A stretch of 64,000 bases of DNA from Gossypium raimondii (lineage: Eukaryota; Streptophyta; Magnoliopsida; Malvales; Malvaceae): NCBI RefSeq assembly GCF_025698545.1, contig NC_068577.1, forward strand, positions 5,719,501-5,783,500, read 5' to 3'. Of this stretch, positions 1 through 64,000 are shown piece by piece. Within the stretch, counting starts at the first letter, position 1, and each line of letters opens with the position of its first letter. The position numbers were made by a program, and so were the translations under genes. Under the pieces are notes generated by a model. It did not search any database. It was not told the DNA's origin and saw nothing but the letters and a program-made list of their open reading frames with translations.

Positions 1-342
1 TAGAAAAATACAACGTTTGTTTGTCGATCACTGCAGAGGTGCTACTGCTTCGATCATCGTGTTGTTGTATCCTGGGAGATAGTCGACCAACGTTTCTCCA
101 AGTATCATAGGAACGGCAGAATCTGTCTTAAGGAAACTGTGTTAAACAGACCTCAACATTTAGTAAAACTCTATTCTTCTTTTCGATTTCTAGTTTTTTT
201 TATGTTATTTGTTTGTTTGTTTTTTTGTATCTAACAATTTAAATATAAATTATTTAATTTTTATTTTATTTTATATATAAATATTTATTTATATTTATAG
301 ATCTTGTTTGCTAACGTGTTTTGTCCAACAAACAATATTAAA
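1..342. other. Unclassified AT-rich stretch
   Basis: No gene was recognised. The first 160 bases have mixed composition and resemble a retroelement or LTR remnant by impression only; the remainder is T-rich. No terminal repeats or target duplications were found. Confidence 0.3.
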
Positions 343-560
343 TGTAACACCCCACACCCAACCCAGTTGTCGGATCCAAATGCGCGATATCACATTACGT
401 TGTCGAAACATTTCAGACTATCTCAAAACATTTCAAATATTGACTTAGGATTTAAATATAATAATTCTCATACATTCCTAATTTTATGCAAAAACATGTT
501 TAATAAATGTCAATTGGTCTCATTTAACAATTTTGGGTTTATACGGGGACCAAAAATGAA
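343..560 (+). repeat. 5' fragment of a TGTAACACCCC-type LTR
   Basis: The segment begins TGTAACACCCCACACCC, which matches the start of the complete solo LTR at 55457 and the reverse-complemented end of the one at 40084. No matching GTTACA end was found nearby, so this looks like a truncated copy. The right limit is approximate. Confidence 0.5.
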
Positions 561-889
561 ATGAGGACTCAAATTCAACTTGATTTAGTAAAATTTAGTG
601 GTGCATCTCGAGACATTGAAAGCCATGTCTCGAAACATGTTGTAATGACTTGATTTCAGTCGATTGTAAAAAAAAAACGGTTTCAAAACCGGATTTCATT
701 AATTGAGTTAGTGAAAATTTTAATCGAAGAGTTGGAATTATTAATATAAGATTTTTATTATTGGATGGTTGAGTAATTAAATTGAGAAAGTCATTAATTA
801 TAGTACATTGGACAAATTTTTCGCTGGAGCGAAAAATGTTCTGGCACTATTCACTTGATGCGTATGCTCTAGCAGACTATTCTTTCACT

Positions 890-1262
890 GGGGCAGAAGG
901 CTACCTTACTTGTATAAAGCTATATATGAAGGACTCAATTTAGCTTGGAAGAAAGGGTTTCACAAGGTTTACCGAAAGCGACAATGCATTGTTGATTGAT
1001 ATAATTGGGAATGGTTATGCAGCTGATAATAACCTTTCTAAACTTCGTTTAATACATGATTTATGCAAGCAAGACTGTCAACTTAAGTTTCGGCATGTCC
1101 TACGGGAGCATAAACTAGTAGATTGCATAGTCAAAGTTGTTCCTAGTAATCTTAATAGGTTATCAGCTTTTGAAGACTCACCTAATCATGCTCAATCTTT
1201 GTTTGAAGAAGATGCTCATCGAGCAATGGTTAATATACGCTCCCATCATCCTTATTGTAGCT
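890..1262 (+). pseudogene. RNase H-like (RVT_3 type) relic, probably from a LINE
   Basis: From 989 an open frame reads about 91 residues that resemble the C-terminal half of the RNase H-like domain found at the end of many plant non-LTR retrotransposons. A leucine-rich helix is followed by 'LKFRHVLREHKLVDCIVK', which corresponds to the usual FRHV-RE-N--AD-LAK ending. The D of the AD-LAK motif remains but surrounding residues have drifted. Upstream, in the same frame, similarity continues to about 890 but is broken by a stop. No reverse transcriptase is adjacent, so this is a detached fragment. A fragment of a domesticated RNase H-like host gene is less likely but not excluded. Confidence 0.55.
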
Positions 1263-1379
1263 AGTTCCTTGAACTTGAATCTTTTCTACCAAAAAAAAAT
1301 TGAAAAAACTAAATTTCAAATATAAGAAAAATGGAAGAAGTGGAGCTATGTTTTACCTATTTAACTTAGTCTTTTAAAA

Positions 1380-2187
1380 ATGACTATATAACAAAGCCTA
1401 TGTAAAAACCAAATTGGAGTCAAAGGCGAGTAAAAAGAAATTATTATAACAATTTAGTGTTTCATGGTTGAAGAGTACTTGAAGATAAAAACTCTCCGAT
1501 AATTAAGCAAGCTTTTTGGTAGTTCTAATTTCTAACTTCTTGCTTGCTTGTAGGTAGCCCAATGCTAATGGCAGTTTCAACTTGAGGCAAACTTTATAAT
1601 TCTTACTCAACATTATTATTTAACGTAGAATCAGAAAATAATCTAGATGTGAAATGATTTGAACTCGATAAGTAATTTAAAATGACCCTACATGAAAATT
1701 TTAATTGTGAAACTCGAATTACTTAAAATCAAAAAACACAAACACAAAATTTATTCGAACTTGAAATGATCTAGAAAATTCTTTTAATCGAAATGACCTG
1801 ATCCAGATTGATAAAAACAGTATACTGTAAATAATTTACACCAACTTTTAAAATATTAACACGGGTAAGGGAAACTTTGCTAACTTGGAGATTTGTTGAA
1901 GTATACTATTTCACATATTATTAATTTAATTAAGAGGCTATCTTGATTACATGAGGTAGCTTGTATGCCAACCACAACTACTGCATTTCACCAATTTTAA
2001 ACTCCAATATCTCAAGAGAAGATGAGCTACCAAAACCTTCAATATTGATTAAGTTCTCTTTTCCAACCATTTATGATCAAATGGCTATAAAAACCCCAAC
2101 ACCATGCTTTGTTTTCCTCGCTCATAACTATTCAGATAAAGAAGTTTGTTTCATCTGCTTAATTAGTTTCAAAATCTCTCAACAAAA
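1380..2187 (+). repeat. Upstream half of Pro-rich gene repeat unit 1, with promoter
   Basis: This block recurs upstream of the third gene copy, split by insertions, at 17195-17645, 19246-19350 and 22540-22892. A recognisable start sequence near 1404 (AAATTGGAGTCAAAGGCGAG) recurs near 17222 and 23507. A TATA-like CTATAAAAA lies at 2085-2093, about 100 bp before the ATG. Relative to the other copies roughly 20 bp just upstream of this TATA region are missing. The unit shows that the Pro-rich genes arose by tandem duplication of whole gene-plus-promoter segments. Confidence 0.75.
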
Positions 2188-2506
2188 ATGGTTATTTCAT
2201 TTGCATTGCTTTAGCATTCTTGATGGCTTTGTCGTTTTCAAGCATTAACGTTGGCCAAGCTGCTCGTCACCTTCAGCAGCTGCCTCCAATGCCAACTTTG
2301 CCTACAGCAACACTTCCACCATTGCCATCTATCCCTAATCTCCCACAGCCAACCATACCAACAATGCCAGGCCTGGGGCTCTTCCACCACTTCTTACCAT
2401 GCCTGCTTTTCCCACATGGCCTCCTCTGCGAAGCATGCCCACAGTCCCAACTACAATTCCCTCTATTCCTTTCCTTTCTCCACCACCTTCTCCTTCTACC
2501 CCTTAA
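2188..2506 (+). pseudogene. Pro/Leu-rich secreted protein, copy 1, frameshifted
   Basis: This is the first of three tandem copies of a small PELPK1-like Pro/Leu-rich cell-wall protein gene. The sequence after the ATG has lost one G relative to copies 2 and 3 (ATGGTTAT instead of ATGGGTTAT), so translation from the normal start stops at codon 9. From 2220 the original frame is readable as a signal-peptide remnant, then AARHLQQLPPMPTLPTA and LP/MP repeats. A second length change near 2370 (CCAGGCCTGG instead of CCAAGGCCTGG) shifts the frame again. About 55 bp of the repeat region are also missing compared with copy 3. The old stop is at 2504-2506. The CACTA insertion 280 bp downstream may have contributed to relaxed selection, but that is inference. 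Confidence 0.85.
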
Positions 2507-2787
2507 AAATCCCTTTTGGCTTACGGGACCCAGTCCAGAGTCGGGACATCCTACTGTTCTCATCTCATATGGGATTGAAAGTGATACTTACGAACTCGAG
2601 TTTTTAATCAGCATATATAAGTACTTATTTGTTTACTTTCTCTCTGAAGATTTGAGCCGTCTTTGTATGTTGATTTTTGGGAACTATTGTTTGCTTATTT
2701 TCACCACATATGGTATTTGTTTGTCTAAATGGGAGTTCCCATTATTTGGTGCACTTATTTATATATGATCGAAACTAATAAAACAGT

Positions 2788-3275
2788 CACTACGCCAAAA
2801 CAGGTCTTTAGCGGCGTATTTTGTGGCGTTTGGAAAACAAACGCCGCTAAAAATTGAACATTAGCGGCGCATTAACGAAAACGCCACTAATAATAAGCAA
2901 TAGCGGCGATTCACAACAAGCGCCGCAAAAAAATAAGGCCAACGACGCCGTTTACTAAGTTTTTGGGCCATTAGCGGGTTTTTATAAAAACGCTGCTAAT
3001 GCTCGGGGGACTTTGCGGCGATTTCTAAAAAGCGCCGCAAAAAACCTAATGCGAACGACGTCGTTTTCGAGTTTTTGTCCCTTTTGCGGCGCTTTTTTAA
3101 AAGCGCCGGTAATGCTCATATCTTTCGCGGCGTTTTCTGAGAAACGCCGCAAAAAACCTAAGGGCAACGACGCCGTTTTCTTTGTTTTTGGGCCTTTAGC
3201 GGCGCTTTCTTAAAAGCGCCGCTAATGATTTGTTCTTTAGCGGCGTTTTTTTGGAAGCGCCGCTAATAGTAATAA
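2788..3275. repeat. Left subterminal repeats of the CACTA element
   Basis: At least ten copies of TTAGCGGCG / AAAACGCCGC motifs occur in both orientations, many as short palindromic pairs, with AACGACGCCGTTTTC-type spacers. Known CACTA elements use such subterminal motifs as TNPA-type binding sites; here binding is inferred from position only. Confidence 0.85.
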
Positions 3276-3854
3276 AAAACCATTCCAATTATCTCATGAT
3301 TTGATATATTTTTTATTATAAGATGAATATTTCGTTGTATTTATTATATATTGGTCAAATTTACATTTAAATGATAACAAATAATATTAATGTTTAATAC
3401 AAAATGTTTTTATTAATTAAAGAGAAGTCCTAATTAAGTCCTAACTATTTATTATTATTTTGCAATCACAGTTTATTTAAACTACTTTAGTAGAAAAATA
3501 TATATATAAAATTATGAGTAAAATAAAATATAATAAAACTTAAATTGTTGTGTTGTAAAGAATAAAAAGTAGAAAAAATTTGATATATAGTTCGACTAAA
3601 TTAATATATAAATCAAACAAAGTAATATAAAACACCAAATTAATATCGTGATTAATAATATTATATATTATTTAATTAGTTGGGTTAGTACGGATAATGA
3701 TGAATAATTATGATAATATGCATGGGACATGGCATATAGCTTCCTAAAACGATGTGGAGTGGGCACCAAACTCTAATAATATTTTTGTAGTCCATGCCCG
3801 AGTAGAATGGGTTGAAACATCGATCTTTTTCTCTGGATAATGATATGCAAAGTG

Positions 3855-4345
3855 AGATGCTTAGGGGTTAGGGGTCTAGAGGTTAGACGTTAGGCTTTAA
3901 GACTTAGGGTTTAGGGGTTTAGGGTTATAGGGATCGGGTTAGGGTTTAGGGTCTAGATTAATTTTTTAATTTATATTTTAAATATATGTTCTTTATGTAC
4001 GTAATTGTAAAAGAGATAATAATAAATTTAATAGACTGAAATTATGAGTATATATATAGTTGAAATTATGGCTTAAGAGATATATAATATATGTTATATT
4101 TAATTACTGAGATTCATACCATTTGATATTATAAGAATCTAAAATATTTGTTTTGTACTACAATAATATTATGATTGGGATTCTTGGTTTTTGAGTTTGG
4201 GGTTTAGTTTTTGGGGGTAAGGGTTTGTGGTTTGGGGTTTGGGGTTTGGGATTTGGGTTTTTAAGTTTAGATCTAGTTTAATGTTTGGGGTTAGGGGTTT
4301 GGAAATTTAAGGGTCGGTTTTGGGTTTAGGGTTTAAAGATAAGTT
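3855..4345 (+). repeat. Degenerate telomere-type (TTTAGGG-like) repeats
   Basis: Two clusters, about 3860-3955 and 4195-4345, are rich in GGGTTTAGGG, TTAGGGTT, GGGGTTTGGGG and similar heptamer variants, close to the plant telomere repeat TTTAGGG. They lie well inside the CACTA element, so they are interstitial, not a chromosome end. Confidence 0.6.
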
Positions 4346-4589
4346 ATGATATAATATTTGATTTTGGGGTTTGTTTATGGTTGTTTCTAGTTTTTAGGTT
4401 CAGGTACGGTGTTCCGGCTAACAGGTCACGGGTCATGAGTGTAAGGGTTTAAATTGAATGTGGATATTTTACAATATAATTCGAATTAAATTGAGTTTAA
4501 ATTATCAATTTAATAAATATATATATGAAAAAGGATTAAATCCCAGAAGCTTACAAAAATTAGATGGTTTTAGGGTTTAAATTGTATTC

Positions 4590-5740
4590 ATTGAAAACGA
4601 CGCCGTTTCTAGTGGATTTGCATTAGAATTAGCGGCGCTAAACATGAAACGCCGCAATAGATGAAATAATACCGGCGTTTACTATAAAAGCGCCGTAAAA
4701 TACTGTAAGTTGTGAAGAAAACGGCGCCGTTTTCTTATTACATTTAGTGGCGTTTTAGATAAAACGCCGCAAGTATGTTTTCTTTGTTACGGAAACGGCG
4801 TCGTTTTCCATTGTTATTAGTGGCGTTACACCCAAAACGCCGCAAATATATTTTAAAGATTACACGAGTTTGCATTAAACGACTGCGTTTGACCTTATAT
4901 TTAGTGTCACTATATATAAACGCTGCAAAATCGAAATGGTGTTACGAAAAACGGCGCCGTTTTTTATTACATTTAGTGGCGTTTTAGAGAAAATGCCGCA
5001 AGTATGTTTTCTTTGTTACGTAAACGGCGTCGTTTTCCTTTGTTATTAGTGGCGTTATACCCGAAATGCCTCAAATAAATTTTAAAGATTATAGGAGTTT
5101 GCGTTAAACGACTGCGTTTGACCTTATATTTAGTGGCGCTTATATATAAACGCCGCAAACTCGAAAATGGTGTTACAAAAAACGGCACCATTTTCTTATT
5201 ACATTTAGTGGCGTTTTAGATAAAACGCCGCAAGTATATTTTCTTTGTTACAGAAACGGCGTCGTTTTCAAGGATATTTGTGGCGTTACACCCAAAACGC
5301 CGCAAATATATTTTAAAGATTACAGGAGTTTGGTTTAAACGACTGCGTTTGACCTTATATTTGGTGGCGCTTATATATAAACGCCTCAAAATCGAAATGG
5401 TGTTACGGAAAACGACGCCGTTTCCTTAGTTGGTTTTAGTGGCGCTTTTATTAAACGCCGCAAATTTGCATTACAACTTAAGGAAACTGCGTCGTTTTCC
5501 ATTGTTAGTAGTGGCACTTTGCTTAAAACGCCACAATGTTGTTTTAATTTTAATACAAACGATGCCGTTTTCTATATATTATTCGTGGCGTTTTTTCTAA
5601 AACGCCAAAAGGTTTAGTTACTTGATGGGGAAACGACTGCGTTTGGCGATATAGTTAGTGGCGTTTGTTTATAAAAGCCGCAAAGGGGTTAAATATGTTG
5701 ACGTAAACGACGTCGTTTGTTTTCCACCATTTTGACCGAA
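4590..5740 (+). repeat. Internal GGCG repeat array with ~230-bp tandem units
   Basis: Motifs of the form GTGGCGTTTTAGA...AAAACGCCGCAA alternate with AAACGGCGTCGTTTTC-type blocks. A longer unit begins CATTTAGTGGCGTTTTAGA at 4741, 4970 and 5202, giving tandem repeats of 229 and 232 bp. This array lies 1.8 kb from the left terminus, separated from the true subterminal block by AT-rich and telomere-like DNA. Confidence 0.8.
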
Positions 5741-7841
5741 ACAAAACCAAATTAATTCCCCGATTCTCCACCCCCCAAAAGAGACATCTCCCCCAAATCC
5801 CTAAAATTTCCCCTAATTCCTAATAGTTCCCCAACGTAGTCCAGAACGGCGCCGATTTCTTTGCTGCATCACAGCCTCCGTGCGTATCCGGTACCGCAAC
5901 CATCGGTAAGTTCGTCAACTTCCTTTTTCTTCTTCATGCGCCATCTGTAATTATACAAGCTATCTCCAATATTCTATCAGTCTCAATATTCAAACCTGCA
6001 TAGACGAGATGAATGCGATTCTTACATCACATAATCCACCATCGGCGTAAACTAAAATTAGTCATAAGTATCATTTTCTAGGGTTTACCAGTCATTTCCA
6101 AGTCAATCCAAACAAGGGTAACTTGTAGTTTTCCAAAGCAATGCGGTTTCGATTCATTGAGCCCTTCCCATTGATTTTGCTCTTACATCAATCATAAAAA
6201 ATTTATCAATCAAGCACACCCCAAAGTTCAAATGATTCTAACCCTAAACCCAAAGGCAATGATTGAAAGACGAAAGTAGATAAGCGGACTGAAGGTTTGG
6301 AAGCAGATGATGAAGCCGGTGGGGATGATGATCGTCCACATCAATATCCAAAGAACGAAAACGCATTCGATAGCCTATCCATTCTTCTTCTAAAAAGCTT
6401 TTAGGTCAATTTGAAATCCCGAGCGATTTTCCTACGCTACTCCGGACTTTCGATTCAAGACGGGTTGAGCCTAAGTTTCTTCTTTTCCCTTTTCTTTACC
6501 TTCAAGTATAAATAAATTCTTCAATATCTTTGCCAAAAGATTTTATCATTATTATCTCTAATTACTTTTTTAAGCTATTTGTAAAAAATATTAATATATG
6601 GCGTAATTAAAATGCATTGTCACTTTTCATGTGGTTACTTAATCAATTAATAGAATGTAGTACTAAATTAGGTCAAGCGAAATTTAGGAGTAAAGTGAGA
6701 AAATGATATTTTTAAGATCATTTAAGTATTATAATTTTATAAGATTTTAAAATTAAATAATTAAATAATTAAAATTTCAAATTTGTTTTTGGTTATTTTT
6801 TAATTTCAAGTTTAAATATATATGCATTAATTATTATTTATATTAGGACTAGAACTTAAGTTAAAAATACATAGAGACTAGTTAAATTATATTTTATTTT
6901 TTACTCAAAAATAAATAAATTAGTCTTTATAAAAAATTTTAAATAAATAAATAAATTAGTCTTTATAAATAAATAGATAAAATTTTTAATATAAAAATGT
7001 TTTACTTAATTTTCTAACAAAATCACATTTTTCTTATTTTAAGAAAATTCAAAATAAAAATCACCATAGAAACCGGCTTTACTCTCGCCATCTTTCCCTT
7101 AGCTCTTCACTTTAGGTAAATATTTCTTACGTCTATTATTATTATTTGATTATCTTGTTTTCCTTTCAATTATATGTTCATGTTTAATTTTGTTTTGATT
7201 GCAATATCTTTCTGATATTCATTGGATGCTTATTTTTGGGAATATATCTCGGTCTGTTTCCTCTGAATTAAGTTTCACTAAGTATTTTTAAAAAAATTTC
7301 CGTCTGTGAATTAATTGGGTACATTCCTTGATCTTGAATATTGATCTCAATGTTGAGTGTTTTTCATTTCTTGAATTAGAATTTATATTTATGCATGACT
7401 GATTTGAAATAAGTTTGAATTGTTTTTGTAATATCGGGGAACACTTTGCTTAATTTTTAATTTAATTTTAAGTTTAATTTTAGATAACTTACAAAAATTT
7501 AGTTAAAACTAACATAACATACATAATTTAATTCAAAGTTATTTTTATTTGTTTTAAAGTTAAAATTCACATAACATACATAAATTAAAGTTACAATTTG
7601 AATTACATAACTTACATAATACATAACCTTCCTAGCTTACATTATTTAGATAATACATAGCCTACATAACTTACATAAATTAAATAACTTACATAACTCA
7701 CATAATACACAACTTACATAACTTACATAATACATAACCTTCCTATCATATCATAACTTACAGAACTCATATATAGTAATATCTGGCGTTTTAACTTACC
7801 CGTGCAAATTATTGTCAACGTCAGACTTCAATAATTAAGAA
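5740..7841 (+). other. Upstream region of the CACTA transposase gene
   Basis: No coding domain was recognised. A C-rich tract at 5755-5830 and a GC-richer segment to about 6450 look like a promoter or untranslated leader. A possible leader exon ends near 7113 (CTTTAG followed by GTAAAT). 7600-7760 is a low-complexity run of CATAACTTACATAATA-type repeats. Confidence 0.35.
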
Positions 7842-10800
7842 ATGGACCGGTCTTGGATGAATTTGTCAAGGGTAAGCAACGGCTATCGAAATGGAGTACA
7901 GACGTTTTTAAATTTTGCATTTCAATATGCAAGCCAAGAGAACATGATTCTTTGCCCCTGTAAGAAATGTGTCAACATAAATTGGCATTATCGTGAGGTT
8001 GTATATGAGCATCTAATTGTTGATGGGTTTGTTCGGGGTTATAAACAATGGTTCTTTCATGGAGAATGCCCGCCTAGTACTTCCTCTTCAAGGATGGATG
8101 TAACTTATCCTGATACTGCTTACCATCAGTCTGATAGAGGGGATGACATGGAAGGTATGTTGCGGGATGCATTTAATATGCACAATCATGGTGTCCAGTC
8201 GAGACATACGATGTTTGTGGCCCCTGATGATTGTAATATTGGTGGAAATGCTTTTACCGAACTGGGAAGTGCTGTACGTCATGAAGAGCCGAATGGAGAA
8301 GCCGCGAAGTTCTATGCGCTACTTAATGACATGAACGAAGAACTATATGAGGGATCAAAATTTTCAAAAATGTCCTTCTATGTTCGTCTTTTTCAATTAA
8401 AGTGTTTGGGAGGGTGGACCGGAAACTCATTGACAATGCTGTTAGAGTTTTTGACAGAAATGTTTCCGTTTGCAAAAATCCCTCGGTCATGCAAAGATAT
8501 GAAGAAAATGATAAAAGATTTAGGCCTTGGGTATAACAAAATCCATAGTTGCCCAAATGATTGCATGTTGTATTGGGGCGATCGGAGAAACCAACAGTGC
8601 TGTCATGTATGTGGCCACTCACGTTGGATAAGTAGAAACACAGAAGATGGGAACGACGATGAAAATGATGCACAGTCACGGAAGAAGCCAGTCAAGATTT
8701 TGCGGTATTTTCCGTTGATACCAAGGCTTCAAAGGCTTTTCATGTCGTCGAAGACAGCGGAGTCAATGACGTGGCACCATGATGGACGAACCGATGATGG
8801 GTTATTAAGGCATCCAGCAGATTCTTTAGCTTGGAAATCATTTGACAATAAATTTCCAAGCTTCGCAAGTGATCCTAGGAGTGTGAGGCTTGGGCTAGCA
8901 TCTGATGGATTTAATCCTTTCAAGATCATGAGCACTGCCTACAGTACTTGGCCAGTAGTGCTTGTTCCTTACAATCTGCCTCCGTGGATTTGCATGAAGC
9001 AATCTTCCCTTATCTTATCTATGATTATCCCTGGAGAGAAAGGGCCCGGGAATGATATCGACATTTATTTGCAGCCACTTATTGAAGAGTTAAAACAATT
9101 GTGGGCTGGTGTCGAGACATACGATGTGCTGAGAAAGGAGAACTTTAATTTACGTGCAGCTTTGATGTGGACTATTAATGACTTTCCCGCTTATGCCAAT
9201 TTATCCGGTTGGAGTACCAAGGGTCGTTATGCGTGTCCTTGTTGTGCTGCACAAACATGTTCGCAATGGTTGTACAATGGGAAGAAGTTCTCTTACATGG
9301 GGCATCGTCGGTGGTTACCGAAAAATCATAGATTTAGATGTTATGCACATTGAGAAAAATGTCTGCGAGAACATTGTGGGTACAGTTTTGAGTGTCGACG
9401 GAAAATCAAAAGACAATCTTCAGAGTCGACTTGATTTAGTCCAAATGGGAATCCGACCTGATCTTCATCCCAATCCACTTCCGAATGGGAAATATCGGTT
9501 GCCGCCTTCTATTTTTTCAATGTCAAAGATGGAAAAAGAATTGTTCTGCACGGTGTTGAAGGATATAAAGGTTCCAGATGCGTATGCATCAAATATATCT
9601 CGATGTGTTAGTGTTAAAGATCGAAGATTATATTCGCTAAAATCACATGACTATCACATCTTGATGCAAGATTTATCGCCGATGGCTCTACGATGTTGTA
9701 TGTCCAAGAAGGTGACGTCTTGTATAATTGAACTATCCAACATAATGAAAGCCATTTGTGGCAAAGTTTTGGACGTTCAAGAACTTCAGAAGGTACAGGA
9801 TCGAGCCGCTTTGACTTTAGGCAACATGGAGGAAATCTTCCCACCTTCCTTCTTCACCATTATGGTTCACTTGATAATCTATCTCCCACACGAAGCAATT
9901 CTTGGCGGACCCGTTTTCTATCGATGGATGTATCCCATAGAAAGGTGTTAATTAAAATTTTTAAAGTTTTCCTTCATTCACCTCTATGCCTTTAGTTTCA
10001 ATAATTAAGAAATGTTGTATATTGTGTTTAGGTTTCTATCCAAATTAAAGTCTTCTTCGCAACAAAGCGATATCCGTAAGGATCGATTCTTTGAAGGCTA
10101 CTTAGCGTAAGAATGTATGACCTTCGCTCAAGATATTTGGAAGATGTTGAAACCAAAGTTAAATGACCAAATAGGAATGTTGGACTCACGGACCATAACT
10201 TAGCCGATACTTATTTGTTCCAAATTTTTGGAGAACCAATCGGAAAAGTTAAAATTGCAGAATTAGATCATTTATCGTAGGTACAAGCACATCGATATGT
10301 TCTGTTTCACCACGAATTATTGGAACCTTTACGGAAGTAAGTTCTACAAATTTGATAAATATTTATCAAACTAATAACTGTTTATCTTCTAACAAAGATC
10401 ACATTTTTTTAACACAGTGAGTACAAACAAATTTTGAGATCTCGTTTGCACTCCCGAAGAACACAACATCAAGATATCAATAAGTTGTTTACAGAATCTT
10501 TTTATGAATGGTTAAGCCAAACGGTATGCAGTTCGAGCTTCCGCTTACAAATAATAATGTTTTCTTATAACAAATGAATTACTCAGTTTACTTTCCATTC
10601 AATAGGTTTGGAGTGGGAAGAACGTAACCGACGATGTTAAATGGCTCTCCCAAGGTCCAAATCGAGTGGTTAAAAGATATAGTGCGTTCCTCATCAACGG
10701 ATTCAGATTTCATACAAAATATCGCGAGAGGTTGAGGAGAACGCAAAATTGTGGAATAGTTGTCAATTCTGCAATTACAAGTTATGCTAGTGCTAGGGAC

Positions 10801-11256
10801 AATAATCCTGTCGAGGGAAATGTGGAATATTTCGGACAACTTACTGACATAATTCAGTTGGATTACTACGACAAATGGAAAGTTGTCTTATTTCGTGGTG
10901 ATTGGGCCGATGTTAATACAGCTCGTGGAATTAAGCAAGATCAATTTGGTTTTACAATGGTGAACTTTGACCGATTGATTCACACAGGACAACAACTGAT
11001 AGATGAGCTGTATGTATTCTCATCTCAAGTCAAACAAGTTTTTTACTCAAAAGATCCAACTGATGAGGGTTGGTACGTTGTACTCCGTAACATCCCTAGA
11101 GACTTGTTTGACATGGGCAGTGGAAGTAGAGATAACATCGACGATAGATCAGTAACTTTGCCCTTTCCAGAACAAAACTTAAACGATAATACCCCTAGTA
11201 CTAGTGCACAATTTGGATGGGTTCGTCAGGATATCGATGAAGATATTTACGAATAA
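7842..11256 (+). pseudogene. CACTA transposase (TNP2/Transposase_21 with DUF4218 and DUF4216), disrupted
   Basis: This encodes the DDE transposase that would cut and paste CACTA elements. From the ATG at 7842, residues about 3-75 form the N-terminal transposase-associated domain (MDRSWMNLSR start, CPCKKC motif). The Transposase_21 domain follows, with a Cys-rich segment (SCPNDCMLY, CCHVCG) and the acidic motifs LASDGFNPF and WTINDFPAY. At about 9335 the frame jumps from 'LPKNHRFR' straight to 'DLDVMHIEKNV', so the catalytic-domain stretch normally between them is deleted and the frame is broken. DUF4218 runs about 9500-9950 and continues after an intron at 10032, where an in-frame TAA occurs after 'FFEGYLA'. 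Further exons are visible near 10280-10335 and 10420-10525, and a DUF4216 exon occupies 10606-11256. It is not expected to make active enzyme. Confidence 0.9.
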
Positions 11257-11406
11257 TGATGTAGTAAGATTTTACGATTGTTTAATTATATGTAATATCA
11301 TAATTTAAATCTTCGTCTTATTATATATTTCAACTGTTTTATATGTGTTGTTATTGTTGTAATTAGTTATTAAGTTGTTAACTATTTTATGTGTATTGTA
11401 GATAAA

Positions 11407-13115
11407 ATGCCTAGAAGAAAAATTCTAAGGGGAAGCATTGTTCAAAATAATCCAAACTCGACAGAAACAAATAGTACTGAACAACAGACAGCAGTTGGAT
11501 CTTCAAATGTTCCGATTACAGCTGAGGATCCTACAGAAGTTCAAAGTAATTTTACATTTAATTTACATGCGTGTTTTTGTTATAGTTGATTTATTTTTCA
11601 AATTCTTATATTATAATATACCATTTGTAGCTGAAAATGGTGGGACGCGCAGAGGTCGAGGACGTACGCTACTTAGAGAGTTGTACGAGTTAGATCCAGT
11701 CGAGCGTGTCAAAGTTGGACGAAACAGTTTTGGTCAGCCTGTTGGATCAGAAGCTCGACTTTTAGCTGGATACATGGGCATTTTAGCACGAAATCCGAAT
11801 ATGTTGCCTATAAACTACGAGTCATGGCATCAAATGTCCGATAGCAACAAAAACCAAGCCCTCGATAATATTAAGGTAACAAAATGTTAATGTCATCTAT
11901 AATGCTTGGGAAATAGTTTCATTTATATTTACTTTATTAACTTGTGTTTTTTGTGTTTTGTAGGCGAGGTTTGCTTTAGAGGTCTCGGATGCTTATGTAA
12001 AGAAGGCATTGGGAAAAAGATGGAGAGACAACAAAAGTACTTTGAAGAAAAATTATTATAAGACAAAAACAACCATCGATGAGAAATTGCAAAATGTCCC
12101 GCCGGGTATGTTGAGGTACCAATGGGAAGATGCGGTTAGATTTTGGCATTGAATAAAGGCGAGGTCCGACGTACTTCTAAACTATTGTAATTATTTTGGT
12201 TTATAGTATTTTCTATTTACGTACTAAAAATTTCATAACGTAGGATCGTGAACAAGTTGGAATAAGCAAAAGTGAAACAAAATTCACCCACACAGTAAGG
12301 TCGAGAAGTTTCGCATGTGAAGTCGAGGCGAGGTATTTTAAATTTTTAATATTGTCGAATATGTATAACTTTCTATTAAATAATATTTATACTACTATAT
12401 TGTAGGAACAGTCGTCCGGTCAAAAGTTGGACGCCTTCAACTTTTGAAATTACACATAGGAAGAAAGATGGATCTCCCATGACTCCTGAAGCTGCTGAAA
12501 TAATGGTACGTTTACTTAATACGATTTGACTTATTTTAGTTATTTATAGTGTTTATTTTCTAATGGTTTAATTCATTGCTTGTAATGTGACTATTGTTAT
12601 GTTGCATATGTTTTTCAATATATAATATTGCGTTCCTAACTATGTGATATATTTATTAGGAAAAACTAAAGGATAAAAAGGCGGAGTACGAAGCAATTGC
12701 TTCTAGTGATAGTTCGGTTCATCTTGAAGATATTGATAATCGGATTATTACTGAAGTTTTGGGTCCTGAAAGGTATGGTCGGGTTCGATTTCAAGGATCT
12801 TTTGTTAGCCCAACCCAATATTTTGGATCCAGCTCCCACCAATACATGGCTTCGGGGAGTCAGGCTCAAGCTGAAGTTCAGAGGTTAAAAGACCAGATGG
12901 CTCAAATGCAAGCGACTACAATTGAGGTTCAAAGGAAATATGAAGAACTCCAGCTACAACTTAAAGCAGAGGCGGAAGCGAGGGAAGCAGCAGCTGCAGC
13001 GAGGGAAGCAGAGGCTGCAGCGAGAGAAGCAAAGCAGAGAAAAAAGTACGACGAACTTCAGCAGCAGCTTCAGATTATGATGAAGATGTTTAAGTCGCAA
13101 CTTCCGCCTTCATAG
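11407..13115 (+). pseudogene. CACTA accessory protein (Transposase_24 / TNPA-like), one stop
   Basis: This second CACTA gene would encode the DNA-binding accessory protein that recognises subterminal repeats. Exons inferred from GT/AG sites are 11407-11545, 11631-11875, 11964 to about 12170, 12244-12332, 12406-12505 and 12660-13115. Exon 1 starts MPRRKILRGS. Exon 2 holds a basic RRGRGR segment and 'LARNPNMLPINYESWHQM'. Exon 3 holds 'KKALGKRWRDNKSTLKKNYY', then an in-frame TGA where a Trp-rich 'FWH' motif continues. Exon 5 has 'ITHRKKDGSPMTPEAAEIM', typical of the family. The last exon ends in an Ala/Glu/Arg-rich coiled coil. Apart from the TGA near 12150 the reading frame is well preserved, so inactivation looks recent. 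Confidence 0.85.
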
Positions 13116-13319
13116 TGTATGACATAAATATTTTTATCATTTTAACATTTAACATTTAACATTTTTTGCAAAAACAATATGAATTCACTTTTATTTATTG
13201 ATATTAATATTATTTTATTCCCTTATGTTGAAATATTATATAAATTTATTGCTATTGGTTGCTTTTGAATTGTTGCTTTTGAATTTTTGCTACAGGAGGG
13301 CCGAAAAAATGAAAAATTT

Positions 13320-13609
13320 AATATAAAAAAAATCCCCAAAATAGTGGCGTTTTTGTATAAAAGCGCCACTAAAGAACATGTTCTTTAGCGGCGTTTGTAA
13401 AAAAATGCCACTAAAGAACATGGTCTTTAGCGGCGTTTTTTTTCTAAGCGCCGCTAAAGAACATGGTCTTTAGCGGCGTTTTTGTTTGTAAACGCTGCAA
13501 ACGTTTGCGACGTTTTCGTTAGCGGCCTTCCGCAAAGATCTTTAGTGGCGTTAAAAAGCGCCGCTAAAGGCCTAAAAAAACGCCGCTAAAAACCTGTTTT
13601 GGTGTAGTG
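13320..13609. repeat. Right subterminal repeats of the CACTA element
   Basis: Tandem blocks of about 50 bp contain TTTAGCGGCGTTTTT and AAGCGCCGCTAAAGAACATG palindrome pairs. They are the counterpart of the left subterminal block and end in the terminal inverted repeat. Confidence 0.85.
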
Positions 13610-14031
13610 AGTAAATAAAAAAATAAATTAATTATGATACAACCTTTTAATTTATTAATTCTTTTCCTACAACCAAATTTACAATTTTCAAAAATAGAGA
13701 GGAAGAATCTTTTTATTAGATAAAGACCTTGTCATTAGGCAGTAATTTATTGACAATTTTTTCATAGGAGTCAACCTATTGAGATCAACGATTACGTTGG
13801 TTTTAGTGAGAATAAACATAACAATGATAATAGTATTAGTTATTATAAGAGAATTGAAAATGATCACTATTAAAAATATTAAATTGAAGTATATACAGAT
13901 ATAACAAAATACAAATATAGATTATATTTAGGGTAAACTATAATTAAAAATTAAACTTATAAAATACACTATTATATTTAAGTTCAATGTTATATTAAAT
14001 AATAATTAAATGAGGTAAATATTAAATTTAA

Positions 14032-14344
14032 ACATAAACTTTGTTTCAATGTGCAATTTGATACATGAACTTTTATTTGGTACAATTACACACATGGAAC
14101 TTGTATTGTTGTTCATATGTATATATGAAACTTAGATTTTGATCTAATTATACACTTTTACGAATATTTATTTTATATTGGATTAATATAGTTATTTGTA
14201 TATGTAATATCCAGTGTAAAATAATGCTAATTCAATAATGTTGTTAATGATTTTAGAAAATTGAATCAAATCAAAATTTAATATATAAAAGCGCACAAAA
14301 TAAAAGTTCATGTATGACATCACATATTGAATCAAAGTTTATGT
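14032..14344. mobile_element. Inverted-repeat MITE, ~313 bp
   Basis: The left arm starts ACATAAACTTTGTTTCAATG and continues to TACATGAACTTTTATTT. The right arm is the inverse, ending TTGAATCAAAGTTTATGT. Arms of about 45-60 bp surround an AT-rich core with no coding capacity. A clear target duplication was not found, so the superfamily is unassigned. Confidence 0.65.
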
Positions 14345-14345
14345 A

Positions 14346-15454
14346 TGTTGAGTATAACTCATATTTCAGCCAAATTTGAGAGATAATCTCCAGTTAACTC
14401 TGTTTATTTGTTTCAGTCGAACTCCGATTAGTTTAGATTATTTTATTATTATTTGACTTACGAATTTTCCTATAAATAGGCTCTTTTACAACCTTGAAAA
14501 AACCACCCATTAAAGATTAGAACTCATAACACTTTTGGAGAATTTTGTGTTTACGTTTTGAGGGTTCTTTGTTTTCGGGTTTCGGGGTTTAGTTTTTATC
14601 TCCATCTTTTGTACTCTTCGTTGTTTTGCTATTATAGTAAAATTATCTTTGCTTGTGGTTTTTAATCCTCTTTGGAGGGGTTTTTTCACGTCAAATTAGT
14701 GTATTCAATTTCTCAATCTTTTCTCAAATTTTACTTATTTGTTGCTTAATCGGGTTGATTCCTAACAAGTGGTATCAGAGCTAATTCAATTTTCGTAGAT
14801 CAGCCTGTTCAAAGATGGCAGCAATAAGGTTTGACATTGAAAAGTTTGATGGTTTCACAAATTTTAATCTGTGGCAAGTTCGAATGATGGCAATTCTAGT
14901 TTAGACCGGCCTGAAAAAGGTCACTACCGGGAAAAAGCCTAAGAATCTAGATCAGACAATGAGAAGAGCTTGATGAAAATGTCATATCTGCAATCCAGTT
15001 GTGTCTCGCGAATAGGGTATTGCAAGAGGTATTGATGGAGAAAGTCTCATCCGCTTTGTGGAAAATGTTAGAAACTTTTTATGCGACTAAGTCACTGCCT
15101 AACCATTTAGTGTTGAAATGACATCTATTTACGTTTCGCATGAACAAATGTGAGCTTATTAGAGATCACATTAGTCAACTTATTACTCTTTTGAATGATT
15201 TAAAGATTGTTGAGGTTAAGGTTGACGGTGAAAATTAGGCTATGATATTACTATGCTCTTTACCCTCTTCATACAAGTCTTTCAGGGAGATCCTGATTTG
15301 TGGCAGAGGCAAACTCTCGTTCAAGGATGTGAAGGGTCATTTGTTGAGTAAAGACAAACTTGACAATAAGTTTGGTTCGGATAGCAATAAAGATAGGCAA
15401 GCTTCTGTTTTGGTAGCATCAAAGAAGCGAGACAAAAGATTATTACACATTTAA
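14346..15454 (+). mobile_element. Ty1-copia retrotransposon fragment: 5' LTR, primer site, decayed gag
   Basis: A probable LTR spans about 14346-14767 (TGTTGAG start, CCTAACA end) with a TATA-like CTATAAATAG near 14471. Two bases later comes TGGTATCAGAGC (14770-14781), the standard primer-binding site complementary to initiator tRNA-Met. Gag begins with the ATG at 14815 (MAAIRFDIEKFDGFTNFNLW), typical of copia Gag, but stops appear within 30 residues and frames shift repeatedly. The last readable part is 15242-15454 (LLCSLPSSYKSF, the usual 'LLxSLPxSY' segment). Protease, integrase, reverse transcriptase and the 3' LTR are absent. Confidence 0.85.
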
Positions 15455-15860
15455 ATATATTTAATTGTGCTAATTTTAAAGTAAAGTTATTACTTAAATA
15501 GAACTCTAAGTCTAAAATATAGGAAAAGAAAAAGGTTCTCAAAATTATAATTATAATTTACCATTATTAATTAGTGTAAAATAGAATTATTATTTGAATA
15601 GAATTTTAAGCATTTTAATTATCATTTACTTAACATTAGGGTTAATTATGTTAATTAATTATTATTTTGAATAATATTACTTTGGACATAAAAGTAAAAT
15701 TATATTATGCTGAATATGTTAAAAATGTTTTAATTATTATTTAAATTTTTTATTATAATATTTGAATTGATAAGTTTTTATATTTTAATTATATTTAATA
15801 ATTTAAATAAAAATATTATTTTACCTCAATTGTCGTAATATTTAATAACGCATGCATGTG
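15455..15860. other. AT-rich spacer, no gene seen
   Basis: Very AT-rich, with no open frame or repeat structure that could be recognised. Confidence 0.4.
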
Positions 15861-15879
15861 AAGTTCGAAGCTAATAGGT

Positions 15880-16143
15880 GAATTCATTACTTGAGTAGCT
15901 TCCCTGCCAACCACAACTGCATTTCACCTGTTTTAAACTCCAGTATGCATGAGAAGATGACCTACCAAAACCTTTAATATTGACCAAGTTTCCTCCTTTT
16001 CAACCATATATAATGATCAAATATTAACAACTGCTCCAATGCCTATATAAACCCCAACACCATGCTTCTCTTCCTCACTCATAACTATTCAGATAAAACA
16101 CTTTGTTTCATTTGCTTAATTAGTTTCAAAATCTCTCCACAAA
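15880..16143 (+). promoter_or_regulatory. Promoter of Pro-rich gene copy 2
   Basis: The region is homologous to the 300 bp upstream of copies 1 and 3. The TATA element is TATATAAA at 16044-16051, about 95 bp before the ATG. Just upstream of the conserved part, near 15850, lies GCATGCATG, an RY-type (CATGCA) motif that the other two copies lack; RY motifs are known targets of B3-domain regulators in plants. Confidence 0.65.
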
Positions 16144-16491
16144 ATGGGTTATTTCAATTGCATTGCTTTAGCATGCTTGATGGCTTTGTCGTTTTCAAGC
16201 ATTGATGTTGGCCTAGCAGCTCGCCACCTTCAGCAGATGCCACCAATGCCAACATTGCCTACAACCACACTCCCACCATTGCCATCTATCCCTAATCTCC
16301 CGCAGCCAACAATGCCAAGGCCTGGGGCGCTTCCACCACTTCCTACCATGCCTGCTTTGCCTACTTTTCCTGCTATACCAACGGCCACACTGCCTCCTCT
16401 GCCAAGCATGCCTTCAATCCCAACAATCCCAACTGCAATTCCCTTAATTCCATTCCTTTCTCCACCACCTTCTCCTTCCTCTACTCCTTGA
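16144..16491 (+). CDS. Small secreted Pro/Leu-rich protein, copy 2
   Basis: A single-exon gene of 115 residues. Residues 1-25 form a signal peptide (MGYFNCIALACLMALSFSS, cleavage likely near GLAA-RHL). The mature chain is made of short motifs such as PMPTLP, TLPPLPSIP, LPPLPTMPALP and ends in SPPPSPSS before the stop. The composition resembles PELPK1-like hydroxyproline-rich cell-wall proteins, which are extracellular structural or signalling components. The SPPPSP tail is a possible hydroxyproline glycosylation site. The start was chosen because it begins the signal peptide and is conserved in copy 3. It is the most intact member of a tandem family with a decayed copy at 2188 and a second good copy at 22893. 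The exact role is unknown. Confidence 0.85.
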   Translation: MGYFNCIALACLMALSFSSIDVGLAARHLQQMPPMPTLPTTTLPPLPSIPNLPQPTMPRPGALPPLPTMPALPTFPAIPTATLPPLPSMPSIPTIPTAIPLIPFLSPPPSPSSTP

Positions 16492-17194
16492 AATACCCAT
16501 TTCTTCCCCTGTCCATTGACAGATAAAATGTGGCTACATATATACTAGATTTTGATTAAGGTGTTTTTAGTCGTCTTCGTCTTTTGATTTGGAGTATTGT
16601 TTGTTCTTCAACACAGATAGTATTTGTTTGTAGAAATGGGAGTTTCCCATTTTCCATAATCTGTTGTACTTTGATTTGTTATTTGCTTGTTATGGGAGTA
16701 TATTCATGAAATCTGCCTGATTAGCTCTTGCAATGTTCCTCAGATTAATCTATTTTAATTTATTTTTTCAATGTATTTCCTAGTTTATATTATATCTTCT
16801 GCCTACATTAACACCCAATATATGTATTTTAAACAAGGAAGAGTTGAGATAAAATACATTTCTTAATCCTCAACCAAATCAACATTCAAAGGTTTCAACC
16901 CTGAAATTGACGCCTTATGTAAGAATCAAATACAAAACTTCAAAACATTAAAATATGATTCTAGTTTTTCTATTTTTCGATACCTTTAGAATTTTATTTT
17001 TTAAAATTAATCTTTCTATTTTTGATTTAAAATACAAGTTGTCTTCCTAACACTATTAAAGTTTTTCAATTAAATTCAAGTTTATTATAAAAGAGTATTA
17101 ATAGGGTTAGCGATTGGATTTGGATTTTAAAATATAAAAGGTAAAATAAATAAATTCTTAAAAAATAAAAAATAAAATTTCGAATATAGGCTAT
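16492..17194 (+). other. 3' flank of Pro-rich copy 2, then spacer repeat
   Basis: 16492-16740 corresponds to the 3' region shared with copy 3 (the GGGAGTTCCC-type segment after a run of T-rich sequence). From about 16900 to 17150 there is a degenerate AT-rich repeat whose relatives appear near 23880, 33000-33300 and 44950-45250 (pattern CTATTTTT...TTAAATTC...GTTAACACTATT). No gene was seen. Confidence 0.4.
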
Positions 17195-17645
17195 TAAAAC
17201 TGATTATATAACACAAAGCATTATACAAAAATTAAATTAGGCGAGTAAATAGAAATTATTATAACAATTTAGTGTTGAGTACTTTAAGACAAAAACTCTC
17301 CCAAGAAGCAAGCTTTTTGGTAGTTCTAATTTCCTATTTCTTGCTTGCTTGTAGACTGCCTAATGCTAATGGCAAGTTCAACTTGAGGCAGACCTCTTAG
17401 TTTTTACCCAACATTATTATTTAACGCTTCAAAATTACTTAAATTTAAAATGATTTGAATCAAACAAATAATTTGAAATGATCTTACATGAAAATTTTGA
17501 TTGCAAAATTCGAATTACCTAAAATAAAAAAGCTCGAACACAACATTGATTCGAACTTAAAACGATCTAAAAAAATCTTTTAACCGAATTGACCTGATCC
17601 GGATTGATGCAAATTGTCTCAATTGACAAGTATTATATGGTTAAA
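17195..17645 (+). repeat. Upstream half of Pro-rich gene repeat unit, first piece
   Basis: This matches 1380-1830 upstream of copy 1. Its tail, about 62 bp beginning GACCGAATTGACCTGATCCG at 17582, is repeated at 19246, and an earlier part (TTATTATTTAACG to AAATGATTTGAATCAAACAA, about 17415-17475) recurs at 17652-17711. These repeats indicate a local tandem duplication of about 230 bp in which the second copy is interrupted by the gypsy fragment. Confidence 0.7.
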
Positions 17646-17712
17646 CAAGTGAAAATATTATTATTTAACGATTGAAAATGAATCAAATTTGAAATGATTT
17701 GAATCAAACAAG

Positions 17713-19233
17713 TGATAAGTTATAAAAGTAACATATTTTAATCTCATTCTTAATGCGTTTATGGATGATTAATTGTGAAAATTAGTGAATTTGATGCTCC
17801 TAATCATTTAAATTCATGTTTCTATACTTAGGAGAGCATTTGGGAGTGAAAGAAGCAAAAAATAAGCCAAAACCAGACAAATAGAGTTGTTTTCAGGAGG
17901 CACATGGCCTGGGCATTTCCACACGGGCAGGACACACATCCATGTGTGCCACACGGGCTAGACACATGCCCATGTACCAGCCCGTGTCGATTTAGCACCC
18001 TGCTTCCCAAATACACAGAAAAACAATTTTTAGGCTTTCTGAGAATTCTAAAGTCTATAAATACCAATTAGAAGAAGACATAAGGGGTTGATCAGAGAAG
18101 ATAGAATAAAACACTCGAAGATTTCCTTTGAAATCTCCTTTTAATTTCTTTTGAAACCATCGGAATCAACTCGGAAGCAAATTTCCATCAAGATTGAAGA
18201 TCTCCTTTTAATTTCTTTTGAAGTTTTATCGAGTTTCTTTATGTCTTGCGGTTATTCTGACTTTGAGATGTTTCCATTCAGGATTATGAACTAATTCCCT
18301 AGATACCTAGGGAGGATGATGAATCCTTTTATTTAATGTCTGTTTTTACACGATAAATACTTGAATCTTGTTCTCAATTATGTATGCTTATTTCTTGTAT
18401 TAATATTTTTTGGATATTAATTCATGTTTAATGTGCTTAATTCAATGGAGCAAAAGTCTGTTTGAAAGTAGATCTAGTATAATTGAGCGGAGTTGCATGC
18501 AATCCTAAAAATAGGACGACATAAATCTACCGGATTAGAGTCAAATTTAATAAGGGAATCCATAGATCGAGTTAGTGCGATAATAGGGATTTTAATTAGA
18601 AATATATTTCAATTAATCAACCTAGAGTCAGTTGTTTTAACTCTCAAAAGAGATATTAACATAATTTAGGGATTTCTACGGATCAAAACACAAGTGAATA
18701 AATCGTTTAATTCAGATTCATAATAATAGGTGAAGTTTAGGTGGATTCTTTCTTGGATATTGTCTATCTCATTGGTTAATATTCGATTATTTCCTTGATT
18801 CATTCTCTGTTGCGTTCATAGTTAAATTAGTTTAGTAAATTAAGATTAAAACACATCACTCCAAATTGTCGGCTACATAATAGAAAAATGATAATTACTA
18901 ATACTTTTAGTCCTCGTGGATACGATGTTCTCTACTCGCCATAGATATACTATTGTTCGATAGGTGCGCTTGCCTTTGTCGTATTTATAGTTAGTTTAGT
19001 GACCATTAAGCTTTTGGACCTTTGCCGAGGACAAAAATATTAAGAACACTTTATTTTTATTAATTTAGCCATTTTATTTTATTTTTATAATTTTGTTTTT
19101 AGTTTAATTTTTACATTCTAATTTTTCTTTTATTTGTTTTAGTTTATGACTAAAAAGACTCATCGGAACCATTAGTGTTTGATAGTGAAATTGAAAGTAC
19201 AACTCATAAAAACCATAGAGAAGCAAGACAGAT
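17713..19233 (+). mobile_element. Ty3-gypsy fragment: LTR plus start of gag
   Basis: The segment starts GTGATAAGTTATAAAAGTAAC and tracks the LTR at 55047/62381 through the shared landmarks CTCATTCTTAATGCGTTT, the ACACGGGC cluster (17915-17990), GTCTGTTTGAAAGTAGATCTAG-type sequence and the LTR end near 19000. A degraded primer-site sequence (TTTTGGACCTTTGCCGAGGAC) follows. The first ~90 bp of gag (ATGACTAAAAAGACTC) are present, then the element stops abruptly. No target duplication was seen, consistent with a rearranged fragment. Confidence 0.8.
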
Positions 19234-19354
19234 TACATGAGGTTGACCGAATTGACCTGATCCGGATTGATGCAAATTATCTCAATTGACAAGTATTATG
19301 TGGTTAATTTACACCATCAATATTTAAAATATTAGTATAATATTTAAAATATTA

Positions 19355-22300
19355 GAGTCTGTTTGTTAGAAGTAAAATATTTTCCGGAAAAGCTTTTCAG
19401 CTTTTTTCAGTGTTTGTTTGGCTGAAAATGTTTTCCTTAGGTAAAATCAATTACAAAACACGGGAAAAGAAGCCCTTAATTTTGGAAAATGTCTTACGGA
19501 TTTCATTTCTGTAAGACATTTTCCGGTTCCTCCTTCATCCAGGTACGGCTTATTCTCCTTCTTCCTTTCTTCATTCCTTTTCCTTCTTCCGTTCTTCATC
19601 TTCTCCTCCAGGTAAGTTGCAATCCAGTGTAGCGCCCAATCCTCTCCATGCCACGTTGATCGACCGATTTACTGTATTACAATGCCTTTTTGGGGGATAG
19701 CCATCAATTTTCTGGCTCTTTCGATTTACTAACATTTTTCTCCAAAATTCTCGAGCAATAGTAATTGACATTTAGGGCCTAGTCTATAAATTACAGCAGA
19801 TGGCACCGTTCTTTTTCATTTTTCTCTAGTTCGCTCGCGCAGATGCCATGACTAGCTCATCCGATCATTCACGCAAGGTTTCTATATTTTTTCTAAAAGA
19901 ATTTTTATGTTATCTATTTTCCCTAGTTGAGGTTGCGTCTGCCAATTTGTTTGATTTATTTTCTTTTTTGTTTCTCTATTTGTTTGATTTTTTTTTACTC
20001 TTTTTGTTTGGAGTATATGCTTTTCGTAGGCTTTGAGCAAGATCGCATGTAATAGACTCCAGAAAGAATTAATGGAATGGCAAGTTAATCCACCCACTCT
20101 CCTTTATGGTTACATTGTTTCCATTAGTCATGTGGTATTTGTAAATTACAATTCAAATTGTCATGATAAATTTCAATAAATGACATCTGCATAAATGAGA
20201 GGTCATTTAATGTTCCATTGGTATTGCATATGATTAGCACTTTTCTTGGATGTAAGACTAACTACATAACCGACATAGCATCTTATATCATTGTTCATAG
20301 TAGTTCTTGAGCCATCTATTTATATTGGAACTATTCACTTATGGTGTTATGTTGCCATTTCCATCATTCGTTTTTCTAGTCAAACTGTGAGCCTGAGAGT
20401 ATATTAAGGTTTCTTAGAAATGTCTAGCATATTATATTGCTAGACTGATATAGGATAAGTTTCTCCCCATGTTTTTCTTTCAGAGGTGACTTACTAGAGA
20501 GTTTGAGTTTTTTTGTTGCTGTCCTATGCTTGGAGATGCTCTGTTCTAGCATATTACTAGTTATGAAAGATGTCTAAGAGAGGTTGCTTGTTCACCTAAT
20601 GGAAATATTAATTAGGAGAAAAATATTCACTGGAAGGTGTCTAAGAAAGGCTGGTCATCTTTTGCATTTAATGCGACTAACTGTTTAGCGAAGTACTTGT
20701 TTTGAGCAGTTTACTTATCATAGCCATGAATGAGTCTTGACCATCTAGAATGTTGTATGTATCACACAAGAAAGTAAAATATGGTCCGTCTTAAAAGTTT
20801 GTCTTTCGTGTCTGTGGGCTTTACATGATCCTCAAGGTGTTGGTGATTAGGTAAATTTTCATGAAGACTTTGAATATGGCACTCTGGTGTGAACTGTTCT
20901 TTCTTTAGGTGTTGATTAATTGCAACCTTCCTGGCCATTAAGAAATCTATTTTGCATTGTTTTGTTAGTGTTGTCTAGGCATGTTCCTAGGTGCGCTTGC
21001 ACCTTGGCACTAGACAACAAAAGTGCCTTAGACCTTTTTGAGTGAACCTCATTTGGGTGCACCTAGGCAATCTTTTTTGTAAGGCAATAGGTGCAAAAAA
21101 AGAAAGGCCTACTTGATTGTAGTTCTCTTTAATTTAATTTTTTTCTCACTTATTCATTAGATGTACCTTTGCTAGTAATAAAGAGAGTGTACCAAACCCT
21201 CTACTTCTTAGTATTTGAAAATCAAATAGAAAACCTTGAACATAAGGAAATCTTGCATATTGAACCAAAATAACTACATATGTCAATCATCTTTTAGAGA
21301 AATTAGTCCACATTCACACACATACTGTGCTTTACTTTCACTTGGATTTTTTTTTCTTTTTTGCAACTTGTCTCTGAGTCCATGTAAAGGGTCTAATGTA
21401 GAACAACAGGAAAGGATGCTTGATCATTAGCATCCATTTTGCACTTCTCTTTGTGATATGCATGTGGTCTATTATCTAGCTACCCAACATTCAAAATCTT
21501 GCATTGATCCTATTTTGCAGATATTCTGTATGATAGCTGGTCCCCAGCCATGACTGTAAGTTCTATCTGCATCAGCATTCTCTCCATGTTATCAAGCTCA
21601 ACTGCCAAGGTTTGTTGGAATTATTAGCAATTTGACCGTTTGTTTTGCTCCCTAAGATCTGGCCTTATATGTTCAAAGGTGGAATACTGAATTCACTCTC
21701 TAATTATGCAGCAAAGGCCGGCTGATAACGATCGATATGTTAAGAACTGTCGCAATGGCAGGTCTCCCAAGGAGACGAGATGGTTGTTCCATGACAATAA
21801 AGTATAATAATATGAACCTATCATCTATAATCTGTGTATAAAAACTGAGGTTACAGGGATAGGTAATCGTTTACATTTGTCACGTTGTGTATGAAATTAT
21901 GACTTAAATGTAGATTTATTTTGAATATTGTTACCTAATGCAAGAAGCAGACTGAACAATATAAACCTTTCTTTTCTTCTATTCCAGTTATGCATACACT
22001 TTGTTGTTTGTTTTCTCTCTTCTTTAGTTATTTTGTAGTTGTTGACCATTTTGCATTTGGTCTCCAACATTTTAAGGGAAACAATTTAACATTCGCTTTG
22101 GATATTCTTTTTGGAAGCTACTGTAGAAGATTGGGGTGAGGATTTACATGTTTAGTAGGTACTCAGTTTTTATATAAATTATTACGGGAGGGAAGAGTCT
22201 ATTCGTACTTGTGTATTAATTTTAAACACTTTCTTAACTTTTTTTTATGACATTTTAACAATTTAGTTGTTAAATTTATCGTATTTGTCATGTATGTAAA

Positions 22301-22533
22301 CTTTTAAATCAATTTGATATGTAAAAACAATTTAAAATATAAATTTATTAATATGTGTAAAAACAATTTTTTTGGAAAATATTTTCAGGAAATCTGCCAA
22401 ACAGCAGAAAATATTTTATACAGATTCATCCAAACACCAGAAAATATTTTCCAGTAAATCATTTTATAGAAAAGTAAAACATTTTCCAGAAATTATTTTA
22501 CGGAAAACATTTTACTGCCAAACAAACGGACCC
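19355..22533 (+). mobile_element. 3.2 kb DNA transposon with TTA target duplication (PIF/Harbinger-like ends)
   Basis: The left end GAGTCTGTTTGTTAGAAG and the inverse of the right end GGGTCCGTTTGTTTGGC align as terminal inverted repeats, followed on both sides by GTAAAATRTTTTCC. The flanks carry TTA at 19352-19354 and 22534-22536, the 3-bp duplication typical of PIF/Harbinger. Subterminal GGAAAATGTTTTCC-like motifs are repeated at both ends. No transposase was recognised. Possible exon pieces are a short start ending in a GT site at 19848-19876 (MTSSSDHSRK) and a last segment about 21711-21807 preceded by TTATGCAG. It interrupts the upstream unit of Pro-rich copy 3. Confidence 0.75.
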
Positions 22534-22539
22534 TTAGTA

Positions 22540-22892
22540 CCGGAAACTTAACTAACTTGGAGACTTGTTAGAGACTTGTTGAAGTATACTATATGACATA
22601 TATTATTAATTTAATTAAGAGGCTGACTTGATTACATGAGGTAGCTTGTATGCCAACCACATCTACTGCATTTCACCAATTTTAAACTCCAATATCCCAT
22701 GAGAAGATGAGCTACCAAAACCTTCGACATTGACCAAGTTTTCTCTTTTCCATCCATATATGATCAAATATTACCAACTACTCCAATGCATTTATAAACC
22801 CCAATATCATGTTTTGTTTTCCTCGCTCATAACTATTCAGATAAAGAACTTTTTTTCATCTACGTAATTTGTTTCAAAATCTCTCGACAAAA
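22540..22892 (+). promoter_or_regulatory. Promoter of Pro-rich gene copy 3
   Basis: Close match to 1880-2187. The TATA element is TTTATAAA at 22791-22798, about 95 bp before the ATG. The 3.2 kb transposon ends only about 360 bp upstream of the ATG, so distal elements of the ancestral promoter are displaced. Confidence 0.65.
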
Positions 22893-23243
22893 ATGGGTTA
22901 TTTCAATTGCATTGCTTTAGCATTCTTGATGGCTTTGTCGTTGCCAAGCATTAACGTTGGCCAAGCTGCTCGTCACCTTCAGCAGCTGCCTCCAATGCCA
23001 ACTTTGCCTACAGCAACACTCCCACCATTTCCATTTATCCTTAATACCCCACAGCCAACCATACCAACAATGCCAAGGCCTCGGGCGCTTCCACCACTTC
23101 CTACCATGCCTGCTTTGCCCTCATTGCCAAGTGTACCAAGGGCCACACTGCCACCTCTGCCAAGCATGCCCTCAATCCCAACTGCTATTCCCTCTATTCC
23201 TTTCCACTCTCCACCACCTTCTCCTTCTCCTTCTACTCCTTGA
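22893..23243 (+). CDS. Small secreted Pro/Leu-rich protein, copy 3
   Basis: A single-exon gene of 116 residues. The ATG at 22893 begins the conserved signal peptide (MGYFNCIALAFLMALS); an in-frame upstream extension lacks an ATG and is ignored. The mature part starts at AARHLQQLPPMPTLP and continues as Met/Leu-Pro motifs (TLPPFP, PTIPTMPRP, LPPLPTMPALPSLP, LPPLPSMPSIP), ending SPPPSPSPSTP. It is closer to the decayed copy 1 than to copy 2 in coding and upstream sequence. Replacements such as PFPFILNTP disturb the repeat, but the frame is open. It is presumably exported to the cell wall like copy 2. Whether it is transcribed with a transposon 360 bp upstream is not visible here. Confidence 0.82.
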   Translation: MGYFNCIALAFLMALSLPSINVGQAARHLQQLPPMPTLPTATLPPFPFILNTPQPTIPTMPRPRALPPLPTMPALPSLPSVPRATLPPLPSMPSIPTAIPSIPFHSPPPSPSPSTP

Positions 23244-23479
23244 ATACCCCTTTGTTTTTTATCTGCTGCATAATGGATTTGGTTTAATATGTTTTTGGTC
23301 GTCCTTGTCTGTTGATTTTGAGGATTGCTTTTTTCCTTTTTCCACCACATTTATTTGTTTGTATAAATGGGAGTTCCCCGATCGCATTATTAGTTCTACT
23401 TCGATATGTTATTGCTTATTATGGGATTATATATATATGTTCTTTCTATGAAGTAATTAACTATTGTATCTATTGTTAA

Positions 23480-23990
23480 AAGATTAAATAAAATCCATTA
23501 TATAAAAATCAAATTGGAGGCGAGTAAAAAAGAAAAAAAAAATCTTTGCTGTCTCTAGAGTCTAGATGAGTGTTCATGGTGAGAGTGTTTTTTTTTCTAA
23601 AAACAATTGCCAATCAAAATTTCTTTTATCGATAACAACAATTTACAAAAGGAGATTTGAAAGGTCCCAAGCAGAGCACTTACACACAAAAGAGATAATT
23701 CAAGCATAAAAAAAACCATAATCAGGGGATCTCCAGAAGATTAAGAAATTATTTTATGCAACCATCCATTACGTTATTACGTTATTTATGGTTCTCATTA
23801 ATAAAAATTATTTGTCCTACCCTTTTTCCTTATATTCTTTATATTCATTGTAAAATAAAAATTTAGTATTTATACTTTTACTTCAATTTTTTTTTCTAGA
23901 TTTCAAAATTTAGGTTAAGTTTTGACATTGTTAGTTACATTGCTGACCGCTTCCGGACGTACTAATATTTAGAGTGTAAGTACTGTAACT
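23480..23990 (+). other. Truncated start of a fourth Pro-rich repeat unit, then spacer
   Basis: AAATCAAATTGGAGGCGAGT near 23507 repeats the start of the units at 1404 and 17222, then the similarity ends within about 50 bp. The array therefore continued, or ended mid-unit, here. The following 400 bp include a relative of the AT-rich spacer repeat at 16900; no gene was seen. Confidence 0.5.
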
Positions 23991-23994
23991 AAAT

Positions 23995-25000
23995 ATATGG
24001 AATTGAGGCGGTATCCGCAAGTATATGGATCAGATTATAATATAATTTTACAACAAAATAAGTAAGTACTCTGAGGATCGATCGTACCCAAAGGAGACGA
24101 GTACTAGATTCAAGTTAACTTAAATGTAAATAGAAGTAATTAGTAGTTTAAATAAATTATATTACAATAAAACATAAATGAAGGATTTTGGGGGTTTTAT
24201 ACATAAAGAAATAAAAACTGCATAAATAAAAAGGACTTCGGATAACTAATTTCTAAACTTAATCAAATGTAGACATGGGTGATTAGCTCGCTTCGATGAT
24301 CATAACAAATTCCTATTTCGGGTTTCTATTCAATCAACTAGTCATTACCTTAGCAGGATCTCTCAATATTCCACTAAACTAACGAGTCGGCTAGAACTAG
24401 TTATCTCTCGACCTCAAGTCCAGACCGGTTCGGGGCTAAGGTGTTTACGAATAGACCATACCAATTTTGGGTTAATTCCCACCTAAATGGCTTCCTAGGG
24501 TCGTCAAGCCTATGGGTTAAGTTCTTCCTCTACCAAACAGTTGATCCACTAAGAAAATCTTACATAACAATTAGTCAATCACACTTCCATTTGCTAATCC
24601 CACATATGAGGATTAGTTCCTCACAGAATACATAAACATAATAAACTTGATAACAAATATTTGCATAAAAAATAAATCAATAATAAAGTTTAGAGAATCC
24701 TAATTGTATTTTATTAATGAAGTGCAGAGATCCTTAAACGTTTGATCGTATTTACAAATCAAGTCTTCTGAAGAACACAAATGAAAATAATTGGAAAAGA
24801 AAAACTAAAAACTAAATTACAAGGAAAAACTTATAATATGAAAACTGTCTCTAAACAAGTTTCTAATTAGCCTATTTATAGAGTTAGGGTTGGTCATCAT
24901 CCTTAACCTAGGTTAGCTAACGTTTTCGTATTAATTTTCATTGTGCAGACCAAAATTCCCTTCGTATTAATATGAAAATCAATGAAACCTTGTTGTTACA
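23995..25000 (-). repeat. LTR-like block in antisense orientation
   Basis: Read on the minus strand, 24000-24125 resembles the region near gypsy LTR ends (TACTCGTCTCCTTTGGGTAC, comparable to the ACTTTTAGTCTTCGTGGGAA region at 58900). A TATA-like CTATAAATAGG lies at about 24870 on the same strand. The borders could not be fixed and no target duplication was found. It is best read as a gypsy-type solo or partial LTR. Confidence 0.5.
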
Positions 25001-25329
25001 ACAAGCATACGTGCTGCAGCATGTTTACAAGCTGCATGCTCTTCAACAAAAAAAATTATCACAGCAGCATAGTTGGTCAATTTTCAATATTGACACATGA
25101 GGAAACGAGTGTAGATGATTCCTTGGAAGTAGTGAAAAGCTTGATGAAATGATCTTGCACTAAGTTCTCTATAACTCTTCTTTTAGTTATCCACTTTCCA
25201 ATAACATCAAAGAGCCCCACGATTTTATTACAATTTATTCATTTCATTGCTTGTTGCACGTTTGTGAGCAAGGAAAATATTTCTTGCAGCTTGCTTCCTT
25301 GTTATGTGTATTGTTTTCTTCTTTTGCTG

Positions 25330-25935
25330 CTGATAAAACGCCAACCGTCGATCTTAACTTGCCTTGTTTTCCAAACTCAAATATTCAATTTCTTTTATTT
25401 GAAATCTCCTTTGTGGATATAGAAAAAGCAACTTGGTTCCTCAAACCTTTTAAAGCCCCAAGTCCAAACTACACCCATTTTCTATCAACACCTTTGGTCT
25501 GAAGTGAAGTAGAAAATCATCTCGACGGTTTCTAAGATTTCTATGACTTTCCTAAATGTCGTTGTTCCCACTACCTTTAATGAGACATTGGTCGCTCTTA
25601 TTCCCAAATCCAAAGAGGCAACCTCTTTTTCACAATTCCGCCTGATTACTCTAGGTAATACGATCTACAAGATTATCACATAAGTCATGGTTATGAAACT
25701 AAGGCCCCTTTTATAGGAAAATTTCTCCATTTCAGGGTAGTTTTGTTCCTGGAAGGCCACTCCTCGAATAATGTCACTATTGTCTAAAAGATTATGCACT
25801 TGCTCAAAAAGATGAAAGGGAAAAATTGTGCTATGGTCATTAAGTTGGATCTTGAAAAAGTGTGTAATAAGCTGGAATGGAGTTTTCTCTTCTTTTTTGG
25901 TTTTTCAATTTCTTGGATAAATTTAATTATGGATG
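25330..25935 (+). pseudogene. LINE reverse-transcriptase relic
   Basis: Translation in the plus direction with frame changes recovers successive landmarks of plant LINE ORF2. These are an 'IEKATWFLKPFKAPSPN' segment (usual xAPGPDG motif), then an 'FR-IT' and 'TIYKII' stretch, 'FLEGHSSNNVTIVQKI' (usual FVPGR-I-DN motif) and 'MVIKLDLEKVCNKLEWSFL' (usual KLDLEKAYDR-EW, part of the catalytic A motif). There are many stops. The domain is truncated soon after, and no poly-A or target duplication was identified. Confidence 0.75.
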
Positions 25936-26473
25936 AAGAAGCAAATAAAAGCTTAGTTTAACATTGCTTCTCAAAAGCGCTTTTGAGCTTAAAAGCATCT
26001 TATTTAGCAATATTTTTTTTATGTTAAGAGTGCTTCTTAGAAGTAATACTAAATCGGTCTGAAGTAAAAATCGCCAAAAAAGAAAGTCTAAATTTTGAGT
26101 TGACCATAAAATTCTTTTTGAAAAATTTTATAATATGATTCAATAAGAAAACTGAAATATGTTTTTCTTATGAATTTTGGTTTTGATTGTTTTTCCTGAT
26201 TCTCATGTTAAAGTTAAGAGAGAGAAATTATTTTGTAGAGAAATTAATTTGTTTAATTTTGAAATTGATAATGTATATATTTACACAAAGGTATATTAAA
26301 AAAATACAGCTGTCTAAGCTAGTCAGTGACCCGTTTAAGGCTGCGTACTGATCCGACCCGACCCATATGGACATGTTTATTAACTAAACACCCCTGCAGT
26401 AATCCTGGAGAATTCCCAAAAGGAACAAGTGGGGAAGGGAAGCTTAAGCTAAAAGAGCTCTATATCAATTTCC

Positions 26474-29400
26474 ATGGCGTCGCGTTCCCTCTTTCTTAGT
26501 CTCAGACGGTAACTATCTTCATTCTCATAAATTTCCATTTCAAAGAATTTATTTTTTAAAAAAAGATAATTTTATTAAACTGGATCAAATTCAATTCTTA
26601 TTAGCTGTTCTTAAGTTAAAATCTTTTCATTTCTCAAACATCAATTTTCCCAAACTGTAAAATACATATATGTGTGTGTGTGCAGGAGAAGCAGCCAACG
26701 GTGCATGTCGAGGCTGTTGTCTTCGGGCTCCGTCAGCACCGAATACACGGACGATTATATAAATAATTCGGAAACCGATGATCTGAGAAGCCGCATTTTC
26801 CGGTTGCGCCTTCCGAAACGGAGCGCCACCTCCGTTATAGAGAAATGGGTGGGTGAGGGCAACCGGATTTCCATCTCTGATCTCCGCCAAATTTCTAAAG
26901 ACCTTAGAAAATCTCAGCGTTTCAAGCATGCTCTCGAGGTATATTTTTACTCAGTAATTGAAGTCAATTAGAATGAAATTAAGATTTGGGTGTTGTTGGG
27001 TTGGTTTGATTTGCCTAAGGAATCTAGAAATGCTTGCTTAGTTTAATAATCCTTGATGAAACTTTCCATCACTTTTGCGGCTTCAGAAAAATAATGCTTG
27101 AATCCTTAGATTTGATTAACCTTGATTGGGTCAATTGGAGTCATAGCAATTAGACTTGTCAACTTGACCCGAATCCTACTCAATCAACTTGGAATCAAAC
27201 TCAACCCAACCTAATTTGATCATAAGAAGTGTACAACCCAAACCTGAAAGGATCTGATTCCAAAACTGGCGCGAACCTGAATGAACCGAAACTCAAAATG
27301 ACTCAAACCAATAACCCGGCCTAAAAACCTTGGCCTCCAACCTGAAAGATCCAATGGATCTTAACCCAAGGTTTACCTGAACCAATGTTACGCAAAAATT
27401 TTAAAAACTTCAATTGACTCAATTTAAATTGACTTGATTCAAAATCAACTTGACTTGCCCAATTGACATGTCTGATAGTAATCCATTGCTTAGGGGAATG
27501 GTCTGATTTGTTGCAAATGTTAAACAAATAATTAAAGAGATAATATGTGTGTGTGTGTGTATTTGTCAACAAATAGAGAATATCTTAGTATGTATGTTAG
27601 GTTAATCTTTTGTCTACAGAAGATTTTTGCAACACATTAGGGTTTGCCGTTTGATTAGCTTGGATGTAGGGTGTAAATGAGACAGTGTTGTTATCAAACT
27701 ATTCAAGTTTGACTAGAAAAAACTTGAATTTGATTTAGTAATTATCAAGTTGAGTTCAAGCTTTAGTAGCTCGAGTTATCAATCAAGCCAAATTCAAGCA
27801 CCTTAATGCTCAATCCGAACAGCTCATGAGCCTAATCAAGCTTTTCATTTTAATATGTTTTTACGTTATGAAATTACATTTTTACCCTTATTATATAGAA
27901 AGAGCTTAAGTACAAGCTCATTTGAACTGGCTTAATCGATCTTGATTTCAATCTTGAGTATGAAAATTGATAAATGAGTTTAGTTGAGCTCAAACTCTAG
28001 TAGTTCTATTAAGTCTTGAGCCAAGCTCAAGCTTAGAAATATATGTTTGATCGGGCTCAAGCCGAGCATCGAGCGTTGAATTTTGAGTCAAGCTCGAGCT
28101 TGAGCTTACCATTATTTGAGTTTGGTTTGATTCAATCCAATTACACCCCTACTTGGATGTTTAGCTATATAGCAACAGTGATCTTGTAATGTTAACTACG
28201 GATATATCATACATGTCTCTTCTTTTGTAGTAGATTTAAGTCTCTACTAAGGCTTGCTTGTAGAAGTGCACTATTTACCTCTTTCACTTTAGAGTTCATT
28301 TACTTCCTCTGATCCATTGAAATACGAAAACTTTCTTCTCGCTTGCGGTTTTTATAGGTGTAATTTGATTACTATTATAGTGTCTCACAGTCACTTTATT
28401 ATTTCACCCGTTCTTTGTTTCAGTTGTAAGAGGGCATGTTGTGAAAGTTGGTTTTGATGAGAATTTTTATCGATACCAAGAATGATTTTCTTTTTTCGAG
28501 TGTGAGATATAAAAGTCCGATGTTATGGATGTAGGAAAGTCCCAAATCCCTTTTTCTTTCTGTTATAATAGTAGTCCTTTGTGAGTTGCACCTTGCAACA
28601 TTAGGTTAGTCTCTTTTTCTTTTCCCCTTTCTAATATCAGAAACAAAGTTGGTCAAATTACAGGTTTTATTCCCTGTACTATACTTTTATTTGGATACAT
28701 TGAAGAGGGTGTGTCTCAGGGCTCAATCCTTGGATGTAGGTTCCAACACCTAACACCTTAACCACTGCAATAGTGAGATGGCCAATCCGTGTACTGTAAT
28801 TTGGAATAATTTTGTTCTCTTACTATTATTAATAGTATGCCTTAGTCCAAATCATTGACACCGTTTCTCATAAGTCAGCTGATGTATTTTATTTAAAAAC
28901 CTGACAATCGAATTTCTTACATCATTTAAAAGATGAAATTTTGGTAACCAAAATAGTTATTTTTCATTAATTTGTCATAAAAAGAATTTTCAAGCTCAAT
29001 CTCATGACTTGGACTCTTTTTTTCTTTAAAAATAATTTCACCTTAGCAGACTAATAAATTATTTTTCACGGTGAGAGCGATTTGCATCAAGACAACATTA
29101 ATGATAGTAATAGTGGCAGGGTCAGGTTATGCCAAATTAAAGTACAATACTTCAATCTCCAAGTTGAGTATAGTGTTAGGCCAAAAACCATAATTTGACC
29201 AACAAAGCTTCATCTTGCATCTGTGTGGAAATGTTTGTGCCTTATAGTTCGTGTGGCTTTTGATTTCGCAGTTAGAATTGATTGTCAATTTTCTTTACCT
29301 TACCCATTCAAGCTTGCAGATATCAGAATGGATGGTTAGTCATGAAGAATACAAGTTATCAGACACTGACTATGCTATTCGTATTGACTTGATGACAAAA

Positions 29401-30213
29401 GTTTTTGGTATTGATGCTGCTGAACGCTATTTCGAAGATTTACCTCTGACTGCAAAGACAAGTGAAACTTACACTGCTCTTCTCCACTCTTATGCTGCCG
29501 CAAAATTGACTGAAAAGGCCGAAGAACTTTATGAGAGGATAAAGGGGTCAAAGCTCTCGTTCTCTGCCCTTCTCTACAACGAGATTATGACTCTGTACAT
29601 GTCAGTTGGGCAGGTCGAGAAGGTTTCTTCTGTTGTAGAAGAACTGAAGAGACAGAAAGTTGAACCGGATATCTTTACTTACAATCTTTGGATAAGTTCA
29701 TGTGCTGCAGCTCTAAACATTGATCAAGTTCAAAGGATTCTGAATGAAATGAGATGCGACTCCGGTTGCAATGATGATTGGCAGAGATATATCAACCTTG
29801 TAAATATTTATGTAACTGCCAGCCGTCTTACAAGTGCCGATTCGATCTCTCCTATCGAAATAGAGAAAGGCATCACACAAAGAGAATGGATAACGTACGA
29901 CTTTCTTGTCATGCTGTATGCAGGCTTGGGGGACAAAGATAAAATTGATCAGATATGGAAATCTCTAAGAATGACGAAACAAAAAATGACAAGCAGAAAC
30001 TACATATGCATTCTTTCATCGTATCTGATTCTTGGGCATATGAAGGAAGTGGGAGAAGTTTTTAATCAGTGGAAACAGTCGACAACCACAGAGTTCGATA
30101 TATCTGCCTGTAACAGCGTTTTGAGTGCATTTGAAGATGCCGGGTTGATGGAGAAAGCCAACGACTTACATATGCTTCTGATTAGTGGGAACTGCAGTCC
30201 CACAAACAAGTAG
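26474..30213 (+). CDS. Pentatricopeptide repeat (P-class) protein, mitochondrial-type, three exons
   Basis: Exons 26474-26508, 26686-26938 and 29320-30213 join in frame (CG+G phase at the first junction, phase 0 at the second) to give 393 residues. PPR proteins bind organellar RNA and act in its processing, stability or translation. The N terminus (MASRSLFLSLRRRSSQR) is Arg/Ser-rich and lacks acidic residues, like a mitochondrial presequence. Residues about 45-110 hold the 'LPKRSATSVIEKWVGEG' to 'HALEISEWMVSHE' segment shared by the Arabidopsis At2g20710-type subgroup. About seven degenerate 35-residue repeats follow (for example 'AEELYERIKGSKLSF' and 'VEPDIFTYNLWISSCAA'). The protein stops at CSPTNK, shorter than the roughly 490 residues usual for this subgroup. 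The TAG sits where relatives usually have a Trp, so it may be a premature stop. Confidence 0.88.
26939..29319 (+). other. Large second intron of the PPR gene
   Basis: A 2.38 kb intron with donor GTATAT and acceptor TTGCAG. It contains (TG)n near 27548, Asn/Leu-neutral TTGACTTG-type imperfect repeats at 27150-27480, a CAAGCTC/GAGCTTG-rich segment at 27700-28140, and a fragment near 28650 resembling a dispersed repeat. No nested gene was seen. Confidence 0.6.
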
Positions 30214-30439
30214 GAGCCTGTCGCAATTAAATGTGGGAACACCTCCATGGAAACTGTACTTGAGAGAGAAAAGAAATCGATTACTCGGTGTCGGTGATTG
30301 AATTGCAGTTACAAGAAATGGCTGACTGTTGGTACTGGTAATCGGTATTTTTACCCTTTTTCTGAATGTTGGTAGGATCTACTGATTCCTGAAATTTAAA
30401 CTATTTGCTTTTGTTTTCCATGATTGATGGATGAATAGA

Positions 30440-31650
30440 AATACGTAGGAGCCAGGCTTTCCTTTCGCACTATTACGGATACGAAAATAATGGAAAAAGT
30501 TGGATTCAATTGTCAACTGCTCCTATCGGAAATAGGATTGACTACGGATTCGAGCCATATACACATGGTTTCATAAAACCGCATTTATTCTCCGATCTAA
30601 ATCAAGCGGGTTTTACATGAAGAAGGTTTGCCTCAGCATGTTCTATTCGATACGAGTAGGAGAAGCGGTATTCTTAAAAAATAGAGAAATCGAACCAAGT
30701 CAAGATGATACGGATCAGCCCTTCTTCTTGCGCCAAAGATCTTACCATTTCAAGGAACTGAGTTACATCTCTTTCCAATTCCATTCAAGAGTTCTTATGT
30801 GTTTCCACGACCCTTTAAGACCCCGAAATTTTGACAATTTTCTTTTCTTTTCTTAGGAACACATACAAGATTCGTCACTACAAACAGGATAATGGTAACC
30901 CTACGATTAATTACTTCATTTATGAATTTCATAGTAATAGAAATACATGTCCTACCGAAATGAATTTGTAACTTGCTATCCTCTTGCCTAGCGGGCAAGG
31001 ATTTACCTCCGTGGAAAAGATGATTCATTCGGATCCGCATGAAAGCCCAACTCCATTGCATTGCCGAATCCATGTTGTATATTTGAAAGAGGTTGACCTC
31101 CTTGCTTCTCTCATGGTACAATCCTCTTCCCGCGAGCCCCTTTCTCCTCGGTCCACAGAGACAAAATGGAATGTAGGACTAGGATGGCGCCAACAGTTAA
31201 TCACGGAAGAAAGGACTCACCGAGCCGGGATCACTAACTAATACTAATCTAATCTAACTAATACTAATCTAATACTAATAGAATAGAATACTAATCTAAT
31301 ACTAATAGAATAGAAAAATAGAATAGAAAATACTAATATAATAGAAAGAAAAGAACTGTTTTTTCAGTATACTTTCCCAGTTCCTGTTACTACCGGGCTT
31401 TACATAATCGATCGGATCATATAGATATCCTTCAACACAACATAGGTCGTCGAAAGGATCTCGGAGACTCACCAAAGCACGAAAGCCGGATCTTTCAAAG
31501 AAATGGATTCTGTTCAAAGAGTGCATAACCGCATGGATAAGCTCACACTAACCCGTCAATTTGGGATCCAATTCGGGATTTTCCTTGGGGGGTATCAGTA
31601 AGGAATTGGAATGTAATAATATTGATTCATATAGGAGGAAAAGGTTCTCT
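30440..31650 (+). other. Plastid DNA insertion in the nucleus (NUPT), ~1.2 kb
   Basis: The stretch has the composition and wording of chloroplast inverted-repeat spacer, probably the 3'-rps12 to trnV region by memory of plastid genomes; the exact origin is uncertain. Landmarks are GGATTGACTACGGATTCGAG, CCCGTCAATTTGGGATCCAA and GGAATTGGAATGTAATAATA. Short reading frames inside match spacer ORFs and are broken by small indels. A simple-sequence tract of ACTAATCTAAT type at 31235-31345 appears expanded. The insert starts about 230 bp after the PPR stop codon, so it likely lies in or next to that gene's 3' untranslated region. Confidence 0.75.
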
Positions 31651-33394
31651 ATTGAGCTTATCCATGTAATGTTTATATATGTTTATATATTTTATGTAAT
31701 GGGCATATCTTGCAGCAACCTTGTTGATTGATCATAAAGATTTCAAAAATTTTAACCCATCTAACTTGAACCCGAATTTTCTGAAATCCAAATGGATCCA
31801 AGTCTGGAACTAGCTTAGACTCAAAATTATACTAACACAAATAGAATAGGAAGTGGTTTGAAAATTTTTAACATGCAACAATTCTAAAATGATGTAAATC
31901 CCCCAGTTTGCAGGTCTATTGCAGGGTCCTATAGATAGATGATAAATATGGGTCAAGAGATTTTGTTTATTATTATTTTTATAATATCTGTTCTTTTTGA
32001 TACAATGAGTGCTTAAAACTATTTATAGTTCTTATTCAACTCGGAGGATAATGTGTTTTAGCGTACTTAAACTCACGTCCTACTCACTGGCAACGATACT
32101 AATGTCAATTGAACTAAAACTCAATTGGTTTATAATTATTATTTTCATCTTAATTGAAATTATAGTAAAATTTAGCTTCTTTTTTTTTTAAATTGAAAAA
32201 ATTGTGTTAACAATCACGCTAAAAGGAGATTATGATTTGCAAAAAGCTATATAGAAAACTGTTGGTTTTTCCCTACTTGTGACCTACAAACGAGTTGAGA
32301 CCGTCAAGTTAAACTAAACCCACAGAAAGAAGAAAAAGAAGATTCAATAAGAAAAAAGAAAAAGAAAATCATAACAAAGATGGCAAATATTTCATAACTA
32401 GAGGTGCTGAAGTGTAATTTTGAAAAAATTCAAGTTCAAAAAATAATAAATGTGTATTTATTTAAATTTAATTATAAAAATATTACTATACAATTATTTT
32501 TTTTATACTTTTTAAATAGTAAAACTAGCCACTTAAAAAAAATTAAAATCCAACCCAAGAGGCAGATGAATTGGAACGAGGCATCCAATCCAACCATGAA
32601 CAAGTAAGCAAAACCCGATTATCAAGTTAAGCATTGATAAATGGAATTCACATTGAAGTTTGAAATGCTTTATATCCCATATATTTCAGTGCAGTGTACA
32701 TTGGAATCTTCTAATATTCTTCTTTTTAAGTATATTGTCTTCTACCTAGCTGGCTACTTCATAATAATAATCCCCATAGTGTAGGCTAAAATAAAATTAA
32801 AATTAACACTGGTATTTATGAATGTGTATATATTTTAAAAAATTAATAATGTTAAACCTACTTTATTAAATCAATAAATTTTCTTATTTAATAAGATTGT
32901 TGTCACTTATCATTCGTGTTTTCGCAAACCTAGAATTAAAGATTAAGTTGTCTAATGGAATCCCTACTTCTAAACCCATCAATAATATAATAAAAATTAT
33001 TAAAACATGCTCTAAGTCTCCGTATTTTTTTTAAATTTGAAATTTAATCACCCAAAATTTTATTTTCAACAATGTCGTTCTTCTATTTTTCATATTTCAA
33101 ACTTAGATCCAATTGTGAATATTGTTAAATTTTTCATTAAATTTGTTAATGTGACATTTTGAAATAAAATAAATACTCTCTTAATAGCCATGTAACTAAA
33201 AATTGACGTTATACTAAACTAGCATTTAACAAAATAATTTTAATACCGTTAATAGTTGGATCTAAATTTTAAATTCTGAAAAACAGATAAACTAAATTTC
33301 TAAAACTAAAACCATATGAATTAAATTATAAATATATGAAAAATTTACCTTAAGAAATATATTGGAGCTTTACCTTAATTTCCATAATCCTCAA
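31651..33394. other. AT-rich intergenic region
   Basis: No gene was recognised. 33000-33310 belongs to the degenerate AT-rich spacer repeat also seen at 16900, 23880 and 44950. Short open frames here lack domain features. Confidence 0.4.
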
Positions 33395-34205
33395 TATATA
33401 AAGTGGGGTTGCAATATTAAGCAATAAACTTGCATTTCCTATGCTTTCTTTTAATTAATTATTATTTTTATTTGCAACCAAACTTAAAATACAAATCACT
33501 GAACGTGAAGTGAACATTAAATTAAATAAAATGTTAGCTTTTTCCTCTCTTACACATCTTCGTATCTTACTTTCTGCCTTAAATTCTGGAATTTATTTTG
33601 CTTTCTATATAAATTTTCAACTTTATGGGTCAAAATAGGCCCACTCTACATTAAGTTAGATTCATGAGGTTAGAGTTAATTAAATGGTGTAGTATTATTA
33701 CTTTAAAATATCATGCCATTCTTAAACAACGTAATATTTAATTCAACTTATTGTAGCTTAATTCGAATCATTATATTTAATCTATAAAAATTATAATTGT
33801 TTTAAATTAATGTCACTTTATTTAATAAATTCCAGTCTCATAATATTAATGTTGTTTCAATTGTTACAAAATGATTAATTTGGTCGTTTTCTAACCTACA
33901 AAGATGTTTATACAATAAATTATGATATTTTATCAATTTTGAAATCGATGGACTAAGAAAAAACATTTACCAATTTCTTAAATTCGTTTATGAATTCTTT
34001 TTAAATCCTATAAAATAAGTATTTTTTTCTTAAGTGGGTTTCAACATTAAGCATAATTGACTGCCTTCTTGTAATAATTTAATCGCCAACAAACTTAAAA
34101 TGCAAATTAGTAGAATGTGATGTGAGCTACTTTAAAATATGTATCTTACAATTCATATGCCTTAAAATCTGGACCTACTTTTACACTTTATATAAGTCAA
34201 ATAGA
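33395..34205 (+). promoter_or_regulatory. Duplicated upstream module before the GT61 gene
   Basis: 33395-33620 and 34022-34200 are diverged direct copies. Both run from AAGTGGG-TT-CAA-ATTAAGCA through CAAACTTAAAATRCAAAT and CCTTAAAWTCTGG to a TATA-like element (TATATAAAT near 33606, TTATATAAG near 34188). The proximal copy lies about 260 bp from the ATG and is the likelier active promoter. Confidence 0.55.
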
Positions 34206-34459
34206 TAACATGCTAAGAGATACATTACTTTATAAGTGGAAAATAGTTTCCCACTTTTGAATTTCCTTTTCATTTCCAATTCCTCCCCTTTTTTCTCTTT
34301 TAAGTTTGTATGTATCAAATAAATTTCAATTATAATATGGCATATATATTTTGAGAACTATGAATGTTGATATTTTTGTCAAAGTGAGAGAAACGTTCCC
34401 AATATTTCATTTCAAATAATCAAACTATGTGAGAGAAACCCCATATTTACCCCATAGCC

Positions 34460-36508
34460 ATGAACAATTACTCTCCTGCATTCCATAGACATAAGAGCTT
34501 GAAACAAGAGAAGAACATCATGTTGCCATTCTCTTGTTACTCTCCCAAGCTATCCCTTTACATCCTCGCGACATGTGTAATCCTTTTAATGTTGTTACAG
34601 ATCCGCTCCCTCCACACGGTTCTTCCCACTTCCTCATCTCCTTTACCTTCACTTTCACCTTCAGCTTCTTGGTCTCTCTTCCAACAATGGCAAAACTTGG
34701 TTCTCAACCGGACCTTGGCCGCCGCCTCGCCTGTAAACTGCACCCAAAACCCGGATTCCATGAACCAAAAGCTTCGAGATTCCATCACGTTCCTCCCGTT
34801 GAAAGACCTGCGTTTCTCGAACCAGCCCCTTGATGGTCACACATGGTTCATGAGTTCCATGTACGACACACGCGAGGAAGGTGAGGTCCAATACCAACAG
34901 TTCCCTTCAGAACCGTCCAAAGGCCGGCTCCTTTGCCTTAAAGGCCGCGACACACACGACGGTTCATGGAACTACTACGCCTTGGCATGGCCCGAAGCGC
35001 TTCCTACAAACGCCACCCTAATGAAGGGCCTCACTTTCGTGTCTTACAACCATTACAACTACGACAACATATGGCATGGTCTGTCGGCTGTCATGCCTTT
35101 TGTCGCTTGGCATAGGAAAAACAGCTGTGAAAAACCAACGAGATGGGTGCTTTACCACTGGGGTGAACTTAGGTTCAAGATGGGGACATGGTTGAACTTG
35201 TTAATGGAGGCTACGTTTGGCCAAGCTCCTTACATTGAAGAGTTTAATGACGTTGATGATGATCAACCTGTTTGCTTCGAAAAGGCTGTTGTGATGAGGC
35301 ACAATGAAGGAGGGATGTCGAGGGAGTCAAGGATGGAAGTTTATGATCTGATGAGGTGTAAGGCTAGGGTTTACTGTAATGCGAGCCTTGATAGAAGGGA
35401 TAGCGATGAAAGACCAGACATTGGGATGACTTTGCTAATGAGGAGTGGAGCAAGGTCTTTCAGGAACGAGACGGCAGTGATTGGGGTGTTTGAGAAAGAA
35501 TGCAAAAAGGTGAAGGGTTGCCGGTTAATGGTGGCTTACTCCAATAATCTCACCTTTTGTCAACAGGTAATGGCAATTTTTATTTTAATCGACTTGAATT
35601 AAATTTCTACACTTTTCAACACTAATTTCTTCGTCTACTATTCAATTCTACAACTTTTAGGTTAATCAGCATTTTGTTAGCATTTGTGCGTTACACGTGA
35701 ACACCAAAACCCCCTTAAATAAAGCTATAGTGGGATGTTGAGATTGATGACATGCTAATCCCACTCACTAACGTATAAAACAGATGTGTGGGCTACTTTT
35801 AAATTGAGTGAATTCCAATTTTTGAAATTGAATAAATTATTTTATCAATAAATAACAACATTTCAAAGCAAAGTTTACAAAGATTTCAAATTAGTCCCAA
35901 TATTCTAAAATCTCCGACAATATCTTCCATGCAACTTAAAAGTATTGTTTGATTCAACACATTAAATTTCACAGATTTATCCGCAATACTTATATCCCAA
36001 AATCAATTCGTGACTCCTCTTTAAGATCATAACAGCTGATATTTAATTTAGTAGTTAATTACATTAAAAAAATTTGGTAATTGAATTTACATGTGTGATG
36101 ATGAAATTGCAGGTGAAGCAAATGAGTTTAACAGATATTCTAATATCACCCCATGGTGCCCAACTGACCAACATGTTCCTAATGGACCGAAACAGCAGCG
36201 TTATGGAGTTTTACCCCAAAGGCTGGCTAAAGCTTGCCGGCGTCGGCCAATATGTGTACCATTGGATAGCTAGCTGGTCCGGGATGAGGCACCGAGGCGA
36301 ATGGCGAGATCCCAACGGGGAAAGCTGCCCTTACTCCGACGAAGATCACCGGTGTATGTCGTTCTACAAGAATGGCCTAATTGGCTACAATGAGACCCAT
36401 TTTGCGGAGTGGGCTAGAAATGTTCTAAATGATGTTCAAACAAAGAGATTTGAAGAAGAGGGTACCAAAAATGGGACAGCTTCTATGAAAACTTGTGATT
36501 GCAATTAA
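34460..36508 (+). CDS. GT61 family (DUF563) glycosyltransferase, two exons
   Basis: Exons 34460-35566 and 36113-36508 join in frame to 500 residues, a normal length for plant GT61 enzymes. These Golgi type II membrane proteins transfer sugars such as xylose, arabinose or N-acetylglucosamine to cell-wall polysaccharides or glycoproteins. Residues about 1-28 are cytosolic, 29-49 form one hydrophobic anchor (LSLYILATCVILLMLL), then a Ser/Pro-rich stem leads to the lumenal catalytic domain. Visible family features are 'HNYDNIWH'-like 'HYNYDNIWHGLSA', 'LLMRSGARSFRNE' and the hallmark 'ISPHGAQLTNMFLM' at about 379-392. Many N-glycosylation sites are present (NRT, NCT, NAT, NLT). An internal Met at residue 21 is an alternative start. 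Donor substrate cannot be judged from sequence. The intron is 546 bp. Confidence 0.87.
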
Positions 36509-37589
36509 TCTGGTTTTTTGTTTTTTGTTTTTTCTGGTCTTTTGAGGGGCATAATTAATACCCAAAAAAAAAAAAATCCTTTCATTGTTCAATTTTTAAT
36601 TTTCATTTATAGGGTTTCTTGTAAGAACAATGATCCCCGTTCATATGCAATAGTATTTTATTTTAATTTATTCTATACTGTTAATTCAACTATTGGTAGA
36701 GTGGTAAAGAACAGGTCTAAATTGGATCCTTGAACAACCCCTATCTTATTTTCTTTCTTTTTTTAAAAAAGATTTGTCTCTTAATTCTTTGGATTTTCGG
36801 AGTAACCTCATTATCAAACTCCAATTGACGAAGGAAAACTACAAGTTAAGCGGGTTCAATAACATTGGTAAGTTTGACTTACACACATGAATGACAGATG
36901 ATTTGTGTATTGAAAAGTAAGAATAAAAGATAATATTGGATAAGAAAATATGAAAAATCGAGTTTGAAATCAAATCAGGAAAGAGTGAGAAAATTATTTT
37001 CTAGTCCTCTATTATATTGAATTTTGAAATTTAATCTTTTAACTAACATGTAAATTTATTATTAATTATGGCTGATTAAATTTCACATTATTTTGATTAA
37101 TAATAAAAAGAAAGAATTATATTGCTCTTTTCTTTATACAAAGCCTACTATTACCACAGTTAAATTAAAGGAAAAATTAGAATTAAATGTGTTTAAACTC
37201 ACAATCTCTAAATTATTATAACAAAATTGTGCGAATTGAACTAACATTTAGTCCACGAATTACATTGCTTTATGATAATAGTAAGTTGTTTTATCAATTT
37301 CGACTTACCAATAATATTTAAAATAAAAATTAAACCAAGTGATTAAATCTTTGATTTTTAACATCTCTTTTAATCATCGTGCAGACAAATCAAACTATAA
37401 ATTGGGCCCTCCAAAATTTGTGGACCCTGCTAGAAAAACAAAACAATCTGTCAGGATGTTAACTTTTGAATCAAATTATGGATTTCTGTCTTTATATTAT
37501 AATGTTAAAATATGCTCTAACATCGATAAAATTACCATGGAGTTATAGTTGGATTCTACTTTCTCTCTTTTATTGAAAAGGTTTCTGTA
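36509..37589. other. 3' flank of the GT61 gene, AT-rich
   Basis: Probably holds the 3' untranslated region in its first 200 bp. No other gene or defined repeat was recognised. Confidence 0.4.
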
Positions 37590-38187
37590 AATTAAAAAAA
37601 TTTACAAATTAATTTTTCCGTTAAAATTTTCATTCATACGTGTTGTTAAGTGGTTATTTAGATTTTTCAAAAAAATTTATGTAAGGGACATAGAATTAAA
37701 AAATGAGTAGGATTAAGTAAAAGTACCGTGGAGGCTCCTGTATTAAGAGTTGGATTGCATTATGTTCTCTCTACTTGAAAATTGGGTAAATTAGTCATTG
37801 TATATTAAATCAATAAGCAAACTGATCATTTTGTTAAAAATTCCATTTGTTTCCATTTTTAAGTGATGATATAACTGACAGAGAAACTAAATAGTGACAC
37901 GTGGTAAGCCACATGTACCTCATGCTAATGTGGCACATTCTATCACATCAAAAAATATTTAAAAAATTAAAAAACCTAAAAAATAAATAAATTTAAATAA
38001 CTTTGTAAAAATCACATCCAAGAGGAACCTAGACAAATGGTTGTTTATGTTCATACCAGACGTGATTTTAAAAAATATATATATTTATAAAAAATGTAAA
38101 ATTTATAAGGAATTAATTTTTTAAATTATTTAAAATTATTTTAGAAATTATCAAAAATGAACTTGACAGTTATTTATCCAAGTTCAA
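37590..38187 (+). repeat. Partial copy of the foldback repeat at 43218-44910
   Basis: The block contains the same ordered landmarks as 43310-43880: a GTGTTGTTAAGTGG stretch, GAGTAGGATTAAGTAAAAGTACC, GTTGGATTGCATT, CACATGTACCTCATGCTAATGTGGCA and a CCAAGTTCAAATGAA end. It abuts the decayed gypsy internal region directly. Confidence 0.65.
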
Positions 38188-39504
38188 ATGAAATTTGTGC
38201 TTTCTACCATCGAAGGGGATGATGAGCCAAACAAAGCATCGATAAAGTTTGGTTTTATCTTGATTTCTGTCGAAGCCAAAAGGGTCAGAGAGAATGAAAA
38301 GAAGGCAATGAAGTATTTCTTATATTGTGGCCTGCATAGGATGCGAGACTATCCAAAGCAATCTAAGCTTTCTATGATCAGTAAGGAAGAAGAAACAGAA
38401 CAAGAGAGTGAGGCTTTAAAGTTTGGATTAATGATACTCAATTCTACGAAAGCAAAAAGGGATTGCAAGCAGAAAGAGTTGGTGTTTGTGGACACCAACA
38501 TCGCAGATTGAAGGAGGTGTGCTCTTGTTTATAATTGTAGAAAACTGTAGGTAAACTTGATATCTCAGTTAGCAAATTGACTAAGAAGATCAAGACTGTA
38601 AATTCCAAAAAGACCCTAATTGGGGAGTAGCATAAGGAGTTGAGCTACAAATCAATCAATGGAAAAACAAGGAAGAATTTGAGGTAATTTATTTAGATGA
38701 TTATGAATTTGTTCTTGGCTTGAATTTTCTTGGAAAGATTAATGCTCTATTGGTTCATTTTTTTCGATTATATATGTATCTTGGATACTCAGTAGCAACA
38801 ATACATTATGCTGGTGAGTCGATACATGAGGGGTGGAACCAAGGTATTGTTGGCAATCCAACTAGCCAAGAATGTTTCATGTGGTGGGAACATTAACTTG
38901 GTATATCTGAGTGCTATGAAGACTCCTTCAGAAATGCTAGAGGTGTAGAAAATTGATATAACCTACCACCTATGAGAGCAGTGGGTTGTGCATTAGACTT
39001 TGTGGAAAAAGTAGTAATGCAAACTGGGCAACTAAACAGAGTAAATGCTATGAGCGAGGTACATCTCAAACACTTATCTAGTGTTTTACATTATGACTTA
39101 CCGTTGGCTTGGCAAAGACATAAGAGCCCTTTCAAAGTTCTAAAGCGGGTAAGCCGAGGGGCTTACAAACCAAAATTAGCGACAATACTCAAGGTTAACA
39201 CAGTATTCAATGTGGGTGTGTCAAAACCTATTTGCGAGGATCAAAGGTATCCCAATCGAGGTAAGTCACAATAGGGCTGAGTAAGAGCAATGAACTCTTG
39301 TGAATGAGATATACAAAAGAGAGAAACAATTCAAGTTAGAAGATGACGAAGAAATAAGTCAAGGCAAATGTTTCGAGGGTCGGAACTACTTGATATAGAA
39401 ACTAGTTGAGAATCAGTCGAGGAAATGAGACGATTCTAAGACAAGTTAAACCAATCTCATCCTGAGGACGCGATGAGGGCATCGTGAGAATGGGTGGGGG
39501 AGAA
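38188..39504 (+). pseudogene. Chromovirus-type Ty3-gypsy internal region, heavily deleted
   Basis: 38188-38511 reads as the end of Gag with a decayed zinc knuckle ('YFLYCGLHRMRDYP', where Cys have become Tyr). 38560-38760 carries protease-like sequence with stops. Reverse transcriptase, RNase H and most of integrase are missing. 38972-39274 resumes at the integrase C terminus ('HLSSVLHYDLPLAWQRHKSP', 'VFNVGVSKP'). A degraded chromodomain-like tail and a polypurine tract (GGGTGGGGGAGAA, ending 39504) follow. The 5' LTR is absent. The order and the PPT-LTR junction identify a Tekay/Del-like gypsy element reduced by internal deletion. Confidence 0.75.
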
Positions 39505-40083
39505 TGTCAAAGGCCATGGATTAAAGCCCGTGATGAATACATACATAACATTCTATAGAGGTCAACTGATTAAATGGGGCTCATTTGACCCAGTTGAACT
39601 AGCCTGATTCGTGGAAGACATGGAGAAGCTCATCTACTAGAAGCCATGGTGGCTCAATAAAACACTCTAGTTAAACTAGAGTTACTATGGTGAATATTGT
39701 AAACCTTAAGGGATAAATATTGTATAGATTTTAAGTCCCTTAAGACTCTCATATTATAGATAGGCACTAATCTCAACACTTGATGTAATTCAATTTGTAC
39801 TGTTGGATCTAAGGGAGCTTGATTATAAATAAAGGTCATTCCCCTCATTTGTAATCACATAATCCATTGTATTTCATTCAAATTTATTGAATATATTTGA
39901 AAGCACTTATTCAAACACTTGGTGTGCTATGATTTTTTTGTGGCTTTTCTGTTTAATTTAAGCTCCTTAGTCTTTTAAGTTTGCTTTCACTTTCTTCCAG
40001 TACCTTAGAGAATTTCCTCTAAGAATTCTCATTTTTGAGAGATGAGCTAACTCAGGTGGATTTGAAGCAAAGGAATCGCCTAA

Positions 40084-43000
40084 TGCAACACCCCGTTTTT
40101 AGTGAAATCTAAACAGTGATTTCGGGACCACAAATTCGAGTCCGGAAGAAAATTTATTTTAAAATTATTTTATGGTCTATTGTATGATAGAAATATCGTA
40201 AAAAATTTTGTTAAGAAAATTTTACCGATTACATGTTTAATTGATAAAATGACCAAATTGCATAAATTGCAAAAATTGAGTTTTAGTAGCTATAGGTATC
40301 AAATAGTTATAGAATTCAAAATTGGAGGTCCTTATATGGCAAATAGACCGTTAAGAGGAGTTAGTAAATAAGTATGATGATTCATCTATGGAAAATTAAA
40401 TAAAAAATGACTAAATTGGAAAGTTGAAATAATAAAAGATGATATTTTAATTAAATAAGAAAATGTCATCATTTTATATCATCTTTTCCAAATTAAAGAC
40501 ATGGAAACCCTCGTTATGGGTGTTGAGATCAAGCAAACTATTTTGGCTTAATTAGGTATGTATTCCTTGTCTCGTTTTCAATATTTTTATGTTTACGATA
40601 TCGTAATAGCTTAATCTAACTATCTCAAGGATTAATTTGTAAAGTTATCAAAGTATTAGGGTTTTTCCATGGATGAATATGTATGGATTATGAAGTTTTA
40701 TGGTATAAAATGAAAGGTTGTTGATAGATAAACAACTTTGGTAAAGTAAATTTTAATGAAATTGTGATTTAGGGACTAAATTGAAAAGATGTAAAATTCA
40801 TGAAAAATTTTTAAATTTTATGAAATACATGGGCTATTATTTTGACATATGAAATTCTACTAGGCTAGGAATAAGGATTAAATTGCATTACTTTCATTTT
40901 TCGAGTCTAAGGATAAAATTATAGTTAAATGAAAGTATAGGGCAAAATTGTAATTTTTCCAAAGGTGTGAATTGAATATAATTGAATATGAATTGATATT
41001 TAATTCATTTATATAGATTCGGATAGACCAAATACGGAGTTAGAACGAGGAAAAGAGAAGGTATCAGATTAGTATATTACAAATAAACGAACAATTGTCG
41101 AGGTAAGTTCGTGTAACTAAATTTTATATATTTAAATGTTTGAATGGAATGTTGTATATGTGAATTTTAAATTCCATATATATATATATATATGAAATTG
41201 ATCACATATCCAACAATGCTCGACAAATATTAAGTCCCGTTTGAATAAATGAAATTCAATGGATACAGGATTCCCGAATTGGTTGTGGTCCTGCATGTGT
41301 TGCAGACACACCACAGCTTAAAAGAGTGTACTGTTATTAGCTCTCATGAGCATCCCGATATTTGGCTCTCACGAGCTTCCCGTTATATGGTTCTTGCGAG
41401 CTTCCTATTAATAGCTCTTCGGAGCATCCCGATTGGTTGTGATTCTATATGTGTTGTGGACACACCGCAACTCTTATGAGTGTCCCGATATATGGCTCTT
41501 CGGAGCTTCCTGATTAAAGGTTCTTTCATGAACTTATCGATTAATGGCTCTCCTGAGCTTCCCGATACTGGCTCACTTAAACCTTCCCGTTATTGGCTCG
41601 TATGAGCTTCCCGTTAATGGCTCTCCGGAGCTTCCCGTTACATGGCTCACATAAGCTTCCCGTTACATGGCTCACATAAGCTTCCCGTTACATGGCTCGA
41701 AAGAGGGCTTCCTATTTATGTGCTTGTATGAGCATTCCCGAATACGAATTGGCGGGTTATAGTTTCGTACACTTTATGTGTATTACCCGTGTATCCATCG
41801 AATAATGAACAATTTGATGGGAAAAGTTCTGATATGAAGTAACATGAGTTCAAAGTGAACTGTTACCTGTGTATATCTAAATTATATAGAAATGATATTA
41901 TTTGATATATGTTGAAATATGATATGTCTAATATAAGAATGTGAAGCATGTTAAATGACTTAGTTCACCCATGATTATGATTTATTACATGTGATTACTT
42001 GGCTAATGTGATATGGATATATGTTAGGCTATGGCCAAGTTGGGTTGGAATATATTTGTATGCTTACCTTATGTGTGAAATAATGGTAAGTTAAATTACA
42101 TGTTATATGAACTTACTAAGCATTAAATGCTTACTCTGTTTTATTTCCTCTGTTCTATAGTAATTTGGAAGCTCGTTGGGTTGGAGGCTTGGTGAAGATA
42201 TCCTCACACTATCTATCAGCTTATGTCGGTATATATAGTAATTACATTTTGGTTATAACGGCATGTATAAGTTAAATTTAACCAATGTTGGTATGTAAAT
42301 GTTTTGGTTGAAACTAGCCATTGACATGACTTGTGATTGGTATATTTTGATATGTGTATAAGGCCTTATCATAATTGATGTGTTTTGGTATGTTTGAATG
42401 ACGAATAGTTAATTGGCATATTGAGACATGGTTTGATTTGGTATATTTAATACAAATAAGCTTATATATATAATTGATCAATTTGGTAAGATTGGATACT
42501 TGGATATATGAGATAATATGTTATATTTAATACATGAATTTGGCTTGTTTTGGTTGCTTGGTTATGGCTTATGAATGTGCTATTTGATGTGTTAGGTTGA
42601 TGCCAAATTTGGGTGAGAAATGTGGCCTTGGAAATGACTTATTTTCGTCCACACGGGCAGAGACATGGGCGTGTGTCTCGGCCATGTGTGACGCACGGGG
42701 TTGTGGTTTGGCCGTGTGTCCCTTGCATATTAAAAATTTCAAAACAGAATGCTCAAAATTGATCACACGGCCTGGAACACGGGCGTGTGGCTTGGCCGTA
42801 TGACCCCTGCACCTATTTAATGCAAGTTATTATGCTTACACAACCTAGCACACGGGCGTGTGACTTGGCTGTGTGATCTAAGTCAGAAAGTTACATGCGT
42901 ATGGACACAGGCTGGGACACGGGTGTGTACCCCCTGCACCTTGGAAAAATTTTGATATTTTGCAAAAAATTCTCTGAGTTCCCGATTTAGTCCCGACTTG

Positions 43001-43171
43001 ATTCGAAGGTGTAATTTTGGGCTTCGAGGGCTCATATAAGGGACAATATGGTTGATTTATTTTTTATATATATGAATGTGAAGTGATATGAAATGTCTGT
43101 ATTTGATCTGTAAATTCTGGTAATGCTTTATAACCTTATTCTGGTGACGAATATGGGTTAGGGGTGTTACA
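40084..43171 (-). mobile_element. 3.1 kb solo LTR nested in the gypsy LTR
   Basis: Ends are TGCAACACCCC and GGGGTGTTACA, with the 5-bp target duplication CCTAA at 40079-40083 and 43172-43176. Its ends match those of the solo LTR at 55457-58157 in the opposite orientation: the inverse of its right end (TGTAACACCCCTAACCC) equals the left end there. There is no coding capacity or primer site. It contains a 25-30 bp minisatellite (41325-41740) and an ACACGGGC cluster (42645-42915). Confidence 0.88.
41325..41740 (+). repeat. Minisatellite of ~25-bp TTCCCGTTAcATGGCTC units
   Basis: Around fifteen imperfect units of the form GAGCTTCCCGTTACATGGCT occur. The last three are nearly identical (CTTCCCGTTACATGGCTCAC at about 41632-41700), and earlier ones are diverged. 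Confidence 0.8.
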
Positions 43172-43217
43172 CCTAAGGCCGCGCGAATTGCCAAACTAAA
43201 GTTCTAGCCCCATGACA

Positions 43218-44910
43218 CTAGGAGGTAGATTGCATTTTGCCCTCTCTACTTAAAAAAGGGGCAAATTAACAACCCATGTATGTTCGAAAAAAGTGCAAAC
43301 TGGACATTTCGTTGAAAATTCCATCCATATGTGTTGTTAATTGATGATTTGGCTTTCTTCAATTTTTTTTATATAAGTGACTTGGAAATATATGATGAGT
43401 AGGATTAGGTAAAAGTACCATGAAAGTCCCTGTATTAGGAGTTGGGTTGCATTTTACGCCCTCTACTCAAAAAATGGGCAAATTTGTCCCTATACGTCAG
43501 ATCAAATAGCAAACTGGTCTTTATCTTATAATTTCTAGAAATTTCTACTGTTAAATATTGATACAACTGATGAAGTAACCAGACACTAACTTGTGGCATG
43601 TCGCGTTCACCTCATGCTAATGTGACAATATCTTAAACTATAAAAAAAATATAAAAATTACAATTATTTAAAACCATATCTAGGATGAATCAGTACAAAT
43701 GTTTTTCTTGGTTTATTTCATCCGGACATGGTTTTTAAAAATTATAAAACTATAGAAAATTTAAATATTATTAAGAATTATAAAATTTCTAAAATTATTA
43801 AAATTAACAAATTATTAAAAAAGTCCAAAATGATATTGGAGAATGGTTGTCCAAGCTCAAATGAACTTAGAGAATCATTTGTCCGATTCACTCTAAAGTG
43901 GTTTGTTAAATAATTATAGGAAATTGGTTAAAATTTTTGAGAATTATAAGAAATTATAAATAATTTTAAAATTTTTAAAATTATATATACACATATATTA
44001 TGTTTGAAGATTTCAAATATACCCATACATGTGTCTTCTTAAATGAGCTGATATTTTTAGTTAATTAAGTTGAAGTCCAACTTTATTAATTTCTTATAAT
44101 TTTAAATAAAATTTAAATACTTTTCAATAATTATGTATAATTTTATCATTATTTAAGAAATAAATCCGAATAAACCTAGGTAAATGGTTGTCTAAGCTCA
44201 TTTGAACTAGGAGAAATGATTGTCAAAGTTCATTTTGAACATTGTTTTAATAATTTATAAATAATTGTTTTAAAAAATAATTCATTATGAATTTTAATAA
44301 CTTAAAATAATTTTCTATGATTGTTTGATAATTATCTAAAAAAAACCGTGTCCAAGATGAACATGGACAATAATTTGTCTAGGTTCATTCAAGGTGTGAT
44401 TTTTTTAAATAATTATTTCAAATTATTTATTTTTTATTTTAAATATTTTTTGATGTGAAAAAATGTGCCACATCAGCATGAGGTACAAGTGGCACAGTAC
44501 GTATTGCTATCTAGTTCCTTTATTAGTCACGTCATCACTTAAAGTGGAAATTGATGAAATTTTTAACAGAATGACCAGTTTGTTCATTATCTAATGTACA
44601 TGAACAGATTTGCTCATTTTTTTTAGTAGAGGGGGACAAAATGCAATTCGACTCGTAATATAGGGTCTTCCATGGTACTTTTACCTAATCCTACTCATCC
44701 TTTAATTCTAAGTCACTTACATAAAAAAAGAATTAGAAAAATTCAAGTCATCACTTAACAACGTATATGTAAGGAATTCTTAATAGAAGGGTCAATTTGC
44801 ACTTCTTTTTTTTCTAGTGTACAAGGGTTAATTTGGCCAGGTTTTAGTAGAGGGGGCAAAATGTAATTCACCTCCTAGTGTAAGGGCCTCTATAGTACTT
44901 TTACCTCTAT
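43218..44910. mobile_element. 1.7 kb foldback element with long nested inverted arms
   Basis: The left arm begins at CTAGGAGGTAGATTGCATTT. The right arm, inverted, begins CTAGGAGGTGAATTACATTT near 44880. Arms of more than 400 bp match throughout, including GAGTAGGATTAGGTAAAAGTACCATG and the CATGCTGATGTGGCACAT segment. Even the central part carries inverted pieces (near 43690 and 44350). There is no open frame. Long arms around a small core suggest a foldback or non-autonomous Mutator-like element. Confidence 0.7.
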
Positions 44911-45774
44911 GATCCTATATTTCTCATACATTTAATTTTTTTTTTCTTTTTCTTTTTATTTTGAGAAATTTAGTCCTCCTCTTTTTTTATCTAAAAATAT
45001 AAGTTAATTTGTTAATACCGTTAATTTATTTGTTAAATTTAGGTCCATTATAACTTCAATTTTGTTATATGGTTATCAAACAAATATTTTCTATTTCAAA
45101 ATGTCACACCATTAAATTTAAGAGAATTTTAGCAGTGTTAACAACTACACTAAATGTTCTTAAATCTAAAAATAGAGTGACTAAATTCTTAAAAATAAAA
45201 ATAAAATGATAATTAAATTCTAAATGTAAAAAGAATAAGTGGATTTGGAGCATATTTTAAACCTACACTTAATTTAGGTATTTAGTGTATCTATATACAT
45301 ATATATTAATTTAACATAATTTAATCATCCTATTATTATTAGCACTATTAAAGAATTTTTTTGATTGATGTGAAATTCTTTTTATAAAAATAATAAATCA
45401 TTACCTTAAAAAACATGAGATTCACCTATAAAAGTTTAAATAATAAATTAATAAAATAATTATTTTTGATAATAGTATTTTATTTTTATACAACCGTTAA
45501 ACTCAAATAAATCATCCAAACTTTTAAATTGGACACTACACAACCTCTAAATTGCTACAATAATAATGATAATGATGTCACCTGAATTAATACTTTATAG
45601 TTATAATTTTTAATGATTTAAGTTAAAAATAATAGTGATAATATTATAATTAAATTATGTGAAATTAAAATATAAAACTTAAATTAAAAATAACGATATT
45701 ATCAAAATTTGCGGCATTATTCTTTTGAGTTTGAAAATTGTGTTAAAATGTCAAACAAGTCTTTCGTATAGTTG
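44911..45774. other. AT-rich spacer with a dispersed degenerate repeat
   Basis: 44945-45260 is another copy of the AT-rich repeat seen at 16900, 23880 and 33000. 45261-45774 shows nothing recognisable. Confidence 0.4.
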
Positions 45775-46245
45775 GCAAAGGTAGAGGTTTTAGATTTTGA
45801 ATGGCAAACAAGTTATTTTAGTTTTTATTTAATTTTTATATCTTTTAGCCCTTAATTTTGTACTATTTGTTTATTCACCTTAAAATGGATAGAATAGTTG
45901 ACATTTGTTAACTTTGTTGACGTGTGGCATACACTTGAATTGCTATATGAGCAATTAATTTTTTAAAATTTAAAAATTCAAAATTTTTTAAATTATTAAA
46001 AGTATTAAAAAATATAAAAATATTTTATAATTTTTAAAAAATTAATTAATTGCTAACGTGGCATACATGTGGACTGCGGCGTGGATGCCACATAAGCATA
46101 CTTAACAAATGTTAAATTTTTAATCTATTTTGGGGAGATTTGACAAGCAATGCAAGTTCAATGTTTAAAATAAGCGAAAAATTAAATGGAGGATTAAAAT
46201 GATTTTTTTAAAGATTGAAGGCCAAATAAGTCATCATACCAATTA
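45775..46245. mobile_element. Inverted-repeat MITE candidate, ~470 bp
   Basis: The left half runs from a TTATTTTAG-rich start through TTGACATTTGTTAACTTTG and GACGTGTGGCATACA. The right half is its inverse through ACGTGGCATACATGTGG and AACAAATGTTAAATTTTT. The centre is an AT-only hairpin. Ends and target duplication were not fixed. Confidence 0.5.
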
Positions 46246-46267
46246 TTTATCACTATATTATTGGCTA

Positions 46268-46793
46268 GTTGATGTAGGGATGGCAATGGAGTGGAGCAGG
46301 GACAAATATTTCTAAATACACTACCGATCCACAATTGGTACGTTCTACTCCACCACCTGTCCGCTCCACTATGGATGTATAATCTTGAAAATCACTACCA
46401 TCTACATGGATATTGGATCCATCCATCTTTGTCCTACCTCGCTCTGCTTCAATTTAAAATTTGCTAATTACCTTTAATATTTTTAATCTTTTTAAAGTCA
46501 AGTAAATATTTAAACATAATTCTTCAAAAAAATATTTAAACATAAAATATATGATTTTTTCTATATTACGTTATTACATTTTTATCCTTTTAATAGTTTA
46601 TATATACAAAGATAAAATGATAATTTTACATAGTGAAGTGGGTCGGGTGAGATAAACAATTACAGTAACCACTCAATGCTTTCTATACAAAAGAAAACAT
46701 TCACCCCTCCCCTCATTTACTTTTTAAATAAAAAAAATCCACTCCAAATCAAAATCTATCGGATAATTTGAATTTTGTCATCCCTAAATCAAC
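46268..46793. mobile_element. Small TIR element, ~526 bp
   Basis: Terminal inverted repeats are GTTGATGTAGGGATGGCAA and the inverse of TTGTCATCCCTAAATCAAC (two mismatches). There is no coding capacity. A target duplication could not be identified; TAGGGATGGCAA-type ends are common in hAT-like MITEs. Confidence 0.6.
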
Positions 46794-46959
46794 CACTCCT
46801 TTTATCATATCTTTTCTGAAAGCACGACTCCTTTTATTGTTAATCATTGAATTAAACAAAATCGAATGTATAATATTTTTAGTTTTATACTAAATTTGTT
46901 CTATACTTGTATGAATCTCTTGCTTATTCAATTCGTTCGTGAAATTAATCAATTATTTA

Positions 46960-47176
46960 TTTATAAATTTATAGTATTAATAGAATCTCTAATTTAATTG
47001 GTGTTACGGGTTAATCGGATACTAACTCGGTTAAGAAATTATGAAAATATTCTTCCGTAATTAAAATGAGTCATATTATTCAAGGGCATTTTAGTTTTTT
47101 CATTTTAACAAAAACCAAGAAAAATATGCATATAGTGAGATTTCAACCCGTGCCAATTAAATTAGTAAAACCTTAA
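46960..47176 (+). repeat. Host repeat interrupted by the Harbinger element
   Basis: 46960-47176 plus the continuation from 52795 matches a second copy at about 52885-53135 (shared TATTATTCAAGGG, AAATATGCATATA, TTAGTAAAA, TTTACCACT landmarks). The second copy is uninterrupted and shows the empty target site. Confidence 0.75.
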
Positions 47177-47194
47177 GAGCACGTTTGATTCGTT

Positions 47195-47350
47195 GTATTG
47201 GAATAGAGGCGTAATGGAATAGAGGCGTAATGGAATAGAAGTGTAATGGAATAGAGGTGTAATAGCAAATCAATTGTTTGGTTGAATGTAATGGAATAGA
47301 GGCGTAATAGTATTCTTGTGTTTGGTTGAATGGAATAGAGGTGTAATAGC
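47195..47350 (+). repeat. Subterminal GGAATAGAGGCGTAAT repeats
   Basis: About seven direct copies with one- or two-base changes (GGAATAGAAGTGTAAT, GGAATAGAGGTGTAAT) occur next to the left end. A related GGATTAGAGGCGTAAT lies near the right end at 52742. They are possibly binding sites for the element's own proteins. Confidence 0.75.
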
Positions 47351-47454
47351 ATAATGGAAAAAACTAAAATGACTAGAATACCCTTAGCATAAATTTGTTT
47401 GGGTAAATGATTATTGTTATTGTTATTTAAATTTTAATAAGATTATTAATATCA

Positions 47455-48180
47455 ATAATAAATAATTTAATCATATTTAAACATAATTATTATTAAATAT
47501 ATTATAATTAAAATATATAATTTAATAAAATTCTTAATAATCAATATTCTTATATGAATTTACTCAAATCATAATATATGATACTATAAAATATAATTTA
47601 ACATAATTATTATTAAATATATTATAATTAAAATATATAATTTAATAAAATTCTTAATAATTAATATTCTTATATGAATTTACTCAAATCATAATATATG
47701 ATACTATAAAAGATAATTTAACATAATTATTATTAAATAAATTTTAATTAAAATATATAATTTAATAAAATTCTTAATAATTAATATTCTTATATGAATT
47801 TACTCAAATCATAATATATGATACTATAAAAGATAATTTAACACAATTATTATTAAATATATTTTAATTAAAATATATAATTTAATAAAATTCTTAATAA
47901 TTAATATTCTTATATGAATTTACTCAAATCATAGTATATGATACTATAAAAGATAATTTAACATAATTATTATTAAATATATTTTAATTAAAATGTATGA
48001 TTTAATAAAATTCTTAATAATTAATATTCTTATATGAATTTACTCAAATCATAATATATGATACTATAAAAGATAATTTGAAATAATTAATATTAAATAT
48101 ATTTTAATTAAAATATATGATTTAATAACATTTAAAATAATTATAACTAATAAATTTTCTTATATGAATTTTTATAATTT
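47455..48180 (+). repeat. 120-bp AT-rich minisatellite, ~6 units
   Basis: The landmark ATATGATACTATAAAA recurs at exactly 120-bp steps (about 47577, 47697, 47817, 47937, 48057). Units are more than 90% alike by eye in the centre and decay after 48120. The repeat contains no reading frame. Confidence 0.9.
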
Positions 48181-48501
48181 AAAATAATTATTATTACATA
48201 TAATTTAATAATAATATATAATTTCATAAAATTCTTGATAATAAATTTTCTTATATGAATTTATACAATTTAAAATAATTAATATTAAATATAAATTAAT
48301 AATGATATATAATTTCATAAAATTCTTAATAATAAAATGTTCTTATATGAATTTACTAAAATCAAAATATAACTTGAGTGTGATATTCTGCATAAACATA
48401 ATTAACTTATATTAAGAAAAGGTTAGATGAAAATGAAATTCTACATCATAATCCATATGTTGTATAGTTTTACAACATCAAAAAGTTTGAACATTGATTT
48501 T

Positions 48502-49551
48502 TTATGGGTCAGAAAGAAATCTTCTGACCCATTCCAATCGCGCAACAGAAGGTAAACTAAAGAAAACGATCATTTGAGTTGGATGTTCTGGAATTTTAAG
48601 CAAAGCTCGATACCGCTGATCGTCGGTTAAACCTTCAATTTCCCATAAGGTTGAATATAAATTTGAAGCTTTCTCTTCCATCTTTTGATATTCTTCTGAC
48701 TTCTGCTGAACTACCACCTCGGAGGCAATACTCCTACTGATTTGATCGCCAACGGCCTTGATGTTTTCAGCCAATAAAGTGGCAGCCTCATCAAATGAAG
48801 AAGACATATCACGAGCATTAGATTTCTTCTTCCTCTTGTTGGAAGAGGAGGAACCCCTTGGTCTCTATCTCGTTGCGGCTCCGCAGCAGAAACATCCATC
48901 TCATCCAAAGAGATGTCAGCTTCGCAGTCATAGAATGAGTTTCTTTCTTCATCCATACCTGTAGTATGTACACCCTCAGCATTTATTTCTTCAAGAACAT
49001 CAGCAGCTGTTTGAGCATCTTTCCCAGTTGCTCGATCTCTTGCGTATATGGTAGTAAGCTGGTCGTAGTAAGGGAAACTACAATGTCTGAATTAGCGGCT
49101 TCTTTGTGACTCTAAAAAAATGAAGAAATCATATTAGTTATAAGTTTGGTAAAAATAAGATAATAAAGACTTGAACTAATCTTACCTTTAAATAGGAGTC
49201 CCAAACCGCATCTTCAGCAACAACGAGCTGCCTATGCTCGTTCCAACCAAAACCGCTATTGTTTTGGCCATTAAGCATGTCATAGACGATTGACCACTCC
49301 CTTTTTAGTAACCTAATCCTCGATTCAATATTAGGTTTCGCCTTCAACATTGCATTTGGTAAAACCTTTTGTAGCATTCTTTCCAACTCGTTTAAATAAC
49401 CGGCTTTGAACCCGGTATCAGCATTAAATGTTCCAACATTGTGCAGGTCCACCATGCAGGAAACCAATGCTGCATCTTCTTCTAGAACCCATTTTCATTT
49501 GGTTCCTCGAGAAGCTTGAGAAGAAGCATTTGGTTCTGGAACACCTGACAT
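48502..49551 (-). pseudogene. Harbinger ORF1: Myb/SANT-like DNA-binding protein, broken
   Basis: On the minus strand the ATG at 49549-49551 starts MSGVPEPNASSQ. A TGA follows where relatives read 'GTKRKW', apparently CGA changed to TGA. The Myb/SANT-like domain then reads on ('LEEDAALVSCMVDLHN', 'RIRLLKREWSIVYDMLNG', 'WNEHRQLVVAEDAVWDSY') to an intron donor near 49198. Downstream a linker with stops and a frameshift leads to the conserved C-terminal part (48502-48807, 'MSSSFDEAATLLAENI' to 'ALLKIPEHPTQMIVFFSLP' and 'EWVRRFL'). In PIF/Harbinger elements this protein binds the element's ends and helps the transposase. Confidence 0.82.
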
Positions 49552-49838
49552 AATTATCTTAAGAACAAAATAAAAACAAATTATATTAATTACTATTTTA
49601 ATATCATGAATCAAAAGGTGAACACTTTATAAAATTATAATTAAGCTCAATATCATGAATCAAAAGCTCCATACCACAAAAAATTTAAAATTATAACACA
49701 AACTATAATTTAAAATTTAAAATTTAAAATTATAACACAAAAAATTTAAAATTTAAAATGAGAAGAAATTAGATTATAATTCAACAAGTTTAGTACAATA
49801 CAAAAATCAATACAAAAGTTTCACAAAAGTTTCACAAA

Positions 49839-50291
49839 CTAATTTCTAGATGTTTTCCATTCATCGAACATTTGGTTCGCTAGTTCCATCCTCCAAGTAG
49901 CCCAAGCATCCGATGGATGAATATTTGTGATATTTGGTTCATCGTCATCCACCACATTAGTAAGTAATCCTTCTCCCACCTCCGCTTCAATGGGATCAAT
50001 ACTCATATGGGTTCGAATAAAATTATGGAGCAAACAACATGCAATAATAATTCTATGTGCACCCTTACAGGATAGAACGATGGACTCCTAAGTATTCCCC
50101 ATCTAAGTTTTAATAACCCGAAGCATCTTTCAATAACATTACGTGCTGAGGCATGTTTCATATTAAAAAACTCTTGCGGAGAACTTGGCTGATAACCCTG
50201 ACGCCACTCGTTCAAATGATATCGTTGTCCTCTAAAAGGTGCAAGAAATCCCTCACAATTTGTGTATCCAGCATCAACTAGATAATAACAA
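49839..50291 (-). pseudogene. Harbinger transposase (DDE_Tnp_4), 3' exon only
   Basis: Read on the minus strand from an acceptor AG at about 50292: 'YYLVDAGYTN', 'FLAPFRGQRYHLNEW', 'NMKHASARNVIERCFGLLK', 'RWGIL', then a frameshift near 50020 and 'MLHNFIRTHM' to the C terminus. This is the region around the third catalytic acid and the C-terminal tail of ALP1/Harbinger nucleases. The upstream exon with the first two acidic residues is absent from the element, so no active nuclease can be made. Confidence 0.85.
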
Positions 50292-50670
50292 CCTATAAAA
50301 TAAAATTGCTACTTAAAATGATTAATTCAGCACAAAAAGTTTGATCTTAATGAACAATATCAAAGTCCTTTAACTATCCACTTTACCATGAGGAACAATT
50401 AGTCCATGTCTTCTACTGATAACCCTTAGTTATTTCTTTTAACTTTCTTCATACAATTACAGTAGAATCTGCTTTCCAACACCCCCTTTTATATTCTTTC
50501 CTCACTTTTATGCATCTATCAGAATTATGGAACTACTATTACTTTACGAATTCCATATGCATGCAAGACTGCTTGTTTAGAGTCTAATCAAGGATGGTGA
50601 GCAATTTGTTTTGTTAATTTTATTTTACATTCAAATCTAGTATTAAAATGAGGTTGTCTTTTCTTCATAG

Positions 50671-50791
50671 GAATAAGCAATTTGCTGTGGTCGAAAATCC
50701 TGGCTTATGGAATTGGACTTTTACTTTGAAGGACATTGATGGGCAACTTTTGGCAGAAATAGATCGTGATTGGAGGGGTTTTGGCTTTGAG
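50671..50791 (+). pseudogene. Captured exon of a phospholipid scramblase-like gene
   Basis: A 121-nt segment with an acceptor (TTCATAG before it) and a donor (GAG followed by GT) reads without stops as 40 residues, NKQFAVVENPGLWNW through FTLKDIDGQLLAEIDRDWRG to FGFE. This pattern (V-NPG-W-W-F-LKD-DG-LL--IDRDWRGFGFE) is characteristic of plant mitochondrial scramblase-family proteins such as Arabidopsis At2g04940. The neighbouring exons were not found on either side, while flanking intron-like sequence is present. It lies antisense to the Harbinger genes and inside the element's ends, so it was acquired by the transposon. Confidence 0.8.
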
Positions 50792-52794
50792 GTTTTCTTC
50801 TTTAAAAAATATCATCTTTTAATCATCACTTGATTCATGGGCTCTAGTTTTTTTTTCATAGTTTTCCATAACAAATATTTGCTTATACATTATTATGGTG
50901 AAATTTTATTGACTCGCCAGAGCAGAGGTTTTAGTCCTTCAGTAAACTTAATTTCAATCAATTTTTGAGATTTACCAATAGGACATTACTGGTTCATCCA
51001 CAAGAGGGAAAAAAGGCGGGTTAAAAGATTAATCCTTTGTTCCATTTAAGTTTCTGGCCTGATATGAGTTCTTTGAGTTGCTGAGACAGGCATAAAATGT
51101 CATAGTACCTGAATTTATAATGGCACATGCTTTGTAACTTTAGCATACTAAATAAGAAAGAACAAAGTACTACCTCTCAAGATAGTTCCCTTTGTAATCA
51201 GATATTGAAATAAACAAAAGCTCTTATGAGGAGCAAAGTGTAGTATTTTGAGATTGGAGGAGTGGGTAGAGCTCCATGTTTGCTTTAGGAGTTTCTCTTC
51301 TAAGATCTTTTCTCATACCGTAAGAAAGATGCTAATGGATGTCCAAAAAGTTGAAGTGTGTGATTTGATGTGTCAAAGTGAGCAAAAGAGTCAAGTGAGA
51401 AGAAGAAAGATGTGGATTGATCATTGTAGAAATCTGGTTTACAATGTTTTGGAATGGAGAGAACAGGGAGGTTGTGAGTTGTCCTAATTCTCCTAACTAG
51501 CTTGGATGCTGTTGATTCATACATTTTGCAGTCCCCATTTTCTAAATGTAAAGTGTGTTCTATATATTCATTTCTGTAAAAGGTAAATTGTTGGTGAAAA
51601 CCGATAGTCGGCATTGACAAACATTTTTTTATGCATATGAAAAGGATGATCTTATTGTGCATTTCTAGGGAATAAGGGTTAGTTTTCTTCAAAGCAATGA
51701 TCAATGATTTATGCTACCCTTTTTTCCTCCCTGTTTCTAAATCTGTGCTTTCTTTTTTGATTTTCAATATTGAGTTGTTAATTCAAGATGACTCGATAAT
51801 CTTATCTTTTCAAAAGTGCTTAACAGAGCAAAAAATTATGAAAATCTCATTTTACCATATATCTTTTACCCTTTTTCATTGGAACTCTTGTTTTTCGTTC
51901 TTTTATCTTATTTTTTCTCCATCCTGATAAATTCTGTCCTCTTTTCTTTCACCAAAAACGACAAATAGTAAAAGATGTTAGATGTGAAAAATGAGATCTT
52001 CATATATTGTTTCCTTGAAGCACACTGATTGCAACTAATTAATGAGCCTATGACTCTAGGACTTAGTGTAGCTGGAAGAAAGGCAATGCATAGAGATCTT
52101 CATATATTGTTTCCTTGAAGCACAATGAACATTTCAATCGAACATGCAATATGAACATTTGCCTATGGAAAACTAACCTGTAATGAGCAAATCGGATGAA
52201 GAAGTCAATGCACTAACAAGGCAGTGATTCGGATCTGCTTACATGCAGAAAAAACAGAAGTCACTAACAAGGCAGCCAATGAAACTCATTACACAGAGAA
52301 AAAGAGTGTTTAGAAACATTAAAGCAGTTTGAGAGCAAAAGAGAGTTAGAAACCTTTACCTTTCAGTTGCAGAAACTTGGAAACCCAACAACTGAGACCA
52401 ATCGAAAGAGTGACAGAGAGAAAACAAAAGAAAAGGTTCACTGGTTGAGAAGGCCAAGCATAATGTTGTAAAGAAAAAGAAAAGAAACAGAAGACGCAAA
52501 TCGGCAGAAAAGAAAAGAAAAGAAACAGAGGGAGCAAATCGGCAGAAACTGGAGCAAATCGGCAGAAGCAAAAGGAAGGAACAGAAGACGCTTGGATTAG
52601 AAATCGGGAGGGTAAAACAGGGAGGGTCAACTGAAGCAGCGCCTAAACTGAGCAGAAGGGAGGGATTAGAAATTGGTGGATTTCACCGATTAGGTCAGTA
52701 ATGGTTTAGCCCCGTAAGAGCAATACATTGAACCAAACAACGGATTAGAGGCGTAATAAGTGGGGCCAGCCAATACACCCAACCAAACATAGTG
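50792..52794. other. Right part of the Harbinger element, non-coding
   Basis: No domain was recognised. A 36-bp sequence (GATCTTCATATATTGTTTCC...) is repeated at about 51992 and 52090, and AGCAAATCGGCAGAA is repeated at 52520-52565. The stretch 52330-52790 presumably held the promoter and leader of the minus-strand transposase gene. Confidence 0.45.
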
Positions 52795-52797
52795 TAA

Positions 52798-54119
52798 GTT
52801 TACCACTCAACTAAAGTATTATTTTAATTTTTTATACATTTTTTAATATGCACAATTTATTATCTTCCCCAATTGTATATCTATACTATTAATAAAGTTA
52901 TTGATTGAGTTAGTGTCAACCTCAATCGGGTCACTAGCTCAGTTAGAAAGTTAAGAGAATATCCTTTAATAATTAAAATAAGTAATATTATTCAAGGGTA
53001 TTTTAGTATTTTCACTTTAAAACAACTAATAAAAATATGCATATAACTAGATTTTAACCCATACCAGTTGCATTAGTAAAATCTTTAATTTACCACTTAG
53101 CTAAAATTTTATTTTAATATTTTAACATATTTTTATTTTATTATGCGATTTTATTACGTGCATCGGTTGTGTATATTAATGATGTATTTTATTGAGTTGA
53201 TGTAACAAATTAACTCAAAACAAACTCAAGATTGATGATAACACTATAATAAACAATTTAGTCTAATTTTGTTCATTTTAATAACATACATATTTCATGT
53301 GTTATTATTAATTAGTTTCAAATAATACGTTTCATTATTTATTGTATATTATTTTAGAAAAACATTCATATTCTAATTTTATAATTTTCACTGATGTAAT
53401 AAAATTTTGAATATATTTTAATATTAAATTATGAAGAAAGCGAATATATAAAATCCTTTAATCAAGTCGTTGTATTCTATTTCGAGTGAAGCTATAATAA
53501 TATTCCATTGAGTTGAAGTCAAATTTAAATAGCGAAATTTGAATTAATTAAGAGCTTAAATTCGCATCGACTTCGTTATAGCCCTAATATATCGTATTTA
53601 CTAATCTATGATATTTTAAGAAAAAATGCAAATTCTTAAAACAACTTAATTCCAACATATCATGAAAATGTTTAAAATGAACCAACTCTCAACAGGGTAT
53701 ATATATTATTCGTTTTGCACTGCCCAATGTCCACCCTCCAATTTAATGAGAAATACCCAAAATAAAAGTTATAAACAAACAAACAAATAGTATTAGAGAG
53801 AGACATTTGGATGGCCCCATTTTCTACAATAATGAACCAAAATTTGGTATTAAATAAGAGTGATTGGTAGTAGTAAAATTATTATTTATCGATAAAGATC
53901 GTGTTACATCCAGCAATACAAAGTTATATGCTTTTTATTTAATTTTTTATATATAATAGGAATAAATAAATTTTAACATTTTCGGTATCTATATAATTTT
54001 CTTTTAAAAATAATTAACGAGGTTTTAATATTGTTGATAAAATTTGAGATTTTAAATTATTGAGTATTGAGATTCGAATCTCATTACACAAAATTGATAT
54101 ATGCAGATCTCCAATTCTA
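52798..54119. other. AT-rich spacer with the uninterrupted host repeat copy
   Basis: 52885-53135 is the intact copy of the repeat at 46960-47176. The rest is AT-rich with no recognised gene. Confidence 0.5.
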
Positions 54120-54124
54120 CTTTA

Positions 54125-54715
54125 TGTTAGTACAAATCTCCGATGAGGAAAATCTCGAACACACGAACAAAATTCAAATGGAAAATGAAGAAACAAGATA
54201 AGGCTCCAAGGCGTGTATCAAGCCACTATCTTTAAGGTTATATTCGCCCCCACCTATCTTCAGGGTGCAAAAGAGTTTCAAGCAAATTAATCTCGATGAT
54301 ACAATGAAGCTGATGACTATTTACGTTTTGCACTGACGAGAATCGTCCACTAAGCACTGAGCAATGTATAACAAGAAACTCAATTTCTACAAAAGATTTC
54401 TGTAGTAATACATTATAGAATAATCTAATAATATTAGAAAATGGAGGAAGGAAAGAAAGAATTTTAGAACTTGTTGGTGTGTTTTCCAAATGAAATCACA
54501 TTCCTATTTATAAGAATTCAATAATTGTTTTTCTGAATAATAATGTATTTAAAAGACACATAACTATTCAAATAATATTATTTGAATAGTTATAATTTTG
54601 TTAAAAATCAAGTGATATGACTCTTGACCAATAATCAAAAGTTTTAACTTTTGATTAATTATACCATTTGATTTATAGTTATTAAAATACTATAAATATT
54701 TAAAATATTCTAACA
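54125..54715 (-). mobile_element. Solo LTR, 591 bp
   Basis: Ends TGTTAG and CTAACA are exact inverses, bordered by the 5-bp duplication CTTTA at 54120-54124 and 54716-54720. A TATA-like TTATAAATAGG read on the minus strand near 54505 suggests minus orientation. There is no internal region, so it arose by LTR-LTR recombination. Copia-type ends. Confidence 0.88.
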
Positions 54716-55456
54716 CTTTATCATGTGTGGATTTCAATTAGTTATATCCTACCTATAATTATACTGTTTTTTACACTTTTAAACTTTCAAAAATAATATA
54801 TATATTTCTGGTTTGGTGGCAAGGATCCATCATTGACCAGACAGGTGACGAAGATTTGATAATTGAGTACAAAAACCTTTATGGGGACGTATTAATTTTT
54901 TTGTAAAATAAACTTTTTTTGGCTTGATAGATAAGATAATGTTATGTCGGTATACACTTAATTATTTTTATTAAATATATTATCTTTCAATATGACAAAA
55001 ATATTTTTGTAAATATTATATTAATACACAAATTAGTTAAATTAATTGATAGGTACTAAAAATAACATGTTTTAACCTCATTCTTAATGCATTTTTGGGT
55101 GATTATTCGATGTTAATATTAAATTTTATGCTTCTAATCCTTTAAATTCATGTTTTTATATTTAGGAGATCATTTGGGAGCAAAATAAGCGAAAAACGAG
55201 CAATAACCGGAAAATTTGAGCCAGTTACAAGAACCACACAGGTTGAACCATTCCACACAGTCGTATGAGACACACGGGCTACCACAAGGCCATGTGGCAA
55301 GCCGTGTCGATTTCGTGAATTGCACTCTAAACAGTGAAAAAAACGTGATTTTCAATGTTTTTCAAGCTTTCTAAAACCTATATATGAAAAAAAATAAGAA
55401 CATAGGAGAGAGCCGTTATAGAATATTCAATAAAACAACTCGAAAAACACCATTGA

Positions 55457-58157
55457 TGTAACACCCCAAACCCGTGTCTGTCGCCAGATTAGGGTTGCGA
55501 GGCATTACCTATCAAAGTACAACTCAGAACAGACATTCATTTCAATTCAAGTACCAAATAATATAATCATTTCAATTCTATTCATCTAGTAAAATTTTAA
55601 ACCAAACTAACATGCTTCGATTCTATAATTCGTACACTACCCAAATTAATATTCAAACATTATAACCAATGAATCATGGCAATCTAATACTTAACTTATA
55701 ACTAAGTATGATTTATTTCATATACCAATCATATATTAAGACATCTATTCATATAAATCTATTTCATTAACTACTTTCCAAAATACTATTTATAAATGTG
55801 CACTTCTTCACATTTTACTAAGTCAAGCCAAACCACATGATTTATTAAACATTAATATATATATATATATATACACACACACGACATTAACAACTCCACA
55901 CAATGGTCAAATATAAAATTTGGTTTTACCATATTATGCACATTTTACCAAAATAATAACTACCAATTTTATATATATAAGACCGAATCAAATCATACAA
56001 TAATTACAATACCCTTGACTAATAAATATGCAAAATACCTATCTATCATTTACTAAATTCATAAATCACATATATGACACATTTTAAACTCAAGCATTTA
56101 ACTTAACAACTTAATCATTAATTACCAAAATCACGAACAAAACATATCATAGGCATGGATAAGTATATTTTACCTATTATTAGCCAAATATAAATACACA
56201 CCCTTTTACCATTTCCAAAATACATATACACAATCGACCTTTTATCGATACATTCGATCATAAAACTTACCTTCCGACAATCCAACCAATTTCATAACTC
56301 GAATCAAAGCTAACTGTACCATTTATAACCGTACATAAAAATCCAATATACAAGAAATCATATAAATATAACTTAGCTCATATAAACTTATCATGGTCTA
56401 AATCACAACCATCAACACATTAACATCACATAACCGAATCATAAAACAAATACATTACACATATATATATCATGACTGAAAATTCACAACCATTAACAAC
56501 ATGAGCAAGCCATTTTCGCATGGCTTGGCTATATATAAACACAATTCCAAAATCAACCATATCAAGCTAGACTATACATGCCATAAGTCATAAATACATG
56601 TTTTCTTTCAAGGTACAAAAATAGATATCGATAGTGTGATGATGTTCCTCAACGTTCCTGAGCTCAAGCTAGCTTTCAAAATCTATAAAACAAAACGAAT
56701 AAACATACGAAGTAAGCTTGGAAAGCTTAGTAAGCCATAAGCAAATAAATTAACACAAGAACATTCATAATTCATTTCGAAACAACCAAACCTAGCTAAC
56801 TCCATATATATATAATCCAATTTCTCATAAAGTTCACATGATCACTATAATCATCAACACTTGCCTTTTCTTTCAAAGTTCGTATAAACTTAATACTTAC
56901 CTTAATCGTTTAAATCGAACTCACATTCGGTCTTACCATGTCTTTGCCCGTAGAACCATTCGGAATCAAAAAGGATACTTGGATGGCTCAAAAAGCTCGT
57001 GCAATGCCAATGTCCCAGACGTGGTCTTACATGTATTCAAATAACGATGCCACTGTCTCAGATAGGGTCTTACACGAAATCATATACGATGCTAATGTCC
57101 CAGACATGGTCTTACACGTAAATCTTAAATCGATGCCAACGTCCCAAACATGATCTTATACGATATCACGTATCGAAATTCCTGTGGTTCGTATGGCTTT
57201 TGGATGCCATAAATCAATCGAATTAAGCTCGTAATTAATCATCCTATGCTAAATTCAATTCGACATTGTAGTATCACACATAACTCAGTCCGGCTATGTA
57301 TGAAATAAATACATTCAATTTAACATTATTTATTCACTTACGAACTTACCTCGTACGGAAACAAATGGATGGAATCGACTACTCGACCACTTTCGACTTT
57401 TTCCGATCTAATTCCGTTTTCTTTTGTTCTTGATCTATATAAATTCAAATTTGGCTATTTAATAACACATTTTATTCAAATTTATTCAAAAATACAAATG
57501 GTCAAATTGCATTTTATCCCCTAACATTTCACATTTTTCACAATTTAGTCCATATTTCACAAAACACAAAATACTCAAAATTTCACTAAACCCATGTTAG
57601 GCCGAATTCTCCTTAGGTCCCTAGCAGCCCTTTATTTCATTTATTTCACGTTTTGACTCCTAATTTTACAAATTTCACAATTTAATCCTTAATACACATT
57701 TTCATAAAAAATTACTTAATTAAACATAATAATCTAAAAACATATATTTATCCTTAATGAAAGCTAAATGCATGGCCATTTTGCATTTTATTTTATCTAA
57801 TATCATGTTATTTACTTTTTACTATTTTAACCTTAATGAAAGCTTAATATAAATTACTTGAATCATGGACATAAATGTCCACTAACCTTATAATGGCATG
57901 TTAACCTTTTAAGGACTTCCCATAAATCAAATCATAACAAATTAGCATATTAACAATGAGAATGCCACTTTTATTTTTTTATGCGATTTAGCCTTTTTCA
58001 CAAATTAAGCACATAAACAGATAAATTACATCACAGAAATTTCACACATGTCAATTCGCATACTATAAGCACGGAAAGTAATATTAAAATTTTATTCTGA
58101 CTTAGATTTATGGTCCCGAAACCACTATCCGACTAGGGTCTAAATCGGGCTGTTACA
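55457..58157 (+). mobile_element. 2.7 kb solo LTR nested in the gypsy 5' LTR
   Basis: Ends TGTAACACCCC and GGGCTGTTACA; the 5-bp duplication ATTGA lies at 55452-55456 and 58158-58162. The matching position in the 3' LTR (ACACCATTGAAGTCGATT near 62770) is uninterrupted and gives the empty site. It is the same family as 40084-43171, opposite orientation. No coding capacity. It includes an (AT)n(AC)n tract near 55857-55882 and a minisatellite at 56980-57165. Confidence 0.9.
56980..57165 (+). repeat. Minisatellite inside the 2.7 kb solo LTR
   Basis: Four imperfect units of about 45-55 bp share GATGCCAATGTCCCAGAC and TGGTCTTACACG. The array happens to be open for about 70 residues, but this is a by-product of the repeat. 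Confidence 0.75.
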
Positions 58158-59146
58158 ATTGAAGCCGATTCTGAAGCAAATTTCTGTCAAGATTGAAGAC
58201 TTTAGGAGATTATTATGAGTTTTTTTTATTTCTTTTGGTTATATTGTCTTTTGGATGTTTTTATTTGCAAACATAAACTAATTTTCTAAATACATAAGGA
58301 GATGAACCCTAAGATGAATTTTGTCGTTTGATTTTTATTTTTCACAATAAAGACTTAGATCTTATTCTCAATTATGTGTGTTTAATTCTTGGTTTGACAT
58401 TCCTAGATTATTGATCCATGTTTGATGTACTTAAATCAGAGGAGGAATGACCCTGTTTAAGAGTAGATCTAGCGTAATTGAATGAAGTTGCATGCAATCC
58501 TAAAAATAGGATGACATAAATATATTGGACTAGAGTCAAATCAAATAGGGAAATTCATAGATCGAGTTAATGCGATAATAGGGGTTTTTATTAGAAAGAA
58601 ATTTCAATTAATCAAGTCAGAGTCAGTTGCTCTTATTCGTGAATAGGGATATTAGCATAATTTAGGGATTTCTCCAGATCAAAATACTAAGTGGAGAAAT
58701 TGGATAAATTTAGATTGATAATGACAGATGAAATCTAGGTGAATTCTTTCATGGGTATTGTTTTGCTTCTTGGTTGTTTACTCGATTATTTTCCTATATT
58801 GTTCTTTGCCGCATTCGTAGTTAATTAATTTAGTTAATTTTAATTTTAATCAATCACTCAAATTTATCGGTTAAATAATAGAAATACGGTAATTACTAGT
58901 ACTTTTAGTCTTCGTGGGAACAATATATGTTCTCACCGTAGCTATACTATTAATTGATAGGTGCACTTACCTTAGTTAGATTTTTAGTTGGTTTACGACT
59001 ACATCAAGTTTTGGCGCTGTTGTCGGGGACTAAAATATTAGAAAAACTTTACTTCTATTCATTTAGTCATTTTTTATTTTTATTTTTAATTTAATTTTTA
59101 CATTCTAATTTTTCGTTTGTTCGATTCTGACAGGTTCTTTTGCTTT

Positions 59147-60670
59147 ATGACTAAAGGAAACTCGTTGGAACCGTTAGTGTATGATAGCAAAATTGAAAAG
59201 ACTGCTTGCAAAAATCGTAGAGAGGTTAGAGAAGCAAAGCAAGGTCAACATATTTTAATAGACAATCAAGAGGAAAATGACATTACTATGGAGATGGAAA
59301 ATAATCAAAATAATCAGCAGCCTCTTATGTCTTCTACTCCTTGTACTATGTTTGATTATGCTAAGCCTACTCTGATTGGGGCTGAATCAAGTATCGTCAA
59401 GCCGACTATTTCTGCAAACAATTTTGAGCTGAAGCGAAACACAATTCAGATGGTACAACAATATGTCTAGTTTGATGGGTTACAAGATGAAGATCCAAAT
59501 ACTCATTTGGCTAACTTTCTAGTGATTCGCAACACGTTCAAGATTAATGGCATTACTGATGATGCCATACGCTTACGGTTAGGGGTGTGCAAAATTCGGG
59601 TAAAATCGAAAAAATTCGGTTAACCGACCGAATTCGGTTAATCGGTCGGTTAACTGAATTTTTTCGGTTGGGGGTCGGTTAATTATTTTTTGATTTTTTG
59701 GTTAACGGTTAATTCGGTTCGAAACCGGTCGGTTAACCGAAAAAATTAACAAATAAAATTATAATATATAAATAGGCCCACTATTCACCTAAACCCAATC
59801 TAATTCCAAGTATTCAACCCAACCCAATTACCCAACCCAACCCAATCATAAAATTAAATTACAAATAATTTAATAAATAAAAATAAAATTTTAAAACTAA
59901 GACTAAAACTAAAGTCTAAAAATAATTTAATTATGTAGTGATTCAATTTGGTTAATTCGGTTAATTCGAGTAATTCGGTTAATTCGGGTAATTCAGTTAA
60001 TTCGGTTAATTCGGTTAATTCAGTTAATTCGGGTAATTCGGTTAATTCGGTTAATTCGGTTAATTTTTAACCAAAAATAAAAAAACATATAATTTTCGAT
60101 TAATTCGGTTAACCGACCGAATTAACCGAAAAAATTTCGGTTCGGTTAATTTTTTTGAAAAAAATTTCAGTTCAGTTAACGGTTAAAGATTTTAAAAGGT
60201 CGGTTAATTTGGTTAATGTTATTTCGGGTCGATTAACCGGTCAGTTAACCGAATGAACACCCCTACTTACGGTTGTTTTCATTCTCTTTGAGGAGCAAGG
60301 TAAAATAGTGGTTGAATTCACTTCCACGGGATTCTATCACGACTTGGGATTAAATGACTGAGAAGTTACTATTGAAGTACTTCCCACCAGCTAAAATAGC
60401 TAAGTTGAGAAACGACATCTCTTCTTTTTCTCAATTTGATATAGAGACATTATATGACGCATGAGAGATATTTAAGGATCTTTTGAGAATGTGTCATCAT
60501 CATGGGTTACCTTTGTGGTTACAAGTTCAAACCTTTAACAATATAGTTTAAATCTCTCGACTAGGCAACTAATTAATGCAACAGCTGGCGGAACATTGAA
60601 TAATAAGACACCTGAGACAGCTCAAGAGTTTATTTAGGAGATGACACTGAATAACTATTAGTGGGAAGTC
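59147..60670 (+). pseudogene. gypsy gag, decayed and split by a hAT MITE
   Basis: The ATG at 59147 starts MTKGNSLEPLVYDSKIEK and runs to a TAG at 59468. The frame then continues as 'FDGLQDEDPNTHLANFLVI', 'TFKINGITDDAIRLRL', the usual Athila/Tat Gag core. After the MITE (59580-60265) it resumes with 'FSFSLRSKVK' and 'SLPRDSITTWD', 'LKYFPPAKIAKLRNDI', 'GLPLWLQVQTF', with several stops. Gag would form the particle core. The first 90 bp also survive in the fragment ending at 19233. Confidence 0.85.
59580..60265. mobile_element. hAT-type MITE, 686 bp, rich in TTAATTCGG repeats
   Basis: Ends TAGGGGTGTGCA and, inverted, TAGGGGTGTTCA. The exact 8-bp target duplication CTTACGGT lies at 59572-59579 and 60266-60273, as expected for hAT. 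Inside are GGTTAACCGACCGAATT-type palindromes and, at 59945-60065, a tandem run of TTAATTCGG / TAATTCGGG units of 9-10 bp. No coding capacity. Confidence 0.92.
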
Positions 60671-62380
60671 ATGAAAATGAAACCAATTAAAGCAATCAGT
60701 GTTTTTAATATTGATGTCGTTTCTATGTTAGCAAATCAGGTTGAAACGCAATGTTGTGCCTCACGATTGGTAGTTGTTTTTATTTATGAGATTTCTTTGT
60801 TTTATTTTATTTTTCTTCTGAATTTTATATTTTATTATTTTATCGGTTGTTTTCTTTTAATTTTACTATCTCTTTATCTTATTTATTTTTGTCCATTTTC
60901 TTATTAGTTTTCTTGGAAAAATATACTTCATTTAGATTTGCCTATGATTCCAGTTTTCACTATTCTGGTGAAATCATCCAAATTCAGGGCAGTTTTAGTT
61001 CTCTCCTTGCCTTATGATATTGTGCTTATTCTGTGATTATAATTGTTTGTACATTGAGGGCAATGTATATCTTAAGTGTGGGGAGGTTGTTTATATGTTT
61101 ATGCGATAAAATCTCTGAATTGTTGTTTGTGTTTGAGTAGTTTTCTCATACCTAGCATTGTAGTAATATATTTTAATTTAAAGTTTGTATTGATTCTGCT
61201 TTTGGAATAATTTGTGGATTTTTGTGAATTGTATGATTTATACTTTAAGACGCAAGAGAGTCAAGCATGATAATTTTTTTAGAAATTATTATTTTAGGTT
61301 GTCTCCTGAATTGAAATATTATTTTGAAATTTTAAATTTGCAAGTTTAACATCAAAACTATACTTTTTGTGAGCTTTTTAGCCTATGGAGCATATATTTA
61401 TTCGTACTCAATTTATTTTTGATTATGAGTATGTCAACTTGATTTGTTATTCTAGAACTTGCTTTGATTATACATGTTGAGACCACATTATTGATTTGAT
61501 ATATTGAGATGATAGAGGCACTTAGGATTTAACCCATTTAAACTTTAATCAGCTTACCTATTGTATTAACCCTTAGACTCCATTGATTCTAACACATTTT
61601 TTCACCCATTTATGTTAACCCATAACCCATATGAATGTTGTAAAATTATCCTTTTATTAACTCTTTTTTGTCGAGATTTGATTTGTTTAGTTGCTAACTA
61701 TGTTTCATTATTTGAATTGCTGAATTTTATTTTGTTCTTAAAAATTGAGAGAAAAAATGATGAAAAAAAAGAAAAAAATTGAGCTTAAATCATTAGTTTC
61801 ATATTTTGTTGAAAAGCTCGTTTTCATTTTTGTTAATTTCTTGTTGATGTAAATTCTTTTAATTCAGCAACTGATTTTTTTCTAGTTTGGTAACTTATCA
61901 AGTAGACTCTCAGTTATAAAATTTTTTTGACCTTTTCCATATCCTTAACCTAAGCCCCATTACAACATTGTAAAGACCTATTGATTGGTGTGTCATCTCA
62001 TTTATAGTGGTGGAGATTTGAATTTCAAGTAAGCCTATGGTAATAACATTTCTCTTTTGACCGTTGAGTGCATATTATTTGAACCTTAAACACTTTAAGT
62101 GCTTTGAGTGAATATTTAGTGAGGATGTTATTTCTTGTTGAGTTTGAATTTCAGGTAATTATTGAGATAGGGGAGATGCCTAATGTTTTTAAAGCTTAAA
62201 ATTCTCTGCTTGGATTGCTTGTGTTATTTAGTGTCATTTTAATGAGAATTTCCAATGCATGATTACCTCTAGATTATCCTAAGACATTATTAGTGGAAAT
62301 AATAAATTGAGAGAAGTTAACTTGATTGTGGGTTGAGGATTTTGCTTGAGGACAAGCAAACGCTTAAGTGTGGAGATATT
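60671..62380 (+). other. Non-coding 3' internal region of the gypsy element
   Basis: The region between gag and the 3' LTR has no pol domains. Landmarks are CATTGAGGGCAATGTATATC and AAGTGTGGGGAGG near 61055-61085, and GAGGACAAGCAAACGCTTAAG just before the LTR. It is T-rich, with no functional open frame. Confidence 0.6.
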
Positions 62381-63192
62381 TGACAGGTGCCAAAAGTAAC
62401 ATGTTTTAGCCTCATTCTTAATGCGTTTTTGGGTGACTATTCAATGTTAATATGAAATTTTATGCTCATAATACTTTAAATTCATGTTTTTATACTTAGG
62501 AGATCATTTGAGACCAAAATGAGATAAAAACGAGCGAAAATCGAAAAATTGGAGTGAGTTACAAGAGCCACAGGGCCTGGACACACAGTTGTGTGAGCCA
62601 CACGGGCTGCCATATGACCATGTAGCAAGCTGTGTCAATTTCGCGAATTGCACTCCAAACAGCGGAAAAACACGATTTTCAGGGTTTTTCGGGCATTCTA
62701 AAACCTATATATGACCAAAATAAGAAGATAGGAGAAAGCCATCATAGAATATTCATGAAAACAACTCAAAAAACACCATTGAAGTCGATTCTAAAGTAGA
62801 TTTTCGTCAAGATTGAAGACTCTAAGTTGATTTCTTAGGAGATTATCATGAGTTTCTTTATTTCTTTCAGTTATACTGTCTTTTGGATGTTTTTATTTGC
62901 AAGCATGAACTAATTTTCTAAATACCTAGGGAGATGAACCCTATAGTGAATTTCGTCGTTTGATTTTTATTTTACGTAATAGAGACTTAGATCTTGTTCT
63001 CAATTATGTGTGTTTAATTCTTGGTTTGATATTTCTGGAATTTTTATCCATGTTTGATGTTCTTAAATCAGAGGAGGAATAGACCCGGTTTAAGAGTAGA
63101 TCTAGCGTAATTGAGTGGAGTTGCATGCAATTCGAGAAATAGGACAACATAAATCTACCGGGTTAGATTCAAATCTAATATGGGAATCCATA
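62381..63192 (+). repeat. 3' LTR of the gypsy element, truncated
   Basis: Starts TGACAGGTGCCAAAAGTAAC and parallels 55047 onward, including the ACACGGGC segment (62565-62635). It loses similarity after AATCCATAG at about 63192, where the 5' copy continues ATCGAGTTAATGCG, so about one third of the LTR is missing. Confidence 0.8.
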
Positions 63193-63939
63193 GTCAAATC
63201 TTTAAGCAACTCAAGATAAGTCTTGAATATTCAGAATATACTTTTTAGTTTAGCTCGATTCAATTTGATCCACCAAGCTTGGGACTTTGATTGCTTCGTT
63301 CTAAATTTAAACCAATTTTTAAGATATGTTTCTATTTGTAGTTTGGATATCAAGGATGGACTGAGAGTAGTCCAGAGTAATTACAAGAATCACAACCCAA
63401 TGATTTTTGTTGCCAAAATTTGCCAACTCAAACATGGCAAGTTGTTGATGCATAATATCAACGGAGATGTGGAAGGAAGAGAGGGGAAGGTGTCTAGGAA
63501 ATTTAGTTCACCCATTCTAGGACCAAGAGTAAAAAAAGTAGAGGGACTCAGGTAGAAGAATTTGAAAGTGTAGTATGTTAGGGTTTTGAGAGTGGAGAGG
63601 AGTCCTCTTACAATGTTGATACCTTTGAGTATTTATAGGTAAGTAAGAGTTCCTACCCAACTATGCCACTTAGTGGGCCCCAGGTAGCCTAATAGAGGGT
63701 CTAACTAGGTCCAAATTGAAGTAGGGATATAATAGTAGTCCTCCTAGTCGAAAGGTAGGTTACAAAGTGACCTTTCCTCGAGACCATTTGTAAATTAACT
63801 TTGCCGGTGGTAGCTGCTGCAAATAAAGTAGCGGGGCGGAGGGTAAAATTTATTGTTCAGATAACCTTAGGAATGTATGATTCCTTGCAAGGCTATTGAA
63901 ATTCATTCGTACCCTTAATAATGTGTGGGCGGATGGTGT
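63193..63939 (+). other. Unclassified sequence, retroelement-like
   Basis: A 110-residue open frame at 63223-63555 has no recognisable domain. GTATTTATAGG near 63633 resembles an LTR TATA box. The region may belong to a non-autonomous retroelement whose 3' end follows, but no family was identified. Confidence 0.35.
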
Positions 63940-64000
63940 TTCTATTTATGAGGACGCAATGAGGGCGTTGCGAGAATGAGTGGAGGAGAATGTCATGGGC
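63940..64000 (+). mobile_element. Gypsy 3' terminal sequence and start of an LTR, cut by the window edge
   Basis: GAGGACGCAATGAGGGCGTT followed by GAGTGGAGGAGAA and TGTCATGGGC closely matches 39464-39510, the polypurine tract and LTR start of the deleted chromovirus element. The LTR begins at 63991 and runs out of the window. Confidence 0.7.

Follow-up and report, generated by a model that had tools for sequence, protein, structure and literature searches.

Capture of host gene pieces by PIF/Harbinger transposons is already known. PIF elements of grapevine, described in 2008, carry captured exons together with introns in their 5′ region (PMC2528002), Pack-PIFs were reported in maize and rice in 2022 (PMC8903248), and the account given of Turmoil-1, a Harbinger element of C. 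elegans (2008), describes a pair of host exons, still separated by their intron, and a mutated 5′ splice site (PMC2572040). Pack-TYPE capture in plants is covered in a review of 2026 (PMC13317346). Pack-MULEs, Pack-CACTA, and gene-capturing Helitrons also carry host gene pieces, although their transposase superfamilies and target duplications differ from those of PIF. The preliminary description of the locus presented here called such capture much less often described for PIF/Harbinger; this holds as to frequency, but the phenomenon is not new (PMC2528002, PMC8903248), and what is particular to the present case is that the host is cotton and that transposase exon 1 has been lost where the capture lies. 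Among the papers listed on gene capture in cotton, including capture by Harbinger elements, none reports this case in its title or abstract opening, which is no proof of its novelty.

A close counterpart is Pifvine-3 of grapevine, a member of the PIF superfamily described as having captured host exons with introns in a long 5′ region of up to 3.5 kb, and as being flanked mostly by TAA or TTA duplications (TAA in the cotton element); some grapevine captures are stated to be common to multiple copies (PMC2528002). According to the same report, the grapevine PIFs keep the coding capacity for transposase and ORF1, whereas the cotton element has lost transposase exon 1. Cluster 18 of Zm-Pack-PIF in maize, given as 72 Pack elements averaging 535 bp, has PIF ends around a short host piece (163 bp at 97%) (PMC8903248); the cotton element, in contrast, is 5.6 kb long, with most of its own genes still present. 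Unlike the cotton element, Turmoil-1 resides in an animal host and has its capture placed in 760-bp inverted repeats (PMC2572040). The locus described here provides a well-delimited cotton example of the capture of an exon with its probable introns, and the price is plain to see, as the captured DNA has replaced the first exon of the transposase. While it opens no new kind of mechanism, it is a useful case for asking whether captures arise by template-switch repair or by fusion of neighbours.

The window, i.e. the whole stretch of 64,000 nucleotides of cotton DNA that was analysed, very probably contains, as far as can be judged from sequence comparisons, a PIF/Harbinger element that captured AIM25 genomic DNA: a whole 121-nt exon with intron-like flanks, antisense to the genes of the element. 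The element and its target site comprise the following features.

47174–47176, strand not applicable: left target-site duplication, TAA
47177–52794, minus strand (own genes): whole PIF/Harbinger element, 5,618 bp
47177–47201, plus strand: left terminal inverted repeat
52770–52794, minus strand: right terminal inverted repeat
52795–52797, strand not applicable: right target-site duplication, TAA
53012–53136, strand not applicable: empty-site paralogue of the target, without the insertion, to which the joined flanks align

The terminal inverted repeats (TIRs) are imperfect, with agreement at 18 of their outer 25 bases, a match equalled by 72 of the 529,778 TAA…TAA pairs sampled 1–12 kb apart within the window. 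A diverged copy of the target, located ~290 bp from the insertion, runs through the joined flanks in pieces that are 80% and 84% identical to them, and positions 47177 and 52794 are therefore the borders of the insertion. The placement of the exon within TAA-flanked Harbinger ends, as originally proposed, is borne out by the two TAA copies, the TIRs, and the empty-site paralogue. No RNA families were detected in the region 47000–53200 at the gathering threshold. The target itself is repeated, with 47100–47176 plus 52795–52850 and 53012–53136 being 80–84% alike.

The genes belonging to the element are all found on the minus strand, opposite to the captured exon, in agreement with the antisense arrangement noted earlier. 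Their remnants, and an array that accompanies them, are as follows.

50385–50423, minus strand: surviving tail of transposase exon 1, its last 13 codons, VISRRHGLIVPHG
49842–50293, minus strand: transposase exon 2 (DDE_Tnp_4, PF13359), with one frameshift near 50054
49186–49557, minus strand: Myb/SANT-like DNA-binding exon (PF12776), with one in-frame stop
48505–49091, minus strand: later portion of the Myb/SANT gene; frame shifted between 48855 and 48816; matches P0158 and P0164
47475–48143, strand not applicable: AT-rich tandem array within the element, near its left end, with a 120-bp unit, 5.6 copies, and 96% matches

The two domains were recognized as DDE_Tnp_4 (E 5.1e-11) and Myb_DNA-bind_3 (E 1.8e-11), and in exon 2 the identity to a Gossypium relative (P0124) is 91.7% over 84 amino acids. 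Among the listed matches, the closest transposases come from G. barbadense, G. anomalum, and other cottons. Thus, the features characteristic of PIF/Harbinger, namely a 3-bp target-site duplication of the TWA type (TAA), TIRs, DDE_Tnp_4, and a Myb/SANT-like second protein, are all found in this element. When its genes are compared with those of relatives, the 1,411 nt of coding sequence still present show three lesions. Among the listed transposase-like proteins (P0121–P0240), numerous models from G. barbadense, with GOBAR_DD names, have a DDE_Tnp_4 domain together with a Myb/SANT domain, which looks like the joint annotation of the two element genes as one protein; these two-domain models suggest a sizeable element family in cotton. 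Short GTAATGGAATAGAGGC repeats are present at 47195–47263, before the tandem array.

The captured exon occupies positions 50671–50791 of the plus strand and corresponds to an exon of AIM25, a phospholipid scramblase-like protein. Its leading G at 50671 completes a split codon, which is followed by 40 codons ending with GAG directly before GT; the translation of 50672–50791, NKQFAVVENPGLWNWTFTLKDIDGQLLAEIDRDWRGFGFE, contains no stops, as had been reported for this exon. It is identical to Gossypium AIM25 in 39 of 40 residues, and the lone difference from the proteins of G. arboreum and G. raimondii is the change of V to L (codon CTT). In a Pfam profile search, the exon matches Scramblase (PF03803) with E 1.8e-6 and 27.9 bits, above the cut-off of 25.4; the domain is incomplete, covering profile positions 140–185 of 221 in one exon only. 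A tblastn search of the window with AIM25 of G. arboreum (P0001) gave E 3.9e-22, with the exon equivalent to residues 254–293 of that protein and the match running two residues further (IF vs VF). A search of proteins of about 220–700 amino acids with words from the exon yielded 317 matches, 120 of them listed, and the top five among the latter, from Gossypium and Hibiscus, are 98% identical across the entire exon. The nearest AIM25 proteins among those listed are from G. arboreum, G. raimondii, and Hibiscus; together with the cotton transposases, they mark the window as nuclear plant DNA of Gossypium. AIM25 proteins therefore exist in Gossypium, and the statements made here about the donor gene rest on protein comparison. 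The papers found for AIM25 in a search of the plant literature all concern fungi, judging by title.

An exon accompanied by splice signals could suggest that a resident AIM25 gene is present at this locus, with the Harbinger element being unrelated to it or merely inserted. The 120 listed AIM25-like proteins (of 317), however, when compared with the entire 64 kb, gave 120 matches at E ≤ 0.1, all of them confined to the single exon at 50671–50791, and this exon is enclosed by borders fixed through the target-site duplication, the TIRs, and the empty-site paralogue. A second AIM25 exon was not found elsewhere in the 64-kb window with these 120 queries at E up to 0.1, and among the tblastn matches listed for AIM25, those elsewhere in the window have E 0.6 or worse. 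A resident gene is thus hardly conceivable and was rejected, since the AIM25-like proteins match the window at one exon only. The refutation named in the preliminary description, continuous alignment to a full scramblase gene at this locus in related genomes, was approached through substitutes, in which the joined flanks aligned to the empty-site paralogue and these searches revealed no resident AIM25 gene. The central claim of the preliminary description, that a Harbinger element captured a host scramblase-like exon, is upheld by the PF03803 and AIM25 matches, by the reality of the element ends, and by the location of this exon in the place of transposase exon 1.

The usual donor sequence is GTAAGT. 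In the captured exon, the acceptor at 50670/50671 (TTGTCTTTTCTTCATAG, followed by G) is good by eye, while the donor at 50791/50792 (GAG, followed by GTTTTC) has the GT but not the usual AAGT after it and is weak. The assertion that both splice sites are present can therefore be kept in full for the acceptor and only in a minimal sense for the donor. The 40-residue spacing is kept in all 120 listed AIM25-like relatives, and in six of these 120 (of 317 matches), none of them from cotton, the gene model breaks at an exon edge: P0015, P0018, and P0037 diverge or stop directly after GFGFE, whereas P0039, P0054, and P0088 diverge directly before NKQF. Such positions are those expected if introns were located exactly at both edges of this exon in other eudicots. 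The coincidence of the breaks with the exon edges places both ends of the capture outside the exon and makes genomic DNA, rather than mRNA, its source. Alternatively, GTTTTC can be read as two further codons, for V and F, at a point where the sequence of Gossypium AIM25 is IF; VF occurs there in P0025 and P0034, both from Perilla. The copied exon could then extend by up to 6 nt and end at a breakpoint; the intron positions apparently conserved in other eudicots make this reading less likely.

The exon is found where the 5′ exon of the transposase is missing, as stated before, with the refinement that the 13-codon tail of exon 1 remains. In the Gossypium relative P0158, exon 1 ends with RDAISRRHGLIVPHG and is followed by exon 2, starting with CYYLVDAGY; the order in the window is the same, with the tail at 50423–50385, a short intron, and exon 2, which starts at 50293. 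Of 628 transposase-like matches, 120 were listed, and 29 of these recovered the tail; ~240 N-terminal residues of the transposase are missing. Transposase N-termini of eight relatives (211–251 amino acids) found nothing better than E 0.98 in the region 50424–52800, and those of 103 transposase-like proteins, i.e. the 120 listed less 17 without a usable N-terminus, had as their best match there a stretch of 25 residues, 24% identical, with E 0.046; the best 15 of the 52 weak matches are scattered across both strands. A six-frame Pfam scan of 50300–52800, with stops read as X, placed the scramblase exon alone above the cut-off. On the basis of these searches, the foreign DNA replaces exon 1 and was not simply inserted into it. 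No six-residue word of the AIM25 exon is shared with the 120 listed transposases (of 628 matches), as a fusion of this exon into them would require.

The homology to exon 1 ends within about 10 bp upstream of the surviving tail. The only exception, P0149 (one of 120 models), can be aligned past the tail as far as 50501, at 44% identity overall with three stops and a four-residue gap; this extension was taken for chance, and the left limit of the foreign DNA is accordingly a little less sure. Since the captured piece replaces nearly all of exon 1, this copy of the element cannot make a whole transposase. A DDE catalytic triad is carried by PIF/Harbinger transposases; it is not complete here, as the DDE domain has kept its later parts, while its opening part was encoded by the lost exon 1. 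This bears on the autonomy of the element, not on its family membership. With a host gene fragment between its TIRs and no intact transposase, the element has the composition of a Pack-TYPE transposon.

The region between the tail of exon 1 and the right end of the element can be divided as follows.

50424–51992, plus strand: foreign segment, comprising the AIM25 exon and intron-like flanks, in place of transposase exon 1
51993–52028, plus strand: first copy of a 36-bp direct repeat; the two copies agree at 35 of 36 positions
52093–52128, plus strand: second copy of the 36-bp direct repeat
52129–52769, minus strand: probable 5′ leader native to the element, judged by composition, with T in excess on this strand

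The left limit of the foreign segment lies within about 10 bp, and the right one appears to be near 52000. Plant introns are T-rich in the sense direction. The plus strand is T-rich to the left and to the right of the exon (T–A skew 0.22 and 0.10), as far as about 52000, and becomes strongly A-rich from 52129 (skew −0.43; 269 A and 108 T among the 641 nucleotides of 52129–52769), a pattern that fits sense introns followed by the leader of the element itself. The flanks of the captured exon would accordingly be introns of AIM25. The 36-bp repeat is located near the turn from T-rich to A-rich sequence, where the captured DNA would have its right edge. As template-switch repair can leave direct repeats, this one may be a scar of the capture. 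An 85-codon open frame is present within the foreign segment at 51230–51487 (plus strand), with a match to PAN_1 (E 0.0024) that is under the cut-off; among proteins of about 220–700 amino acids, the search for relatives of the residues encoded by 51278–51487 gave two candidates, neither at E ≤ 1.

Helitrons and MULEs often capture gene pieces, and another transposon (Helitron, MULE, hAT, or other) carrying the AIM25 exon might have inserted into the element, with a later deletion removing exon 1. This course of events is unlikely. After a plain nested insertion, exon 1 should continue beyond the inserted DNA, but the searches described above did not find the N-terminus there, and no inner TIR pair (at least 10 of 12) with a target-site duplication of at least 5 bp surrounds the exon. 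The five weak inner candidates, with duplications of 2–3 bp, compare with seven, one, and four in three mononucleotide shuffles. These results thus lend no support to nesting of another TIR-bearing transposon; a Helitron insertion, for its part, leaves neither TIR nor target-site duplication.

In the route that we prefer, and consider reasonably probable, a break inside the element would have been repaired by gap filling that proved abortive, with the template switching to AIM25 and back. Such switching would account for the kept ends, the lost interior, and the genomic filler. In animals, most single-copy Pack-TIRs have been attributed to transposition-independent gap filling, in an account that does not name Harbinger (PMC8277862). 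The main rival, possible although clearly less probable, is that two Harbinger copies flanked the AIM25 exon, lost their inner ends by deletion, and moved by their outer ends as a hybrid. Such fusion of neighbours has been argued for Pack-TYPE elements of maize, including Pack-PIF (PMC8903248), and described for Pack-CACTA in Arabidopsis; the succession of a left part cut within exon 1, foreign DNA, and a right end fits it as well. It requires, however, that a single exon of a single gene received an insertion on either side, and there is no remnant of an internal TIR, with no other match of 18 of 25 or better inside the element, although the model permits its deletion. No feature of the left junction discriminates between gap filling and neighbour fusion. 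If the element moved after the capture, it would have done so as a non-autonomous Pack-TYPE transposon, dependent on the transposase of other copies.

In the preliminary description, the kept reading frame was taken to mean that the capture was recent or that the exon is spliced into transcripts, but it does not argue for the latter. The rate of lesions in the element genes predicts 0.26 lesions in 120 nt, with a probability of 0.77 that there are none, and in a neutral simulation limited to substitutions, sequences free of stops and with no more than one amino-acid change were obtained with probabilities of 0.75, 0.26, 0.06, and 0.002 at divergences of 1%, 3%, 5%, and 10%, respectively. The open frame is therefore no evidence of use, and, if the copy has evolved neutrally, its divergence from the source is probably below about 5%, which makes it fairly recent. 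The exon might still be in use, either spliced into a transcript or, when transcribed in antisense from the promoter of the element, as a source of small RNAs acting on AIM25, in keeping with its open frame, single conservative change, intact acceptor, and orientation antisense to the element genes; a similar antisense role was proposed for a piece captured by a CACTA element of grapevine (PMC2528002). As an open frame is expected without selection and the splice donor is weak, such use is improbable, and the captured copy would now be an unselected pseudo-exon. One might speculate further, although the idea is a long shot, that captures favour the 5′ region of plant PIF/Harbinger elements, as in Pifvine-3 of grapevine and the cotton element, and that, where the captured exons are antisense to the promoter of the element, its silencing also yields small RNAs against the donor, here AIM25.

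Two other regions of the window attract attention by eye. The region of about 2788–11260, with CACTACGCCAAAACAGG near its start, many repeats of the GCGGCG type, and long gene-like stretches from about 7840, is a candidate for a CACTA-type element. Two similar stretches in the same orientation, at about 55030–55470 and 62380–62790, are possibly LTRs or repeated sequence.
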